Below, piece after piece: positions 1-64,000 of a stretch of 64,000 bases of DNA; position 1 is the stretch's first letter; each line of letters opens with the position of its first letter. Position numbers and translations under genes: made by a program. Location: positions 682,001 to 746,000 of the forward strand of contig NZ_CP019285.1 in the NCBI RefSeq assembly GCF_000226975.2, read 5' to 3'. Source of the stretch: Halobiforma lacisalsi AJ5 (GTDB taxonomy: Archaea > Halobacteriota > Halobacteria > Halobacteriales > Natrialbaceae). Under the pieces are notes generated by a model. The model did no database searches. It saw nothing but the letters and a program-made list of their open reading frames with translations, and was not told the DNA's origin.

Positions 1-299
1 ACTCCGTTTTCGGCCCTTCCGCGGAGATAACGGGTATCATCGACCGGATCCCCGACTCGATCGAGGTGGTCGTCGAGGAGATCGGCGGCCTCGCGGGCGT
101 ACCGGGGGAACTCGACTCCACGCTGAGCGACCGGCAACGCGAGGCGATCGAGGCGGCGTTCGAACTCGGCTACTACGAGATACCGCGCGAAGCGGATCAC
201 GAGGACGTGGCTCGAGCGCTCGACTGTGCGCCCAGTACGGCCGCCGAACACCTCCAGAAAGCCGAGTCGAAGCTCCTCCGGTCCGTGTTACGGTCCTGA
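1..299 (+). CDS. HTH_10 (bacterio-opsin-activator-type) regulator, C-terminal end only
   Basis: The reading frame is open from the left edge of the window, so this is the 3' end of a gene that starts outside it. The last ~55 residues form the helix-turn-helix of the HTH_10 family: the 'LSDRQREAI' start, then 'YYEIPREADHEDVARAL', then 'STAAEHLQKAESKLL'. This domain ends many haloarchaeal bacterio-opsin-activator-like (Bat-like) regulators, which usually carry PAS/GAF sensory domains upstream. The sensory part is not visible, so the signal and the target genes are unknown. Family assignment is from motif recognition only. Confidence 0.85.
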   Translation, partial: SVFGPSAEITGIIDRIPDSIEVVVEEIGGLAGVPGELDSTLSDRQREAIEAAFELGYYEIPREADHEDVARALDCAPSTAAEHLQKAESKLLRSVLRS

Positions 300-379
300 C
301 TGCGAGACGGTGGGGGTACCGGGACACCCTCGACCGCGGCGTTCCGGCAAGCGTCGGTAGACGCTCGAAGGGGTCGACC

Positions 380-1327
380 TTACGCCTCGGGCAGTTCGAT
401 CTCCTCGCCGTCGGCGTAGACGGTCGGGCCCCGGAGAATGCCGTCGAGGTGAATCGGCGCTTCGGTCTCGCCGCCGATACTCGCGTTGTCGCCGATAGCG
501 ATGTGAACCGTCCCCGCCGCCTTCTCGTCGAGCAGGACCGACCCGACGAGGTCAGTGACGCCGACGTTCGTCCCGATCCCGAGTTCGGCGAGGTTGTACG
601 CCGCGTCACCGACCTCCTCGGAGGCCGCCTCGACCTGCGAGCGGATCTCGTCGTCCGAGATCTCCGTGACGAGGCCGTCATCGACCTCGAACTCGAGTCG
701 ATGGCCGTCCTCGAGCAGCCCGTGTGGGCGCATCGTCCCGTCGACGACGTAGGTGCCGTCGGCCGATTCGGGGCTGATGAACACCTCCCCAGCGGGGAGG
801 TTCGAGAACGAGCCCGATTCGCTCACGTCGCCGGTGTCGTCGTACCACTCGCGATCGCCGACCGCGAAGGTGATATCGGTGCCGAGGTCGGTCGTCACGC
901 GGATCTCGTCGGCGTCGGCGACGCGCTCGAGGGTGCGTTCACACTCCGCGGCGATGCGATCGTAGTCGGCGTCGAGGCCCGTGACGAACACCTCCTCGGT
1001 GATCCCGGGCAGCGTCGAGCCGCGGGCCCCCTCGGCGGTCGCGTCGGACCGGGCACGGGTGTGGCTCAGGCTCTTCGTGGTCGGCGCGAGGAAGGCGTCG
1101 GCCCCGCTGAGCGCGGCAGCGACGGGTGCCGGCGGTTCGGCCCCGTGTTGCTCGCCCGGCGGATAGCGGACGATCGTCGCGTCGTCGGTAATCTCGCGTG
1201 CGACCTCGTAGAGCGCCTCGCCGATCGGCTCTCGCTCGTCGTCGGTGACGACGACACAGGATTCCTCGGCCTCGAGTTCGAGGCACTGATGAACGGCAGT
1301 CTCCGCGGCAGTTCGGAGTTCGGACAT
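380..1327 (-). CDS. Aminopeptidase, M29 / aminopeptidase T-like family
   Basis: Encodes a cytoplasmic 315-residue protein resembling the M29 metallopeptidase family, which removes N-terminal amino acids from peptides. The family signature is in the C-terminal half: 'ELGIGTN', then 'LLDEKAAGTVHIAIGDN', a glycine pair and 'PIHLDGIL', which supply metal and active-site residues in the family. The ATG at 1325-1327 was chosen because upstream in-frame sequence is arginine-rich and unlike haloarchaeal protein. It lies 82 nt downstream of pgk on the same strand, so co-transcription is possible. Haloarchaeal members are shorter than bacterial AmpT (~410 residues), so exact substrate and metal are not settled by the sequence. 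Confidence 0.8.
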   Translation of the reverse strand: MSELRTAAETAVHQCLELEAEESCVVVTDDEREPIGEALYEVAREITDDATIVRYPPGEQHGAEPPAPVAAALSGADAFLAPTTKSLSHTRARSDATAEGARGSTLPGITEEVFVTGLDADYDRIAAECERTLERVADADEIRVTTDLGTDITFAVGDREWYDDTGDVSESGSFSNLPAGEVFISPESADGTYVVDGTMRPHGLLEDGHRLEFEVDDGLVTEISDDEIRSQVEAASEEVGDAAYNLAELGIGTNVGVTDLVGSVLLDEKAAGTVHIAIGDNASIGGETEAPIHLDGILRGPTVYADGEEIELPEA

Positions 1328-1409
1328 GTTCCTACGTCCGGCCGTAGCGCCGATAGGTCTTGCCTTCTCCCGTCCGGCCGACCCTCGGTCGGCGGCGGTC
1401 GCGAGCCCG

Positions 1410-2648
1410 TTAGGAGTCGGCGGCGGCCTCGAGGACCTCGACCCCGACCAGCCCCTGGCCCGTGAGCGCACGGACGTAGGCCCCGCCGGCGACCGAGACG
1501 TGGGAGAAGTCCTCCTCCTCGAGGTCGTACATCGGGATCGCTCGCGAGGTGTCGCCGCCGCCGATCACCGAGAAGCAGTCGGTGTCGGCGATCGCAGAGA
1601 GGACCTCGACGGTCCCGTCGGCGAACCGCTCGTCCTCGAAGACGCCGAGCGCGCCCTTGACGAAGACGGCCTCCGACTCGGCGACGAGGTCGGCGTACTC
1701 GTCTGCGGTCTCGCTCCCGACGTCCAGGTACGGCGTCTCCTTCTCGATCTCCTGGACGGCGTGCTCGGCGCGCTCGCCGTCCGCATCGTAGGCGAGGTCG
1801 CTCGCGAGGTGGAGCCGATCGCCGTACTCCTCGAGGACGCGCTCGATCGTCTCCTGGTGGTCGTCCCACTGGTGGTCGAAGAACTCGGTGCCCTCGACGT
1901 CGTAGCCGACGTCGTAGCCGTCCGCACGCAGGAAGAGTTCCCCGACGATCCCGCCCAGACAGAACCGGTCGACGGTGTCGTCGACCTCCTCGATGACCGG
2001 GATGAGGTCCTCGGCCTTCGTGCCGCCGAGCACCATCGTCACCGGCCCGTCGAACTCCCGCTCCTGGATCGCCGAGTTCGCGGTGTACTCCGCCTCCATC
2101 ACGCGGCCCGCGTAGGCGTCCATCACCCGCGGGAAGCCGACCAGCGAAGCGTGGGAACGGTGGGCCGCCGAGTAGGCGTCGTTGACGTAGGCGTCGAACT
2201 CGGGGGCCAGCGTCCGGACGAACTCGGTGTCGGCCTTCACGTCCGGGTCTTCCTCGGGTAGTTCCTCGTCACACATCCGGGTGTTCTCGAGGAGCAACAC
2301 CTCGCCGGACTCGAGGTCGTCGATCGCTTCGAGGGCGTCCTCGCCGAACGTGTCGTCGACGAACGCGACTGCCCCGCCGAGGTGGTCAGCGAGGATGTCC
2401 GCGTGCCCCTCGAGCGAGACGAACGTATCGCGGCCCGGCCGTCCCTGGTGGGCGAGCAGGGCGACGGCGTGGTCGTCGGCGAGCAGTTCCGCGACGGTCT
2501 CGGCGTGGCGGGCGAACCGACGGTTGTCCTGGACTTCGCCGTCTTCGACCGGGGCGTTGAGGTCGAGGCGGACGAGCAGTTGCTGTCCCGATTCGAGGTC
2601 GTCGATGGTCCGGAAGGCGGATGTAGGTGTGGGCGTGGTCGTAGTCAT
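1410..2648 (-). CDS. pgk: Phosphoglycerate kinase
   Basis: Interconverts 1,3-bisphosphoglycerate + ADP and 3-phosphoglycerate + ATP in the lower shared part of glycolysis and gluconeogenesis. The 412-residue product has the family length. The N-terminal domain shows 'LLVRLDLNAPVEDGEV' and 'DNRRFARHAETV'; later 'LLAHQGRPG', 'LLLENTRM', 'GGTKAEDLIPV' and, near the end, the nucleotide-binding 'SVIGGGDTSRAI'. The ATG at 2646-2648 starts directly before the conserved N-terminus; the upstream extension is low-complexity. It follows the type I GAPDH gene by 67 nt on the same strand, so the two consecutive enzymes probably share a transcript. Confidence 0.97.
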   Translation of the reverse strand: MTTTTPTPTSAFRTIDDLESGQQLLVRLDLNAPVEDGEVQDNRRFARHAETVAELLADDHAVALLAHQGRPGRDTFVSLEGHADILADHLGGAVAFVDDTFGEDALEAIDDLESGEVLLLENTRMCDEELPEEDPDVKADTEFVRTLAPEFDAYVNDAYSAAHRSHASLVGFPRVMDAYAGRVMEAEYTANSAIQEREFDGPVTMVLGGTKAEDLIPVIEEVDDTVDRFCLGGIVGELFLRADGYDVGYDVEGTEFFDHQWDDHQETIERVLEEYGDRLHLASDLAYDADGERAEHAVQEIEKETPYLDVGSETADEYADLVAESEAVFVKGALGVFEDERFADGTVEVLSAIADTDCFSVIGGGDTSRAIPMYDLEEEDFSHVSVAGGAYVRALTGQGLVGVEVLEAAADS

Positions 2649-2715
2649 GACTGCTGAGTACGTGGGTAATAGGTCGGCCAACGCGGTCAAATAAGACGGG
2701 GGAACGGAACCGCCG

Positions 2716-3780
2716 TTACTGCGGGACCGCTTCCTCGGCGTCGACGTCCGCGGAATCCGCGACGACGTGTTCAGCGAGATCGAGCATCCGGTTCGAGAAG
2801 CCGAACTCGTTGTCGTACCACGCAAGCACCTTCACGAGGCCATCCTCGAGGACCATCGACCCCTCGAGGTCGACGTACGAGGAGAACGGGAGGCCGACGA
2901 TGTCGCGGGAGACGATCTCGTCGTCGGTGTAGCCGAGGACGCCGGCGAGTTCGTCGTCGGCAGCGTTGCGGATCGCCTCCTCGAGGTCGTCTTTCGTGAT
3001 GTCGGCCTCGAGGTCGACGGTGAGGTCCGTGATCGAGCCGTTCGGGACGGGTACACGCATCGCCATGCCGTCGAGTTTCCCCTCGAGTTCGGGGAGGACT
3101 TCGGTGGTGGCGATCGCGGCCCCGGTGCTCGTCGGGGTGATGTTCTCGGCGGCGGCGCGGCCGCGGCGGCGCTTGCTTTTCGGTCCGTCGATGAGTTCCT
3201 GCGAGCCGGTGTAGGCGTGGACGGTCGTCAGCAGCCCCGACTCGATGCCGAACTCCTCCTCGAGGACCTTCACGACCGGCGCGATGGAGTTGGTCGTACA
3301 GGATGCGTTCGAGACGACGTCCTCCCCGTCGTACTCCTCGTGGTTGACCCCGTAGACGAACATCGGGACCTCCTTCTCGCCCTTCGGCGGGGCCGAGATG
3401 ACGACCTTGTCGGCACCGGCCTCGAGGTGCTGAGCGGCGTCGTCGTAGGTCCGGAACAGGCCGGTCGCCTCGAACGCGACGTCGACGTCGTGTTCGTCCC
3501 ACGGCAGTTCCGAGGGATCGCGCTCGGAGTAGAGTTGGATCTCGCGGTCACCGACCAGGAGCGTATCGCCGTCGCGGGAGACGTCCTCGAGTCGGCCGTG
3601 GACGGAATCGTACTCCAGCAGGTACTCCATGTCGTCGTCGTCCATCACGTCGTTGATAGCGACGATCTCGACGTCGTCGTCGGACAGCGACGCGCGGAGA
3701 ACGTTTCGGCCGATTCGGCCGAACCCGTTGAGGCCGATACGGACCGTTCCCTCGACCTCGTTGTACGAAAGTTCACTCAT
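2716..3780 (-). CDS. gapA: Type I (bacterial-type) glyceraldehyde-3-phosphate dehydrogenase
   Basis: Oxidises glyceraldehyde-3-phosphate to 1,3-bisphosphoglycerate with NAD(P). The 354-residue protein has the Rossmann start 'IGLNGFGRIGR' (residues 15-25), the catalytic Cys161 in 'SNASCTTNS', and His188 in 'TVHAYTGSQ'. Asp44 after the second strand fits an NAD preference, which is an inference. A 12-residue extension precedes the usual N-terminus. It is followed by pgk, giving an enzyme-order pair. The archaeal-type GAPDH lies divergently upstream. In Haloferax the type I enzyme is the glycolytic one; the same role here is by analogy. A TATA-like stretch at about 3803-3812, some 28 nt before the ATG, suggests a very short leader. 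Confidence 0.96.
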   Translation of the reverse strand: MSELSYNEVEGTVRIGLNGFGRIGRNVLRASLSDDDVEIVAINDVMDDDDMEYLLEYDSVHGRLEDVSRDGDTLLVGDREIQLYSERDPSELPWDEHDVDVAFEATGLFRTYDDAAQHLEAGADKVVISAPPKGEKEVPMFVYGVNHEEYDGEDVVSNASCTTNSIAPVVKVLEEEFGIESGLLTTVHAYTGSQELIDGPKSKRRRGRAAAENITPTSTGAAIATTEVLPELEGKLDGMAMRVPVPNGSITDLTVDLEADITKDDLEEAIRNAADDELAGVLGYTDDEIVSRDIVGLPFSSYVDLEGSMVLEDGLVKVLAWYDNEFGFSNRMLDLAEHVVADSADVDAEEAVPQ

Positions 3781-4038
3781 ATCCGAGTAGTAGGATCGCC
3801 AGCGTTATATTTGTTGCCCAGTTTAGAACCGTTATATACCGGGGGATGAGTAGTAACCAATCCAGGAAGTGTCGGCGATTGCAAGTGACTACCATCTGCC
3901 GTATATGTTCCACTAGTTTCATTTCATCGACTTTCATACTACCGTCTGGCACTCTCTCCCCCATTACTCAATTTCGAGTTAACATCTATCAATTTACTGC
4001 AAAAAGGTTATGAGCGTTGGCGGTGGAGATAGACCCGT
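3781..4038. promoter_or_regulatory. Divergent promoter region between the two GAPDH genes
   Basis: This 258-bp region is far more AT-rich than its flanks and must hold both GAPDH promoters. Towards gapA there are two TATA-like stretches on the minus strand, near 3803-3812 and 3832-3839. Towards gapB there is an A-rich element followed by a TATA-like 'GTTATGAG' at 4007-4014, 25-32 nt before its ATG. At 3837-3852 the pattern TACC-N7-GAGTA matches, with one mismatch, the TACT-N7/8-GAGTA site described for the Halobacterium sugar regulator TrmB. That site call is tentative and rests on one imperfect match. Confidence 0.5.
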
Positions 4039-5124
4039 ATGTTACGGGTCGGAATCAACGGGTACGGAACCATCGGCAAACGCGTCGCGGATGCGGTCCG
4101 CAAACAGCCCGACATGGAGGTCCAGGGCGTCGGGAAACGTAGCCCGGATTACGTCGCGGTCAACGCGGACGAACGGGACTACGCCGTCTACGCCGCGGAC
4201 GAAAGCCGCGCCGACGGGTTCCGTGAGATCGGCATCGACCTCGCCGGTACCGTCGACGACCTGGTCGCCGAAAGCGACGTGATCGTCGACGCGACGCCGT
4301 CCGGCATCGGTGCCGAGAACCGCCCGCTGTACGAACGCCACGAAACCCCCGCACTCTTCCAGGGCGGCGAGGACGCGACCGTCGCCGAAGTGAGTTTCAA
4401 CGCTCGCGCGAACTACGAGGAAGCCGAGGACGCCGACTACGTTCGGGTCGTCTCCTGCAATACGACCGGTCTCTCCCGGTTCCTCGCCCCCCTCCACGAG
4501 AACTACGGCGTCGAAAAGGCTCGAGTGACCCTCGTTCGCCGCGGCGGCGATCCGGACCAGACCGGCCGTGGCCCGATCAACGACGCGGTTCCGGACCCGG
4601 TGTCGATTCCGTCCCACCACGGCCCGGACGTCCAGACCGTCTTCCCCGAACTCGACATCGACACGGTCGGGCTGAAGGTACCGACGACGATGATGCACGT
4701 CCACTCGGTCAACGTCACCCTCGAGGAACGGCCCGACGACGTCGAGAACGTCACGGAGCTGTACCGGAACGAGGATCGGGTCCTCACGATCCCCGACTAC
4801 GCCGGCATCGACGGCGCCGGAACGCTCAAAGACCTCGCACAGGACGCCGGTCGACCGCGGGGCGACATCTGGGAGAACTGCCTCTGGGAGGAGTCACTGA
4901 CCCTCCAGGGTCAGGATCTGTATTGCATGCAGGCGATCCACCAGGAGGCCGACGTCGTCCCCGAGAACGTCGACGCACTCCGCGCGCTCGAGGGCGAACT
5001 CTCGAGTGAGGAGAGCCGAGCGATCACGAACGAGACGCTCGGAATCGATCTCACACACCTCCACGACCGGACCGACCTCACGGCAGACCGACGGACGCCC
5101 GACGGATCGCTGGCGGACGACTGA
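4039..5124 (+). CDS. gapB: Type II (archaeal-type) glyceraldehyde-3-phosphate dehydrogenase
   Basis: Encodes the archaeal GAPDH family, unrelated by close homology to the neighbouring type I enzyme. The 361-residue protein opens with '[17 protein letters not shown]', carries 'VDATPSGIG' in the cofactor domain, has the catalytic cysteine in '[10 protein letters not shown]' (Cys140) and 'PSHHGPDVQ' (His193/194) in the active site. In Haloferax volcanii the type II enzyme works in the gluconeogenic direction; here that role is inferred. The gene is divergent from gapA-pgk, so the two directions can be controlled separately. The stop codon lies inside the first copy of the dispersed repeat. Confidence 0.95.
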
Positions 5125-5216
5125 TACCGACCCTGTATCGATGTACCGGCGCAACCGCCGCCCGGGTCGCGGTGGCGCCGGAACGGACTTCCTGTAGTTA
5201 CAGGAAGCCGTAGGAG
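5121..5216 (+). repeat. Dispersed stop-codon-anchored hairpin repeat, copy 1
   Basis: Read from the end of gapB, the element starts with 'CTGATAC', which contains the TGA stop, continues with 'CCCTGTATCGATGTAC', then a GC-rich inverted-repeat core (CCGGCGC...GCGCCGG, about 5146-5179) and 'GGAACGGACTTCCTGTAG'. Copies 2 and 3 have the same order of blocks, in the same orientation relative to the gene they follow. The core can fold into a stem-loop, so a role in 3'-end formation or RNA stability is possible. The distal end of this copy differs from copies 2 and 3 and adds a small 'TTCCTGTAGTTACAGGAA' hairpin. Confidence 0.8.
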
Positions 5217-5461
5217 CGTTCGGCCGGTAGTCGGCGTCCGGACCCAGCCGGCGGACGGCCGGACGGCAGTCCGCGACCGGCGCGACTCGCAGTTCGCCCC
5301 CCTCGACCACGGACCGACTCGCGTTTCGAATCGTCCCGGAGTTGTGTGACTGGTTCACGAACAGTAACCGACCGTCTGCCCGACCCGACGGAACACCCCA
5401 TCGTTCGCTGACTGCTTCGATCCGGGGAAAGCTTTTGCACCTCCCTTTCTTATGACCACCC
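5217..5461. promoter_or_regulatory. Intergenic region with probable hsp20 promoter
   Basis: Together with repeat copy 1 this makes a 337-bp gap. I see no credible gene; the short open frames here are arginine-rich and unlike haloarchaeal protein. Just before the Hsp20 gene a purine-rich 'GGGGAAAG' (5424-5431) followed by 'CTTTTG' (5432-5437) sits 25-38 nt before the ATG. This fits a BRE plus weak TATA box and a transcript with little or no leader. Confidence 0.4.
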
Positions 5462-5875
5462 ATGCGCCGAGACGACCGTGACGAACCCTTCGACGACCTC
5501 TTTCGCGAAATCGAGCGAATGATGAACGAAATGATGAACGGTGCCGATGCGAACGTCAACTTCGACTCCCCCGGTGGCCCCGGGAGCCCCGGCGACAACG
5601 GCTTCGGCACCGACACCCACGTGGACATCCACGACACCGACGACGAGATCCGCGTCGTCGCCGACCTCCCGGGGGTCGAAAAGGACAACATCGAACTCGA
5701 GTGCGACGGCAAGACCCTGACTATCTCCGCCAGCAGCGAGCACCGCGAGTACGACGAACGTGTCTCCTTGCCCCGCCGCGTCAACGAACACACCGCCTCC
5801 GCTACGTACAACAACGGCGTTCTCGAGGTCATCTTCGAGCCCGCCGAGAAGTCCTCGGGTATTAGCCTGGAGTAA
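5462..5875 (+). CDS. Hsp20 / alpha-crystallin small heat-shock protein
   Basis: A 137-residue ATP-independent holdase that binds unfolding proteins. The first ~50 residues are a Met-rich amphipathic start ('FREIERMMNEMMNG') and a Gly/Pro linker. The alpha-crystallin domain runs from about residue 50: 'VDIHDTDDEIRVVADLPGV', 'IELECDGKTLTISAS', 'RVSLPRRV', ending with the diagnostic 'YNNGVLEVIFEPAE'. Length is normal for archaeal sHSPs. The C-terminal 'GISLE' resembles the I-x-I/V tail motif used for oligomer contacts. It stands alone in its own transcription unit and is convergent with the ATP-grasp gene. Confidence 0.92.
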   Translation: MRRDDRDEPFDDLFREIERMMNEMMNGADANVNFDSPGGPGSPGDNGFGTDTHVDIHDTDDEIRVVADLPGVEKDNIELECDGKTLTISASSEHREYDERVSLPRRVNEHTASATYNNGVLEVIFEPAEKSSGISLE

Positions 5876-5970
5876 CGCGAACGTCGCGGTCGTGGTCGTG
5901 TCGCGAACCGACCCCTAGTCGCCCGGACGCAACGCTTTCCTCGGACCGGTTCCGGAACTAACTCGCCCCC

Positions 5971-6056
5971 CAGACGGTTTACTGGAGTCCGTTCCGGCGC
6001 AACCGCCGCCCGGGTCGCGGTTGCGGCGGTCCCTCGGGACAGGGACCCGTATCAGT
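5971..6056 (-). repeat. Dispersed stop-codon-anchored hairpin repeat, copy 2
   Basis: On the minus strand this copy begins with 'GGACTGATACGGGTCCCTGT', which contains the TGA stop of the ATP-grasp gene, passes through a GC-rich inverted-repeat core, and ends with 'GGAACGGACTCCAGTAAACC'. It matches copies 1 and 3 block by block. It fills much of the gap between the convergent hsp20 and ATP-grasp genes. As in the other copies, the stop codon of the preceding gene is part of the conserved sequence. Confidence 0.8.
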
Positions 6057-6936
6057 CCGGGCTTCCGCCGTCCCCCGCCGTCGCCCGGATCGCACCCGCG
6101 AGCCGATCGTAGAAGTCGGCCTCGTACTTCGTCGCCTCGTCGATCGTCGGCCGGGCGTTCGTCTCGTTGACCACCAGTCGCCCGTCGGCCTCGAGCAGAT
6201 CCACGCCGACGAACGGGATCTCGAGTTCGGCGGCGACCGATTCGGCCAGCGCCCGGTGTTCGTCGGGGAGGTCGACGCCCGTCGCCTCCGCACCCCGGTG
6301 GACGTTGTGTTTCCACCGACCCTCCGTGACGGCTTCCTCGGGGAGCCGGCGTTCGACCGCGCCGACGTACTCGCCCTCGAGGACCATCACGCGGTAGTCG
6401 GTCGCCTCGGGGAGGTACTCCTGGACGAGAAAGGAGCGGTCCCCGGTCGCCCGGTAGTCGTGGACCAGCGAGAGGTAGTCACAGATCCCCAGGAACGAAT
6501 CGAGGTCGGACGCCTTCGCGACGCCGACGCCCCTGGTCGTCGAGTTCGGCTTGACCACGACGGGAGGCTCGAACCGCTCGAAAACCTCGGCGAGGATCGT
6601 TTCGTCGACGTCGTTCGAGACGTACACCGAGTCCGGGACCGGGAGGCCGGCCCGCTCGAGACGGGCAAGCACCTCGGCCTTGTTCCGGGACGTGAGGACG
6701 GTTTCGTGGTCGTTGAGCCACGGGACCTCGAGAAAGGCGTCGGCGACACCGCCCTCCATCAGCCGACCGGGGTAGACGAAACCGGCGTCGTACTCGTCGG
6801 CCTCCCAGGGCGGGTCAGTCAGGTCCACGACGCGCCCGCTCGCGGGCACGTGGTGGACCGCGATTCCGCGTTCCGCCAGGGGGTCGCGCATCCGCCGGAA
6901 CGTTTCCTGGTCGTTGGCGACCGCGAGATCGATCAT
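6052..6936 (-). CDS. RimK-like ATP-grasp ligase
   Basis: A 294-residue ATP-grasp protein. Family members join a carboxylate to an amine through an acyl-phosphate; RimK relatives add glutamate or similar groups to proteins, cofactors or small molecules. Visible motifs are 'VVVKPNSTTRGVGVAK' (nucleotide grip), 'QEYLPEATDYRVMVL', 'WKHNVHRGA', and the metal-binding end 'GVDLLEADGRLVVNETNA'. The ATG at 6934-6936 was preferred over the upstream in-frame start because the homologous part begins 'MIDLAVAND'. It lies 308 nt downstream of L10e on the same strand, separated by the hairpin array. The substrate cannot be read from sequence. Confidence 0.85.
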   Translation of the reverse strand: MIDLAVANDQETFRRMRDPLAERGIAVHHVPASGRVVDLTDPPWEADEYDAGFVYPGRLMEGGVADAFLEVPWLNDHETVLTSRNKAEVLARLERAGLPVPDSVYVSNDVDETILAEVFERFEPPVVVKPNSTTRGVGVAKASDLDSFLGICDYLSLVHDYRATGDRSFLVQEYLPEATDYRVMVLEGEYVGAVERRLPEEAVTEGRWKHNVHRGAEATGVDLPDEHRALAESVAAELEIPFVGVDLLEADGRLVVNETNARPTIDEATKYEADFYDRLAGAIRATAGDGGSPD

Positions 6937-7012
6937 ACGCTCGAGTCGGGACCGGGCGGGCAAAAAGCTGGCTCGCAACGAAGCCGGTCGGTCTACGGCT
7001 CGATGGCCGGGA

Positions 7013-7221
7013 GTGCGACTCGAGCAGACGCGAGAGTCGCACGATCATCCCGCGAGGTACGAGAGAGCGAAGCTCTCTCGAGATTTTGCCGAGTGCGGTC
7101 GCGAAGCGACCGTACGTGGTTCGAGACGCCGAAGGCGTCTCGTCATCAAGCGAGACCGGCGGTCTCGCGGACATCGCGCATCTGTGATTCGCTCAGTCAC
7201 GGAAGACGCGTAGCGTCTTCC
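7013..7221. repeat. Array of seven consecutive short hairpins
   Basis: Seven inverted repeats follow each other in 209 bp: 7013-7042 (9-bp arms, 12-nt loop), 7060-7080 (9 bp, GAA loop), 7096-7112 (7 bp, GAA loop), 7122-7142 (9 bp, GAA loop), 7150-7168 (8 bp, GGC loop), 7184-7200 (weaker, 6 bp with a G-T pair) and 7201-7221 (9 bp, GTA loop). Arms differ in sequence, so they share form and not identity. The array fills the gap between L10e (stop at 7245) and the ATP-grasp gene (start at 6936). It could form a processed 3' region or a terminator series. Confidence 0.75.
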
Positions 7222-7244
7222 GAACGACAGCGCAAACGTTCGGT

Positions 7245-7775
7245 TTACGCGATCAGCTTCTCTTCGCCCTTCTCGACCACGATGCGGCACGGCGGCGTGA
7301 TCTTGTTGTAGGCGCGGCGGAACGCTTCCTTGGCGTGTTCGGCGTCGTCGACGTCACACCAGACCGTAAAGATGCGCTCGCCGGCGTCGATACGGGCCGC
7401 AGTGCCGACGATCTTCCCGAACGCCTGGCGCATCCCGTCGGAAACACGGTCCGCACCAGCACCGGTCGCCTGCTTGTTCTCCCGGATGACGTGGTGGGGG
7501 AACTTGCGCAGGATCATCTTGTAGTTGTTCTCGCCGGCTTCCTTCAGCATGTGGCGGTTGGCCGACAGGCGCGAGGCCTCGAGGCTGCCGTGGCGGATCT
7601 GGACCTCCTCCTCCGTGACGAGGCTGATCTGGACCGGGTAGTCCTCGGGGTCGGCGGCGATGTCGCCCATCTTGTGCTGTGCGATCTTCGAGCCCGGGAT
7701 CCCAGTAATGTACTCGCGGCGCGTGTAGGCCGGCTTACTGATCTCCCGGTACATTGAGGCGGGTTTCTCGGACAT
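7245..7775 (-). CDS. rpl10e: Large-subunit ribosomal protein L10e (uL16 family)
   Basis: A 176-residue component of the 50S subunit, archaeal/eukaryal L10e (bacterial L16 family), located near the central protuberance and tRNA sites. Recognisable stretches are '[20 protein letters not shown]', '[13 protein letters not shown]', '[16 protein letters not shown]', '[12 protein letters not shown]' and '[15 protein letters not shown]'. Length fits archaeal L10e. It stands alone here, not in a large ribosomal operon, and is followed downstream by the hairpin array. Confidence 0.97.
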
Positions 7776-7931
7776 CGTAGTTACTTACGAAAACGGAAGC
7801 CTACCGTCCGGATAAAGCCTTCGAAGCGCGGTTTCGAACGACGGCGACGGGAACATCGGCAGTCGGTCTACTGGAGTCGTCCGCAAGGCGACAGCCACAG
7901 GCGCTGAAACCGGCAATCTCGAGCGGCGGTG

Positions 7932-8165
7932 TCAGCGAGCGTGGGGAACGTACTCCGTGCCGGTCTTCTCGACGAGGTCCGCACTCGAGAGCGAGTTGAG
8001 GACGCTCAGGATCGCGAGTTTCTTCATCGACAGCGCGCCCGAGAGGTCGGCCGCCGTCGCGCCGCCGGTCGCCTCGAGGTAGAGGTAGACGAGTTTCGCC
8101 TGGGAGGACTCGAGTTCGCTCGGGAGCGTGCGGGATGAATCGGACGTGAGTTGCTTCTGGTTCAT
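7932..8165 (-). CDS. Small winged helix-turn-helix (MarR/TrmB-like) regulator
   Basis: A 77-residue acidic protein whose residues ~17-75 form a winged HTH: 'LPSELESSQAKLVYLYLEA', then 'GGATAADLSGALSMKKLAIL', then a recognition-helix region 'SVLNSLSSADLVEKTGTEYV'. There is no effector domain, so it probably works as a dimeric DNA-binding protein. The ATG at 8163-8165 was chosen because a TATA-like run at 8190-8196 sits about 28 nt upstream and a perfect palindrome lies just beyond it. Targets other than itself are unknown. Confidence 0.75.
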   Translation of the reverse strand: MNQKQLTSDSSRTLPSELESSQAKLVYLYLEATGGATAADLSGALSMKKLAILSVLNSLSSADLVEKTGTEYVPHAR

Positions 8166-8188
8166 GCTACCTGAGCGGACCACGAACC

Positions 8189-8215
8189 CATATATAACTC
8201 TATGCCCCATAGAGT
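8189..8215 (-). promoter_or_regulatory. TATA box and palindromic operator of the small HTH gene
   Basis: A TATATA run at 8190-8196 lies about 28 nt before the HTH start codon. Directly upstream of it is a perfect palindrome at 8197-8215, ACTCTATG-CCC-CATAGAGT, with 8-bp arms. A symmetric site abutting the TATA box of a small HTH gene is typical of autoregulation. The same gap carries the promoter of the divergent protease gene (TTTTTAAG near 8330-8337), so the regulator could affect both. Confidence 0.55.
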
Positions 8216-8360
8216 GGATATTGTTGTGTCGATATAAGGCCCATTATACGCCGTCTCGGCGACAGTCGTCCCGTCGTGATCGTCTCCGGGAACCGGGCTC
8301 GAGCCGTCGAATCCGAGGAGCGTCGGCGTTTTTAAGGGTCCTGCACCGCTACCGTAACGT

Positions 8361-9560
8361 ATGATGAGAAGTTTCAGGATCGGCTCCCTGTTCGGGATTC
8401 CGATCAAACTCGATCTCACGTTCTTGCTGATACTGCCGGTGTTCGCCTATCTCATCGGGAACCAGATCGGCCCCGTCATCGAGATTCTCAACGCGAGCAT
8501 GGATGCCGGGATCGACGTGGCTGCGCTCACCACCGAGTGGTGGCTCCCCTATGCGGTCGGGCTGGCCGCCGCGATCGGGCTGTTCGTCGGCGTCGTCTTG
8601 CACGAACTTGGCCACTCCCTGACCGCCCAGCGGTACGGGTTTCCGATCGATTCGATCACCCTGTGGCTGTTCGGCGGCATCGCCGCACTCTCGGAGATGC
8701 CCGAGGACTGGCGACAGGAGTTTACCATCGCCATCGCCGGCCCGATCGTCTCCGTCCTCGTGGGCGTGGGGTCGTACGCGCTGTTCCTGTTCACTCCCGA
8801 GAGCTTCGACGGCGCTCGCTTCGTGCTCGGCTATCTCGCCGTGTTGAACGTCGCGCTCGCGGTCTTCAACATGCTCCCGGCGTTCCCGATGGACGGCGGC
8901 CGGATCCTGCGGGCGCTGCTCGCCCGCAGCCAGCCCTACGCCCGGGCGACCCAGCAGGCCGCCAGCATCGGGAAGCTGTTCGCGGTCTTCATGGGGTTAT
9001 TCGGGCTGTTCGCGTTCAACATCATCCTCATCGGCGTCGCCTTCTTCGTCTACATCGCCGCCTCGAGCGAGGCCCAGCAGGTGACGATGAAGGCGGCCTT
9101 CCAGGACGTCACCGTCGCGGACATCATGACGCCCGCGGAGGACCTCCACACCGTCAGCCCGGACACCACGATCTCGGAACTCGTCCAGCGGATGTTCGCC
9201 GAACGCCACACCGGCTACCCCGTCGTCGAGCGCGACGGATGGGGAGATGACCGGCTGATCGGCCTGGTCACGCTCGACGACGCCCGCGAGGTCGACCCCG
9301 TCGAGCGCGACGCCTACGAGGTCGACGACGTGATGACGACCGACCTCGAGACGATCACGCCCGACAGCGACGCGATGACGGCGATCGAACGCATGCAACA
9401 GAACGGCATCGGCCGCCTGCTCGTCGTCGAGGGCGACGATCTCGTCGGGCTGATTACCCGGACGGACCTGATGACGGCCTTCGATATCGTCCAGCAAAGC
9501 GGCGGCGAGGTCGGCCTCGGCGAGCGACCGCGACCGGCAAGCAGTATGGGGCAGCCGTAG
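8361..9560 (+). CDS. Site-2-protease (M50) membrane metalloprotease with CBS pair
   Basis: A 399-residue membrane protein. The N-terminal ~240 residues are an M50/S2P rhomboid-like bundle with about six hydrophobic segments; the zinc motif is 'HELGH' at 81-85 and the third ligand lies in 'MLPAFPMDGGR' (Asp178). The C-terminal ~150 residues contain two CBS domains ('VADIMTPAEDLHTVSPDTTI' and 'VDDVMTTDLETITP'), which in relatives bind adenine nucleotides and may gate proteolysis. Family members cut membrane-anchored regulators; no substrate is encoded next to it. A TATA-like TTTTTAAG about 27 nt before the ATG suggests a leaderless transcript. Confidence 0.93.
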   Translation: MMRSFRIGSLFGIPIKLDLTFLLILPVFAYLIGNQIGPVIEILNASMDAGIDVAALTTEWWLPYAVGLAAAIGLFVGVVLHELGHSLTAQRYGFPIDSITLWLFGGIAALSEMPEDWRQEFTIAIAGPIVSVLVGVGSYALFLFTPESFDGARFVLGYLAVLNVALAVFNMLPAFPMDGGRILRALLARSQPYARATQQAASIGKLFAVFMGLFGLFAFNIILIGVAFFVYIAASSEAQQVTMKAAFQDVTVADIMTPAEDLHTVSPDTTISELVQRMFAERHTGYPVVERDGWGDDRLIGLVTLDDAREVDPVERDAYEVDDVMTTDLETITPDSDAMTAIERMQQNGIGRLLVVEGDDLVGLITRTDLMTAFDIVQQSGGEVGLGERPRPASSMGQP

Positions 9561-9675
9561 GGGTCGGTCGTCTCGGCCGGCAGCCGACGACCGCCCGAAC
9601 ACCCGTTCTCGACGGTTCCGGGTGCCGAGACCAACATTCTTAACCGCGGTCGGGGCCGACGATTCCCCGATACCG

Positions 9676-10773
9676 ATGCCACCGGCCATCGAGACCGTCG
9701 ATCTCGTGAAGGAGTACGGGGACTTGCGCGCCCTCCAGGAGCTGTCGCTGACCGTCGAGGAAGGCGAGTTCTTCGGCCTGCTGGGGCCAAACGGGGCGGG
9801 CAAAACGACGTTCATCAACACGCTGGTCGGGCTGGTCCGCAAGACCGGCGGCGACGCGCGAGTGTTCGGCTACGACGTCGAGGACGACTACCGGCAGGCC
9901 CGCGACGCGATCGGGCTTGCGCCCCAGGAGTTCAACGTCGACCGGTTCTTCCCGATCAAGGAGGTGCTGATGCACAAGGCCGGCTACCACGGCGTGTCCG
10001 AGGACGAAGCCGCCGAACGCGCCGACGAGGTCCTCAAACGCGTCGGCATCTACGACAAGCGCAACGAGCGCTTCGACTGGCTCTCCGGCGGGATGAAACG
10101 CCGGCTCCTGCTCGCGCGGGCGCTCGTCACCGATCCCGACCTGCTCATCCTGGACGAGCCGACGGCCGGCGTCGACGTCCAACTGCGCCACGATCTCTGG
10201 GAACTCGTCACCGAACTCAACGAGGAGGGGACGACCGTCCTGCTGACGACACACTACATCGAGGAAGCCGAGCGCCTCTGTGACCGGGTCGCAATCATGA
10301 ACGAGGGCCGGAAGGTGACCGTCGCGACGCCGGACGAACTCAAGCAACGCGGCACCGACACCATCTCCGTTCGCCTCGAGTCGTCGGTCGGCCCACGACC
10401 ACGAACGGGCGAGATCGAAAGTGAACTCGGCGCGTACGCCCACGACGTGTCGACCGCGACGGCGGACGACCGCCTCGAGGTCCGCGTCGACGACGGCGGT
10501 TCGACCGCGCCGCGCCTGCTCAACGACCTCGAGGCTGCGGGCTACGAAATCGCGGACCTGGAGATTTCGCGGACGTCGCTCGAGGAGATTTTCGTCGATC
10601 TCACACGCAGCGAGGACCGGACGGTGACCCGATCGTCCGCGCCGAGCGCCTCGAGCGGGTCGGACGACGACGAGGACGTGGACGCGGGCGCGGACGCGGA
10701 CGTGGACGAAGACGGCGGCGAACGGTCCGAACGCGAGCGGGAGACGGAGACGGAGACGGAGGGGATCGCCTGA
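9676..10773 (+). CDS. ABC-2 type transporter ATP-binding protein
   Basis: A 365-residue ATPase subunit. Walker A 'GPNGAGKTT', signature 'WLSGGMKRRL', Walker B 'LLILDEPTAGVD' and the H-loop 'LLTTHYIEEAE' are all intact, followed by a C-terminal domain of the drug/polysaccharide-export type (DUF4162-like). The last ~35 residues are an Asp/Glu-rich, low-complexity tail ('DDDEDVDAGADADVDEDGG' and an ET repeat) not needed for the fold. The ATG at 9674-9678 region (first base 9676) precedes the conserved start 'IETVDLVKEYGDLRAL'. The stop overlaps the permease start by one base (TGATG), so translation is coupled. Confidence 0.93.
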   Translation: MPPAIETVDLVKEYGDLRALQELSLTVEEGEFFGLLGPNGAGKTTFINTLVGLVRKTGGDARVFGYDVEDDYRQARDAIGLAPQEFNVDRFFPIKEVLMHKAGYHGVSEDEAAERADEVLKRVGIYDKRNERFDWLSGGMKRRLLLARALVTDPDLLILDEPTAGVDVQLRHDLWELVTELNEEGTTVLLTTHYIEEAERLCDRVAIMNEGRKVTVATPDELKQRGTDTISVRLESSVGPRPRTGEIESELGAYAHDVSTATADDRLEVRVDDGGSTAPRLLNDLEAAGYEIADLEISRTSLEEIFVDLTRSEDRTVTRSSAPSASSGSDDDEDVDAGADADVDEDGGERSERERETETETEGIA

Positions 10774-11570
10774 TGCTCTCGGTCGGCTTCCGCGCGCTGT
10801 TCCGTCGCGAGGTGTTGCGGTTCGTCCGGCGGCCGAAGAACACGTTCATGCCGCCGGCGATCACGAACGTCCTCTACTTCGCCGTCTTCGGGCTCATCCT
10901 CGGCGGCCGGATCGACGAGATCGCGGGCTTCCCCTACATCCTCTTTATCGTCCCCGGGCTGATCGTCCTCGGGGCGATCTCGAACGCCTTCGAGAACGCC
11001 TCGTTCTCGATCTTCCACGGCCGGTGGAACGAGTACATCCACGAGACGCTGACCTCGCCGCTGTCGTACGCCGAGATGGTCGGCGCGTACGTCGCGGCCA
11101 GTGCCGTCCGCGGGCTGATCGTCGGCGTCATCATCGCCGCCGTCGGGCGCCTGTTCGTCCCGATCAGCATCGAACACGGGCTCTTCCTCGTCGCGACGAT
11201 GGTCGTCATCACCGCGCTGTTTGCCGGCCTGGGCATCATCGGTGGACTGGTCGCCCGGGACTTCGACGACCTCACCGTCATGAACCAGTTCATCCTGCGG
11301 CCGCTGGTGTTCTTCGGGGCCGTCTTCTACTCGCTCGAGACGTTCGAGCAGGCCTGGCAGATCCAGCTCTCGCTGGTAAACCCGATGGTCTACATGGTCG
11401 ACAGCGTCCGGTACGGGCTGCTCGGCCACTCCGACATGCAACTCGTCGCGCCGGCTGCCTACGCCGAGTTCGCGCCCTACGCCTCGCTCGGGGTGTTGAC
11501 GCTGCTGACGGCTCTCGTCGTGGCGCTCGACGTCTACCTGTTCAAGATCGGGTACGGGCTGACGGACTGA
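10773..11570 (+). CDS. ABC-2 type transporter permease
   Basis: A 265-residue integral membrane subunit with six hydrophobic segments. It carries the ABC-2 permease hallmarks: a cytoplasmic start 'FRALFRREVLRFVRRPKN', an inner 'GRWNEYIHETLTSPLSYAEM' loop that contacts the ATPase, and a late 'LRPLVFFGAVFYSLETF' segment. With the upstream ATPase it would form a homodimeric exporter. The substrate (drug, lipid, glycan) cannot be inferred; there are no linked substrate genes. Confidence 0.92.
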   Translation: MLSVGFRALFRREVLRFVRRPKNTFMPPAITNVLYFAVFGLILGGRIDEIAGFPYILFIVPGLIVLGAISNAFENASFSIFHGRWNEYIHETLTSPLSYAEMVGAYVAASAVRGLIVGVIIAAVGRLFVPISIEHGLFLVATMVVITALFAGLGIIGGLVARDFDDLTVMNQFILRPLVFFGAVFYSLETFEQAWQIQLSLVNPMVYMVDSVRYGLLGHSDMQLVAPAAYAEFAPYASLGVLTLLTALVVALDVYLFKIGYGLTD

Positions 11571-11829
11571 CCGTCGCCGGATCGACGCACCAACTCGTCT
11601 CGCTCGGCGACCTTGACGGCTGCCGCCGGATGTTGTCGCCCCCGAACGAGTCGAGAGCTCGTCGATGAATCGGTCGATTCGCCTCGCTACCGGCAGTTCA
11701 ACCACTCGTGCGCCCGAGACGCGAGCGAGCGGTCCGGCGACTGAACCGACAGCACGAGCCACCGCGGAAACGACGACCGCGTCGCCGACGAGCTCGAACT
11801 TTTTTGATTATCGTTCGTGTAGGTTGCGT

Positions 11830-12549
11830 ATGGAAATCGATCGCGAGACCCTCGAGCGGCTGCTCGCCGGCAACCGCCGCCACGTCGAGTCGTTGCCGGA
11901 CGATTACTTCGCGGACGTCCAGACGGGCCAGCACCCGACCGTCGTCGCGGTCTGTTGTTCGGACTCGCGGGTCGCCAACGAGGGAATGTGGGGCGTCGAT
12001 CGACCGGGGACGGTTTTTACGCCCAGCAACATCGGCAATCAGGTCTGGGACGACGACGACGGCGACCGGATCATCGACGGGGGCGTCCTCTACCCGATTC
12101 ACCACACCGGTACCGACGCCGTGGCCGTCGTGGGCCACACTGGCTGCGGGGCCGTCACCGCCGCCTACGGGGTCGCGACCGGCGCGGACCCGCCCGGACC
12201 GCGCGGCGTCGACAAGTGGGTCGACATGCTCGTCCCCGTCGTCGAAGAGGGCCTCGAGAGCGACCCCATCGACCGCGACGCGGACAAGGCGCTCGTGATC
12301 AACCAGCTCGTCGAGTACAACGTCGGCTATCAGGCCCGCTTGCTGCGTGCCGCCGATGACGTCCCGGATCGGGTCGACGTCTACGGCTTCGTCTACGACT
12401 TCCAGGGGATTTACGGCGATCGCCCCGGCCGAACCTACCTCGTTACCGTCGACGGCGAGACCGACCCCGACACGCTCCGCGAGCTGGTGCCTGCGGGTTA
12501 CGCATCGACGGTCAAGAGCCTGCTGTACGGCGGCGAATCCGACGACTGA
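11830..12549 (+). CDS. Beta-class carbonic anhydrase
   Basis: A 239-residue zinc enzyme that hydrates CO2 to bicarbonate. The beta-class ligands are all visible: Cys43, Asp45 and Arg47 in 'CCSDSRVANE', and His103 and Cys106 in 'VVGHTGCGAV'. The ATG at 11830 follows an AT-rich 'CTTTTTTGATTATCG' and starts at the conserved N-terminal helix ('LERLLAGNRRHVE'); the in-frame upstream extension is Ala/Thr-rich filler. It is convergent with dabA, only 16 bp apart, which links it to inorganic-carbon handling. Confidence 0.93.
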   Translation: MEIDRETLERLLAGNRRHVESLPDDYFADVQTGQHPTVVAVCCSDSRVANEGMWGVDRPGTVFTPSNIGNQVWDDDDGDRIIDGGVLYPIHHTGTDAVAVVGHTGCGAVTAAYGVATGADPPGPRGVDKWVDMLVPVVEEGLESDPIDRDADKALVINQLVEYNVGYQARLLRAADDVPDRVDVYGFVYDFQGIYGDRPGRTYLVTVDGETDPDTLRELVPAGYASTVKSLLYGGESDD

Positions 12550-12565
12550 TGGCCGGTCGTCGCGG

Positions 12566-14974
12566 TCAGTCCTCCGCCGGCGACGTCGCGACCGGCGTCG
12601 TCCGTTCCGGTACCGTCGCCGTCTCCGCATCGCTCGCCCACTCGAGATCACCCGCGTAGTGGAACGACTCGTTGTCCCGCTCGGGATCGACGACGGTCAG
12701 GTCGCCGATCCAGCCGTTGTCGAGCAGTTCCCGGACGTCCTCGTGCTCGCGGAGGATCTCGGTCACGCGCTCGACCGGCGCGTGGATCACCGCGGTCAGC
12801 CGCAGCGGCTGGTGGAACGGCCGCTCGTCGTCGAGCTTGAGCGACTGCAGCGGGAGTCCGGTCATCAGGTCGCCGCCGTTGCCCTGCACGACGCCGACGT
12901 TACCCACTGGGTTCTGGGTGATCTTCGAACCGCTCCCGTAGACGCCGTTGTCGACCGTCGCGAAGTAGTACTGGTTGTTGATCCACTGCGTGACCACGAG
13001 CGGGCCGAGCATGATCAATTCGAGTGCCTCCCCGTCGGGGTCGGTCGACCAGTCGTAGGAGTGGAGGAACGCGCGGCCGTCGAGATTCCGGTCGTCGGTC
13101 AGTTCCCGCGGTCCGATGACGAACGAAGCGTTGCCGGCCAGCCCCCACTCGGGGCGGGTTTCCGCCCAGTCCGCCGCCTTGCGTTTTACCTCGGTGACGG
13201 CGTCGTCGGGGTCGTCGACCGACGGGGTACGCTCGGCCGCGGAGCCGGCGCGAGCCCGCTCGAGGTCCTCGCGCAGGGACTCGAGGTCTTCGCGGTGGCT
13301 CTCGGGAATGCCGTCGTCGAACAGCGTGATCTCGTCGGTGGTCGTGTTGTGCTCGCCCGCCAGGAAGACGGTGTCCTCGGGGATTTCGAACCCGCGCTCG
13401 CGAAGGGCGGCTCTGACGTCCTCGTCGTTACAAATCTCCGCGAGCACGCGGGCGTTCGGACCGCCGGGATTTCCGGCACAGGCGCCACAGTCGAGGCTCG
13501 AGTCGAAGGGGTTGTTCGTCGTGTGGCTCGAGTGGCCCGTAAAAACGACCAGCCGGGCGAACTCCGTCCACCCCATAAGCTGGAAGGCGGTCCGGGCGTA
13601 CTCGACTTTCTCCTCGTGGCTCATCCGCGGGTACTCGATCGTGGGGGAACAGAACTCGTGGGGGCTCGGGATGCGGTCGTCGACGGCGTCGTCGAGTTCG
13701 GAGATGGCGGCGGGGGCGAGGGTACGAGCCACCAGGGCCGAACCGTACGCGGTCCCGGCACCCTCGACGAACGGGAACGCGGCGACGACGTTCGTCTTGA
13801 GCCGTTTGAAGTGTTTCCGGGTCGCACGGACCAGCCCGTGCCACCGGTCGTAGGTCGTCTTCTCGGCGCGGTCGTAATCGGTATCGGGCTCGTCGGTGAC
13901 GAGGTGTTCCGCCTCGACGATCGGCGGGCAGGCGTCGGCGACGGCGTCGCTGTCGTATCCCCGATACTGCATCGGGATCCCGAAAAAGCCCGCGTAGCCG
14001 TGGGTCTCGTACGGCCCCTGGTCCTCGACGTGACGGCGGATGATCTCCGAGCGCGTGTCGATACAGAACACGAGCTGTGCCGCCGGCCGCTCGCCGTCGC
14101 CGTGGGACGACTCCGTGACCGAATCGTCGATCCCCTCGAGGAGGCGGCGTCGGTAGCTCTTCTCCCAGGCGGTCAGCCAGACCTCCGGCAGGGGGACGTC
14201 CTCCTCCGCGTCGTCGGGGTCGGTGTCGTCGGGTTCGATCGGCGCGTCCAGCAACTCGGAAAGCGTCAGCCGCACCGCCAGGTACTCCGCCATCGTGATC
14301 GGGTACGTCTCCTGCCACGCATCGTCGTCGTCGACGCGTTGCTTGACGAACCCGCTCCAGCCCGGCAGCGCGGCCAGGTGGTGCTCGAGGATGTCGACCC
14401 AGCGTCCCTCGGGATAGTCGCCGAGCACGGACTCGAGGGCCTCGATCGCCGTTTCGGGTAGATCGTCGGCGTCGTCACAGCCGGGCACGTCCCCGTCGTG
14501 TGGCGCCACCTGACGCCAGGCGGCGTAGAACCCGTCTTCGCGGTTCGGCATCGGCCAGGTCGCCTCCCCCTCGTCGAGGAAGGCGGCCAGCCACTTCGAC
14601 AGCACGCGGTCGACGGCCGCCGTCGCGTCGTCGGTCTCGCCGCCGCGGTCGCGCTCGGCCTCGGCCGCGGCCAGCTCGTCCAACAGCGCCTCGGGCTCCT
14701 CGTCGATGCCGTGGGCCTCGAGTTCCTCCCGGAGCACGTCCGGAGCGATCCGACCGTCCTCCCAGGCCTGCCGGAAGACGGACGGGTGTGGGTAGCCGCG
14801 GCCACCGAACAGGCGTTCGCCCTCGGCGACGGCCCGGTGAAACGGCTCGTCCTCGAACCCCGAGAGGGGGTTGGCCGTGACGAACGAGTGCAGCCGCCAG
14901 ACCGAACCGATGCGGGCTGCCGCGCGGTCGATACTCGTCTCGATACGACGGCGGTCGTCGGATTCACGCGTCAT
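12566..14974 (-). CDS. dabA: Inorganic carbon transporter subunit DabA (DUF2309)
   Basis: An 802-residue soluble subunit of the two-part DAB/DAC system, which couples an ion gradient to one-way hydration of CO2 so that bicarbonate accumulates inside. The beta-carbonic-anhydrase-like zinc site is present: Cys304 and Asp306 in 'LVFCIDTRSE', His481 in 'FTGHSSHTTNNP' and Cys496 in 'DSSLDCGACAGNPGG'. The C-x-D pair and the 15-residue His-to-Cys spacing match the described bacterial DabA. The gene overlaps the end of dabB by 11 bp, indicating translational coupling. Confidence 0.93.
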   Translation of the reverse strand: MTRESDDRRRIETSIDRAAARIGSVWRLHSFVTANPLSGFEDEPFHRAVAEGERLFGGRGYPHPSVFRQAWEDGRIAPDVLREELEAHGIDEEPEALLDELAAAEAERDRGGETDDATAAVDRVLSKWLAAFLDEGEATWPMPNREDGFYAAWRQVAPHDGDVPGCDDADDLPETAIEALESVLGDYPEGRWVDILEHHLAALPGWSGFVKQRVDDDDAWQETYPITMAEYLAVRLTLSELLDAPIEPDDTDPDDAEEDVPLPEVWLTAWEKSYRRRLLEGIDDSVTESSHGDGERPAAQLVFCIDTRSEIIRRHVEDQGPYETHGYAGFFGIPMQYRGYDSDAVADACPPIVEAEHLVTDEPDTDYDRAEKTTYDRWHGLVRATRKHFKRLKTNVVAAFPFVEGAGTAYGSALVARTLAPAAISELDDAVDDRIPSPHEFCSPTIEYPRMSHEEKVEYARTAFQLMGWTEFARLVVFTGHSSHTTNNPFDSSLDCGACAGNPGGPNARVLAEICNDEDVRAALRERGFEIPEDTVFLAGEHNTTTDEITLFDDGIPESHREDLESLREDLERARAGSAAERTPSVDDPDDAVTEVKRKAADWAETRPEWGLAGNASFVIGPRELTDDRNLDGRAFLHSYDWSTDPDGEALELIMLGPLVVTQWINNQYYFATVDNGVYGSGSKITQNPVGNVGVVQGNGGDLMTGLPLQSLKLDDERPFHQPLRLTAVIHAPVERVTEILREHEDVRELLDNGWIGDLTVVDPERDNESFHYAGDLEWASDAETATVPERTTPVATSPAED

Positions 14975-16457
14975 GGTAGTCCTCCGTGTTGGTGAGTACG
15001 GTGTCGGGGTCTGGCTGGGAGACGTTCAGCAGGGCGACGTAGAGGCGCTCGCTCGAGCGGTGCCAGCCGAACTCCGCCACGAGGTAGGCGCCGACGAACA
15101 GCGCAACGACGAGGAAGTGTGCGACCGTCATCTCGGTCGAGACGTAGGTCATCGGCACGTCCGACAGCATCGTCGAGACCGCGTTGAACGTCACGGCGTA
15201 GCCGCCGATGGCAGTCAGGACGACGAGCGGGACGCTGAGGAACCTGACCGACGTCGGCAGCGTCGACCGCCGGAGGATGTCGCGGGCCGCGGTCAGCGTC
15301 GTCAGGACAACGACGAGCGTCAGTACGGTCCCGCTGTTCAGCTCGAACCCGGTCGCTTTCCCGGTGAGCACGCCGAACAGGATGCCACCGCCGACGGCCG
15401 TCACCAGGCTGACGGCTACACCCGGGAAGCCGAGGTGAGTCCGCTCGGCGCTCGTGGGCGCCGTCTGTTCGACCACGGCGCCCGACGACAGGAAGAGGTA
15501 GGCCTTGTAGAACCCGTGAATGATGAGGTGGGCGATCGCAGCGGCGAAAAAGCCGAGACCACACTGCAGTATCATAAAGCCCATCTGCGCGACGGTCGAG
15601 CTGCCGAGTTCGCGTTTGACGTCCGTCTGGACGAGCAACATCGCCTGCCCGAGCACGGCGCTGAACGCGCCGACGAGGACGACGACCGACATGATCAACG
15701 TCCCGTCGGCGAGCAGCGGGGCGAACCTGGTCAGCAGGATGCCGCCCGCGTTGACGAAGCCGGCGTGCATGAGAGCCGATGCCGGCGTCGGCGCCGTCAT
15801 CGACGAGAGCAGCCAGTTGTGGAACGGGAACAGCGCCGACTGGATGAGCGCCGCCAGCACGATCCCGCCGGCAGCGACGAGCACGACCGTCCGCGAGAGG
15901 TCCCCGATCCCCTCGAGGACGCCGGTGAGGGTGGCCGCGCCGGTCGCCCAGACCAGCAGCGCGACGGCGCCGGCAAGCAGGGCGCTACTGGCCAGGAAGT
16001 AGCGGCGGGCGACGCGGCCGGCGGCCCGGGCCTGCGGCCAGTCGCGAACGTGGGCGATGAGCGAGGCCATGGCCAGCCCCATCGCCAGCCACGCGGCCAC
16101 GAACAGCGCGACGTGGTTCGCCGCGGTCATCGTCATGACGGCGACGGTGAACCCAAACACGCGGCCGAAGAACCGTTCGACGTCGCGATCGCCGGCCATG
16201 TAGCGCCGCGAGTAGCTGTGGACGATCCCGCTAAAGAACGTGACCACAACCCACATGATCGCGGTCAGCCCGTCCACCCACAGGAGCGTCCCGAACTCCC
16301 AGCCTGCTCCGCCCCGGATCGCCAGTGCGAGGACCCCGAGGCTGGCGAGAAAGAGCGTCCAGACCGCCCAGGTCGACGCTCGCGCCACGGCCGAACTCGG
16401 CGGGGTCGGTTCGGGGCGCTGTGCGACGTCGTCGATCGTCGTTGTGTCCTCGGTCAT
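14964..16457 (-). CDS. dabB: Membrane subunit DabB (NuoL/MrpA-like proton-channel family)
   Basis: A 497-residue polytopic membrane protein of the NADH-dehydrogenase subunit L / Mrp antiporter family, with roughly thirteen hydrophobic segments. The conserved core includes 'LFPFHNWLLSSMTAPTPASA', 'LMHAGFVNAGGILLTRFAPL', 'QTDVKRELGSSTVAQMGFM' and 'HLIIHGFYKAYLFLSSG', holding the Lys/His/Glu residues used for ion translocation in this superfamily. Coupled directly to dabA it is best read as the ion-conducting partner and not a complex I subunit. The start ATG at 16455-16457 follows a 265-bp AT-rich leader region. Confidence 0.92.
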   Translation of the reverse strand: MTEDTTTIDDVAQRPEPTPPSSAVARASTWAVWTLFLASLGVLALAIRGGAGWEFGTLLWVDGLTAIMWVVVTFFSGIVHSYSRRYMAGDRDVERFFGRVFGFTVAVMTMTAANHVALFVAAWLAMGLAMASLIAHVRDWPQARAAGRVARRYFLASSALLAGAVALLVWATGAATLTGVLEGIGDLSRTVVLVAAGGIVLAALIQSALFPFHNWLLSSMTAPTPASALMHAGFVNAGGILLTRFAPLLADGTLIMSVVVLVGAFSAVLGQAMLLVQTDVKRELGSSTVAQMGFMILQCGLGFFAAAIAHLIIHGFYKAYLFLSSGAVVEQTAPTSAERTHLGFPGVAVSLVTAVGGGILFGVLTGKATGFELNSGTVLTLVVVLTTLTAARDILRRSTLPTSVRFLSVPLVVLTAIGGYAVTFNAVSTMLSDVPMTYVSTEMTVAHFLVVALFVGAYLVAEFGWHRSSERLYVALLNVSQPDPDTVLTNTEDYHDA

Positions 16458-16722
16458 GTCTCGGTGACTCCGACCAGCACGGGACCGGCTCCCGTCACGA
16501 CGTGTCGTTCGTGGCAACACTTGCGCAACTGGTCGCTTCTACACCATACACGAACAGGATGGTTATTATGTCCTTCGGTACGAACAAATCGTTCGTTATC
16601 ATCAGTACGAAAGATGATGAGGGACCGAATCCGGCCGCTCGAGCGCCGAGCGGCTCGCTTTCGGAAAATCGCAAGCCGGAGTAGTCACCGGTCGTCGGGA
16701 GACGGACACGCCGCCGACGGCG
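16458..16722 (-). promoter_or_regulatory. Upstream region of dabBA with palindrome
   Basis: This AT-rich gap separates the Lrp gene from dabB, both on the minus strand. It contains a 17-nt inverted repeat at 16580-16596, ACGAAC-AAATC-GTTCGT, and near 16563-16570 a TATA-like CATAATAA on the minus strand. The palindrome lies just upstream of that TATA box, where an activator or repressor such as the neighbouring Lrp protein could bind. The site assignment is inference. Confidence 0.4.
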
Positions 16723-17184
16723 TCAGGAAGAGAACTCGTCGAACGCCGTCGATCGGTGGCTGCGAACGAGCACTTCGTCGGTGATCGTCAGTCCCATGTC
16801 GGCGATCCGTTGTGCGATCGGGGTGACGTCCCTGTCGGTTTCGCCGACGACGGTTACGAGGAGGTTCCGCTCGCCCCTCACCAGTTCCTGCACCGAGATG
16901 ACTCCCGGGATCGACAGCAGGTCCTCGATATACTCCCCCCGTTCGGAGATGGGTGCCGTACAGAAGAGCAGCATCCGGATCGGGTAGCCGGACTTCGTGT
17001 AATCGATGTTCGCGCTGTAGCCTTTGATCACCCCCTCCGACTCCAGTCGCTGGATGCGTTTGCGGACCGTGCTCGAGGAGGCGTCGGTCCGTTCGGCGAT
17101 CTCGCTCGAAGAGAGGTTCCGCGCCTCCTCCTGTAACGCGTAGAGGATCTCCTGGTCGACCGCGTCGAGCTCGTACTCCGACAT
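16723..17184 (-). CDS. Lrp/AsnC family transcriptional regulator
   Basis: A 153-residue regulator with an N-terminal winged HTH ('LDAVDQEILYALQEEARNLS', 'SEIAERTDASSSTVRKRIQR', 'LESEGVIKGYSANIDY') and a C-terminal RAM/AsnC ligand domain ('VISVQELVRGERNLLVTVVG'). Such proteins form dimers to octamers and often respond to amino acids. It is the first gene upstream of dabBA in the same orientation, so it is a candidate regulator of carbon uptake. A TATA-like CCTTATAG on the minus strand near 17204-17212 lies about 25 nt before its ATG. Confidence 0.93.
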   Translation of the reverse strand: MSEYELDAVDQEILYALQEEARNLSSSEIAERTDASSSTVRKRIQRLESEGVIKGYSANIDYTKSGYPIRMLLFCTAPISERGEYIEDLLSIPGVISVQELVRGERNLLVTVVGETDRDVTPIAQRIADMGLTITDEVLVRSHRSTAFDEFSS

Positions 17185-17268
17185 ACACTCCCGTTGGCCG
17201 CGGCCGCTATAAGGAACTTCGGCCCACAAGGCTTCGAATACTTATACTGGGAGCCGAAAGGAACACGC

Positions 17269-17487
17269 ATGCGAGAACGACTCGAGTCGGATCTGGGGTT
17301 CTACTACGCCGTTGGCGGCTTCATCATCGCGGTGTTCGTCGTCGGCATGGTGGTCTTCGCAGCGATCAACCCCGGCGGCGTGGGCACGGTGGAGCTGGTC
17401 GGGCTCTCGGTTGGCTTTTTCCTGTTCATGCTGGTGTATTTCATCGCGATCTCTGTGCAGCGTCTCGAGGGCGGGGACAGCATCTGA
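17269..17487 (+). CDS. Small two-helix membrane protein, function unknown
   Basis: A 72-residue protein with two hydrophobic helices ('FYYAVGGFIIAVFVVGMVVF' and 'VGLSVGFFLFMLVYFIAISV') joined by a Gly-rich loop, and a short charged start. I do not recognise a family. The ATG at 17269 is supported by a TATA-like CTTATAC at 17241-17247, about 28 nt upstream, fitting a leaderless transcript. It is divergent from the Lrp gene with only 84 bp between the starts. Confidence 0.7.
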   Translation: MRERLESDLGFYYAVGGFIIAVFVVGMVVFAAINPGGVGTVELVGLSVGFFLFMLVYFIAISVQRLEGGDSI

Positions 17488-17574
17488 GACGGTAAGCAGC
17501 CGGGATCGGACAGATCCGGAGACGATCCCGGAGTCGCAGGGTTTATACGTTCCGGGCAGTTCTCTTTAGAAGCA

Positions 17575-17769
17575 ATGGCGCAAGGAACCGTTGATTTCTT
17601 CAACGACACTGGCGGCTACGGATTCATCGAAACTGAGGACGCGGACGAGGACGTCTTCTTCCACATGGAAGACATCGGCGGCCCGGACCTCGAAGAAGGT
17701 CAGGAACTCGAGTTCGACATCGAGCAGGCCCCCAAGGGCCCGCGCGCGACGAACGTCGAGCGCCTGTAA
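17575..17769 (+). CDS. cspA: Cold-shock domain protein (CspA family)
   Basis: A 64-residue single cold-shock domain, a five-stranded OB fold that binds single-stranded RNA or DNA and melts RNA structure. RNP1 is 'GGYGFIE' and RNP2 is 'VFFHMED'; the C-terminus 'GPRATNVERL' is typical. The protein is acidic, as in haloarchaeal members. A GTTTATAC box at 17541-17548 about 30 nt before the ATG gives a short-leader promoter. Confidence 0.97.
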   Translation: MAQGTVDFFNDTGGYGFIETEDADEDVFFHMEDIGGPDLEEGQELEFDIEQAPKGPRATNVERL

Positions 17770-17895
17770 GGCGAATTCGCAGCGGTATCGGCTCTTGATT
17801 GCAGTATTTTACACCGACCAGCGGTAGCCATCTCCTGCGACGTGATCGACCCGAGAACGCGTAGCGTTTAGTGGCTTCGCCGCGGACCGACGGAC

Positions 17896-18318
17896 ATGGC
17901 AGACACAGAGGCAGATCCCGAACCCCTGATCCGCTCGAGCGAGGAGATCGAGTACGAGTCAATCGACGCCGCTGAGGGCCTCCGGAAAGGCGTCCTGATC
18001 GACGAGACCGACGGCGCGCCGACGTTCGCGATCCGACGGTTCGTCCTCGAGCCCGGAGCCGAGGTACCGCCTCACACGAACGAGGTCGAACACGAGCAGT
18101 ACGTCCTCGAGGGCGAGTACACGGTCGGGATCGGCGACGGATCGGAAGGGTCCCGGGCGAACGACCCCGCCGACGGCGAGGAGTACGAGGTCGAAGCCGG
18201 CGACTCCCTTTTGATCCCCGCTGGAACGGTCCACTGGTACCGCAACGAGAGCGACGAGCCCGGTGCCTTCCTCTGTGCGGTACCGAACGGCGACGACGAG
18301 ATCGAACTGCTCGAGTAA
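17896..18318 (+). CDS. Cupin-domain protein
   Basis: A 140-residue single-domain beta-barrel. The metal-binding cupin motif 1 is seen as 'PPHTNEVEHEQYVLEGEY' (two His and a Glu) and motif 2 as 'GDSLLIPAGTVHWYRNES' (the last His). Such small cupins can be dioxygenases, isomerases or sensors, and the substrate cannot be told from this sequence. It precedes the iron ABC importer by 100 nt on the same strand, but an iron-box-like site and promoter intervene, so co-regulation is uncertain. Confidence 0.88.
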   Translation: MADTEADPEPLIRSSEEIEYESIDAAEGLRKGVLIDETDGAPTFAIRRFVLEPGAEVPPHTNEVEHEQYVLEGEYTVGIGDGSEGSRANDPADGEEYEVEAGDSLLIPAGTVHWYRNESDEPGAFLCAVPNGDDEIELLE

Positions 18319-18396
18319 CGACGCGACCGGTCTCAGGTCCGCCAACCGATCCCTTCTGAGACCGGCCACGGCGAGGATCGCAACTACTAAACGTTC

Positions 18397-18412
18397 TTTA
18401 GGGCGACCTAAA
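18397..18412. promoter_or_regulatory. Iron-box-like palindrome before the ABC permease
   Basis: The sequence TTTAGG-GCGA-CCTAAA is a perfect palindrome with 6-bp arms ending 5 nt before the ATG of the permease. It resembles the TTAGG...CCTAA operators of DtxR/IdeR-type iron repressors, which haloarchaea possess (Idr proteins). Its place over the likely transcription start fits repression when iron is plentiful. A stronger version stands before the binding-protein gene. Confidence 0.65.
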
Positions 18413-18417
18413 TGTGA

Positions 18418-19527
18418 ATGGCGGGATCGCACTCCGTCGGGACGGACGGCGCTGCCCGACGACAGGAGGGGTGGCTCACGGGGACGCTCGTACTGTTCTG
18501 TCTCGCGAGCACGATCGTTACGATCGCCGCGGGCCTCGTCCAGGTCAGTTTCGGCGAGTACTCGATGACGATCCTCGAGGCCTGGCGGGCGGTCGCGAAC
18601 CCCGACGTGGTATTGAATGCCGACGCCTGGAACGCGTTCCTGTTCGGCGGCGAACTCCCGCAGATGGGCCGGAACAGCATCGTCGTCTGGAACATTCGGC
18701 TCCCGCGGGTGTTCGTCGCGATCATCGCCGGCGCGACGCTTGCCGTCTCGGGTGCGATCTTCCAGGCGGTGACCCGCAACGAACTGGCGAGCCCCTTCGT
18801 GCTGGGCGTGAGTTCCGGGGCCGGCTTCGCCGTTCTCGCGACGCTCGTGGTGTTTAGCGGCCTCGCGCCGTTTCTGCCCTTCGTCGCGGCCGTCGGCGGG
18901 ACAATCGCCTTCCTGCTCGTCTACGGAATCGCCTGGAAGGACGGGACCAGCCCCGTCCGGCTCGTCCTCGCGGGCGTCATCGTCAACATGGTCTTTCAGT
19001 CGCTCCAACAGGGGCTGTTCTTCTTCGCGGACGACCTCGGGGTCGTCCAGACGGCGATCGCGTGGCTCACCGGCTCGCTCACGGGGACCGGCTGGGACGA
19101 GGTCCGGGTTGCCGTCCTGCCTGCAGTCCTGGCCATCGGCCTCGCGCTCGCCGGCTCGAGACAGCTCAACGTCCTCCTGTTAGGCGAGCGGACGGCCCGC
19201 TCGCTGGGCATGCGGGTCGAACGGGTCCGCTTTCTCCTCTCGGCGGTCGCCATCCTGGCCGCGAGCGTCGCCATCTCGGTCGCCGGCGTCGTGAGCTTCT
19301 TCGGACTCGTCGTGCCCCACATCGTCAGGAACACCCTCGGCGGCGACTACCGGCGACTGATGGTCGGCTGTCTGTTTGCCGGCCCCGCCCTGATGGTGAC
19401 CGCCGACGTCGGCGCGCGGCTGGCACTCGGCGGAACGCAGTTGCCGGTCGGGGTCGTCACCGGCCTGATCGGCGGGCCGTACTTCCTCTATCTGATGCGC
19501 AAGCAGCGATCGATGGGTGAACTCTGA
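18418..19527 (+). CDS. Iron-siderophore-type ABC transporter permease (FecCD/BtuC family)
   Basis: A 369-residue inner-membrane permease with about ten hydrophobic segments. FecCD hallmarks are 'RLPRVFVAIIAGATLAVSGA', 'FQAVTRNELASPFVLGVSSG', 'SLGMRVERVRF' and 'SFFGLVVPHIVRN' followed by 'GDYRRLMVGCLFAGPALM'. It would form a dimer around the transport path for an iron chelate, haem or cobalamin; the palindromes here favour iron. The stop overlaps the ATPase start (ATGA type), so the two are co-translated. Confidence 0.93.
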   Translation: MAGSHSVGTDGAARRQEGWLTGTLVLFCLASTIVTIAAGLVQVSFGEYSMTILEAWRAVANPDVVLNADAWNAFLFGGELPQMGRNSIVVWNIRLPRVFVAIIAGATLAVSGAIFQAVTRNELASPFVLGVSSGAGFAVLATLVVFSGLAPFLPFVAAVGGTIAFLLVYGIAWKDGTSPVRLVLAGVIVNMVFQSLQQGLFFFADDLGVVQTAIAWLTGSLTGTGWDEVRVAVLPAVLAIGLALAGSRQLNVLLLGERTARSLGMRVERVRFLLSAVAILAASVAISVAGVVSFFGLVVPHIVRNTLGGDYRRLMVGCLFAGPALMVTADVGARLALGGTQLPVGVVTGLIGGPYFLYLMRKQRSMGEL

Positions 19528-20471
19528 TGACGCAACCGACCACGAACACAGGCGAAACCGACACGGACGTCGAGCCTCCGACGCGACGCGATGGTATCGG
19601 AGCGGGAGCGGACGTGAACGTCGACGCGGACGACGATACGGCTACCGGGACCGAAACCGACGACCGGCCCCGCGAGAGCGCGCTCGTGGCCGACGACCTC
19701 GAGTTAGAGTACCCGACCAGCGAGGAGCCGGTCGTCGACTGCACGCGACTGGACGTCCCCGAGGGCGAGATCACTGCTCTCGTCGGTCCGAACGGCAGCG
19801 GCAAGAGCACCTTGCTGAAGGCCCTCTCGAGCCAACTCGAGCCTGCGGCCGGAACGGCGCGGCTTCGAGGGAGCGACCTCCAGTCGTTCGACCCGAAGGA
19901 ACTCGCGCGCGAACTCGGCATCCTCTCGCAGGAGAACGACCAGGTCGGCGACATCACCGTCGAGGACCTGGTCTACCACGGCCGATACCCCTACCGGGGC
20001 TTCTTCGACGGGCTCACGGCCGAGGACGAGGAGGCGGTCGAACGGGCCATCGACCTGGCGGGGATCGACGACATCCGCGACGCGGAACTCGGCCAACTCA
20101 GCGGCGGCCAGAAGCAACTGGCCTGGATCGCGATGGTGCTGGCCCAGGACACCGACATCCTGCTGCTCGACGAGCCGACCACCTTCCTCGACCTCCACCA
20201 CCAGTTCCGCGTCCTCGAGACGATCCGGGAGTTGAACGAGCGGGAGGACGTGACCGTCGCGGTCGTCCTCCACGACATCTCCCAAGCCGCGCGGTTCGCC
20301 GACTACCTCATCGCGATGTGCGACGGCGAGCCCTACGACTGGGGCCCGCCCGAGGAGATCGTCACGGAAGAACTGCTGGCCGACGTCTTCGAGGTGGAGG
20401 CGCGGGTCCAGTACGAACCCGAACTCCAGGTTCTCCCCAAGCGATCCCTTTCGAACGCAAACGAGCGGTAG
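19527..20471 (+). CDS. Iron-siderophore-type ABC transporter ATP-binding protein
   Basis: A 314-residue ATPase subunit (FecE/FepC type). An Asp/Thr-rich ~50-residue extension precedes the nucleotide-binding domain. Walker A 'GPNGSGKSTL', Q-loop region 'LGILSQEN', signature 'LGQLSGGQKQLAW', Walker B 'ILLLDEPTTFLDLHHQ' and H-loop 'VLHDISQAARFAD' are intact. The 'LDLHHQ' after Walker B is typical of iron-chelate importers. It overlaps the permease gene by one base and is followed 49 nt later by the binding-protein gene with its own promoter. Confidence 0.94.
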   Translation: MTQPTTNTGETDTDVEPPTRRDGIGAGADVNVDADDDTATGTETDDRPRESALVADDLELEYPTSEEPVVDCTRLDVPEGEITALVGPNGSGKSTLLKALSSQLEPAAGTARLRGSDLQSFDPKELARELGILSQENDQVGDITVEDLVYHGRYPYRGFFDGLTAEDEEAVERAIDLAGIDDIRDAELGQLSGGQKQLAWIAMVLAQDTDILLLDEPTTFLDLHHQFRVLETIRELNEREDVTVAVVLHDISQAARFADYLIAMCDGEPYDWGPPEEIVTEELLADVFEVEARVQYEPELQVLPKRSLSNANER

Positions 20472-20499
20472 CGCGGCGCGTTTCGGAATCCTTTTCAAC

Positions 20500-20517
20500 T
20501 TTTAGGCTAGCCTAAAA
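20500..20517. promoter_or_regulatory. Iron-box-like 18-bp palindrome before the binding-protein gene
   Basis: TTTTAGGCTAGCCTAAAA is an exact 18-bp palindrome ending 3 nt before the ATG of the binding-protein gene. It is close to the DtxR/IdeR consensus (TTAGGNTAGNCTAA). A weak CTTTTC TATA-like element at about 20491-20496 would place the transcription start inside the palindrome. With the site before the permease it marks this cluster as a probable iron regulon. Confidence 0.75.
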
Positions 20518-20520
20518 ACC

Positions 20521-21690
20521 ATGACCGACGATCAGTGGCGGAGACGACACGTACTTCGAACGACCGCAGCGCTGGCCGGGACGGGCCTCATCGCCGGCTG
20601 TACGTCCGACGACGGGGAGGACGAGGAGACCGAGACCGGCGGCGGCTCCGGCGGTGGAAACAACGCCGGCGACGAAAGCGGCGACGAGGACGGCGACAGT
20701 TACTCCGTGACGATGGAACCGGTCGGTACCGTCGAGTTCGACTCGGTGCCCGAAACGTGGGCCGCCAACAACGGAAGCTGGGCCGACATGGGGATCGCAC
20801 TCGGCCAACAACCCCCCGAGGCCGTCTACCTTACCTCGCGGTACCACACCCAGCTGTACGACGAGATCCCCGGACTGGACGTCGACAAAAGCGACATGAC
20901 CTCCCTCTGGGGCGGCGAACTCGACCCCGAGCAGTTCCTCGAACTCAGCGGGGAGGTCGACGTGTTCGTCATCGACCCGAACTTCCCCATCGGTCGAACC
21001 GATCACTGGGACGAGGACGACATCACCCAGATCGAGGCGACCGGGACCCCCTTCTTCGGCAACAGCATCTTCTCCCGGGGCTACGAGTGGCACGACTACG
21101 AGTACCTGTCGCTGTACGAGGCCTTCGAAAAGCTGGCCGAGGTCTTCCAGGAGCGGGAACGCTACGAGGCCTTCGAGTCGCTCCACGAGGAGTTCCAGGC
21201 AACCCTCGAGGACGTCGTCCCCTCCGAGGACGACCGTCCATCGGTCGCGATCATGTGGGCCAGCGGCGACGAACCCGACTCGTTCTCCCCGTACATCATC
21301 GACGGGGGAACGAGCTTCAAGCAGTGGCGCGACCTCGACGTCACGGACGCGCTCGCGGAAACCGACGTGGAAGACTTCCACGCCGGCCGGTCCGAGGTCG
21401 ACTACGAAACCCTGCTCGAGGTCGACCCCGACGTGATCCTCCTTCGCGGTCACGAGGGGAAGACGGCCGACGAGTTCGCCGACACGGTCCGGGCGTACAT
21501 GGAGGACCACAACGTGGCGAGCGACCTCGAGGCGGTTCAGAACGGCGACGTCTACCGCGGCGGCCCGCTGTACCAGGGCCCGATCACGAACCTCGTGCTC
21601 ACGGAACGGGCGGCAAAGCAGGTCTACGACGTCGACGAGGAACTGTTCGACCGCGACCGCGTGGTCGAGATCGTCGAGGGCGACCTGTAA
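20521..21690 (+). CDS. Iron-siderophore-type ABC substrate-binding lipoprotein
   Basis: A 389-residue extracellular binding protein. It begins with a Tat signal ('WRRRHVLRTTAALAGTG') and a lipobox 'LIAGC' with Cys27, then a Gly/Asp/Glu-rich linker, so it is probably exported folded and lipid-anchored. The rest is a Perip_BP_2-type fold: 'VEFDSVPETWAAN', 'YLTSRYHTQLYDEIPGL', 'DVFVIDPNFP', 'RPSVAIMWASGDEPDSF' and 'EVDPDVILLRGHEGK'. It captures the chelate for the permease and ATPase encoded just upstream. Confidence 0.92.
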   Translation: MTDDQWRRRHVLRTTAALAGTGLIAGCTSDDGEDEETETGGGSGGGNNAGDESGDEDGDSYSVTMEPVGTVEFDSVPETWAANNGSWADMGIALGQQPPEAVYLTSRYHTQLYDEIPGLDVDKSDMTSLWGGELDPEQFLELSGEVDVFVIDPNFPIGRTDHWDEDDITQIEATGTPFFGNSIFSRGYEWHDYEYLSLYEAFEKLAEVFQERERYEAFESLHEEFQATLEDVVPSEDDRPSVAIMWASGDEPDSFSPYIIDGGTSFKQWRDLDVTDALAETDVEDFHAGRSEVDYETLLEVDPDVILLRGHEGKTADEFADTVRAYMEDHNVASDLEAVQNGDVYRGGPLYQGPITNLVLTERAAKQVYDVDEELFDRDRVVEIVEGDL

Positions 21691-21759
21691 CGCGGCACGC
21701 GACGCCGTAGCCGAGGCAGCGGACCGAACCCACACTCGCTTCGGGCCCCGACGGGCGTT

Positions 21760-24213
21760 CTACCGCGAGGCAGGAGGCGACGCAGGCGGCGATTCCTCGG
21801 TCGGACCTGAATTCTCGTCGCCCCCGTCCCCATCCCCGATCAATTCGGCCTCAAGAGGGTCGCCCCCGTCTCCATCCCCGGTTCGGGTTGTGTCCTCTGC
21901 CGGCGACGTCTCCTCCCCGGCCCGTTCCGCCGCGACCGTAAACGACGACAGCACGCTCGAGAGTTCGTCCGCCCGCTCGGACAGCGAGGTCGCGGTCCCG
22001 GAGACCGCGCCGAGCGACGCCGTCTGTTCCTCCGCGGCCGCCGCGACCGTCTCCGATTCGGCGCTCGTCCGGTCGCTGATCGCCGTCACGTCCTCGACCT
22101 TGGTCGCGACTTCCCGGGCCGCCGCGGCCTGCTGCTGGGTCGCCGCCGAAATCTCCTGGATCCCCTCGTTGGTCCGTTCCGCATGCGTCGAGATCTCCTC
22201 GAGAGACGACAGCGACGATTCGACGGCGTCGCGGTGCGTTCCGATCCGTTCGTCGGTCTCCCGGACGACCGCGACGACGCGGTCCGTCTGGGCACGAACC
22301 GCCTCGAGGCGACTCTCGACGTCCGCTGCCGCGTCCTCGGTGTCCTCGGCGAGCGCTTTGATCTCCTCGGCGACGGTCGTGAACCCGGAGACGGAACTGC
22401 CGGCCGACCCCGATGACCGCGAGCGCGCGGCCTCGATGTTCGCGTTCAGCGCCAGCATGTTCGTCTGCTGGGCCACTTCCCGGATAAACTCGAGTAGGTC
22501 GTCGATCGCTGCGATCTCGTCCTCGAGTCGGTCGACCTCGGCGACGGCGTCGTCGGCGTCGGCCGCGATGGTGTCCATCCCCTCGATCGCACGCTGGGCC
22601 GATTCGCGTGCGGACGCGGTGGTCGAAGCCGTTCGTTCCGCGAGCGTGGCGACGTTGGACGCGGTCACGGCGATCTCCTCGGTCGTCGTCGAGAGGTCCT
22701 CGATCTCGCTCCCGACGGCTGCGAGGTGCTCGCTCTGACGTTCCGCGCCGTCCGAGATCTCCTGGACGGAGGTCGCGACCCGTTCGGCCGCTGTCTCCAC
22801 CTCGACCACGCCGTCGACCGTCGACTCGGCCGCCTCGTCGACCGCGTCCGCGAATGCCCGGCTCGCGGCGACCGTCTCCTCGATGTCGTCCATCATGGCG
22901 TTGAACTCGCAGGCGACCGTCGCCATCGCCTCGCTCTCCGCGTCGGGCTCGAGCCGCCGCGTGAGGTCGCCGTCCGCACACGCCCGCATCGCCTCGCCGT
23001 AGTCGTCGGCCGTCCGCTCTAACTGTCGGGAGAACGCCTCCGATTCGGCCGTGGCTCGCTCGGCCTTCTCGCGGGCCCGTTCGGCCTCCGCTCGAGCCGA
23101 TTCGGCCCGCTCGCGCTCCCGTTCGGCCTCCGTGCGGGCTCGCTCGGCCTCCTCGAGTCGATCCCGGAGCGACCGACGCATTCGGTCGAGCGAGCGGTGG
23201 AGCTCCCCGAGTTCGTCCCGACGGTCCGACTCGACCGGCGTCTCGAGGTCACCTCCCTCGATGGCGGTGGCCCGCTCGGAAAGGGTTCGCAGTGAGCGTG
23301 CGGTGTTCCGGCCGATGGTCGCACCGAGCGCGAGCATGCCGAAGAAGACGACACCCAACATCGCAAGGATCTGGTTCGAGACGTCCGACTGCAACGAGTA
23401 GGCCTCCCCCGTCGGAACCCGGGTCGTTAGCGTCCACCCTTTCTCCTCGACTGGTGCGTACCCGACGACTGCACGACCGGCGTCAGTATCGACGGTCACG
23501 GTGTCCGATCCGTCTCCCGGATCGATCGACTCGAGGTCGGCCGTCGTCAGAAGCAGCGACGGATCGTCCGCGAGGACGAGCGTACCGGTCGAGTCGGCGA
23601 CAGAGACGTTGCCGGTTTCGTCGCTTCCGAGCACGTACTCCGATAGGGCCTCGAGGTCGACGAGTCCGACGACGACGTGGTCGGAATCACCGGGAACCTC
23701 GCTGACGGTGAGAAGTACCGGCCGTCCTGCGCCGGTCTCGAACGGATCGGAGAAGGCGACTTCGGACGTTCCGTCGGTCGTCGACGAAATTCGCTCGTCG
23801 ACGTCGACCCGTAGCTGCCCGTCCTCGACGATTTCGTCGGTTCCGGCGTGCGTGTCGACGGAGCCGGTCCTCGAGTCGACGTAGTACGCCCCCTCGAACC
23901 CCGGCCGGTCGGCGAGCCGATTCAACGAACCGGTGATCGCGAACCGATCGTCGTTCCGGAACACCGACGACCGGGTGATCGATTCGACGTACCGCTCGGA
24001 CGACTCGAGCCACGTTCCGAGACGGTCGGCGTCGGTTTCGGCATCCGTAACGAGTTGTTCCTGAACGTCGGTCTGGAGCTCGTTACCGGTGTGTGCGTAG
24101 ATAACCCCGCCGAACGCGCCGACGACGAGTACGACGACGATGAGAGCGATTGTGAATCGAAGCGCGTAACGACGGCGTATCACCGGGACGAGCGCCCATG
24201 GATCCGGACCCAT
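21760..24213 (-). CDS. Methyl-accepting chemotaxis transducer
   Basis: An 817-residue halobacterial transducer. TM1 is ~17-40, an extracellular Cache-like sensor ~41-280, TM2 ~281-302, then a HAMP domain (~303-355), a long Ala/Glu/Arg coiled coil, a second HAMP-like stretch and the signalling domain. The CheA/CheW-binding hairpin tip is 'VAQQTNMLALNANIEAARS'. The C-terminus has two near-repeats of 'GDGDGGD' in an acidic tail. The ligand is unknown. No che gene is nearby, so it must signal to a distant chemotaxis cluster. Confidence 0.95.
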   Translation of the reverse strand: MGPDPWALVPVIRRRYALRFTIALIVVVLVVGAFGGVIYAHTGNELQTDVQEQLVTDAETDADRLGTWLESSERYVESITRSSVFRNDDRFAITGSLNRLADRPGFEGAYYVDSRTGSVDTHAGTDEIVEDGQLRVDVDERISSTTDGTSEVAFSDPFETGAGRPVLLTVSEVPGDSDHVVVGLVDLEALSEYVLGSDETGNVSVADSTGTLVLADDPSLLLTTADLESIDPGDGSDTVTVDTDAGRAVVGYAPVEEKGWTLTTRVPTGEAYSLQSDVSNQILAMLGVVFFGMLALGATIGRNTARSLRTLSERATAIEGGDLETPVESDRRDELGELHRSLDRMRRSLRDRLEEAERARTEAERERERAESARAEAERAREKAERATAESEAFSRQLERTADDYGEAMRACADGDLTRRLEPDAESEAMATVACEFNAMMDDIEETVAASRAFADAVDEAAESTVDGVVEVETAAERVATSVQEISDGAERQSEHLAAVGSEIEDLSTTTEEIAVTASNVATLAERTASTTASARESAQRAIEGMDTIAADADDAVAEVDRLEDEIAAIDDLLEFIREVAQQTNMLALNANIEAARSRSSGSAGSSVSGFTTVAEEIKALAEDTEDAAADVESRLEAVRAQTDRVVAVVRETDERIGTHRDAVESSLSSLEEISTHAERTNEGIQEISAATQQQAAAAREVATKVEDVTAISDRTSAESETVAAAAEEQTASLGAVSGTATSLSERADELSSVLSSFTVAAERAGEETSPAEDTTRTGDGDGGDPLEAELIGDGDGGDENSGPTEESPPASPPASR

Positions 24214-24360
24214 CGACTGAGGCGACTGCTCCTCGAAACATGTAGTTTTGTAAGAGTTTCACGTACGGCTATAGAGGACTCGTGACCAGTACGGATCCGG
24301 TCGTACGGCGGCGTCGGCTCGTCCCAGTCCGAACCGCTGAAATACCGCCCCGTCCTAACC

Positions 24361-26433
24361 GTGATCGTGTCGCAGCAGGTCCAGGACGTCGAAACGATAT
24401 TCTGTCACGAGACGGGTGACGACTACCTCGTCGTCGTCAAACGGGACGGCGATCGACTCTTTCGGGCGCGGCTCGTCCTCTCGGAAACCTCGGCCGGCCC
24501 CCGTCCGGCCAAGTTCCGACTCAAGCAGGGCTCGAGCGAGGAGCCCCGCCAGCCCGACGAGTTCGTCGAACTCGCCCGCCGTGCGAAGCGCATCCGCATC
24601 TCCGAACAGACCTCCCCGGAGGCCCGCGCGGAACTCACGGAGATGCTCGCGGGGTACCAGCTCGAGGACAAGGCAAAGACCGTGCGGACCTGCCGGTACT
24701 GTGCCTCCTCGGGTCGGTACTCTCCGATCACGACCGACACCGCCGTCAAGGACGACAACGACTGGATCTGTCGGGACTGCGCCCGCCAGGAACTCGAGCG
24801 TCAGCTCACTTACAGCGGCGGCGGCGACGTCACCGGTGCTGCAAAGGAACGCCTCGAGGAACTCATGCTCGAGGTCCAGGACCTCGAACGGATCGTCAAC
24901 CTCCTGAAGGGGCAACTCGATCCCGACCTGACGAAGTTCGACACGATCTCGGCGACGACCGACGAGGTCGACCCCGTCCGGACCGACTCGCTGAACCTGC
25001 ACCCGGGCCTGCAGAACCTGCTCGAGGACCGGTTCGACACCCTGCTGCCGGTCCAGAGCCTCTCGGTCGAGAACGGGCTGTTCGACGGCGACGACCAGAT
25101 GGTCGTCTCCGCGACGGCGACCGGGAAGACGCTGGTCGGCGAGATGGCCGGGATCAACCGCGTCCTAAACGGCAAGGGGAAGATGCTGTTTCTCGTCCCG
25201 CTGGTGGCACTGGCAAACCAGAAGTACGAGGACTTCACCGAGGAGTACGGCCACCTCGTGGACGTCTCGATCCGCGTCGGCGCGAGCCGGATCGCAGACG
25301 AGGGCGAGCAGTTCGACCCGAACGCCGACGTCATCGTCGGTACCTACGAGGGGATCGACCACGCCCTGCGGACGGGCAAGGACATGGGCGACATCGGCAC
25401 CGTCGTCATCGACGAGGTCCACACCCTCAAGGAAGAGGAGCGGGGCCACCGGCTCGACGGCCTGATCTCGCGGCTCAAGTACACCTGCGAACAGCGGGCG
25501 AAACGCCGCGACGAGTACGGGGGCGCCCAGTGGGTCTACCTCTCGGCGACCGTCGGTAACCCCGAAGAGTTAGCGGGGAAACTCGAGGCGAAACTCATCG
25601 AGTTCGAGGAGCGGCCGGTGCCGATCGAGCGCCACGTCACCTTCGCCGACGGCCAGGAGAAGGTCCGGATCGAGAACAAGCTGGTCAGACGCGAGTTCGA
25701 CAGCGAATCCTCCAAGGGGTATCGCGGCCAGACGATCATCTTCACGAACTCCCGCCGGCGGTGTCACGAGATCTCCCGCAAACTCGAGTACTCCTCCGCG
25801 CCGTACCACGCCGGGCTCGATTACAAGCGCCGCAAGAAGGTCGAGCGCCAGTTCGGCGACCAGGACCTGTCGGCGGTCGTGACCACCGCCGCGCTCGCTG
25901 CCGGGGTCGACTTCCCGGCCTCGCAGGTCGTCTTCGACTCGCTGGCGATGGGCATCGAGTGGCTCTCCGTCCAGGAGTTCTCCCAGATGCTCGGCCGCGC
26001 GGGTCGCCCCGACTACCACGACAAGGGGAAAGTGTACGTGCTGGTCGAACCCGACTGTGCGTACCACAACTCGATGGAGATGACCGAGGACGAGGTCGCG
26101 TTCAAACTCCTCAAAGGCGAGATGGAGCCGGTGATGACCGAGTACGACGAGTCGGCCGCCGTCGAGGAGACGCTGGCGAACGTCACGGTCGGCGGCAAGG
26201 CCGCGAAGGCGCTCAACGACCGGATGATCGGCCAGGTTCCGACGAAACACGCGATCGGCAAACTGCTCCAGTACGACTTCATCGACGGCTTCGAACCGAC
26301 GCCGCTGGGACGAGTGGTGACGGAACACTTCCTCGACCCCGACGAGGCGTTCACCCTGCTGGACGGCATTCGGAAGGACGCCCACCCCTACGAACTCGTC
26401 GCGGACATCGAACTCCAGGACGCGGACCTCTAA
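24361..26433 (+). CDS. Ski2-like DEVH-box helicase with N-terminal zinc finger
   Basis: A 690-residue superfamily 2 helicase. A zinc finger (Cys111, Cys114, Cys137, Cys140) and a coiled segment precede the motor. Motif I is 'SATATGKT' (250-257), motif II is 'DEVH' (351-354), motif III 'YLSATVGNP', motif VI 'QMLGRAGRPDY'. The layout 'AAGVDFPASQVVF' before motif VI is Ski2/Hel308-like. It starts with GTG at 24361; a second GTG two codons on is possible. Role in RNA turnover or DNA repair cannot be fixed from sequence. It ends 11 bp from the convergent histidine kinase. Confidence 0.92.
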   Translation: MIVSQQVQDVETIFCHETGDDYLVVVKRDGDRLFRARLVLSETSAGPRPAKFRLKQGSSEEPRQPDEFVELARRAKRIRISEQTSPEARAELTEMLAGYQLEDKAKTVRTCRYCASSGRYSPITTDTAVKDDNDWICRDCARQELERQLTYSGGGDVTGAAKERLEELMLEVQDLERIVNLLKGQLDPDLTKFDTISATTDEVDPVRTDSLNLHPGLQNLLEDRFDTLLPVQSLSVENGLFDGDDQMVVSATATGKTLVGEMAGINRVLNGKGKMLFLVPLVALANQKYEDFTEEYGHLVDVSIRVGASRIADEGEQFDPNADVIVGTYEGIDHALRTGKDMGDIGTVVIDEVHTLKEEERGHRLDGLISRLKYTCEQRAKRRDEYGGAQWVYLSATVGNPEELAGKLEAKLIEFEERPVPIERHVTFADGQEKVRIENKLVRREFDSESSKGYRGQTIIFTNSRRRCHEISRKLEYSSAPYHAGLDYKRRKKVERQFGDQDLSAVVTTAALAAGVDFPASQVVFDSLAMGIEWLSVQEFSQMLGRAGRPDYHDKGKVYVLVEPDCAYHNSMEMTEDEVAFKLLKGEMEPVMTEYDESAAVEETLANVTVGGKAAKALNDRMIGQVPTKHAIGKLLQYDFIDGFEPTPLGRVVTEHFLDPDEAFTLLDGIRKDAHPYELVADIELQDADL

Positions 26434-26444
26434 ACTGCCGGTCG

Positions 26445-28571
26445 CTAGACGTCAGCAGCCGGCAGCGTGAACGAGAACGTCGAACCCTCGCCCTGCTCCG
26501 AGTCGACCCAGATGTCGCCGCCGTGGCGCTCGAGGACGCGCCGACAGAGCGCCAGGCCGATTCCCGTCCCCTCGTACTCGTCGCGACCGTGGAGCCGGTC
26601 GAAGACGGTGAACACGCGCTCCTGTTCCTCCGGATCGATACCGATCCCGTCGTCGTGAACCGAAACGACCCACTCCTCGCGCCGCCGCGTCGCGTCGACG
26701 TGGATCCGCGGCGGGTCGTCGCCGCTGTAGGTGATCGCGTTGTCGAACAGGTTCTGGAGCACCTGGCGGAGCTGGCTCCTGTCCCCCTCGACGCGCGGGA
26801 GCGAGTCGACCGTGATCTCGGCGTCGGTCTCCTCGATCTGTAGCTGCAGGTCCGCGAGGACGTCCTCGAGCACGTCGTCCAGGTCGACGGGTTCGAGCGG
26901 CTCCCCTTGCGTTTCGACCCGCGAGTACTCCAGGAGGCCGTCGATCATCTCGCGCATGCGGTCGGCCCCGTCGACCGCGAACTCGAGGAACTCCTCGCCG
27001 TCGCCCTCGAGGTCGTCGCCGTACCGGCCCTCGAGCAGTTGCAGGTAGCTCGAGACCATCCGAAGGGGCTCCTGCAGGTCGTGGGAGGCGGCGTAGGCGA
27101 ACTGCTCGAGCCGTTCGTTCGACCGCTCGAGCGCCTCCTCGCGGTGTTTCCGTTCGATCTCGTAACTGACCCACCGACCCAGCAACTCGAGGAAGGTTCG
27201 TTCCGTGTCGGTGAACGGGCGGTCGCGGGGCCCGGTGTCGCCGACCCACAGCGTCCCGTACGGGCGATCGCCGTCGGTGATCTTCGTCCCGAGATAGCAG
27301 GTCAGCCCGTAGTTCCGGTAGATCGGGTCGTTCTCCCACTCGGTTCCGCGGACGTCCGTCATCCCGACCGGTTCGTCTGCGCTGATCGCCTTCCGGCAGT
27401 AACACCCCTCGTTCGGGTCGGTCCACAGTTCGTCGTCCGGGCCGCCCCAGCCGTTCCCGACCGTGTACTCGTTGTGGAACCGGTCGTCCCACGACGGCAG
27501 GTTCGTCACCCCCGCCGCCTCGAGGCCCATCCACTCTCGCGCGAGATCGAGCAACCGCTCGAGTTTCGACTCGAACTCGAGGTCCGGATCGGAGGTGATC
27601 CGGTAGCTCTCGCGCAGGAAGCGTTCGCGCCGCTGGAGTTCGACCTTCGTGTCGGTCTGGTCCCGGAGCGAGCCCATCAGTCGGTCGACCTCGCGGGTCG
27701 ACTTCTCGGGGCCGAAGAACTCCCCGGGTGGCGTGTAGTAGACGTTGTAGCTGACCCGATCATCCTGGACGAGGATCGGATGGGTGCTGATGACATCGCG
27801 GATGACGTCCGCGGGGAACCGGTTCCGGTCGTACTGACAGAGCGCGATGCCGTCCACGTCGTCGAAGAGGTAGTTGGCCTTGGCCTCGCACTCGACGAGT
27901 TCCTCGCCTGCGGGATCCTCGCGGAGGACGCTGCTCATCTCGCCGGTCACTCGGAGCGCCTCGTACTCCTCGGTGGCCTCCGCGATGGCGGCATCGAGGA
28001 ACTCGATCGTCTCGTCCGCACTGAAGGTGCCGTTCCGGAGGTACGTCTCGTCCCCGTCGTGGATCGACAACTGCCCGGACTCGAGGGCGACGTCGACGTC
28101 GATCCCGTCGGCCCGCATCGCAGCCTCGATCTCGGCCGCAGTGTGGTCGTGGGTGATGTACAGACACCGCTCGTCGCGCTCGAGCCCCTGCCGAACGAAC
28201 GGCATCGCGGCCGCAAACTGCTCCGCCTCGGACTCGTGGATGAGCGCGAAGTGGTCGTTCGCGTGTTCGTGCTCGTGGTCCTCGAGGGGTTCTGCCGGTC
28301 CGCGAAACGACGGGCTGGCCCGGAGGGCCTCGAACCCCGTCTCGAGGGTGACCTCGTCCGCGTTCGCGTCGGCGTCCGCACTCGAGACGGCGGACGCGCC
28401 GGTCCGTTCGCTCACCGTTTCACCCGCGGCGTTCGGAGCATCGGCTCGAGTGTCGGCTCGAGTGGAGGGTAACGCGCGCTCGGGCAGGCGGCCGATGTGG
28501 AGGGTGAAACACGCTGCGGGTCGCTGCCCGCAGGGTCGATCGCTGTAATCGGGGTCCCGTTCATCATCCAT
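26445..28571 (-). CDS. Sensor histidine kinase: MEDS + GAF + HisKA + HATPase
   Basis: A 708-residue kinase without clear membrane helices. After ~100 low-complexity residues comes a MEDS (DcmR-type) sensory domain ('HFALIHESEAEQFAAAMPFV' to 'YDRNRFPADVIRDVISTHPI'). A GAF domain follows at about 325-475 and includes the Cys pair in 'NEGCYCRKAI'. The kinase core has the H-box 'YAASHDLQEPLRMVSSYL', N-box 'LQNLFDNAITYSGDD', G1 'VHDDGIGIDPEEQERVF' and G2 'GTGIGLALCRRVLERHGG'. MEDS domains are linked with one-carbon or hydrocarbon sensing in other archaea and bacteria. No response regulator is adjacent. Confidence 0.92.
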   Translation of the reverse strand: MDDERDPDYSDRPCGQRPAACFTLHIGRLPERALPSTRADTRADAPNAAGETVSERTGASAVSSADADANADEVTLETGFEALRASPSFRGPAEPLEDHEHEHANDHFALIHESEAEQFAAAMPFVRQGLERDERCLYITHDHTAAEIEAAMRADGIDVDVALESGQLSIHDGDETYLRNGTFSADETIEFLDAAIAEATEEYEALRVTGEMSSVLREDPAGEELVECEAKANYLFDDVDGIALCQYDRNRFPADVIRDVISTHPILVQDDRVSYNVYYTPPGEFFGPEKSTREVDRLMGSLRDQTDTKVELQRRERFLRESYRITSDPDLEFESKLERLLDLAREWMGLEAAGVTNLPSWDDRFHNEYTVGNGWGGPDDELWTDPNEGCYCRKAISADEPVGMTDVRGTEWENDPIYRNYGLTCYLGTKITDGDRPYGTLWVGDTGPRDRPFTDTERTFLELLGRWVSYEIERKHREEALERSNERLEQFAYAASHDLQEPLRMVSSYLQLLEGRYGDDLEGDGEEFLEFAVDGADRMREMIDGLLEYSRVETQGEPLEPVDLDDVLEDVLADLQLQIEETDAEITVDSLPRVEGDRSQLRQVLQNLFDNAITYSGDDPPRIHVDATRRREEWVVSVHDDGIGIDPEEQERVFTVFDRLHGRDEYEGTGIGLALCRRVLERHGGDIWVDSEQGEGSTFSFTLPAADV

Positions 28572-28714
28572 CGAAGACGACTGAGCGGGAAAAATGCGTC
28601 GCGGGAAATGTCAACTTACCCATAATTATACCGGAGCAGGACGCCGTATCGACTGTACCACTCCTCCGGTAGCTTACGGAAAACGAAACCGTCGATGACC
28701 GTTGGCCGTCCCGG

Positions 28715-28972
28715 TCAGGGGACGAACGCGACCCCGAACAGCGACAGCAAGATGACCAGCAACGCGCCGGGGAATCCGCCGAGCGCGACGATCACCAGGG
28801 CGATCGGCGTGACGGCCACCGAGAGGCCGAAGACCGCCTGCGCGAGGAACAACACGATGAGGCCGACCACCGCGTTGACGATGAAGGGCCGGACGGTCTG
28901 GACGATCGTGGAGGCACCCAGAACCGCAGCGAGCACGAGGACCAGCAGGAGGATCTCGAGTCCTGTAACCAT
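28715..28972 (-). CDS. BofA-family small membrane protein
   Basis: An 85-residue, almost wholly hydrophobic protein with three helices: 'LEILLLVLVLAAVLGASTIV', 'VNAVVGLIVLFLAQAVFGLS' and 'GGFPGALLVILLSLFGVAFV'. The Asn-Ala/Gly spacing of helix 2 and the 'GGFPGALLVILL' end resemble the BofA family, named for the Bacillus pro-sigma-K processing inhibitor; its archaeal role is unknown. The ATG at 28970-28972 starts just before helix 1. It precedes tRNA-Pro, on the opposite strand. Confidence 0.75.
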   Translation of the reverse strand: MVTGLEILLLVLVLAAVLGASTIVQTVRPFIVNAVVGLIVLFLAQAVFGLSVAVTPIALVIVALGGFPGALLVILLSLFGVAFVP

Positions 28973-29054
28973 GGCCGACTCTAGCCATGCAACGAACAAA
29001 ACCGTTCGGACCGGAACGAAACCCTTTATGACGTCGACCCGAAAGTGAGGGTAC

Positions 29055-29127
29055 GGGATCGTGGGTTAGCCTGGTATACTTCGGGCCTTGGGTGCCCGTG
29101 ACCCCGGTTCAAATCCGGGCGATCCCA
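29055..29127 (+). tRNA. tRNA-Pro (anticodon TGG)
   Basis: A 73-nt cloverleaf: acceptor GGGATCG (29055-29061) pairs with CGATCCC before the discriminator A at 29127; the anticodon stem CGGGC/GCCCG encloses loop CTTGGGT with anticodon TGG, which reads CCA proline codons; the T arm is CCCGG-TTCAAAT-CCGGG. The D arm is a little weak (a G-T pair and a mismatch). CCA is not encoded. A TATA-like CTTTATG at about 29023-29029 would serve as promoter. Confidence 0.95.
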
Positions 29128-29660
29128 TATTGCTACCGCGAGCAAACGTGTGAGCGACGGCCATTGGAAAATTAGAAAACCCGGATCCCGGATTCGAGAT
29201 AGCCGAAGTTCCGCGCTCCGCGCAGGTTCTCGGGCGTGGTTCAAAGCCGGGCGACCCCACTACTTTTGTGCCGAACGGACCCGTGACGCACAGTCGTCAT
29301 ATCGGCCGGGTTTTGAACCCTGGAAGTCACAGCGCTCGAGCCGTCGCTCCTGGCCCGTGGAGTGACACTCGAGGGCAGAAGTGGGGCCGCGAGTCGGTGT
29401 GTCGTCGACCCGCGGCGACACCAATGCAGCGGTTCGTTGGCAAGGTATGGGATTTGATCGGCGGGCGATGCTCCGACTGCACCGGATAGATTCGCTCGTT
29501 CGTAATAAGAACCCCGTACTAGGTGTCCACACGACCACCGAAATCCAATAGGAACCGGTAGATCGTACAACGAATATAAGGAATTAGTATGGAATGGACA
29601 CCGACGAACCGAACCGATCAATCACCAGCCAGGCCACCGTCGAACGCCCTTCCCCGGCGA
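29128..29660. other. Gene-poor stretch after tRNA-Pro
   Basis: This 533-bp stretch has no credible protein gene; open frames in it are basic and lack any recognisable motif. It contains the tRNA 3'-end copy at 29238-29259 and, near 29306-29325, a sequence whose minus strand (GGGTTCAAAACCC) again looks like a tRNA T arm. Together these suggest eroded tRNA or integration remnants. Otherwise I see nothing functional. Confidence 0.5.
29238..29259 (+). repeat. Partial copy of tRNA-Pro 3' end
   Basis: Twenty of 22 bases match the last 22 bases of tRNA-Pro (29106-29127), starting GGTTCAAA and ending with CCCCA in place of TCCCA. The copies are direct repeats 132 bp apart. A short 3'-end duplication of a tRNA is the usual mark left by an integrase-mediated insertion, but no integrase is present and the interval is tiny. 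A decayed tandem tRNA gene is the other explanation. Confidence 0.55.
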
Positions 29661-29858
29661 TCAATCATCGTCCGGGTCTACCGGACCGGTCCCCTCCGAC
29701 AGCTCCTCGAGCGTCGTGAACTCGGTACCACCACAGGACGCACAGCCGTCTCGAGTACCGATCGGTCGGATTCCGTCGGACCTGGAGAGAGCGGCGTACA
29801 CCGATCCACAGTCGACACAGGCGGCCACGACTCGCGACTCGGAATCGTCGTCGGACAT
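29661..29858 (-). CDS. Small zinc-ribbon protein, function unknown
   Basis: A 65-residue acidic protein with two cysteine pairs, 'CVDCGS' and 'CASCGG', about 30 residues apart, the layout of a zinc ribbon. The start ATG at 29856-29858 gives the acidic N-terminus 'MSDDDSESRVV'; sequence upstream in frame is basic and Cys/Tyr-rich, so it is excluded. Haloarchaea encode many such micro-proteins of unknown role. It is isolated in a gene-poor stretch. Confidence 0.65.
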   Translation of the reverse strand: MSDDDSESRVVAACVDCGSVYAALSRSDGIRPIGTRDGCASCGGTEFTTLEELSEGTGPVDPDDD

Positions 29859-30058
29859 CGGTTCGACGTCGCCACGGTCGCCACCTAACGGCAGTGAGAG
29901 GAAGAACGGAGTAACAGCGGTGTTGTGACAGTAGTAACGACAGTCGTTCGAGACGATAGCTCCTCCGGACCCGAACGGGCGACGACTCGAGGGACGCCGG
30001 GCAGTGTAGTCGCTGCAAGCCGAACCGTTTCCGCCCGAGAGCGGCAAGCTTCCGGCGC

Positions 30059-30268
30059 ATGTCGCCCTCCGCGATGCGACGGAAACTGAAACCCAAGCCG
30101 AAACGGTGGCTCGTCAACGGGATCGCGCTCACGATTCCGCTGGTCGCGACCCTGCTCGTGGTGCTGGTCGTCCTCGAGTTCGTCCTCGGAATCCTCTCGC
30201 CCGTCGTCGAGGGAATGATCCGGATCTCGCGAAGGCAGTACCAAAAGAGATTGGCCGTACATACATAA
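30059..30268 (+). pseudogene. Truncated membrane protein, DUF502-like N-terminus
   Basis: The 69 residues include a basic start 'RRKLKPKPKRWLVNGIALTI' and one strong helix 'PLVATLLVVLVVLEFVLGIL', resembling the N-terminal segment of DUF502 membrane proteins (normally around 200 residues). The frame stops after a basic tail and I see no continuation in other frames before mcm. The most likely reading is a gene remnant; a genuine short membrane protein cannot be excluded. Confidence 0.5.
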
Positions 30269-30533
30269 TCCGGACTGTCCAACGAACCGACGTGGCCACG
30301 TGAAAGACAGACAGGGAGAAACACGGCGTGTGTCTTCGCCGGAACGAACGTTCGACGTGGCCCGAACGCTTCGTTCGCCTTTCTGCGGCCGTCTCAGGCG
30401 TCACCTCCACGTTCGACCGCGTACAGCGGCGAAACCACCGGGAACGACGACCGACCGGGAACGGCGACACACACTCGAGCGACGCGACCACGGTCACCGC
30501 CGCCGGCGATCAGTTTCGCCCCGCTTTGCCCAC

Positions 30534-30541
30534 ATTTATAC
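30534..30541 (+). promoter_or_regulatory. TATA box of mcm
   Basis: An ATTTATAC-like element about 26-33 nt before the mcm ATG. Its place fits transcription starting within a few bases of the start codon, the common leaderless arrangement in haloarchaea. The 260 bp upstream carry short palindromes (ACGTGGCCACGT near 30290, CGAACGTTCG near 30343) of unknown meaning. Confidence 0.55.
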
Positions 30542-30566
30542 GCCGTGGCGACCGTAACACAGTGCA

Positions 30567-33500
30567 ATGGCGCAAGCGGGAAATTCCGAACTCGTCGACT
30601 CCTTCGAGCAGTTCTTTCGCAACTACTACGACAACGAGATCAAACAGCTTGCGCAGCAGTACCCCAACGAGCAGCGCTCGCTGCACGTCGACTGGCAGGA
30701 CCTCTACCGGTTCGATCCGGATCTCGCCGACGACTTTCTCGCCCAGCCTGAACAGCTCCAGCGCTACGCCGAGGAGGCCCTTCGGCTGTACGACCTCCCG
30801 ATAGACGTCAGCCTCGGGCGAGCCCACGTCCGGATCCGGAACCTCCCCGACACCGAGTCCCCCGAGATCCGGGAGATCCGCTCGCGGGACATGAACTCGC
30901 TGGTCGAGGTCCGGGGCATCGTCCGGAAAGCGACCGACGTCCGTCCCAAGATCGAGGAGGCCGCCTTCGAGTGCCAGCTCTGTGGCACGCTGACGCGCGT
31001 TCCGCAGTCCAGCGGCGATTTCCAGGAACCCCACGAGTGCCAGGGGTGTGAACGCCAGGGACCGTTCCAGGTCAACTTCGACCAGTCGGAGTTCGTCGAC
31101 TCCCAGAAGCTCCGGATTCAAGAGAGCCCCGAGGGCCTGCGCGGCGGCGAGACCCCGCAGTCGCTCGACGTCAACGTCGAGGACGACATCACCGGCGAGG
31201 TCACCCCCGGCGACCACGTCTCCGCGACCGGCGTCCTCCGCCTCGAGCAGCAGGGCGACGGGCAGGACAAGTCCCCGGTCTTCGACTTCTACATGGAGGG
31301 GATGTCCGTCGAGATCGAGGAAGAACAGTTCGAGGACATGAACATCACCGACGAGGACAAAAAGCGAATCTACGAGATCTCCAACCAGGAGGACGTCTAC
31401 GAGCGGATGGTCGGCTCGATCGCACCTTCGATCTACGGCTACGAGCAGGAGAAACTCGCAATGGTCCTGCAACTGTTCTCGGGCGTGACGAAACAGTTGC
31501 CGGACGGATCGCGAATTCGGGGCGACCTGCATATGCTGTTGATCGGGGATCCGGGTACAGGAAAGTCTCAAATGATCGGATATATACAAAATATCGCACC
31601 TCGGTCCGTCTACACCTCCGGTAAGGGTTCGTCCTCGGCCGGTCTCACCGCCGCCGCCGTCCGCGACGACTTCGGCGATGGCCAGCAGTGGACGCTCGAG
31701 GCAGGGGCTTTGGTTCTCGCGGACCAGGGTATCGCGGCGGTCGACGAACTCGACAAGATGCGGTGTGTCACGGGGGATACATTAGTTCATACCAATAACG
31801 GAATCAGACCGGTTCGCGAACTCGCCTACGAAGCGATACGAGACGGTACAGTCGAGGAACTCGAGAACGGACGATCGATTCGGGACGTCGATATGGACGT
31901 CTGGACGATGACCGAAGACGGGACCATCGTCAGGCGCGACGTCCAGGCCATTCACGAGTACGATGCACCCGACGAACTCCTCGAGGTCACGCTAGAAAGT
32001 GGGGAACAGGTAACGACGACGGCCGACCACCCGTTCTTCGTCTTGGAGAACGGAAAGCGGGACGAACGCCAAGCACAGGAACTGAACGAAGGGGACTGGG
32101 TATTCGTTCCCAAGAACATCCCGTCGGAAGTGACAGACGGTGGCGTCAGCGTATTACCTTCGAACGGTACAGAAACAGGACCACGACAGTTGACCCCTTC
32201 ACACGGCGCGGTTTTGGGATACATCGCCGGCGACGGAAACGTCTTCTACGACCGCGACGAGGGGTGCTACGGCTTCCGCTTTACGAACAAGGAAGAAGAA
32301 CTGTTGACCGACTTTGAGGAGGCATGTGTCGACGCGTTCGAGACACAACCGGTTCGCCATCCGAGCGAACAACGAGACGACGGCGTTGGAACGGTCCGTG
32401 TACACGGGAAAGAGTACGTGGACGAACTCCTCGAGTCGAGGGCAAACCTCGAGAACTACGACGGAAAACGGCTTCCGGAGGAAGTGACCGACGCATCCCG
32501 AGAAACGAAGGCGGCATTCGTTCGTGCCCTTGCGGACTCAGAGGGGACCGTCGGCGAGCGCGCGGTCAAAATCTCCTCCTCGAGTTACGAATTGCTGCTC
32601 GGGACGAAAATGCTGCTACTCGAGTTCGGTATCTCGAGTCAGATACAGACGCGAACGAGGGACGGAAAACGCGACCAGTTCGTGCTCGCGATCACGTCCG
32701 ACGAATCACTCGCCGCGTTCGACCGCTATATCGGATTCACTCTCGGCCGGAAGCAGCGTTCGTTAGAACGCGCCTGTGAACGGACGACGGGAACGAGATC
32801 CATCATAGATGTACTGCCGGACTGTGGTGAACTGTTCGAACAGGCTCGTGGTGCGCTCCGCCTACACCAATCCGAGTGCGGTCTCGAGAGCGATCCAACG
32901 TACTGCAACTTCGAAAACGGGGACGCAAACGCGTCACTTCGGCTTTCCAAAACGATCCTCGAAACGTTCGAAGATCGAAAACGGAAGGCAGGAGAACATC
33001 ACGATGAACTCGCGACGGAGACGTCCTGGAGCCGGCTCTCCGAACTCCGCGAGCGCTACCACGTCTCGCAACGGGAACTGGCCGCAGAGATGGAGATTTC
33101 CCAGCAGCAACTCTCGGCTCGGTGGGGAGGCGATGCCGACCTCCGAGAACGGATCCGCAACCGACTTCGCGAACTCCTCGAGACGCCGGCGTCGGTCGAT
33201 CTCGGCCCACTTCGAGAGCTAATCGAGAGCGACGTGAAGTGGCGTCGGGTGGAAACCGTCCGCCGAATCGACTCGCGAGATCACACCGACACCAGAGTTC
33301 GGGTTCTCGAACAGCGTCTCGCCGATGAACTCGGCACGGGAACCGTCGATCCGGCTCGAGAACGGGCACGTTCCCTGCTCGAAGACGACGAACCGGCCGA
33401 AACGTGGGATGAACTCCGAGAGCGGCTCGAGGCGTACGGTGTGTCGTTCCAGCAGGTTGCGTCGGAGATGGACGTCGCAGGATCGACCGTCTCGCGGTGG

Positions 33501-34595
33501 TTCTCCGAAACCGTCGACGTCGAAAACTTCGATACCGTTCGATCCGTCTGCGAGAAACTACTCGACGAGAAACGGCGTCGGATCTCGAACCTTCTCGAGG
33601 AGATCGAACGGCGGGATCGACCTCGAGTGTACGACCTCACAGTCGAGGGGACCCACAACTTCATCGCCAACGGCATGGTCGTCCACAACTCGGAGGACCG
33701 GAGTGCCATGCACGAAGCCCTCGAGCAGCAGAAGATTTCGGTCTCCAAAGCCGGGATCAACGCCACACTGAAGTCCCGCTGTTCGCTGCTGGGGGCGGCA
33801 AACCCCAAGTACGGCCGTTTCGACCAGTACGAACCCATCAGCGAGCAGATCGACCTCGAGCCGGCGCTCGTCTCACGGTTCGATCTGATCTTTACGGTCA
33901 CCGACCAGCCCGACGAGGAGAAAGACCGCAACCTGGCGGAACACATCCTCACCACCAACTACGCGGGCGAATTGACCACCCAGCGCGAGCAGATGACCAA
34001 CCTGGACGTCGATCAGGACGAGATCGAACAGATGACCGAGCAGGTCGACCCCGAAATCGACTCCGAACTCCTCCGGAAGTACATCGCCTACGCGAAACAG
34101 AACTGCCACCCGCGGATGACCGAGGCGGCCCGCGAGGCGATCCGGGACTTCTACGTCGACCTGCGCTCGAAGGGAACCGACGAGGACGCGGCGGTGCCCG
34201 TCACGGCCCGGAAACTCGAGGCCCTGGTCCGGCTCTCGGAGGCCAGCGCCCGCGTGCGACTCTCGGACACCGTCGAGCGGGCCGACGCCGAGCGGGTGAT
34301 CGACATCGTCCACTCGTGTCTCCAGGACATCGGCGTCGACCCCGAGACCGGCGAGTTCGACGCCGACATCGTCGAGGCCGGCACCTCCAAGTCCCAGCGC
34401 GACCGGATCAAGAACATCAAACAGCTCATCGGCGACATCGAGGAGGAGTACGACGAGGGCGCGCCGGTCGACATCGTCTTAGAGCGGGCCGAAGAGATCG
34501 GCATGGATCAGTCCAAGGCCGAACACGAGATCGACAAGCTCAAACAGAAAGGCGAGGTCTACGAGCCGAGTACGGACAACCTGCGGACGACTTGA
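30567..34595 (+). CDS. mcm: Replicative DNA helicase MCM, interrupted by an intein
   Basis: Encodes a 1342-residue precursor; removing the 642-residue intein (400-1041) leaves a 700-residue MCM, the normal haloarchaeal length. The N-terminal domain has a zinc finger (Cys136, Cys139, Cys158, Cys161). The AAA+ core has Walker A 'GDPGTGKS' (327-334), Walker B 'AAVDELDKM' (390-398), and after the intein 'SEDRSAMHEALEQQKISV', 'SLLGAANPKYG' and the arginine finger region 'LVSRFDLIFT'. A winged helix closes the protein. The hexamer unwinds DNA ahead of the fork. The intein sits directly behind Walker B, so splicing is needed for activity. The stop is followed by repeat copy 3. Confidence 0.97.
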   Translation: MAQAGNSELVDSFEQFFRNYYDNEIKQLAQQYPNEQRSLHVDWQDLYRFDPDLADDFLAQPEQLQRYAEEALRLYDLPIDVSLGRAHVRIRNLPDTESPEIREIRSRDMNSLVEVRGIVRKATDVRPKIEEAAFECQLCGTLTRVPQSSGDFQEPHECQGCERQGPFQVNFDQSEFVDSQKLRIQESPEGLRGGETPQSLDVNVEDDITGEVTPGDHVSATGVLRLEQQGDGQDKSPVFDFYMEGMSVEIEEEQFEDMNITDEDKKRIYEISNQEDVYERMVGSIAPSIYGYEQEKLAMVLQLFSGVTKQLPDGSRIRGDLHMLLIGDPGTGKSQMIGYIQNIAPRSVYTSGKGSSSAGLTAAAVRDDFGDGQQWTLEAGALVLADQGIAAVDELDKMRCVTGDTLVHTNNGIRPVRELAYEAIRDGTVEELENGRSIRDVDMDVWTMTEDGTIVRRDVQAIHEYDAPDELLEVTLESGEQVTTTADHPFFVLENGKRDERQAQELNEGDWVFVPKNIPSEVTDGGVSVLPSNGTETGPRQLTPSHGAVLGYIAGDGNVFYDRDEGCYGFRFTNKEEELLTDFEEACVDAFETQPVRHPSEQRDDGVGTVRVHGKEYVDELLESRANLENYDGKRLPEEVTDASRETKAAFVRALADSEGTVGERAVKISSSSYELLLGTKMLLLEFGISSQIQTRTRDGKRDQFVLAITSDESLAAFDRYIGFTLGRKQRSLERACERTTGTRSIIDVLPDCGELFEQARGALRLHQSECGLESDPTYCNFENGDANASLRLSKTILETFEDRKRKAGEHHDELATETSWSRLSELRERYHVSQRELAAEMEISQQQLSARWGGDADLRERIRNRLRELLETPASVDLGPLRELIESDVKWRRVETVRRIDSRDHTDTRVRVLEQRLADELGTGTVDPARERARSLLEDDEPAETWDELRERLEAYGVSFQQVASEMDVAGSTVSRWFSETVDVENFDTVRSVCEKLLDEKRRRISNLLEEIERRDRPRVYDLTVEGTHNFIANGMVVHNSEDRSAMHEALEQQKISVSKAGINATLKSRCSLLGAANPKYGRFDQYEPISEQIDLEPALVSRFDLIFTVTDQPDEEKDRNLAEHILTTNYAGELTTQREQMTNLDVDQDEIEQMTEQVDPEIDSELLRKYIAYAKQNCHPRMTEAAREAIRDFYVDLRSKGTDEDAAVPVTARKLEALVRLSEASARVRLSDTVERADAERVIDIVHSCLQDIGVDPETGEFDADIVEAGTSKSQRDRIKNIKQLIGDIEEEYDEGAPVDIVLERAEEIGMDQSKAEHEIDKLKQKGEVYEPSTDNLRTT
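31764..33689 (+). mobile_element. MCM intein with LAGLIDADG-type homing endonuclease
   Basis: In-frame insertion between Arg399 and Ser1042 of the precursor. Splice blocks: A 'CVTGDTLVHT' (Cys400), B 'VTTTADHPFFV' (His488), F 'VYDLTVEGTHNFIANG' (1021-1036), G ending His1040-Asn1041, with Ser1042 as the +1 nucleophile. The endonuclease has block C 'LGYIAGDGN' (550-558) and block E 'FVRALADSEGTV' (651-662), both with their catalytic acidic residue. Between 820 and 1000 lie two HTH-like segments ('SQRELAAEMEISQQQLS' and 'FQQVASEMDVAGSTVSRW'). Base composition is visibly richer in A and T than the flanking mcm. Nothing suggests decay, so it may still be mobile. Confidence 0.93.
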
Positions 34596-34606
34596 TATTC
34601 GCTTTC

Positions 34607-34699
34607 TCATACGGTTTACTGTAGTCCGTTCCGGCGCAGCCGCGACCCGGACCGTGGCGGCGGTTGCGCCGATACATCGGGACAGGGATCCGTATCAGT
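34607..34699 (-). repeat. Dispersed stop-codon-anchored hairpin repeat, copy 3
   Basis: On the minus strand it begins with 'GGACTGATACGGATCCCTGT', containing the TGA of the TFB gene, continues 'CCCGATGTATCGGCGC', then a GC-rich inverted core, and ends 'GGAACGGACTACAGTAAACC'. It occupies nearly all of the gap between the convergent mcm and TFB genes, so it may serve both 3' ends. It is the best match to copy 2 at both ends and to copy 1 in the GATGTA block. Confidence 0.8.
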
Positions 34700-35618
34700 C
34701 CGCGGGCAGTTCCCTGTGGCCGATGTCCCGTAACACGTCTACCGTCGACCGGATGGTCACCGGTGCGACGTCGCCAGCGTCGGCAGCGTCGGCCTGGGTG
34801 ACCGAGGGCCACTCCTCGCGGTCACCGGCCGCTTTGTAGAGACAGGCCGCGGCGACGCCGCTCGGGTTGCGCCCGCCCACGCGACCGGCCTCGATCATGG
34901 CCGTCGCGTACTCGCGGGCGCGTTTCTCGACGTCGGTGTCGAGCTCGAGTTTCGTCGCATACCGCGGGAGGTATTCGGTGGGGTCGATCGGCCCCGTCGG
35001 TAGCCCCAGTTCGCGGTTCAACGCGTCGTAGGCCGCCCGGAGTTCGCTCCCGTCCGCGCGGGCGACGTCGACGATCTCGTCGACCGTTCTGGCGATCGAC
35101 CGCGTCCGACACGTCGCGTAGATCGTCGCTGCAGCGAACCCCTCGAGAGACCGGCCCTGGAAGAGGTCGGCCGACTGGGCGGATTCGAAAAGCGCACACG
35201 CCTGTTCGCGGATGCAGTCCGGAAGGGAAAGGAGGGCGTTGACCCGTCGAATCTCTGCGAACCCATACACCTGGTTGCGCTCGGCTTTCGAGGAGATGCG
35301 CGCCCGGTTGTGCTCCCGCCGCAAGCGGGCGATCTGTCTGCGCTTTCGACCGGTGAGGCGGGCGTTGTAACTCGAGCTTGCGTTCGAACCGTAGCCGATC
35401 TCGGTCGAGAGACCGCGGTCGTGTCGGGACCGGGTCAGCGGCGCGCCGGTTCGTCGTCGGTCGATCTCCTCGTCGTCGAACGATCGCCACTCGGGACCGT
35501 GATCGATCGCGTCTTCGTCGACGACGAGACCGCACTGCTCGCAGACGATCTCGGCGTCACGGGTCCGTAGTACACCGTTGCACTCTGGGCACGTTGGAGT
35601 CGAATCGGGGTCAGCCAT
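34695..35618 (-). CDS. tfb: Transcription initiation factor TFB
   Basis: A 307-residue archaeal TFIIB homologue that joins TBP at the promoter and recruits RNA polymerase. The N-terminal zinc ribbon is 'CPECNG' and 'CEQCGLVV'; the B-reader/linker follows ('DHGPEWRSFDDEE', 'YNARLTGRKRRQIARLRRE'); two cyclin repeats contain 'SLEGFAAATIYATCRTRSIA' and 'NPSGVAAACLYKAAGDREEW', and the BRE-contacting HTH is near the C-terminus. Haloarchaea carry several tfb paralogues; which one this is cannot be said. The start at 35616-35618 places the zinc ribbon seven residues in. Confidence 0.95.
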   Translation of the reverse strand: MADPDSTPTCPECNGVLRTRDAEIVCEQCGLVVDEDAIDHGPEWRSFDDEEIDRRRTGAPLTRSRHDRGLSTEIGYGSNASSSYNARLTGRKRRQIARLRREHNRARISSKAERNQVYGFAEIRRVNALLSLPDCIREQACALFESAQSADLFQGRSLEGFAAATIYATCRTRSIARTVDEIVDVARADGSELRAAYDALNRELGLPTGPIDPTEYLPRYATKLELDTDVEKRAREYATAMIEAGRVGGRNPSGVAAACLYKAAGDREEWPSVTQADAADAGDVAPVTIRSTVDVLRDIGHRELPAD

Positions 35619-35755
35619 TGGAAATCCCCAGTATCGTTCAAACGTGGTTCCGTCCACCTATTTAATTTAATGGATTAGAATATATTAAGGTAAAAGAGGA
35701 AGAAATTATTCGTACGAGGTAGACCGAGATCCGATGGCGACGCTTATAGTCGCTA

Positions 35756-35817
35756 CTGAAAGTCGAGGCGTCCTCGATCGTACGACCGCTGTACGATCGG
35801 TGAAGGAATCGTTTCAG
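35756..35817 (+). ncRNA. Candidate structured RNA (three-way fold)
   Basis: A closing stem CTGAAA (35756-35761) / TTTCAG (35812-35817) encloses two hairpins: TCGAGG-CGT-CCTCGA (35763-35777) and CGATCGTAC with GTACGATCG around a 7-nt loop (35775-35799), which share three bases and so would compete at the junction. AT-rich promoter-like sequence (TATATTA at ~35681, CTTATA at ~35742) lies upstream. It sits in the 290-bp gap between the divergent TFB and DUF2071 genes. It could be a small RNA or part of a leader; evidence is only the symmetry. Confidence 0.3.
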
Positions 35818-35890
35818 TCGCTACTCTAGTACAATGACCATCGGAGCTGATACGCCACACGGTATTTTATGCGAGTTCCCGTGGTAGCCC

Positions 35891-35906
35891 GGGGGACGTG
35901 TCCCCC
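35891..35906 (+). promoter_or_regulatory. Hairpin directly before the DUF2071 start codon
   Basis: GGGGGA-CGTG-TCCCCC forms a 6-bp stem with a 4-nt loop, ending 2 nt before the ATG. A TATA-like TATTTTA at about 35872-35878 would start transcription inside or next to it. If transcribed, it would hide the start codon; as DNA it could be an operator at the transcription start. Confidence 0.45.
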
Positions 35907-35908
35907 AG

Positions 35909-36682
35909 ATGAACGATAGCGAGCCAGACGTTCCGGACGAACAGGGAAGCGCGAGCGGAAGTCGGTCGACGCCGCGAGCGCCCCACGTCGCAGCGATGAC
36001 CTGGCGGGACGGGCTGTTCGCCCACTGGCCCGTCGACCCCGGCGACCTGCGCCCGCACGTGCCGGATCAGGTGACCCTCGAGACCCGGGACGGACGGGCC
36101 TGGGTGAGCGTGTTGCCGTTCGTACTCGCCGACGTCGGCCTCCGCGGATCGCCGTCGATCGTGCGGACCGCCTTCCCGGAACTCAACGTTCGGACCTACG
36201 TCCGGTACGGCGGCGACTCCGGCCTGTTCTTCTTCAGCATCGACGTGGGTGATTCGGTTATAGCGTCCCTGGTCCGACGGACGACGCGGTTACCGGTCAG
36301 GTACGCCCGGATGCGGATCGGGGCCGACGGGAACGAGGTGGCGTTCTCGAGTCGCCGCTCGCGGTATCGGACCGTGTCGGGCGCGGGCGAGGCCCGGTTC
36401 GACGCGACCTACGGGCCGACCGGGGAGACGTTCAGGGCCGACCACGGGACGCTCGAGTACTGGCTCACCGAGCGCCGACGGTTCTACGCACCGGAGCGGC
36501 AGGGCGTCCTGACGGGCGAGATCGCCCACGATCGGTGGCCGTTGCGGCCGGCGGAGGTGACGATCCACGAGAACACGCTGTTCGAGGCGAACGGATTACC
36601 GGAGCCAGAGGGGGAGCCGGTCTGTTACTTCTGTGGCGAACTCGAGATGACGGGGTCGATTCCGAGACGGTTGCAGGGCTGA
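35909..36682 (+). CDS. DUF2071 (YqjF-like) protein
   Basis: A 257-residue protein of the DUF2071/YqjF family: 'MTWRDGLFAHWPVDPGDLRP', 'VPDQVTLETRDGRAWVSVLP', 'FPELNVRTYVRYGGDSGLFF', 'RYRTVSGAGEARFDATY' and 'EYWLTERRRFYAP' are the conserved blocks. The family fold resembles acetoacetate decarboxylase, but no activity is established. The first ~25 residues are a disordered acidic extension; a later start is possible but not needed. It ends 10 bp from the convergent alanine-dehydrogenase-like gene. Confidence 0.87.
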   Translation: MNDSEPDVPDEQGSASGSRSTPRAPHVAAMTWRDGLFAHWPVDPGDLRPHVPDQVTLETRDGRAWVSVLPFVLADVGLRGSPSIVRTAFPELNVRTYVRYGGDSGLFFFSIDVGDSVIASLVRRTTRLPVRYARMRIGADGNEVAFSSRRSRYRTVSGAGEARFDATYGPTGETFRADHGTLEYWLTERRRFYAPERQGVLTGEIAHDRWPLRPAEVTIHENTLFEANGLPEPEGEPVCYFCGELEMTGSIPRRLQG

Positions 36683-36692
36683 CCGTTCAGGG

Positions 36693-37688
36693 TCAGACGT
36701 CGTCGGTATCGATCAGGCCGAACGACGTTCCGTTGTCGTTCTCGAGCGCCTGCTCGTAGACGACGTGGGCGGCGGCGACGTCCTGGATGGCGAGACCGGT
36801 GGAGTCGAAGACGGTGACGCCGGTGTCGTCGCCGCGGGCCTCCTTCGCACCGACGACGAGTTCGCCGATCTCGGCGTAGATGTCCTCGTCGTCGAGGACC
36901 CCCTCGTGGTACGGGACGTTGATCTCGCCCGAGTGGGTACACTGCTCGTGGTCATCGATGACGATGCGGGCGGCGAGCAGCAGGTCGTCGGCGAGTTCGT
37001 GTTTGCCCTCGGCGTCGGCACCCATCGCGTTGATGTGGGTGTGCTCCGCGACGTCGTCGGGGCCGACGATGGGGTCCTCGACCGGCGTCACCGTCGAGAG
37101 AACGTCGCAGTGGCCGGCCTCCGAGATCGACCCGGCGCGGACGTCGAAGCGGTCGTCGAAGGTGTCGATGAAGGCCCGGGTACGCTCCTCGTCCTTGTCG
37201 GCGACGACGACTTCCTCGATCGGGCGGATCTCGCTGATCGCCTCGAGTTGGGTGTAGGACTGGACGCCGGCCCCGACGATCCCCATGGAGGTGGCGTCTT
37301 CGACGGCGAGGTAGTCAGTGGCGACGGCCGCGGCGGCGCCGGTGCGTTTCATCGTCAGCGCCGTGCCGTCGATGATCGCGAGGGGGACGGCCGTTTCGGG
37401 ATCGGAGTAGATCATCGTCCCGAGGACGGTCGGCAGATCGTGCTTTTCGGGGTTGTCCGGGTGGACGTTGACCCACTTCAGGCCTGCGGCATCCCACTCG
37501 CCCGTATCGAGGTACGCGGGCATCGAGCGGAAGTCCCCGTTGTACTGGGGCAGATCGATGTAGGACTTGGCTGGCATCTGGGAGTCGCCGCGCTCGAACG
37601 CGCCGAAGGCCTCCTCCACCGCGTCGATTACGGCGGCCATTCGGGCATTCTCGTCGACGTCGTCGCTGTCCAAAAGGAGCGTGTTCAT
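36693..37688 (-). CDS. Alanine dehydrogenase / ornithine cyclodeaminase-family enzyme
   Basis: A 331-residue NAD-dependent enzyme of the OCD/mu-crystallin family. Visible features are the substrate-side 'MPAKSYIDLPQYNGDFRSMP', the conserved 'AAGLKWVNVHPDNP', 'AIIDGTALTMKRTGAAAAVA' and the Rossmann motif 'MGIVGAGVQSYTQLEAI'. 'HINAMGADAEGKHEL' is also typical. Archaeal members act as alanine dehydrogenases (pyruvate + ammonia to alanine), others as ornithine cyclodeaminase or imine reductases; the 'MKRTGA' block and length fit archaeal alanine dehydrogenase best, but this is not proof. The ATG at 37686-37688 was chosen at the conserved start; the upstream frame is arginine-rich. Confidence 0.85.
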   Translation of the reverse strand: MNTLLLDSDDVDENARMAAVIDAVEEAFGAFERGDSQMPAKSYIDLPQYNGDFRSMPAYLDTGEWDAAGLKWVNVHPDNPEKHDLPTVLGTMIYSDPETAVPLAIIDGTALTMKRTGAAAAVATDYLAVEDATSMGIVGAGVQSYTQLEAISEIRPIEEVVVADKDEERTRAFIDTFDDRFDVRAGSISEAGHCDVLSTVTPVEDPIVGPDDVAEHTHINAMGADAEGKHELADDLLLAARIVIDDHEQCTHSGEINVPYHEGVLDDEDIYAEIGELVVGAKEARGDDTGVTVFDSTGLAIQDVAAAHVVYEQALENDNGTSFGLIDTDDV

Positions 37689-37969
37689 ATCGGCGAGTAT
37701 TGCGGGCGGGTACTTAAGTCGTACTGACCGTCGCCGGCACGGACCTGTGACGGCACCGATATCGCGGCGGGAGAGATCGGGATCCGGGAGCCGATCGCGA
37801 ACCGAGAAGGCGTGCCGGCGCTGGGGCCGACGCCGGCAACGGAAGGGCCGTCGCAATCGATCGTCGGAGTCGACGCGAACGGTACGTCGGTAGTCGAAAG
37901 GAAAAGTGGATTCGTAAGGACGGAAACGACGGTCGTCTGCAGATTAGTGGTACGGCGTGGCCGGACGGC

Positions 37970-39646
37970 TTACATCATGCCGCCCATGCCGCCGCCCATA
38001 CCGCCCATGCCGCCCATGCCGCCGCCGGGGCCGCCGGGCATCTCCTCGTCGTCGTCGTTGTCCTCGACGGCGAGGTCGCCAGCGGCGATGACGTCGTCGA
38101 TGCGCAGCAGCATGACAGCGGCTTCGGTGGCCGACTCGATGGCCTGAGTCTTCACGCGCAGGGGCTCGTAGACGCCTTCCTCGGCCATGTCGATCGTGTC
38201 GCCGGTGTAGGCGTCCAGGCCGGCGGACTCGTTGCCACCGTCGTGGTCGGCGCGCAGCTCGACCAGCGAGTCGATGGGGTCCAGCCCGGCGTTCTCGGCC
38301 AGCGTACGCGGGATGACCTCGAGCGCGTCCGCGAAGGCTTCGACGGCCAGCTGTTCGCGGCCGCCGACGGAGTCGGCGTAGTCACGCAGGGAAAGCGAGA
38401 GGTCGACCTCGGGGGCGCCGCCGCCCGCGAGGACCTTGCCGTCCTCGAGGGTCGTTCGCACCACACCGAGGGAGTCCTCGATGGCGCGGTCGACCTCGTC
38501 GATGACGTGTTCGGTGCCACCGCGCAGGATCAGGGTGACGGCCTTGGCGTCCTCGACGTCCTCGACGAAGATGCGCTGGTCGCCGGCGATCTCCTTCTGG
38601 GCGACACTGCCCGCGAAGCCGAGGTCCTCCTCGGCGAGGTCAGCGGCCGTGGAGACGGGCGTCGCGCCGGTCGAGCGGGCCAGCTGGCTCTGGTCGCTGG
38701 ACTTGACGCGGCGGACCGCGATGATGCCCTCCTGGGCGAGGTAGTGCTGGGCCATGTCGTCGATGCCGCCATCGACGAAGACGACGTCGGCACCGGCGTC
38801 GGCGATCTCATCGACCATTTCCTGGAGCTGCTGTTCCTCCTGCTCGAGGAACTGCTCGAGCTGGTCGGGGTCGGTGACGTTGACCTCGGCGTCGATCTCG
38901 GTCTCCTTGACCTCGAGGTCGCCGTCGATGATCGCAACCGAGGCGTCCTCGACGAAGTACGGCATGTTCTCGGAGACGCGCTCCTTGTCGACGATGACGC
39001 CCTCGACGAGTTCGGACTCGTCGATGGAGCCGCCGACGACCTTCTCGACGCTGATGTTGTCGGTGTCGACCTCACCGTCGTCGGCGACGGTGCTGACGGC
39101 CTCGACGACGAGGTTCGAGAGGAGGTCGCGAGCGCTCTCGGCGCCTTTGCCCGTCATCGCCGTGGCGGCGATCTGCTCGAGGATCTCCTCGTCGTCCTCG
39201 TCGACGTCGACCGCGATCTCTTCGAGGGCCTCGGTGGCCTCCTCGGCGGCCTGGCGGTACCCCTGGGCGAGGGTGGTCGCGTGGATGTCCTGCTCTAAGA
39301 GGTCCTCGGCCTGGCTGAGGAGTTCGCCGGCGATGACGACGGCGCTCGTGGTCCCGTCGCCGACTTCGTCCTCCTGGGTCTCGGCGACTTCGACGATCAT
39401 GTCGGCCGCCGGGTGGTCGATCTCCATTTCCGAGAGGAGCGTGACGCCGTCGTTCGTGACGATGACGTTGCCCGTCGAGTCGACGAGCATCTTGTCCATC
39501 CCCTTCGGACCGAGGGTGGTCCGTACGGATTCGGCCACGGCTTTCCCGGCCTGAATGTTCATCGATTGCGCGTCCTTGCCGGAAGTCCGCTGACTGTCCT
39601 CCGAGAGAACGATAAGGGGCTGGTTGCCCATCTGCTGTTGTGCCAT
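37970..39646 (-). CDS. thsA: Thermosome subunit (group II chaperonin)
   Basis: A 558-residue CCT/TRiC-type chaperonin subunit forming a double ring that folds proteins with ATP. Motifs: '[17 protein letters not shown]', '[19 protein letters not shown]', the catalytic '[12 protein letters not shown]', the apical '[18 protein letters not shown]', and '[20 protein letters not shown]'. The C-terminus is a Gly-Met-rich repeat tail typical of thermosomes. Haloarchaea have two or three paralogues; the alpha-type label is provisional. A strong BRE-TATA promoter lies upstream. Confidence 0.97.
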
Positions 39647-39673
39647 AGTCGTCCGAAGGATTGATTGCTATTC

Positions 39674-39690
39674 TATATAAATCTTTTGGA
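39674..39690 (-). promoter_or_regulatory. BRE/TATA promoter of the thermosome gene
   Basis: On the minus strand an A-rich CCAAAAG-type BRE (about 39684-39690) is followed at once by ATTTATATA (39674-39682), some 28-36 nt before the ATG. This is among the closest matches to a full archaeal promoter in the window and fits a strongly expressed, heat-inducible gene with a leader of only a few bases. Confidence 0.7.
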
Positions 39691-39894
39691 GATGCGAACA
39701 CCAAACCGCCGGACGGGGGCGGGAAAGTGTGTGACCGAGAAACATGGCAGGTCGTTTATTTCCGACCCGACGCGTCGAGTCGGGATCGAAGCGCTCGAAG
39801 GGGAGAGAAGGTCGCTCGGTTCAGGAAAAACGAAGCGGCAGACGACCGGGACCGGATCGGCGCCGTCACGGCTCGAGTCGGCGCAACCGCGTCG

Positions 39895-40452
39895 TCAGGA
39901 CTGGCCACCGGGGAACCGGTGGTACTCCATCCCCTGGTGTTTCATCTCGTTGTGTCGCTCCTCGAGGAACGAGTAGACCGCACCGTGGGGAGCCCCGTCG
40001 AGAAGCATCTCGGCGGCGGTACGGACGGCGTCGACCTCCTCGGGCGCGCCGATGATGCCGAGCGTCGAGCCGTAGATGACGACCGAGGCACCGGTGAGTT
40101 CCTCCATCAGTTCGCGGGTACGGCCACCTTCGCCGATGAGCCGGCCCTTGTGTCGCTGGAGGTCGTTCTTGTTGCGGGCGGCCGCGTCGATGTCGACGAC
40201 GTCGAACATCATCATCTCGTTCTCGAGCAGGCGCAGTGCCTCCTCGGGAGCGAAGCCGCGACCGATCGCACGGACGATCTCCGGACCCTTGAGGCCGAGA
40301 ACCGGGTCGCCGACGGTTTCGACCGCGACGGAGCCGTTCTCGGAATCGATGTCGAGACGAACTTCGGCTTCGGACTCGATTTCCCGCATCGTCTCGCCGC
40401 CTTCGCCGATGAGAACGCCGATTCGGTCCTGCGGAATCTTCACGTGCTGCAT
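39895..40452 (-). CDS. KH-domain RNA-binding protein (Pno1/Krr1-like)
   Basis: A 185-residue protein with two KH domains: KH1 around 'IGVLIGEGGETMREIE' and KH2 around 'HKGRLIGEGGRTRELMEEL'. The linker 'GRGFAPEEALRLLE' and 'MMMFDVVDI' are typical of archaeal Pno1/Dim2 (Krr1) proteins, which bind the 3' end of pre-16S rRNA and act with Rio kinases in small-subunit maturation. A rio1 gene lies 7 kb away in this window, not adjacent. A TTTAA box on the minus strand near 40478-40484 supports the start at 40452. Confidence 0.9.
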   Translation of the reverse strand: MQHVKIPQDRIGVLIGEGGETMREIESEAEVRLDIDSENGSVAVETVGDPVLGLKGPEIVRAIGRGFAPEEALRLLENEMMMFDVVDIDAAARNKNDLQRHKGRLIGEGGRTRELMEELTGASVVIYGSTLGIIGAPEEVDAVRTAAEMLLDGAPHGAVYSFLEERHNEMKHQGMEYHRFPGGQS

Positions 40453-40520
40453 ATATCCTCCGTAGTGGCTCGGCGAGTTTAAGCGCTTGGTCCCGTCCCT
40501 CGACGATCGAAACCCGCTGG

Positions 40521-41024
40521 CTACTCGAGTACCGACCGGAACCGGATCGACTCCGAGAGGGTGTCGAGGATCGCGACGGTTCGATCGTCGTCCGCCGTCG
40601 TCGGGAAGTGTGCGCCGGGGTTGACGACCGTCGTGCGGCCGTCATCGCGCAGTTCGGCGACGTGGTGGTGACCGTAGCAGACGACGTCGTACTCCTCCGC
40701 GGCGGCGACGGCCTCTACCTCGGCTTTCGACTCGCCGTGCAGCGCCGCGATCGAGAGGCCGTCGAACTCGAGGTCGGCGAACCGGCCGTGGAGTTCGCTC
40801 TCGCCACCCAGCGAATCGAACGCAGCCTGCAGGTTACGCGCGTCGCCGTCGTTGTTCCCGAGGACCCCGTGGAGTTCGAACTCGTCGAAATAGGGCGGGA
40901 TCAGCGGCGCGACGAAGTCCCCGCAGTGGACGACGATTTCGACGCCCTCCTCGGCGAAGATTTCGGTCGCGCGTTCGGTAGCCTCGACGTTGTCGTGGGT
41001 GTCGGACACGATACCGATGTTCAT
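40521..41024 (-). CDS. Metallophosphoesterase (YfcE/MJ0936 family)
   Basis: A 167-residue phosphodiesterase. The two-metal site is visible as 'GIVSDTHDN' (Asp, His), 'VVHCGDFV' (Asp), 'VLGNNDGD' (Asn), 'ALHGESKAE' (His) and 'CYGHHHVA' (His-His). MJ0936-type enzymes hydrolyse phosphodiesters in vitro; the natural substrate is not established. The ATG at 41022-41024 was preferred over a TTG two codons upstream. Confidence 0.9.
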   Translation of the reverse strand: MNIGIVSDTHDNVEATERATEIFAEEGVEIVVHCGDFVAPLIPPYFDEFELHGVLGNNDGDARNLQAAFDSLGGESELHGRFADLEFDGLSIAALHGESKAEVEAVAAAEEYDVVCYGHHHVAELRDDGRTTVVNPGAHFPTTADDDRTVAILDTLSESIRFRSVLE

Positions 41025-41078
41025 ACGCAAAGAGGTGCCGGCGAACCACTAAGGAGTTCGGGGGGGCCGTCGAACCAG

Positions 41079-42326
41079 CTATCCGAGTATCGACGGAACG
41101 CCGGCCCGCTCGAGCGCCCGGCGACGCTCGGCGTCCGTCAGCCGGTACGGCTCGAGTTCGGTCGCCAGTTCATCCAACTTCCCTCGGCGGCGCTGGTGGG
41201 CCGCGAGGAAGTCGGTGATCCGCTCGATCGCGATCGCCTTGAGTTCGCCGCTGAGCAGGTCGCCCGCACGATACCGCTCGGCGATCCGCTCGAGGTCGTC
41301 GTCCGGTTCGAAGCAGTACCGGAGGTACTGGAAGAGGACGTCGACCGACGGGTCGCCGCCCTTCTCGCGGTGTTCCTCGAGGGTCGCCCGACCGCCAGTG
41401 TAGGCGTGATCCCGGATCGTCTCGGCGACGGTCTCGGGATCGTCGGCGAGGCCGATCGACGGCGCGTCCCCGGAGGAGCTCATCTTGCCCGGCCCCTCGA
41501 GGCTCGGGAGGAACCGTCCGAGCAGCGCCCCTGGCTTCTCGACGGGCAGCGACTCCTTGGCGGCGACGTCGCGACAGACCCGGACGTGGGGGTCCTGGTC
41601 GATGGCGACGGGGACGAGCGTCGGCTGGCGGCCCGCGACGAGTTGCGGCAGGAGGAGATGCGCCGCCTGCACTGCGGGGTAGAACTGCAGTCCGACCGTC
41701 CCCTGCTGGCCGTAGACCGCCTCGACGGTGGCCGGCGTGAGGTACTCCGCGAGACGGACTGCGAGCGGATAGATCAGGTCGGCGTCGGCGGTGTCGACGA
41801 CGATCCGCGTCCGCTCGGGATCGAAGCCGACGGCGAGGATGTCACGGAGGTTGTCGCGCGTGTGCTCGCCGATAGCCTCGAACGACCCCTCCTTCGCGAG
41901 GAACTTCTCGTCGTCCGAGAGCGGAACGTAGACCGTCGCGCCCGTCTCCCGCTGGAGGTGCTTCGCGAGGTACAGCGGCAGGACGTGCCCGAGGTGCATC
42001 GGTCCCGACGGACCGCGGCCGGTAACGATCGCGTGCGGGTCGCCGGATTCGGCAGCCTCGAGGTAGCGGTCGACGTCCCGGCCCGCGTAGAAGAACCCGC
42101 GGCGGATCGCGGGGTGATCCGGGAACCGCTCGACCCGATCGGCGGTCAGCGGTTCGGCCCCGAACCGCTCGAGGAGTTTCTCGTAGTCGATCGTTCCCTC
42201 GACGGCGTAGGGCGTGACGGTGAACGCCTGCTCGTCGGCGGGGTTCGCGGTCGGGTCGGTCGGCGTTTCGCGAGCGGTACGATCGGAATCCGTGTCGTCG
42301 TGATCGGTGTCGTCGGAGTCGGACAT
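41079..42326 (-). CDS. trpS: Tryptophanyl-tRNA synthetase
   Basis: Charges tRNA-Trp with tryptophan. The 415-residue class I enzyme has the HIGH-like motif 'GPSGPMHLGHVLPLYLAK', the tryptophan-pocket region 'YGQQGTVGLQFYPAVQAAHL', 'VPVAIDQDPHVRVCRDVA' and the KMSKS-like 'GPGKMSSSGD'. The N-terminal ~35 residues are a Asp/Thr-rich haloarchaeal extension. The ATG at 42324-42326 was chosen because everything upstream in frame is arginine-rich. TyrRS is the nearest alternative, but the motifs and 'DQDPH' favour TrpRS. Confidence 0.93.
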   Translation of the reverse strand: MSDSDDTDHDDTDSDRTARETPTDPTANPADEQAFTVTPYAVEGTIDYEKLLERFGAEPLTADRVERFPDHPAIRRGFFYAGRDVDRYLEAAESGDPHAIVTGRGPSGPMHLGHVLPLYLAKHLQRETGATVYVPLSDDEKFLAKEGSFEAIGEHTRDNLRDILAVGFDPERTRIVVDTADADLIYPLAVRLAEYLTPATVEAVYGQQGTVGLQFYPAVQAAHLLLPQLVAGRQPTLVPVAIDQDPHVRVCRDVAAKESLPVEKPGALLGRFLPSLEGPGKMSSSGDAPSIGLADDPETVAETIRDHAYTGGRATLEEHREKGGDPSVDVLFQYLRYCFEPDDDLERIAERYRAGDLLSGELKAIAIERITDFLAAHQRRRGKLDELATELEPYRLTDAERRRALERAGVPSILG

Positions 42327-42439
42327 TCGTCTGGAGCGTCGGTCGACAGTCTGGGAGCGATCCGGAACCGGGAGAACACGGAGGGAGCGCCCGCCCGACG
42401 GCCGACGGGTTAGGCCGCGCCGTCCGCCGCGACGACACT

Positions 42440-42485
42440 GTCCGCTCTCGAGGGGTGCAGGCGCCACCGGCGCTCGAGAGCGGAC
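42440..42485. terminator. Long inverted repeat, possible terminator
   Basis: Thirteen-base perfect arms GTCCGCTCTCGAG and CTCGAGAGCGGAC enclose a 20-nt loop that can itself pair (GGTG/CACC). It lies 119 nt downstream of the acyltransferase-like gene and 114 nt upstream of trpS, both on the minus strand. Archaeal terminators are usually T-rich and no T run follows, so this may be an RNA-processing or protein-binding site instead. Confidence 0.4.
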
Positions 42486-42603
42486 GTCACGGGTGCCCGT
42501 TCGACCCTCGGTCTGTTGAAACTTTCGCCGGGCGGCGCGTCGTCGGACGGGCAGTTCGGTGGGCAGTTGACGAGGGCGAAGGGGTCGTCCCGCTAGACGG
42601 CGA

Positions 42604-43401
42604 TCAGAGGTCGTCCGGTTCGGGTATTCCGTGTGCGTCTTCGATGAGTTCCCGTAATCGTCCCGTGAATCTGGTCGCGGTTGCACCGTCGACGACGTCG
42701 TGATCGAACGTCACCGTGAGATTCAGGATCTCCCGCGGCGAAAGCTCTCCGTCGATGTATCGGGGCTTCGTGTCGATCCCGCCGACGGTCAACTGGACGG
42801 TGTAGTTCGTCGGGGTGACCGCCCAACCGCTTCCCCCGCCGAACATGCCGATGGACGTCACGGCGACGGTGCCCGCCATCCCTTTCCATCGCTTCGGGAA
42901 CAACTGCGGGAGACGCCAGAGCTGTCGTCGGACGATTCCGGGGAGTCGGAGCGCGAGTGTACTCCGTCGCGGGAGTGCCGTCGGATCCGAGGACTCCTGT
43001 GCGGTTCGGATCTCGTCGTGAACCGACCGCAGCGATCGTCGATTCGTCGCCCGCACGACGTGGGGAACCCCTAACTGCTCGCCATGGATCGTCGTCTCGA
43101 CGAGGACGTTCACGTCCACGTCGTCGAAGACGTGAATGCGACCTCGCCAGTCCCGATATGCGTTGCTCTCGGGATGATCTTCGATGGCGCGCCCCAGACA
43201 GAACACGACGAATCCGGTGAACGAGAGGGTCTCGTCGGTTTGCTCCGCTATGGTCCGAATCCGCTCTCTGGCCTCGGTAACGTCCACTTCGACGAGGCCA
43301 TGGACGTTGCTCCGGGAGCCCGCTATTCGCATGTAATCGACCGTCCCGCGACGACGCGTGGAAGACGGGCGGACTCGATCGCCCTCGTTGTGCATACCCA
43401 T
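42604..43401 (-). CDS. E2-like 2-oxoacid dehydrogenase acyltransferase, catalytic domain only
   Basis: A 265-residue protein matching the catalytic domain of dihydrolipoamide acyltransferases: 'SRSNVHGLVEVDVTEARER', 'FTGFVVFCLGRAIEDHPE', 'LVETTIHGEQLGVPHVVRA', and the active-site 'TFDHDVVDGATATRF' with the HxxxDG motif. It lacks the lipoyl and subunit-binding domains that full E2 proteins (usually above 400 residues) carry, and no E1 or E3 gene is nearby. It may be an acyltransferase using other thioesters. The ATG at 43399-43401 follows a GATATAG box about 40 nt upstream; an ATG two codons later is also possible. Confidence 0.8.
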   Translation of the reverse strand: MGMHNEGDRVRPSSTRRRGTVDYMRIAGSRSNVHGLVEVDVTEARERIRTIAEQTDETLSFTGFVVFCLGRAIEDHPESNAYRDWRGRIHVFDDVDVNVLVETTIHGEQLGVPHVVRATNRRSLRSVHDEIRTAQESSDPTALPRRSTLALRLPGIVRRQLWRLPQLFPKRWKGMAGTVAVTSIGMFGGGSGWAVTPTNYTVQLTVGGIDTKPRYIDGELSPREILNLTVTFDHDVVDGATATRFTGRLRELIEDAHGIPEPDDL

Positions 43402-43599
43402 CGTTCGTCCGGGCGGCCCATACCACTTGACGCCGCAGGCTATATCGGTGCGAACAGCAGTTTCCGGGGTGCAATGCTGACGATTATCTCCAGTCGAATA
43501 TTTCAGCTCGAGCACCGGTTGGAGTCCCTGTCAGTCCGTCCGCCTGGAAAAATGATTGATCTACCGCTCGAGCGAAGACGGACGTGTCCGACACCAATC

Positions 43600-44112
43600 A
43601 TGGTCGAACCCGGACAGATCGCCGTCGTACACTTCACGGGACGGATCGCCGAGGGAGACGACGAGGGGAAGGTCTTCGACACCACGAACGTCGACGTCGC
43701 CCTCGAGGAGGGCATCTACCACGACCACCGCGACTACAAGCCGCTCGAGTTCCGAGTCGGGGAAGACAAAGTACTCGAGGGGATCGACCGCGTGGTTCAG
43801 GACCTCGAGGTCGGCGACCGGACCACGGTCGAACTCGAGCCGGAGGAGGCGTTCGGCCCCCGACGAGAGGACGATATCCTCGAGGTGCCGCTGGACCACC
43901 TCGAGCGAGAAGACGAAACTGGGGGAGAGGGAACCGAGACGATCGAACCCGGGACCCTCGTCGGCAGCGAAACCGGCGACACCGGGTGGGTCGTCTCCGT
44001 CGACGGGGAGACGGCGACGGTCGATTTCAACCACGAACTCGCGGGAACGCGGATCGAGTGCGAGATCCACGTGCTGGACGCTCGCGGATCGCCGGGCGAA
44101 GGGACCGCGTGA
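43600..44112 (+). CDS. FKBP-type peptidyl-prolyl isomerase, SlyD-like
   Basis: A 170-residue cis-trans proline isomerase and chaperone. The FKBP halves are 'GQIAVVHFTGRIAEG...FDTTN' and 'PLEFRVGEDKVLEGIDRVVQ' followed by 'DLEVGDRTTVELEPEEAFG'; between them and the C-terminal 'TATVDFNHELAGTRIECEI' sits the inserted IF (chaperone) domain, typical of SlyD-like archaeal FKBPs. No His-rich metal tail is present. The ATG at 43600 is the conserved start; the upstream frame has no homology. Confidence 0.93.
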   Translation: MVEPGQIAVVHFTGRIAEGDDEGKVFDTTNVDVALEEGIYHDHRDYKPLEFRVGEDKVLEGIDRVVQDLEVGDRTTVELEPEEAFGPRREDDILEVPLDHLEREDETGGEGTETIEPGTLVGSETGDTGWVVSVDGETATVDFNHELAGTRIECEIHVLDARGSPGEGTA

Positions 44113-44178
44113 GACGGTTGCCGGTGCGGGACGTAGCCGACCCGCCTCCGGGGGACGGCCCGGTCGCGCGGTCGCCGC

Positions 44179-45567
44179 TTACTGGATCGTCACGTCGACT
44201 CCGTGCGGTTCGTAGGCGTTACACAGGTAGCCGCCCGCTTCCCATGGGAACTGGTCGTCCTGGATCGTCCGGAGTCCGTCCTCGGGGTCCGAGATTTCTC
44301 GCGGCTGGGTGCGCCCGCGCTCGTCCGTCGCCCGCGAGACGACGAAGTACTCGCCGGGTTCGGCATCCCAGAGGTAGCGGAACTGTCGCCAGCCGAACGG
44401 GCCGAGGTCGGGACCGAAGAACTCGGCTTCCTCCCAGTTGTCGCCGCCGTCAGTCGACACCTCGACCGCCTCGACCTGATCGTCACCGGCCCACGCGACC
44501 CCGATCACTTCGACGTTGCCGTCGGACGACCGGGGCGTCACCGTCGCCTCCTGTCCGGGATAGCCGATGATCGACTTGACCGTCTGGTCGTAGATGTAGG
44601 GTTGCCAGTCGATCTCGCCCGCAGCCTCGGCGTCCATCGCATCGCGGGTGTCGAAGATGTCGATCCGTTCGTTCTCCTGGGGATCCTGTCCCTCCGCGAG
44701 GATGCGGTAGGAGCTGTGTTGCCAGCGGGTGTACCGCTCCCACTCCTCGCCGATCATCATGCCGTCCATGACCTCCATCTCGGCGACCCACTTGACGTTG
44801 TTGTTGCCCATCCAGCCCGGCACGAGCATCCGCACCGGGAACCCGTGTTCGGCGCTCAGCGGCTGGCCGTTCATCTCGTAGGCCAGCAGGCAGTCCTCGA
44901 CGACCTTCTGCATCGGAATCGACCGTGCGAACACGTCAGACTCCTCGTCCGGAACGTCTCCGCCCGCGACCATCAGCCACTTGCCGTCGCCCGTGTCCGC
45001 CCCGTAGGCCTCGAGGACTTCGGACATCGGCGTCCCGGTCCAGATCGTGTTCCCGACCGCGCCGAACGTCCACGGGTTGCCCGCGACCTCGGGTTCGAAG
45101 AACGAGCGGCCGTTGCCCGAACACTGCATCGTGTGGGCGACCGACTCCGTCGAAAAGTCGCGTCTGATCTCGTCCATCGTCAGCGACGTCGACCCCTCCT
45201 CGAGTCGGAGTTCGATCTCCCACTCGTCCTCGTCGATTTCGGGTGAGAGGTAGTGGTTCCGGATATAATGCTCCTCCCGTGGGGTGATATAGCTCGTGTA
45301 CGTGTCACGGACCGCCGCCTCGGCGTTCTCCGGGTCCGGCGAATAGATCCGCAGCCCCGGATACCTCTCCTCGAGGAACGCCGTGCTGCCGCGCTCGAGT
45401 TCGGAATCGTCCTCTTCCATCTCCTGTGCGCCGACTCCCTGTCCGGTGATGCTCAGCCCGGCGAGCATGCCGGTCGCCGCCATGAACTTTCGCCGGTCGA
45501 GAAACTGCCGCCGCTTCGTTTTCTCGCCCGCTCGCTCGTCGTTCGCGTCTGTGGTCTCCCCCTGCAT
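44179..45567 (-). CDS. Tat-exported sulfite-oxidase-family molybdenum enzyme
   Basis: A 462-residue molybdopterin oxidoreductase. A Tat signal 'LDRRKFMAATGMLAGLSITG' (twin Arg at 25-26) sends it outside the cell. The Mo-binding Cys149 lies in 'AHTMQCSGNGRSFFEP'; 'PFGWRQFRYLWDAEPGEYFV' belongs to the Mo-co dimerisation domain at the C-terminus. Family members oxidise sulfite or reduce oxidised sulfur groups, passing electrons to an external carrier. The next gene encodes a copper protein, a likely electron partner. The ATG at 45565-45567 is supported by a TTTATTA box about 30 nt upstream. Confidence 0.92.
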   Translation of the reverse strand: MQGETTDANDERAGEKTKRRQFLDRRKFMAATGMLAGLSITGQGVGAQEMEEDDSELERGSTAFLEERYPGLRIYSPDPENAEAAVRDTYTSYITPREEHYIRNHYLSPEIDEDEWEIELRLEEGSTSLTMDEIRRDFSTESVAHTMQCSGNGRSFFEPEVAGNPWTFGAVGNTIWTGTPMSEVLEAYGADTGDGKWLMVAGGDVPDEESDVFARSIPMQKVVEDCLLAYEMNGQPLSAEHGFPVRMLVPGWMGNNNVKWVAEMEVMDGMMIGEEWERYTRWQHSSYRILAEGQDPQENERIDIFDTRDAMDAEAAGEIDWQPYIYDQTVKSIIGYPGQEATVTPRSSDGNVEVIGVAWAGDDQVEAVEVSTDGGDNWEEAEFFGPDLGPFGWRQFRYLWDAEPGEYFVVSRATDERGRTQPREISDPEDGLRTIQDDQFPWEAGGYLCNAYEPHGVDVTIQ

Positions 45568-45818
45568 GGCACGGCAATGCACGGACCGCATCATAATAAA
45601 AATTCATTAAGGAATTGCTGTAGGTAACGAAACGACCAACGGAACGAATGGACGATAATAAAACCACCAGCGAGGATGAAAGAAATGCTCGCTCACCCCG
45701 CTCGTAGCGACCTGAATAAGTCCGGAGGAGATACCTCGATTCGACACGGTGCGTTCGAGACGAGACACCGGGATCTCCGGCCGGCATCGCGGGGGTCTCC
45801 GGTCGGCATCGAGCCCAG

Positions 45819-46994
45819 TTACGTCGAGTCCGAATCCTCGTCGTCGGTCGGACAGGGTTCGACGACGACCTCGCCGGCCATCGTCGGGAGATGGGGCGTA
45901 CAGACGTACTCGTACGTTCCCGGTACGACGAACCGGTGGTCGAAGGTCGTCCCCTCCTCGACCACGGAGAAGTGGTCGTCCCCCTCGTAGGTCGCGAACC
46001 AGTCGGCCCCCTCGGGGTTCGACGTCTCGTCCGCCGCCCCGGGGTGAGAGGTGGCGTTGTGGCCGGCGCTGTCGAATTCCCAGCGCACCACGTCGCCCGC
46101 CGTGACCCGAACCGTCTCGGGTTCGAATCGCCAGGCCCCGTCCGGGCCGGCGATTACCTCCGCGTCCGGTTCGTCGCTGACCTCGACCGTCCCGGCCATC
46201 TCCGGTTCGTGTCGCGTACAGACGTACTCGTACTCGCCCGCCACCGTGAACGTCTGCGCGAAGGTCTCCCCCTCCTCGAGGACGGCGTCGTGATCCAGGT
46301 CCTCCGGATCCACGTCGTACTCGTTGTAGGAGGCAAAAGGCTCCGCCCCGTCCGGGATCGAGACGGCGTCCGAGGCGACGTCGTACGTCGAGACGTTGTG
46401 CCCGTCGTCCTCGAACTCCCACTCGACGGTGTCCCCGAGTCCCACCTCGAGGGTCTCGGGATCGAACGTCAGGTCACCGTCCGGTGCGACCGCCACCGTC
46501 TCGTCGACGCATGGATGGACGGTGACGGTCCCGGCCATCTCCGGTTCGTGTCGCGTACAGACGTACGCGTACTCGCCCGCTACCGTGAACGTATGCGCGA
46601 AGGTCTCCCCCTCCTCGATGACGGCATCGTGGTCGAGGTCGTCCGGCTCGAGGTCTTCGTCCTCGTCGTCCTCGGCATAGGAAGCGAACGGCTCCGCCCC
46701 TGCCGGGATCGAGACGGCGTCCGAGGCGACGTCGTACGTCGAGACGTTGTGCCCGTCGTCCTCGAACTCCCACTCGACACGCCCGCCGAGGGGGATTTCG
46801 ACGGAGTCCGGCTCGAACGCCAGGTCGCCCTCCGGCGCGACCGCCACGGTCGCGACGAGTGATTCCGCCCCCTCGGAGTCGGCGTCGGTCCCGTCGTCAG
46901 ACTGTCCACTCCCGATTCCGACCCCCGCAGCACCGACTGCACTCGCCGCCGCGATCGATCGGAGAAATAGCCGCCGTGTGTTACTGTTCCGCAT
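45819..46994 (-). CDS. Halocyanin with three tandem blue-copper domains
   Basis: A 391-residue exported copper protein with Tat signal 'NTRRLFLRSIAAASAVGAAG'. Three plastocyanin-like domains each carry the His-Cys-His-Met type 1 copper site: domains 1 and 2 have 'DDGHNVS' and 'YVCTRHEPEMAGTV', domain 3 has 'SAGHNATS' and 'YVCTPHLPTMAGEV'. Ordinary halocyanins have one domain. Domains 1 and 2 are nearly identical in DNA; domain 3 has diverged. It lies upstream of the sulfite-oxidase-like gene on the same strand with a 251-bp gap. It probably accepts electrons from it and hands them to the respiratory chain (inference). Confidence 0.93.
   Translation of the reverse strand: MRNSNTRRLFLRSIAAASAVGAAGVGIGSGQSDDGTDADSEGAESLVATVAVAPEGDLAFEPDSVEIPLGGRVEWEFEDDGHNVSTYDVASDAVSIPAGAEPFASYAEDDEDEDLEPDDLDHDAVIEEGETFAHTFTVAGEYAYVCTRHEPEMAGTVTVHPCVDETVAVAPDGDLTFDPETLEVGLGDTVEWEFEDDGHNVSTYDVASDAVSIPDGAEPFASYNEYDVDPEDLDHDAVLEEGETFAQTFTVAGEYEYVCTRHEPEMAGTVEVSDEPDAEVIAGPDGAWRFEPETVRVTAGDVVRWEFDSAGHNATSHPGAADETSNPEGADWFATYEGDDHFSVVEEGTTFDHRFVVPGTYEYVCTPHLPTMAGEVVVEPCPTDDEDSDST
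46352..46778 (-). repeat. In-gene tandem duplication in the halocyanin gene
   Basis: A 76-bp block at 46352-46427 is identical to 46703-46778, 351 bp (117 codons) away and in frame. A second identical stretch of nearly 40 bp lies at about 46188-46225 and 46528-46565. These encode the matching copper-site halves of domains 1 and 2. Identity at silent positions means a recent duplication or ongoing gene conversion. Confidence 0.9.
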
Positions 46995-47364
46995 ATGAGA
47001 ACGAGGGAGTTCACATCGATAACGATTGGGATGAGCAATCCGGACGGTCGGGCTCGAGAGACACTCGGGCGGCAGAACTAGTCGTCGGATCGGTGCTGCT
47101 TCGGGAGCCACATTCGGGTTCGTACCCGCCCCTCGTTCGGGATGCTCCCGTAGTCGCCCGCACGGTTACCGGACGCCCCCGAGTCGACGACCGCACCGAG
47201 CACAACTCTGCGTGATCGTCGACACGGTGCTCGGTCGCGCTGTCGTTACCGGCAACGTCGACGAGGCGGCGAACATCGGGCCAGCGACCGATCCGACGAA
47301 AACCGGGACCTACTACGGGTACGAACGGGTCTGGAATCGGATCACGTGGGGCGTTTCGGTTAGG
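46995..47364. other. Intergenic region between halocyanin and rio1
   Basis: A 370-bp gap holding the promoter of the halocyanin gene and the 3' side of rio1. A 63-codon open frame on the plus strand (47212-47403) overlaps the rio1 end, starts with an unusual codon context and has no recognisable motif, so I do not call it a gene. I see no clear repeat or RNA here. Confidence 0.5.
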
Positions 47365-48231
47365 CTACGGGTCCGGTTCCGGACTCGTCACGAACTCGAG
47401 TAACTCGTCGGGATCGGTCTCGAGACCCTGTCGGGAGAAGAAGCTCGCGACGTTCTCGCAGTCCCGCTCTAGGAACTCTCGACTGTTGGGGTGGTGGACG
47501 GTGACGGCCTGTCCGAGGTCGATGAGCACGAGCTGGCCCTCGTCGAAGACGACGTTGTACTCGCTCAGGTCGCCGTGGACGATGCCGGCCGAATAGAGCC
47601 GGCGCATGTACTCGCGCATGACTCCGTACGCGGTTTCGGGGTTCTCGATGTGGACCTCGCCGAGTCGCTTGGCACGGCCGTCCTCGTCGCCGATGTACTC
47701 CATCACGAGGACGTTGCGTTCGGCGGCGATCGGCTCCGGTACGCGAACGCCGGCCGCTTTCGCCCGCCGGAGGTTCGCCAGTTCCTTCTTCGTCCAGGCG
47801 AGGACGACGTCTTTCTTCTTGCCGCCCAGGCCCTCGAACCGGGGGTCGCCCTCGAGGTAGTCACGCATCTGCCGGAAGTTGGAGGCGTTGATCCGATAGA
47901 CTTTGACCGCGACCTCCCGGTCGTCGCCCAGCGCGTGGTAGACGTTCGCCTCCTTGCCCGTCGAGAGGGGGCCGCCGAAGGCCTCGACGTAGCCGTCCTG
48001 TACTAGCTTGTAGAGCGCCGCGAACGTCGCGTCGTCGAACACCGACTGCTCGACTTTGAACTGGTCGGCGTCCTTGATCCGCTCCTCGAACTGTTCGAAC
48101 TCCCGGTCGCGTTTGCGGGCGATCCGATCCGCTTCGGTGTCGGAGACGTCGATCTCTTCCCACTCGTCGCCGGGCGTGTCGACCTCCTCGAGCTCGACGA
48201 GTCCGTACTCGGAATCCGGTCCCTGTCCCAT
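47365..48231 (-). CDS. rio1: RIO1-type serine protein kinase
   Basis: A 288-residue atypical kinase/ATPase that in archaea and eukaryotes acts in late small ribosomal subunit maturation. The glycine-loop equivalent is 'GGPLSTGKEANVYHA', the catalytic lysine is in 'VAVKVYR' (Lys110), catalytic Asp221 in 'HGDLSEYNVV' and metal-binding Asp238 in 'LVLIDLGQAV'. The N-terminal 60 residues are acidic and specific to haloarchaea. It is divergent from nhaC. Confidence 0.95.
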   Translation of the reverse strand: MGQGPDSEYGLVELEEVDTPGDEWEEIDVSDTEADRIARKRDREFEQFEERIKDADQFKVEQSVFDDATFAALYKLVQDGYVEAFGGPLSTGKEANVYHALGDDREVAVKVYRINASNFRQMRDYLEGDPRFEGLGGKKKDVVLAWTKKELANLRRAKAAGVRVPEPIAAERNVLVMEYIGDEDGRAKRLGEVHIENPETAYGVMREYMRRLYSAGIVHGDLSEYNVVFDEGQLVLIDLGQAVTVHHPNSREFLERDCENVASFFSRQGLETDPDELLEFVTSPEPDP

Positions 48232-48336
48232 CTATCGGATCGTAGGGGGCCGGGACGGGTAAAGTGCTGGGTCCGATCGCGCGGTCGGGGAATGAGAATT
48301 GCTACCGTATCATAAACCCCGTTCCGAATGGCGATG

Positions 48337-48345
48337 ATATATATA
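48337..48345 (+). promoter_or_regulatory. TATA box of nhaC
   Basis: ATATATATA lies 33-41 nt before the nhaC ATG at 48378. Transcription would start around 48365-48370, leaving a leader of about ten bases. The region downstream of it is AT-rich and contains no other in-frame start at the right distance. Confidence 0.6.
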
Positions 48346-48377
48346 CCCGGTGTAGAAATCATAAGCTAATCGGTAAC

Positions 48378-49841
48378 ATGGACCTGGACTTCCGACCGAA
48401 AACGTACGACGAAATTCCCGAGGACAAACAGCCATCCTTGGGAGAGGCCCTCGTCCCGATCGTCGGGATGTTGCTGTTCCTGTCTGCCGGGATGATCTGG
48501 CTCGAGATGGACCCGCAGATTCCGCTGTTGTGGGGTATCGCCTTCGCCGGCCTGTTCGGCAGATACTACTTCGGATACACCTGGTCCGATCTGTACGACG
48601 GGATCAGTCGAAGCGTAGTGACCGGCCTCCAGGCCATTCTCATCCTGTTCGTCATCTACATGCTCATCGCGTCCTGGATCGACTCCGGAACGATTCCGAC
48701 GCTGATGTACTACGGACTGGAGTTCCTCTCGCCGGAGATTTTCCTCCCGTTTACCGTCGTCCTCTCGGCGATCGTCGCCTTCGCGATCGGCTCCTCGTGG
48801 ACGACGGCCGGGACGCTTGGCGTCGCGATGATCGGGATCGGCTCCGGCCTGGGGATCCCCGAGGCGATGACCGCCGGTGCCGTCCTCTCGGGGGCCTACA
48901 CTGGCGACAAGAACTCACCGCTCTCGGATACGACGAACCTCGCCGCCGCGGTGACGAACACCGAACTGATGGACCACATCCGGGCGATGCGTCCCGGCAC
49001 CCTGATCGCGTTCGGGATCTCGCTCGTCCTGTTCATCTTCCTCGGGCTGGACGCCAGCGGTTCGGTTCCCGCCGATCGGGTCGCCGAGATTCAGGGTGGA
49101 CTCGCGGGTAGCTACGCGATCTCGCCGCTAACCTTCCTCCCGCTCGTCCTCACCTTCGCGCTCGCGTTCTACGGGTTCCCGGCCCTGCCGTCGCTCGGGG
49201 CCGGGATCTTCGCCGGCGTCGGGGTCGCCACCACGGTCCAGGGCGTCGGCTTCGCCGCCGCCTGGGAGACCGTCCACTACGGGACCAGCCCGGAGACCGG
49301 CGTCGAACTCACGAACGAACTGCTCGCCAGCGGCGGTCTCAACGGCTCAATGTGGGTCATCTCGATCGTCGTCGCCGCGCTGGCGCTCGGGGGAATCCTC
49401 CAGGAAACCGGCGTGCTGGCGGCGATCGCACACTACATCGGCCGGGCCGTCAGCAGCGTCGCGGGCCTGACCGCCGGGACGGCTGCGGGAACCATCGCGA
49501 TGAACTTCCTCGCGGCGGAACAGTACATGGCGATCGTCGTCCCCGGCATGACCCTGCAGAACCTCTACGACGACTACAACCTCGAGAGCCGGAACCTCTC
49601 GCGGGCGGTCGAAGCCGCGGGGACGACGACGTCGGCGTTCGTTCCCTGGGGGTCGGGCGGGGTCTTCATGGCCTCGGCGCTCGGCGTCCCGGTGATCGAG
49701 TACGCCCCGTACTACTTCTTCGGGATCATCTCGCCGCTGGTGTTGGTCCTGATGGGCGCGACCGGCTGGCGGATGTTCTACAAGGAGGGGCCGGAGCAGG
49801 AGGCCCCGGCGGAGGAGGTGGCGGCACCGTCCGTGGACTAA
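48378..49841 (+). CDS. nhaC: Na+/H+ antiporter, NhaC family
   Basis: A 487-residue membrane protein with about twelve hydrophobic segments that exchanges sodium for protons (some NhaC proteins carry malate/lactate instead). Typical blocks are 'PSLGEALVPIVGMLLFLSAG', 'AFAIGSSWTTAGTLGVAMIG', 'AGAVLSGAYTGDKNSPLSDT' and 'FLAAEQYMAIVVPGMTLQNL', with the conserved charged residues in the middle of helices. The ATG at 48378 begins the conserved N-terminus. Na+ export fits a halophile. Confidence 0.92.
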   Translation: MDLDFRPKTYDEIPEDKQPSLGEALVPIVGMLLFLSAGMIWLEMDPQIPLLWGIAFAGLFGRYYFGYTWSDLYDGISRSVVTGLQAILILFVIYMLIASWIDSGTIPTLMYYGLEFLSPEIFLPFTVVLSAIVAFAIGSSWTTAGTLGVAMIGIGSGLGIPEAMTAGAVLSGAYTGDKNSPLSDTTNLAAAVTNTELMDHIRAMRPGTLIAFGISLVLFIFLGLDASGSVPADRVAEIQGGLAGSYAISPLTFLPLVLTFALAFYGFPALPSLGAGIFAGVGVATTVQGVGFAAAWETVHYGTSPETGVELTNELLASGGLNGSMWVISIVVAALALGGILQETGVLAAIAHYIGRAVSSVAGLTAGTAAGTIAMNFLAAEQYMAIVVPGMTLQNLYDDYNLESRNLSRAVEAAGTTTSAFVPWGSGGVFMASALGVPVIEYAPYYFFGIISPLVLVLMGATGWRMFYKEGPEQEAPAEEVAAPSVD

Positions 49842-49996
49842 CGGTCCGGTTGGGCTGTTTCTTTCGGAGGAATTGCAACTCGTCGTTTCTCGCGGCCCCT
49901 TCTCCTTCCCAGCGCAGGTTTTTCTCGTCGCGGGCCGTACCGTTCCCCCATCATGATCGAACCACGCGAACGCCCGGCGGGACCGACGGGGCGACG

Positions 49997-50365
49997 ATGA
50001 CGGAGTACGACGTCACCCTCGAGTGGCCGGACGGCGGAACCGACACGGTCGCGGTCGACTCGCGGGACACGGTACTCGAGGCCGCCCAGCAGGAGGGGAT
50101 TCGGTTGCCGGCCGACTGTCGGAAGGGGACCTGTACGACCTGCGTCGGTCGGGTGGTGGGGGTCGACGGGGACGGCGCGGCCGGCGCGAGCGGCCCGGTC
50201 GACGCCGCCGAGGCCTTCGACTACCGTCGCCAGCCCGCCGCCCTCACCGACGGCGAACGCGCGGACGGCTACGTCCTGCTGTGTATCGCCCTGCCGCGGG
50301 CCGACTGCCGGGTCGCGGTCGGGCCGGCGATCCGGGCCGAAGTCGGCGACAGTCCGTGGGCGTAG
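49997..50365 (+). CDS. Plant-type 2Fe-2S ferredoxin, paralogue 1
   Basis: A 122-residue electron carrier. Cluster ligands are C-x4-C-x2-C in 'CRKGTCTTCVG' and a fourth Cys in 'YVLLCIALPR'. It is close in sequence to the second ferredoxin at 51913-52290, sharing the start 'DVTLEWPDG', the cluster region and the C-terminal 'DCR.AVG' stretch, so the two arose by duplication. They flank the SBP56-family gene on the same strand. It lacks the long N-terminal insertion of the main haloarchaeal ferredoxin, so it is probably a specialised partner. Confidence 0.92.
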   Translation: MTEYDVTLEWPDGGTDTVAVDSRDTVLEAAQQEGIRLPADCRKGTCTTCVGRVVGVDGDGAAGASGPVDAAEAFDYRRQPAALTDGERADGYVLLCIALPRADCRVAVGPAIRAEVGDSPWA

Positions 50366-50429
50366 CGTCCGGTTCGCTGCCGTCACGCCCCCGGATAGGC
50401 TTATTTATGAGGTCGTGGTCGGGAAAACC

Positions 50430-51881
50430 ATGAGTGATGCTAGCACGGGTGGCGAGGTCGAATCGGACCACGACCACGATCACCACCGACTCGAGGGCCC
50501 CGGCTACGCGACGCCGCAGGCCGCGATCGAGGAAGGCGGACGTGAAAAACTGGCCTACGTGATGAGTCTCTACGTCGGCACCGACGTCGACGCGTCGGAC
50601 TTCGTTGCGGTCGTCGACCTCGATCCCGACTCGGAGACGTACTGCGAGATCGTCGACCGCGTCGAACTCCCGAACCGCGGCGACGAACTCCATCACTTCG
50701 GGTGGAACGCGTGTTCGTCGTCGTGTCACGTCGAGGGACTCGAGCGGCAACACCTGATCGTTCCCGGCCAGCGGTCCTCACGGATCCACGTCATCGACGC
50801 CGCCGATCGCCGGAACCCCGAACTGGAGACGGTGATCGAACCCGAGGAAGTCTACGAATACGACCTCTCGGCCCCGCACACGGTCCACTGTATCCCGGAG
50901 GGGGAGATCCTGATTAGCATGCTGGGCGACGCCGACGGGGACCTTCCGGGCGGGTTCCTCGAGCTGAACGACGACTTCGAGATCGAGGGCCGATGGGAGC
51001 CGCCGGGAGAGATCGAGATGAACTACGACTACTGGTACCAGCCACGCCAGAACGTGATGGTCTCCAGCGAGTGGGCTGCGCCGAAGACGTACTACCCGGG
51101 ATTCGACCTCGACGACGTCGAGGCGGGAAACTACGGCCAGCGACTCCACTTCTGGGACTGGGAGGACGGCACCGTCGAGCAGACGATCGACCTCGGCGAG
51201 GAGGGACTGATTCCGCTCGAGGTGCGGTTCCTCCACACGCCGGAATCGACCCACGGGTTCGTCGGGGCCGCGCTCTCGTCGAACGTCTTCCACTTCTGGC
51301 GCGACGAAAGCGCGGCGCCACGCGCCGCGGACGAAGCGAGCGGCGATGAGCCGCGAGCCGCAGGCAAGTACCGCGCCGAAAAAGTGATCGATTTCGAGAG
51401 CCGGGAGCACGACGACTGGGACATGCCCGTGCCAGCCCTGCCGACGGACATCCTCATCTCGATGGACGATCGGTACCTGTTCGGGTCGAACTGGCTCCAC
51501 GGCGAGATCTGGATGTACGACATCTCGGACCCGTCGAACCCGCGGCGGGCCGACTCGCTGTCGGTCGGCGGCACCTTCGGCGAGGTTCAGGAGGTTCAGG
51601 GCCGGGAACTGAACGCCGGTCCACAGATGCTCCAGCTCTCGCTGGACGGCGAGCGCCTCTACTGGACCACCTCGCTGTTCTCCTCGTGGGACGAGCAGTT
51701 CTATCCCGAGGAGGGCGAGCAGGGGTCGGTGATGCTGAAAGCCGACGTCGATCCCCGGAACGGGACGATGACGCTCGACGAGGACTTCCTCGTCGACTGG
51801 GGCGAGTGCCCCGCGGGGCCGGCCCGCGCCCACGAGATCCGGTGGCCCGACGGCGACTGCACGAGCGACGTCTGGCAGTGA
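50430..51881 (+). CDS. Selenium-binding protein 56 / methanethiol oxidase family
   Basis: A 483-residue beta-propeller of the SBP56 family. Bacterial and human members are methanethiol oxidases (CH3SH + O2 to formaldehyde, H2O2 and sulfide), often copper-dependent. Conserved blocks are 'LHHFGWNACSSSCHVEGLER', 'HLIVPGQRSSRIHVID', 'APHTVHCIPEGEILISMLGD', 'YDYWYQPRQNVMVSSEW' and 'DILISMDDRYLFGSNWLHGE'. The N-terminus is His/Asp-rich. The ATG at 50430 follows a CTTATTTATG box about 25 nt upstream. It is flanked by two 2Fe-2S ferredoxin genes on the same strand, suggesting a redox module. Activity is by family inference. Confidence 0.9.
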   Translation: MSDASTGGEVESDHDHDHHRLEGPGYATPQAAIEEGGREKLAYVMSLYVGTDVDASDFVAVVDLDPDSETYCEIVDRVELPNRGDELHHFGWNACSSSCHVEGLERQHLIVPGQRSSRIHVIDAADRRNPELETVIEPEEVYEYDLSAPHTVHCIPEGEILISMLGDADGDLPGGFLELNDDFEIEGRWEPPGEIEMNYDYWYQPRQNVMVSSEWAAPKTYYPGFDLDDVEAGNYGQRLHFWDWEDGTVEQTIDLGEEGLIPLEVRFLHTPESTHGFVGAALSSNVFHFWRDESAAPRAADEASGDEPRAAGKYRAEKVIDFESREHDDWDMPVPALPTDILISMDDRYLFGSNWLHGEIWMYDISDPSNPRRADSLSVGGTFGEVQEVQGRELNAGPQMLQLSLDGERLYWTTSLFSSWDEQFYPEEGEQGSVMLKADVDPRNGTMTLDEDFLVDWGECPAGPARAHEIRWPDGDCTSDVWQ

Positions 51882-51912
51882 TCGCCCGCGGCACGACGGC
51901 CCGATCGATCAC

Positions 51913-54484
<2,572 letters not shown>

Positions 54485-54487
<3 letters not shown>

Positions 54488-54523
54488 AGGTGAAGGTGAA
54501 GGTGAAGGTGAAGGTGAAGGTGA
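54485..54523 (+). repeat. Hexanucleotide tandem repeat between ligA and GNAT gene
   Basis: The unit GAAGGT (or GTGAAG in another phase) is repeated about six and a half times. The tract begins within the TGA stop of ligA and ends right at the stop of the convergent acetyltransferase gene, so it makes up the entire gap. Length changes by slippage would keep both genes intact. No other such simple repeat occurs in the window. Confidence 0.9.
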
Positions 54524-55120
54524 TCACCCCCGGTTCGCCCGCCACTCCTCGCTCGAGATGCTGTAGCGGATCGAGTCCCGCGGTTCGCCGTCGATGACGA
54601 TGTCGTTGCGGATACGGCCCTCCCTGCGGCCGCCGAACCGCTCGACGTAGCGCTCGATGGCCCGCCGCGAGTTGTCGTTCTCGGGGTCGTGTGTCACCGC
54701 GACGACCTCGAGGTCGAGCCGATCAAAAGCGAGTTCGAGCATGCGGCCGGCTCGCTCGCCGGAGTAGCCGCGACCCCAGAACGGTTTCCGGAACCAGACG
54801 CCGAGCACTGCCAGCTGTCGGTCCCAGTCCGGCTGTATCCCCGCCAGGCCGGCCAGTTCGCCAGCCCGGTCGCCCTCTTTCGGCCGTATCACGTACGTCG
54901 CGGCGTCGCTGTCCTCGAAGTTCTCGCCGCAGGTCTCGATCCACTCGAGGGCCTCTTGCGGGTGGTCGTACGGCTCCCAGGTGACGTGCTCGGTGATTTC
55001 GTCGATGTGGGGCGCGCCGGCGCGAACGTGCTCGTACAGTTCGAACGGGTCGATGTCGTCAGGGTGGAGCCGCTCGTATCGGAGCCGATCGCTCTCCAGT
55101 TCGGTCGGAAACAGCGACAT
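54524..55120 (-). CDS. GNAT-family N-acetyltransferase (RimJ/RimL-like)
   Basis: A 198-residue acetyl-CoA-dependent acetyltransferase. The fold is seen in 'LESDRLRYERLHPDDIDPF', 'AGLAGIQPDWDRQLAVLGVW' (strand before the CoA loop), the acetyl-CoA loop region 'FRKPFWGRGYSGERAGRML' and 'LEVVAVTHDPENDNSRRAIE'. RimJ/RimL relatives acetylate ribosomal protein N-termini, others act on antibiotics or small molecules. No substrate is suggested by neighbours. Confidence 0.9.
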   Translation of the reverse strand: MSLFPTELESDRLRYERLHPDDIDPFELYEHVRAGAPHIDEITEHVTWEPYDHPQEALEWIETCGENFEDSDAATYVIRPKEGDRAGELAGLAGIQPDWDRQLAVLGVWFRKPFWGRGYSGERAGRMLELAFDRLDLEVVAVTHDPENDNSRRAIERYVERFGGRREGRIRNDIVIDGEPRDSIRYSISSEEWRANRG

Positions 55121-55178
55121 ACCGGCCCCACGCCGGGAACTATGAAAAATATTGGGAAAGTGACTATAATGGGCGGAC

Positions 55179-56189
55179 TCACTCGGCGGGCAGCCGCCGC
55201 GAGACCGTTCGCACCGCCTCGAGTCCCTGCGCTTCCCCCTCGCGTTCGAGTTCCGGTACTGTCACGACCTCGAGGTCGGGAAACGTCTCGCGGATCTCGG
55301 CGACGCGCTCCGCGTGTCTCCCCCGGCGGTCCGCACACCGCGGGCACCCCTCCGGCGGAGCCTCGAACACACGGTTTACGACGATGCGCTCGACGGGTAC
55401 CTCGGCCTCCCGGAGCCGATCGACCAGCCGTTCGGTCTCCGCGATCGCCATTCCCTCCGGAATCGTGACGACGCGGAACTCCGTCCTGTCGGGATCGACG
55501 AGCAGTTCGCGGGCCCGCTCGAGGCGGTCCCGGAACGCCTCGAGGTCGTCGCCGTCGTCGCCACGCATCCCCGCCATCGGGCCGAACATCGCCGTTCGTG
55601 CCGCAGAGCCGATCCGCCGGACCTGACCGCGCAGCGAGCGGGCCGTCTCGAGGGCTAACCCCATCACCTCGGGCGTGTCGAACAGCCGCAGTGTGTGGCC
55701 CGTCGGCGCGGTGTCGAAGACGACGACGTCCCAGTCCGGGTCGTCCGACTCGACGTACTCGACGAACAGGTCCAGCGCGGCGACTTCGTCGCCGCCTGCG
55801 GGGGTTCCGGCGGCGAAGATCCGCTCGACCTCCTCGTCGGAGAGCCGGATGCCGGCGCTGCGCAGGTCAGCGGCCAGCGCGGTCGCCAGTTTCTCGTATC
55901 GCTGTGCCTGCGCGTCGGGGTCGATCTCGGCGGCCCAGAGGCTACCGGCGGACACGTTTGTCGGGGACCCGCTCGCCGGTTCGTCGTCGTTCCCGCCGGA
56001 CGGCTCGAGCGCGACGGGTGCGGGCTCCGGCCCGAGGTCGACCTCGAGCGAGTCCGACAGCGAGTGGGCCGGGTCGGTCGAGACGACCAGCGTCTCTCGT
56101 CCCGCGTCGGCGAGCGCGACGGCCGTCGCGGCCGCACAGGTCGTCTTGCCGACGCCGCCTTTGCCGCCGTAGAAGATGCAGTCGGTCAT
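55179..56189 (-). CDS. ArsA/Get3-family ATPase
   Basis: A 336-residue deviant-Walker ATPase. The P-loop 'FYGGKGGVGKTTCAAATAVA' includes the signature lysine, switch I is 'STDPAHSLSDSL', switch II 'VVFDTAPTGHTLRLFDTP', and there is a 'CPRCADRRGRH' CxxC that in Get3 binds a bridging zinc. Haloarchaeal members are single-domain. Get3 delivers tail-anchored membrane proteins; ArsA drives arsenite export. No ars genes are nearby, so the targeting role is favoured by context, without proof. It precedes the GNAT gene by 58 nt on the same strand. Confidence 0.92.
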   Translation of the reverse strand: MTDCIFYGGKGGVGKTTCAAATAVALADAGRETLVVSTDPAHSLSDSLEVDLGPEPAPVALEPSGGNDDEPASGSPTNVSAGSLWAAEIDPDAQAQRYEKLATALAADLRSAGIRLSDEEVERIFAAGTPAGGDEVAALDLFVEYVESDDPDWDVVVFDTAPTGHTLRLFDTPEVMGLALETARSLRGQVRRIGSAARTAMFGPMAGMRGDDGDDLEAFRDRLERARELLVDPDRTEFRVVTIPEGMAIAETERLVDRLREAEVPVERIVVNRVFEAPPEGCPRCADRRGRHAERVAEIRETFPDLEVVTVPELEREGEAQGLEAVRTVSRRLPAE

Positions 56190-56267
56190 CTATCGCCATC
56201 GGATACCAGAACCAGCTACCTAACTTTCATCGTCGCGGCGAACGCCCGCATCGACCCTTCGGCAAGG

Positions 56268-57692
56268 TCACGCGTCGGGAAAATACCGGCCGTGAAACCC
56301 GAACGGGACGGCATGTGGCAGCGGCGCACGCGCCAGCTCGACGAGCGTCTCCGCGTCGAACACGAGCAGCATCGAGCGCTCCCGCCGGGTGTCCAGTGCC
56401 GTCGCGATCACGACGCCGTCGTCCTCGGCCGAGCCGTCCGGGCGTCGAACCATCCGCGGCTCCTCGACGTAGACGCCACGCTCCCACCACTCCGTCGCGG
56501 TGCCCCGTTCGACGTCGAGTTTGACCAGTCCGTTCGCACCCACCCTGTCGGTCGCCTGTGCGTACGCGTACCGATACCGGCGCCCCCGAACCGATTTCGG
56601 AACGGTCGGAAGCTCCATCCCGCCATCGTACCGTTCGGAGCGTCGAACGCGGTCCTCGTCCGGACGGAGCCGATACCTGACGAACCGACCGTCGGGAGCC
56701 GTAGCGAAGGCCCCCTCCGAAAGGGCCTCGAACGTGAGCGCCCGAACGATCTCGTCGTCGTCGAACGCGACGAGATCGACGACCAGTTCGTCGCCGTCCT
56801 CGTAGGCGTTGACGTGGTGGAACGTGAAGAACGGCGGCGCCTCGAGCGTCGCGGCGAGCGTCTCGGTGTCCCGATCGATGACGAGGAACCTGCTCGTAGC
56901 CGTCTCGTCGTACTCGAGCAGGTCGAGCAACCCCTCGTTTCCGTTCCACGGGGCCAGCGCCTTCGTCACCGCGATCCGCAGCGGCGTCTCCACGATGACG
57001 ACGTGTGACTCGGTAACCGAACAGTCGTGGACGTATCCGGGACCGGAGGCCGGCACGGTAGCGACGTGCCGTCGGGCGGCGCGTCCGTGGGGGATCCGAT
57101 AGACGTGATACGTCGGGGAGAGACCGAACACCGTGCTGTAACCGATCGTCTCCTCGCGGTTCGGATCGACCGTGAGGTGGGCGGTCGCCAGATGCTCCGG
57201 AACGTCGTCTCGCCACCGAAACTCGCCGCGAGTCTCGAGCGTGACCGGATCGAAGGCGATCCGGCGCGGGGCCTCGGTGAGCGCGACGAAGTGTTCGCCG
57301 AGCTGGGCAACGTGAACGTTCGCGTTGTCCGTCGGTTCTGGTGGTCCGAGCGATCGGAGCCACTGCAGCGTCCGACGAAGCGAACCGTCGCCGGTCGCGA
57401 ACTCCGTCGCGCCGTGGCCGGAATCGGCGGCCGCGTACGCCTCGGTACGCAGAAACCGGTTCGTATACGACACGGTGCCGTCGTCGAAGCCGTAGCGACG
57501 GAGCATCGCCAGGCCGTCGAACCAGTGGGTCGCACGCTCCCCGCCGAACTCGAACCGTCCCGGCCCGTTCCGGATCAGGGCCCCGGAGAGCCACGAGGGG
57601 ACGGCCCCCTCGACCGGCAGCCGTCGGTCGGCGTACTCGGTTTCGACCGTCCGGAACCCGAGTTCGTAGGCGCGATCGGTTGCGTTCGACAT
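56268..57692 (-). CDS. Carotenoid oxygenase (RPE65/CCD family)
   Basis: A 474-residue seven-bladed propeller that cleaves carotenoid double bonds with O2 and Fe2+. The four iron-binding histidines can be placed at His172 ('ATAHLTVDP'), His222 ('GYVHDCSV'), His292 ('FFTFHHVNAYED') and His467 ('PFGFHGRYFP'). Haloarchaeal retinal for rhodopsins is usually made by the unrelated Brp/Blh membrane enzyme, so this soluble enzyme may give another apocarotenoid or add to retinal supply. No carotenoid genes are next to it. Confidence 0.92.
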   Translation of the reverse strand: MSNATDRAYELGFRTVETEYADRRLPVEGAVPSWLSGALIRNGPGRFEFGGERATHWFDGLAMLRRYGFDDGTVSYTNRFLRTEAYAAADSGHGATEFATGDGSLRRTLQWLRSLGPPEPTDNANVHVAQLGEHFVALTEAPRRIAFDPVTLETRGEFRWRDDVPEHLATAHLTVDPNREETIGYSTVFGLSPTYHVYRIPHGRAARRHVATVPASGPGYVHDCSVTESHVVIVETPLRIAVTKALAPWNGNEGLLDLLEYDETATSRFLVIDRDTETLAATLEAPPFFTFHHVNAYEDGDELVVDLVAFDDDEIVRALTFEALSEGAFATAPDGRFVRYRLRPDEDRVRRSERYDGGMELPTVPKSVRGRRYRYAYAQATDRVGANGLVKLDVERGTATEWWERGVYVEEPRMVRRPDGSAEDDGVVIATALDTRRERSMLLVFDAETLVELARAPLPHAVPFGFHGRYFPDA

Positions 57693-57764
57693 ACCGGTCC
57701 ATCGGCTGGACCGACGATCAATCCGTGGGAAGCGGAACCAGCCGTGGCAGGACGAGTGAGGGAG

Positions 57765-58175
57765 TCATCCCTCGAAGCGGACCTCGATCTGTGGAAGTAC
57801 AACCTGCCAGTAGTAGAGGACATACAGTACAGTGATAGCGAGGTACCCCCCGACTGTGGGGAGTAGTGACCAGCCTGCGACGGCAACCAGATACACGACG
57901 AGGAAGCCAGTGACGAGAATCCCTTCCAGCAGGACGATATCCAGGCCTGCCTTCGTTCGTACTTGCAAGTCACTTCCCGTGATGAGTCGCAGCCCGATCA
58001 TCCCAACAGTAAGTGTAGCCCACGTGAGCACGGGGAGCCCGAAGACTGTCAGAGCCGTGGCATCCAACCACGCTACCGCCGAAATCACGAGTGGCCATCC
58101 GACAATTCCGAGGCCGATCCATGCAATACCTCGCAACAACTCCTCGCGGATGATGCGTCGTAGTTGTGGGTTCAT
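57765..58175 (-). CDS. Four-helix membrane protein, paralogue of the HTH-membrane protein opposite
   Basis: A 136-residue protein with four hydrophobic helices and no soluble domain. It aligns along its whole length with the membrane half of the divergent gene at 58376-59113: both have 'REELLR.IAW', 'GLPVLTWA.LT.GMIG.RL', 'TG.DLQV' and a final 'VLP' after a long helix. The ATG at 58173-58175 begins at the aligned start ('MNPQLRRIIREELL'). I do not recognise a named family. Pairing with its HTH-bearing paralogue suggests a sensor or partner role. Confidence 0.75.
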   Translation of the reverse strand: MNPQLRRIIREELLRGIAWIGLGIVGWPLVISAVAWLDATALTVFGLPVLTWATLTVGMIGLRLITGSDLQVRTKAGLDIVLLEGILVTGFLVVYLVAVAGWSLLPTVGGYLAITVLYVLYYWQVVLPQIEVRFEG

Positions 58176-58222
58176 ATCTGCAGGTGCGGCAAGGATTTCT
58201 GCTGATAAAGCACCGGTGAGAA

Positions 58223-58278
58223 TTTTGCGGCCGGATAGTAGCGTTTTGTAGCCGCAAAACCGACTTTGCGTCCGCAAA
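58223..58278. promoter_or_regulatory. Cluster of TTTTGCGG/CCGCAAAA operator-like sites
   Basis: The 200-bp divergent gap holds three related sites: TTTTGCGG (58223-58230), a palindrome GTTTTG-TAGCCG-CAAAAC (58243-58260) and TTTGCG-TC-CGCAAA (58265-58278). They are spaced about 20 bp apart, two helix turns, on one DNA face. They lie between the two related membrane-protein genes, one of which carries an HTH domain, so autoregulation is the simplest reading. Confidence 0.6.
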
Positions 58279-58375
58279 ATCCGGAACTGAAGACACCTCT
58301 CCGGCTACCCCGTTACACTAGCGGAAATTCTACAGTCGAAACGTCCATACTCCTTCAGCGATTCGTGACGAATAG

Positions 58376-59113
58376 ATGTCACTCCCTCCATGGATCTCCG
58401 AGGAATTGCCGGAAGACAGGAGGGTGAATACGAAACTCACAGAACGGCACGTCATCGAGACGATGCACCAGTCCGATCGGCCGTTCTTTTCACTACAGCA
58501 GATCGCACAGCAGGTCAAACCGGACGTCTCGAAGGTCACCGTCCGCAACCGGCTGAACGAACTGGAAAACCGTGGGATCGTTGCAACGGAAACTGTTGCC
58601 GACGCGACACTGTATTACATCAATTATCCGGAGTCAGAGTGGCCACTCTCACCGGAGGGAAAACGAGCGCTGAACGACGAGTCGGCCGGAACGGAGAATC
58701 CGCTCCGGGAGTTCCTACACCATCCGCGACTCCACTCGATCGTACGTGAGGAGTTGTTGCGGAGCATTGCGTGGGCCGCGTTCGGGTTGTTCGGTTGGGC
58801 AATACTCGTTAGCTCGTCCGAGGGGTTGCAATCAACCGTCTGGACGGCAGTTGGGCTCCCAGTCCTCACGTGGGCGTCTCTCACGGGCGGAATGATCGGA
58901 ATTCGGCTGACGACTGGTACCGACCTGCAGGTTCAGTCCAGGGAGGGACTACACGTCGTTTCGCTGGGTGGCGTCGTGTTAGGTGGGTTCTGGGCTGCGT
59001 TTTTGATTTTCGTGCTGGGCTGGCACCCCCTGCTCACCGGTGGACTGTACCTGTTCGTCACGGTCACTTATCTCGTCTTTTACAGACGGGTGATCCTTCC
59101 CCGGTTTACCTAA
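58376..59113 (+). CDS. Membrane-anchored winged-HTH regulator
   Basis: A 245-residue protein in two parts. Residues ~20-100 are a winged HTH ('TERHVIETMHQSDRPFFSLQ', 'QIAQQVKPDVSKVTVRNRLN', 'ELENRGIVATETVADATLYY'). Residues ~120-245 form four hydrophobic helices ('SIAWAAFGLFGWAILVSS', 'TAVGLPVLTWASLTGGMIGI', 'HVVSLGGVVLGGFWAAFLIF', 'TGGLYLFVTVTYLVFYRRV'). This is a one-component regulator tied to the membrane. The membrane half is paralogous to the divergent gene at 57765-58175. The signal is unknown; membrane state or a partner through the shared helices is possible. Confidence 0.85.
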   Translation: MSLPPWISEELPEDRRVNTKLTERHVIETMHQSDRPFFSLQQIAQQVKPDVSKVTVRNRLNELENRGIVATETVADATLYYINYPESEWPLSPEGKRALNDESAGTENPLREFLHHPRLHSIVREELLRSIAWAAFGLFGWAILVSSSEGLQSTVWTAVGLPVLTWASLTGGMIGIRLTTGTDLQVQSREGLHVVSLGGVVLGGFWAAFLIFVLGWHPLLTGGLYLFVTVTYLVFYRRVILPRFT

Positions 59114-59176
59114 CGCGAGACACTGCAGGGGTCACCGAACAGTTGAGGTCGATAGCCCACCAAGCGACTGGTACTC

Positions 59177-60442
59177 GTGTCGACCATTGACCGAACACAC
59201 GATATCGTCGTCTGGGGTGCAACCGGCGTCGCCGGCCGTCTCGTCGCCGACCACCTCACCGAACAGTACACGCCGGACGACCTCTCGCTCGCGCTCGGCG
59301 GTCGCGACGAGACGCGGCTTCGCGAACTGGAGGCGACGCTCGTACGCCAGCGCTCCGACTGGGAGGAGATTCCGATCCTCGTCGGCGATGCGACGGATCG
59401 GGAGAGCCTGGACGCCATCGCCGAAGCGACCCGCGTCGTCTGTACGACCGTCGGGCCGTACACGAAGTACGGCACGCCGGTCGTCGAGGCGTGTATCTCC
59501 GCCGGAACGGACTACTGCGACCTCACCGGCGAAATCAACTGGGTCCGCGAGATGATCGACCGGTACCACGACGATGCGGTCAATGCGGGCGCTCGTATCG
59601 TTCACAGTTGCGGGTTCGACTCGATCCCCGCCGACCTCGGGACGAAGCTCGTCCAGTCGTTCGCCATCGACGAGTTCGGGACCCCCTGTGAGCTGGTTCG
59701 GATCTACCTCGAGGACGGGCGCGGCGGGGTAAGCGGTGGAACGATGGCGAGCGCCGTCGAACTGTTCCGGGCCGCGTCCACCGATCCGGTCGCCCGGCAG
59801 ACGCTTCGGAACCCGTATTCGCTGGCGCCGCCGGGCGAGCGCGACGGCGTCGACCCCGGCACACAGTCCCTTCCGAGGAACGACGCGCTACGGGGGGAGT
59901 GGACGGCTCCGTCGCCGATGGCGGTCGTGAACGAGCGGGTGATCAGACGGAGCAACGCCTTACTCGGATATCCCTGGGGCCGCGAGTTCGAGTGCAGGGA
60001 GTCCGTGCCCATCGGACCGGGTCTCGTCGGCATGGCCGGTGCAAGCGCCGTCACAGCCGGAGTCGGGCTCGCGACCGCCGGGCTGGCCTTCGGGCCGACG
60101 CGGGAAGCCCTCCGTCGGTTCGTGTTCCCCGATCCGGGCGAGGGACCGACCCGAGAGGAGATCGAGAGCGGATATTTCACGGTCCGCGTGCTCGGCCGCG
60201 GAACCGCACCCGACGGCCCGTTCGTCGTGGAGGGTCGGATCGGCGCTGACCGGGATCCCGGCTACGGCGCGACCGCGAAGATGCTCGGCGAGGCCGCGAT
60301 GTGTCTCGCCTGCGAGGAGATCGACTCGCCGCTCGAGGGCGGCGTTCTCACGCCGGCGTCGGGGATCGGCGATCCGCTCGCCGACAGGCTTCGACGGGCG
60401 GGGTTGGTCGTGGAAGTGGGCGAGTGGGACCGGACGGCATAG
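59177..60442 (+). CDS. Saccharopine-dehydrogenase-family NAD(P) oxidoreductase
   Basis: A 421-residue protein of the saccharopine dehydrogenase / trans-acting enoyl reductase group. The Rossmann start is 'DIVVWGATGVAGRLVADHL', then 'LALGGRDETRLRELE', 'TTVGPYTKYGTPVVEACIS', 'TDYCDLTGEINWVREMID' and 'RIVHSCGFDSIPADLGTKL'. A Gly/Ala-rich hydrophobic stretch near residue 290 ('AGASAVTAGVGLATAGLAF') suggests membrane contact. Mycobacterial relatives reduce lipid double bonds; the archaeal substrate is unknown. It starts with GTG at 59177. Bases 59542-59586 of this gene recur exactly in the broken ABC ATPase gene 2.2 kb downstream. Confidence 0.87.
   Translation: MSTIDRTHDIVVWGATGVAGRLVADHLTEQYTPDDLSLALGGRDETRLRELEATLVRQRSDWEEIPILVGDATDRESLDAIAEATRVVCTTVGPYTKYGTPVVEACISAGTDYCDLTGEINWVREMIDRYHDDAVNAGARIVHSCGFDSIPADLGTKLVQSFAIDEFGTPCELVRIYLEDGRGGVSGGTMASAVELFRAASTDPVARQTLRNPYSLAPPGERDGVDPGTQSLPRNDALRGEWTAPSPMAVVNERVIRRSNALLGYPWGREFECRESVPIGPGLVGMAGASAVTAGVGLATAGLAFGPTREALRRFVFPDPGEGPTREEIESGYFTVRVLGRGTAPDGPFVVEGRIGADRDPGYGATAKMLGEAAMCLACEEIDSPLEGGVLTPASGIGDPLADRLRRAGLVVEVGEWDRTA
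59542..59586 (+). repeat. 45-bp direct repeat, copy in the saccharopine-dehydrogenase-family gene
   Basis: This stretch encodes part of 'VREMIDRYHDDAVN', which is in the family-typical position before 'GARIVHSCGFDSIP', so it is native here. It is identical over 45 bp, same strand, to 61764-61808 inside the disrupted ABC ATPase gene. The match ends sharply on both sides. Confidence 0.95.
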
Positions 60443-60520
60443 CGACCATCGACCCCGCGAACGAACGTCGGGCCGTTCGGAGCGGAGCGAACGACCGGGA
60501 CCGTCTCGACCCGTGTCCGG

Positions 60521-61486
60521 TTACAGGTCGACTCGCCGGAACCGGTAGATCGCGACCGCGAGCGGGACGACGATCCAGAACACGAGGACGACGACGGCGA
60601 ACCAGTCCTGGAGGTAGAACGGGACACTCCCGCCGAAGGCGTTCTCCATGGATCGGACGACCTGGGGGTTCTGTTCGGCGATCGAGGTAACGAACGAGAG
60701 GACGTTCCGGTAGGCGACCCCAGGGTCGAAGCTATGGAAGAGGAACGCCACGTCGTGGGGTCGCTCGAGCGCGATCGACTCCCCGCCGGGGCCGGTAACG
60801 GTGTACTCGACGCCCGGCAGGTAATCGAGTTGGACCAGCGTGTCGACGGCGACGAGCATCGTCTCCCAGACGACGTAGAACAGGACGAAGACGCCGAACG
60901 CGAGCGCGCCGGCGACCGTCGTCGACCGGGCGAGCGACGACAGTGCGATGGCGATGCTGGTGTAGGCCAGCCCGTAGAGGACCGAGACCACGAACAGACC
61001 GACGTAGTCGGTCAGGTCGAAGCCGCCGAACGCCAGGGCGACGACGAACGCGGCGAAGAAGAACCCGACGAACAGCGACAGCGACAGCACTGCCGAGCGG
61101 CCGAGGAACTTCCCGAGGAGGACGTCGGTCCGGGAGTGGGGCAGCGAGAGCATGACCTTGAGGCTCCCCGACTCGCGCTCGCCGGCGATGGCCTTCCAGC
61201 CGAGCACCAGCGCGATCACCGGGATGACCAGCCTGGTGACGTTGTGGACGGTACCGACAAGTCCCTGTGTCGTCGCCTCCGCGGTCGGGACGTCGCCGCC
61301 GAGGTACCACAGCAACACCGTCGGAAGCACGAGGATCGAGAGGAAGAAGGCGCTCAGGAAGAGGAACAGCCACGAACGGATCGAATCCTGGAAGTCCTTC
61401 TTCGCGATGGCTCGAACGCTGTCCGGGCTGACGGAGCCGACGCCGGAAGCGGACCCTGGACCGGCGGACGTGGAATCGGTACTCAT
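60521..61486 (-). CDS. ABC-2 type permease (NosY-like)
   Basis: A 321-residue membrane protein with about six hydrophobic segments. 'RAIAKKDFQDSIRSWLFLFL' is the cytoplasmic start, 'GERESGSLKVMLSLPHSRTD' the inner loop that meets the ATPase, and 'LLGKFLGRSAVLSLSLFVGF' the next helix; these are NosY/ABC-2 hallmarks. The start overlaps the end of the ATPase gene (ATGA type). Because that ATPase gene is broken, the exporter may be non-functional or depend on the N-terminal ATPase fragment or another ATPase. Substrate unknown. Confidence 0.92.
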   Translation of the reverse strand: MSTDSTSAGPGSASGVGSVSPDSVRAIAKKDFQDSIRSWLFLFLSAFFLSILVLPTVLLWYLGGDVPTAEATTQGLVGTVHNVTRLVIPVIALVLGWKAIAGERESGSLKVMLSLPHSRTDVLLGKFLGRSAVLSLSLFVGFFFAAFVVALAFGGFDLTDYVGLFVVSVLYGLAYTSIAIALSSLARSTTVAGALAFGVFVLFYVVWETMLVAVDTLVQLDYLPGVEYTVTGPGGESIALERPHDVAFLFHSFDPGVAYRNVLSFVTSIAEQNPQVVRSMENAFGGSVPFYLQDWFAVVVLVFWIVVPLAVAIYRFRRVDL

Positions 61487-62380
61487 CGAGCTTCCACCTC
61501 CGATCCCGTCGTGTACGACTGGAAGACGTCCTCGAGCGAGGCCTCCTGCGTCGAGAAGTCATGGACCTCGATCCCGCGGTCCTCGAGTTCGCCCAGGACA
61601 GCGGTTTTCGAGCCGTCGACGCTCACGACGAGCGTCGGTTCGGCTTCGTTCCGGTCGCCGGATTCGACGGCCGCGTTCGAGACGTCCTCGAGCGCGCGAA
61701 CCGCGTCCAGGGCGTCGTCGTCGATCCGGTCGACCGTCACGCGAAGCGTCGTCCCGTCCTCGAGGTCCGCGAGATGATCGACCGGTACCACGACGATGCG
61801 GTCAATGCTGTTCCATGCTGTGGCTCGAGAAGAAGACGGTCGCGCCGCGGTCGTTCTCCGCGCGGACGATCTCGCGCATCTCCCGGGCTCCGTTGGGGTC
61901 GAGTCCGGTAGAAGGCTCGTCGAGGATCAGCAGATCCGGTTCGCCCACGAGCGCCATCGCGAGCATGAGCCGCTGGGCCATCCCTTTCGAGTAGCCGCCG
62001 GCCTTCCGGTCGGCCGCGTCGGCGATGTCGACCCGCTCGAGCAGTCGGTCGGGGTCGTCGTCGACGCCTTTCGAGTCGATCGCGAACTCGAGGTGCTGGC
62101 GGCCGGTGAGCCGTTCGTACACCCGGTACCCCTCCGGGAGGACGCCGGTCCGGGACCGGATCTCGCGGCTGTGGGCCTGGGCATCCATGCCGAGAACCGC
62201 GACGCTGCCGGTCGTCGGCCGGACGAAGTCGAGGAGGACGTTGATCGTCGTCGACTTGCCGGCCCCGTTGGGGCCGAGGAAGCCGAACACCTCGCCCTCC
62301 CGTACCTCGAACGAGAGGTCCTGGAGGGCGAGCGTCCCACCGAACGACTTGGTCAGGCCGTCGACTGTAATGGCGGGCAT
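61483..62380 (-). pseudogene. ABC transporter ATP-binding gene, disrupted after the H-loop
   Basis: The first part (61802-62380, 192 residues) has Walker A 'GPNGAGKSTT', signature 'GGYSKGMAQRL', Walker B 'LLILDEPSTGLDPNG' and the H-loop 'FFSSHSMEQ', then stops after one foreign codon. The second part (61483-61791) resumes in another frame with 'HLADLEDGTTLRVTVDRI' and ends with the normal C-terminal domain ('QEASLEDVFQSYT'), overlapping the permease start. About 20 codons that normally follow the H-loop are missing. The junction holds a 45-bp copy of the nearby saccharopine-dehydrogenase-family gene. Either a recent mutation or an assembly error. Confidence 0.85.
61764..61808 (+). repeat. 45-bp direct repeat, copy in the disrupted ABC ATPase gene
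   Basis: Exact copy of 59542-59586. In the ATPase gene it covers the premature stop and the frame change. Part of it (reading VDHLAD on the minus strand) may have been native, giving a short homology at which a template switch occurred; the rest is foreign to the ATPase family. Confidence 0.95.
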
Positions 62381-62491
62381 ACCCGTGTGGTAACGGCGTC
62401 CGCCGATAAGGTTTGTCACTCTCGATGGATAATATACGCCCTCCGGCGACGGAAACAACGGACGAGAGCGGGTGCGAACGCGAGCAAGCGG

Positions 62492-62764
62492 TCAGATCGG
62501 GTCGTCGGGATCGTACCCCTCGGCAGTCCGTTCGACCTCCATGGCGTATCGGTCGCGGGTGTCCTCGTCCTCGACCGGTTCGAGCTGGTCGGGATCGACG
62601 TCCTTCGCGGCGGTCACCCTGGATCGCGTCGCGGCCCCCGCCGCGAGTTCCCGGCGGTAGACGCGGTCGCCGTCGCTCGTCGCGTATGCGAGGGTCACCA
62701 GCCCCTTGTCGTTGTAATCGCGTTCGACCAGCCAGCACCGAACCGTCTCGCTCGAGTCGGTCAT
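62492..62764 (-). CDS. Small acidic haloarchaeal protein, function unknown
   Basis: A 90-residue acidic protein with the composition of a real haloarchaeal gene: 'RCWLVERDYNDKGLVTLAYA', 'RRELAAGAATRSRVTAAKDV' and a C-terminal 'EDTRDRYAMEVERTAEGYDP'. I recognise no domain. The ATG at 62762-62764 was chosen over an upstream one because the conserved-looking composition starts there. It is divergent from uvrC with 116 bp between the starts, and lies 111 bp upstream of the ABC exporter on the same strand. Confidence 0.65.
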   Translation of the reverse strand: MTDSSETVRCWLVERDYNDKGLVTLAYATSDGDRVYRRELAAGAATRSRVTAAKDVDPDQLEPVEDEDTRDRYAMEVERTAEGYDPDDPI

Positions 62765-62880
62765 GTCCGTTCCTGGGAGGTCGAGCACCGAGAAAGTACC
62801 GCGTTTCACCCGTCGGCACGGGACAGGCGTCGTCCACGTGATGAGTCAGGCTGAAACCCCCCGCCACCCTAGGCCCGCCG

Positions 62881-64000
62881 ATGAACGCCGAGGCGGTTCG
62901 CGAGCGCGCCGGCTCCCTGCCCCGCGAGCCGGGCGTCTACCAGTTCCGGGCCGACGGAACGACCCTCTACGTTGGGAAGGCGGTCGACCTTCGGGACCGC
63001 GTCCGTTCGTACGCCGACCCCCGAAGCGCGCGGATCCGGCGCATGGTCGATCGGGCCGACGAAATCGAGATCGCCGTCACCGACACCGAGACCCAGGCCC
63101 TGCTGCTCGAGGCGAACCTGATCAAGCGCCACCAGCCCCGGTACAACGTCCGGCTCAAGGACGACAAGTCCTACCCGATGGTCCAGTTGACGGACCACCC
63201 GGCCCCGCGGATCGAGATCACGCGGGACCCCGACGAGTCGGCGACCGTTTTCGGGCCCTACACCAACAAGACCCAGGTCGAGACCGTCGTGAAAGCCCTC
63301 AGGGAGACCTACGGCGTTCGCGGGTGTTCCGACCACAAGTACGAGAACCGCGACCGGCCGTGTCTCGACTACGAAATGGGGCTCTGTACCGCCCCCTGCA
63401 CCCGCGAAATCGACCTCGAGAGCTACGGCGAGGACGCCACCGCGGTCGAACGCTTCCTCGAGGGCGAGACGGGGATCCTCGCGGACCCGCTGCGCCGGGA
63501 GATGGAGGCCGCGGCCCAGGAGCAGAACTTCGAACGCGCCGCCAACCTGCGGGATCGACTCGAGACCGTCGAGGCGTTCCACGGCGAGGGCGGCGAGGCC
63601 GTCCAGTCGGTCGGCGACGAACGGGCGGTCGACGTACTGGGGGTCGCCGTCGAGGGCGGGGACGCGACGGTCGCCCGTTTGCGGGCCGAGGACGGCAAAC
63701 TCGTGGATCGGGAGCGACACACGCTCGAGGCTCCGGGGGGCAACGACAGCGACGCCGCAGGCGAGGGCGGGGAAGACGGCGGCGTCCCCGCCGTCCTCGC
63801 GGCCTTCATCGTCCAGTACTACGCCGAGCGGAACCTGCCCGACGCCCTCCTGCTCCCCGAACGCCACGGCGACGAGGAGGTGACGGCCTGGCTCGAGGCC
63901 GAGGGCGTTTCGGTTCGCGTCCCGGGTGCCGGCCGGGAGGCCAAACTGGTCGACCTCGCGCTGAAGAACGCCCGGCGCAACGTCGGCGGCCGCGACGAAT
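62881..64000 (+). CDS. uvrC: Excinuclease ABC subunit UvrC, 5' part
   Basis: The frame runs off the right edge (373 codons seen; the full protein is usually ~580-600 residues). It begins with the GIY-YIG nuclease ('[20 protein letters not shown]', '[17 protein letters not shown]', '[20 protein letters not shown]'), then a Cys-rich segment ('[15 protein letters not shown]') and the UVR motif ('[19 protein letters not shown]'). UvrC makes both incisions in bacterial-type nucleotide excision repair, which haloarchaea possess. The RNase H-like and HhH domains lie outside the window. Confidence 0.96.

Follow-up and report, generated by a model that had tools for sequence, protein, structure and literature searches.

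To our knowledge, few transcriptional activators are known in the archaea. In bacteria, ToxR and CadC are membrane-tethered winged-HTH regulators, and ToxR is modulated by ToxS, a small membrane partner encoded beside it; ToxS is co-transcribed with ToxR and is no paralogue of the ToxR anchor, and the architecture in these systems is a single membrane span with a large outer domain. In the SdpR/SdpI system of Bacillus subtilis, a small polytopic membrane protein binds the winged-HTH regulator in a feedback loop, and this regulator, SdpR, is soluble and represses. The only membrane-bound archaeal activators that we found described in the literature are from Sulfolobus: ArnR and ArnR1 of Sulfolobus acidocaldarius are membrane-bound one-component regulators of the archaellum and act as HTH activators (PMC6396743). 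The ArnR boxes are two inverted repeats located at -43 to -84, just upstream of BRE/TATA, and both are needed for binding (PMC6396743).

The window, that is the whole stretch of 64,000 nucleotides that was analysed, is part of a 4.38-Mb haloarchaeal genome (labelled G000) and contains a pair of genes that we compare here with these systems. The genes and the parts of them that are discussed below are:

57765..58175, minus strand: 4TM partner gene (P0001), encoding a 136-aa four-helix membrane protein, with its ATG start at 58175
58376..59113, plus strand: regulator gene (P0002), encoding a 245-aa protein made of a winged HTH (residues ~20-85), a linker and a C-terminal four-helix membrane domain
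58718..59110, plus strand: residues 115-245 of the regulator, its membrane domain, a paralogue of the 136-aa protein according to BLASTP and to its clade
58535..58537, plus strand: Val54 codon; the residue lies in the segment SKVTVRNRL, where the recognition helix begins, and is a candidate for setting specificity, as residue 54 (V/A/E) tracks a base of the operator half-site (T/C/G)

A longer ORF of the 4TM partner gene, starting with TTG, was rejected: it would run through the operator array and its start is not conserved.

Using BLASTP, 130 of the 136 partner residues could be aligned without gaps to residues 115-244 of the regulator (49% identity, 71% positives, E 8e-42), and the genome has no further copy of the membrane domain. 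The AF2 model of the partner has four helices (3-33, 41-66, 75-98 and 104-135; mean pLDDT 77), and that of the regulator, which is of low confidence (mean pLDDT 57; ~65-76 over the wHTH), shows H23-32, H40-47, H53-65, E69-74 and E77-82 in winged-helix order, then four long helices. A reading made from the letters of the DNA, hereafter the sequence-only reading, had proposed that the 136-aa protein is a paralogue of the membrane half of the 245-aa protein and that the two have matching four-helix membrane domains, one of them with a winged HTH; the alignment confirms the former and the alignment and models agree on the latter. Both genes are under purifying selection (dN/dS 0.11-0.27) and have a G+C content of 57-58%, as against 66% for the window. 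In the congener Halobiforma haloterrestris (G081, L138), the proteins are 95% and 89% identical to those of the window. Neither protein scores above any curated cut-off of Pfam or NCBIfam, the plasmid homologues are annotated as "hypothetical protein", the fold search with the 4TM model gave no match in the PDB and nothing significant in BFVD, and there are no sequence relatives worth naming in the PDB. A match to the Pfam family PHO4 (E 0.017) was far under the cut-off and was discarded.

We searched for HTH-4TM genes in 125 genomes of the family, in 392 genomes of the order and in a collection of named genomes, and found 13 distinct ones in haloarchaea, in the numbered genomes G000, G081, G290, G066, G018, G130, G146 and G382 and in named loci of Halorubrum sp. 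Hd13 (L139), Hrr. ezzemoulense (L141), Halorientalis marina (L140), Halorientalis pallida (L142) and Halocatena marina (L143). All 13 are adjoined by a 4TM partner gene, which encodes exactly 136 aa in every case, and at all 13 loci a three-site array lies 13-14 nt before the TATA box of the partner, degraded yet recognisable in two Halorubrum loci. The case that the sequence-only reading had named as speaking against it, an HTH gene without the partner or without the sites, was looked for and no such HTH-4TM gene was found, so that its compact two-gene circuit with conserved sites holds throughout this set. Its choice of a divergent pair as the type form does not: only three loci are divergent (G000, G081 and G290), the other ten being tandem with the partner first.

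A stand-alone 4TM gene is found in 15 named loci (L144-L158), none of which has an HTH-4TM gene or an array. At L058:7015-7422, L059:7035-7442 and L064:6949-7278, a stand-alone 4TM gene occupies a conserved spot between the phosphoglucose isomerase gene and a divergent DUF5812 gene, the copy in G073 (L064) being broken into two frames. Two 189-aa members of the 4TM family (L061:7035-7604 and L063:6234-6800) have two extra N-terminal helices and thus a six-helix form. The existence of 4TM proteins without a regulator in many haloarchaea implies that the domain has a function of its own, and the N-terminal half of the partner is strongly conserved between loci (70-79%, versus 25-46% for the C-terminal half); both points would suit a 4TM protein that is itself the working part, for example a small transporter, a channel or an immunity-type protein, with a regulator whose anchor is alike through common descent and which detects the same ligand without pairing. 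We consider this explanation somewhat unlikely, since the fused form always comes with a partner of constant length (13 of 13), which suggests that both are needed together, and the discarded PHO4 match is no evidence for transport.

The octamer TTTTGCGG is found at 58223-58230 (plus strand), 58252-58259 (minus strand) and 58272-58279 (minus strand). Three copies were also reached in 8 of 100 shuffles of the window, though not clustered, and the triple is by itself weak evidence; the significance rests in the palindrome to which the octamers belong. They are halves of 14-16 bp sites, two of which are full palindromes (TTTGYRNNYRCAAA), the third having only its promoter-side half conserved. The three sites about 20 bp apart of the sequence-only reading are therefore correct as regards the octamers, but the true units are these longer palindromes. 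TTTGN6CAAA occurs twice in the window, for 0.07 copies expected, and TTTGYRNNYRCAAA has just two perfect matches across the 4.38-Mb genome, both at the locus and 20 bp apart; in other genomes, the perfect matches that lie at the HTH-4TM locus are 2 of 2 in G081, 1 of 1 in G066 and 2 of 4 in G018. As for a wider regulon, operators with one mismatch elsewhere in G000 are not in excess (14, versus 20 for the reversed control pattern). The elements of the two promoters are:

58264..58279, minus strand: operator site 1 (distal), TTTTGCGGACGCAAAG; TTTG....CAAA is invariant in the eight-locus footprint and the site is a perfect genome-wide match
58244..58259, minus strand: operator site 2, TTTTGCGGCTACAAAA, 20 bp from site 1; TTT-N8-AAA is invariant and the site is a perfect genome-wide match
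58223..58238, minus strand: operator site 3 (proximal), CTATCCGGCCGCAAAA; only the CAAAA half beside the promoter is conserved, being invariant in eight aligned loci
58205..58209, minus strand: TATA element of the 4TM gene (TTTAT), which follows site 3 after 13-14 nt and is conserved in the aligned loci
58337..58350, plus strand: separate leaderless promoter of the regulator gene, with the BRE CGAAAC and a TATA-like TCCATAC, overlapped by no operator site

Sites 1, 2 and 3 are spaced by 20-21 bp. In the eight aligned loci, TTTG/CAAA of site 1, TTT/AAA of site 2, CAAAA of site 3 and the TATA core TTAT are invariant, and the DNA upstream varies. The array spans ~-99 to -43 of the 4TM gene, with the TATA element at ~-27 and a transcription start predicted a few nt ahead of the ATG. 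The BRE of this promoter is without the usual AA, whereas that of the regulator promoter has the adenines; CCGAAAC..TCCATAT stands just 5' of the regulator ATG in most paired loci, including tandem ones. The sequence-only reading took the operators to be shared by the two genes. At each of the ten tandem loci, however, the 4TM gene is the only one with the array in front of it, and the HTH gene has a leaderless promoter of its own that lacks sites; judged by this arrangement, the sites belong to the promoter of the 136-aa gene.

The HTH domain of the regulator is that of a larger haloarchaeal family, so far unannotated, whose members have two C-terminal helices and which we define here as HTH-2TM; 97 of the 392 order genomes were matched, HTH-2TM genes forming part of these matches. 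The HTH-2TM domain is ~41-62% identical to that of the regulator, which shares the family hallmarks, an LPPWI start and an S[KR]xTVRNRL recognition segment. In HTH-2TM genes, the gene's own TATA box is preceded by one or two palindromes of the same type, whose centre is 20 bp upstream of TTTA, and the regulator too is accompanied by the TTTxGCGG palindrome by which the family is recognised, centred ~20 bp upstream of a TATA box, but at the promoter of the partner. A named example is E6P09_RS19425 on the plasmid pHME132 of Haloferax mediterranei, where an operator-like repeat was read. Several HTH-2TM genes are directly followed by a gene encoding a DUF4870 membrane protein, suggesting a general link between tethered HTH-2TM regulators and small membrane proteins; the DUF4870 gene comes within ~60 bp in L174, L175, L178, L181, L185 and L186 (Haloferax mediterranei pHME132 124455-125939).

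Upstream of many HTH-2TM genes of genus g16 lies an HTH-2TM paralogue that is split behind residue 37 by a +1 frameshift, in each case at TTY-TTT-CTC-GG. This was read base by base in seven species (L033 in G052, from nt 759; L191 in G060, L192 in G061, L193 in G062, L195 in G066, L196 in G076 and L197 in G073) and by match coordinates only in three more. There is constraint on both sides of the shift (pN/pS 0.30-0.66), and slippage from UUU to UUC would agree with programmed +1 frameshifting, a rare event in archaea as far as we know; alternatively, the paralogue may carry an inherited disruption.

At sites 1 and 2, the base x of the half-site TTTxGCGG is T in 51 of 52 half-sites when residue 54 is Val, C in 34 of 38 when it is Ala and G in 30 of 34 when it is Glu, residue 54 being located at the start of the predicted recognition helix (53-65). 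This correlation spans three clades, hence few independent changes, and is suggestive; it links the regulator with the array of the window, the putative DNA target that the regulator very probably binds.

We propose that the two genes form a self-contained regulatory cassette in which a membrane-tethered regulator drives its own paralogue, a reading that, taken as a whole, we find rather more convincing than not. It draws on paralogy, linkage in every case found, conservation of the array, the TATA register, genome-wide uniqueness and the residue-base correlation, all of them read from sequence. The regulator would be made from its own promoter, at a level that we infer to be low and constitutive, and would sit in the membrane, where its signal might, at a guess, be a cue carried by the membrane itself (the state of lipids, voltage or salt, for example). 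A regulator dimer would then bind the palindromes TTTTGCGG-CCGCAAAA and, as the array lies just upstream of a BRE without the usual AA, would most likely recruit TBP/TFB and turn the 4TM gene on. The 4TM product would be the output of the cassette.

Archaeal motifs that lie upstream of BRE/TATA go with activation, and those that lie downstream go with repression (PMC4158304). The position of the array upstream of BRE/TATA, the example of the ArnR boxes and the lack of adenines in the partner BRE all favour activation by the tethered dimer, and the 4TM gene is probably activated rather than repressed. The same parts could work with the opposite sign, the regulator repressing the 4TM gene via the array until a membrane signal or the 4TM protein releases it: repression commonly involves three close-set operators, the half-site nearest the promoter is close enough to the TATA element (13-14 nt) that it could hinder TFB, and in archaea a repressor could also act from a position upstream of the TATA box. 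Nevertheless, in every locus the sites are upstream of BRE/TATA and never over the TATA element or the start site, which is an activation-type layout (PMC4158304, PMC6396743), and the BRE adenines present at the regulator promoter are missing from the 4TM promoter, as expected if the latter is activator-dependent; we thus regard repression as unlikely.

Under activation, the 4TM product could also pair with the regulator and tune it by heteromeric feedback, a suggestion from paralogy and constant linkage that we make with reserve. The divergence of the C-terminal half of the partner weakens the claim of full four-helix co-assembly, and, the outer half of site 3 being lost in most loci, this site may not be a normal dimer site. 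Two further ideas, which taken jointly are rather speculative, are that the activator has as its only target a copy of its own membrane domain, so that mixed pairs with the 4TM protein would dilute the active dimers and the 4TM protein would set its own level, and that, across the wider regulator family, a simple recognition code has arisen by co-evolution of residue 54 with a single base pair (x of TTTxGCGG) in each half-site.

According to the tree, the 13 regulator membrane domains form one clade (support 100/99), for which a single fusion event suffices; the partners fall into two further groups, one with those of the ten tandem loci and one with those of the three divergent loci, and for the divergent ones an old exchange with the membrane domain of the regulator itself is possible. 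Since the wider HTH-2TM family has the same HTH and palindromes, the HTH-4TM protein would be best seen as the HTH of this family joined to a duplicated 4TM domain. Compared with the tandem partners of G066, G130, G382, G146 and G018, partners from divergent loci are 74-79% identical over the first 35 residues and ~25% identical over the last 30.

The distribution of the cassette is patchy (8 of the 392 order genomes), and in the Halocatena, Halorientalis and Halorubrum hosts it is located on megaplasmids. Between G000 and G290, which are from different families, the cassette is 80% identical, compared with 63-65% for DNA ligase. No conserved cargo gene was found around it, neighbours being common only to close relatives, and no relatives of the cassette were found in viral contigs and phage records. 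In an empty-site comparison with the congeners G080 and G082, the downstream gene is kept, a carotenoid-oxygenase-like gene is absent from the stretches read and no clean insertion junction was readable. The cassette behaves as a transferable, self-contained unit. Its patchiness, low G+C, megaplasmid hosts and closer likeness between families than that of a housekeeping gene might recall a selfish element, with the cassette as a plasmid-borne addiction or exclusion module, but this is very improbable given that it has no toxin-like partner and no relatives in the viral contigs and phage records, and that stand-alone 4TM relatives are chromosomal, between the phosphoglucose isomerase and DUF5812 genes.

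As a compact, exportable two-gene unit with a defined putative operator and a single evident target, the cassette has a wider interest, the HTH-2TM family extending to a plasmid of Haloferax mediterranei, where one member neighbours a DUF4870 gene. The correspondence between residue and base makes the DNA specificity of archaeal winged helices testable by single substitutions (V54A and V54E; TTTTGCGG, TTTCGCGG and TTTGGCGG palindromes), and feedback through membrane heteromers could be studied in a simple form with the two matching membrane domains.

We found no description in the literature of a cassette made of an HTH-4TM protein and a 4TM partner. Unlike in ToxR/ToxS, the partner is a paralogue of the regulator's own membrane domain, and unlike in SdpR/SdpI, the regulator has a membrane domain itself and is paralogous to the membrane protein of the pair. 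With the HTH-2TM family the regulator has in common the HTH, the type of palindrome and its distance to TATA, a membrane anchor and a linked gene for a small membrane protein; it differs by an anchor of four helices homologous to the 4TM family instead of two, whereas HTH-2TM operators precede the regulator's own gene and the linked protein there, DUF4870, is no paralogue. ArnR and ArnR1, which are further characterised by transcriptional activation and by phosphorylation by ArnC, are likewise archaeal, have an N-terminal HTH and a C-terminal membrane anchor, form a paralogous pair and use inverted-repeat boxes directly upstream of the BRE/TATA of their target. The sequence of the boxes differs (TTTTGCGG-CCGCAAAA here, TCGAC-N5-GTCGA for ArnR), both ArnR paralogues carry an HTH whereas the partner here has none, and the ArnR targets are archaellum and pili genes whereas the 4TM paralogue is the only evident target here. 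ArnR also has a putative HAMP and a sensory domain, in place of which the regulator has a short linker (residues ~86-114) with no Pfam match, and it is therefore not filed as ArnR; the likeness is one of architecture and site layout, and we claim no sequence relation. The statement of the sequence-only reading that no system of this form has been described is too strong, ArnR and ArnR1 being membrane-bound HTH activators that act on paired inverted repeats upstream of BRE/TATA (PMC6396743). The cassette is real, conserved and unannotated, and is a new form of membrane-bound one-component regulation rather than a categorically new kind.
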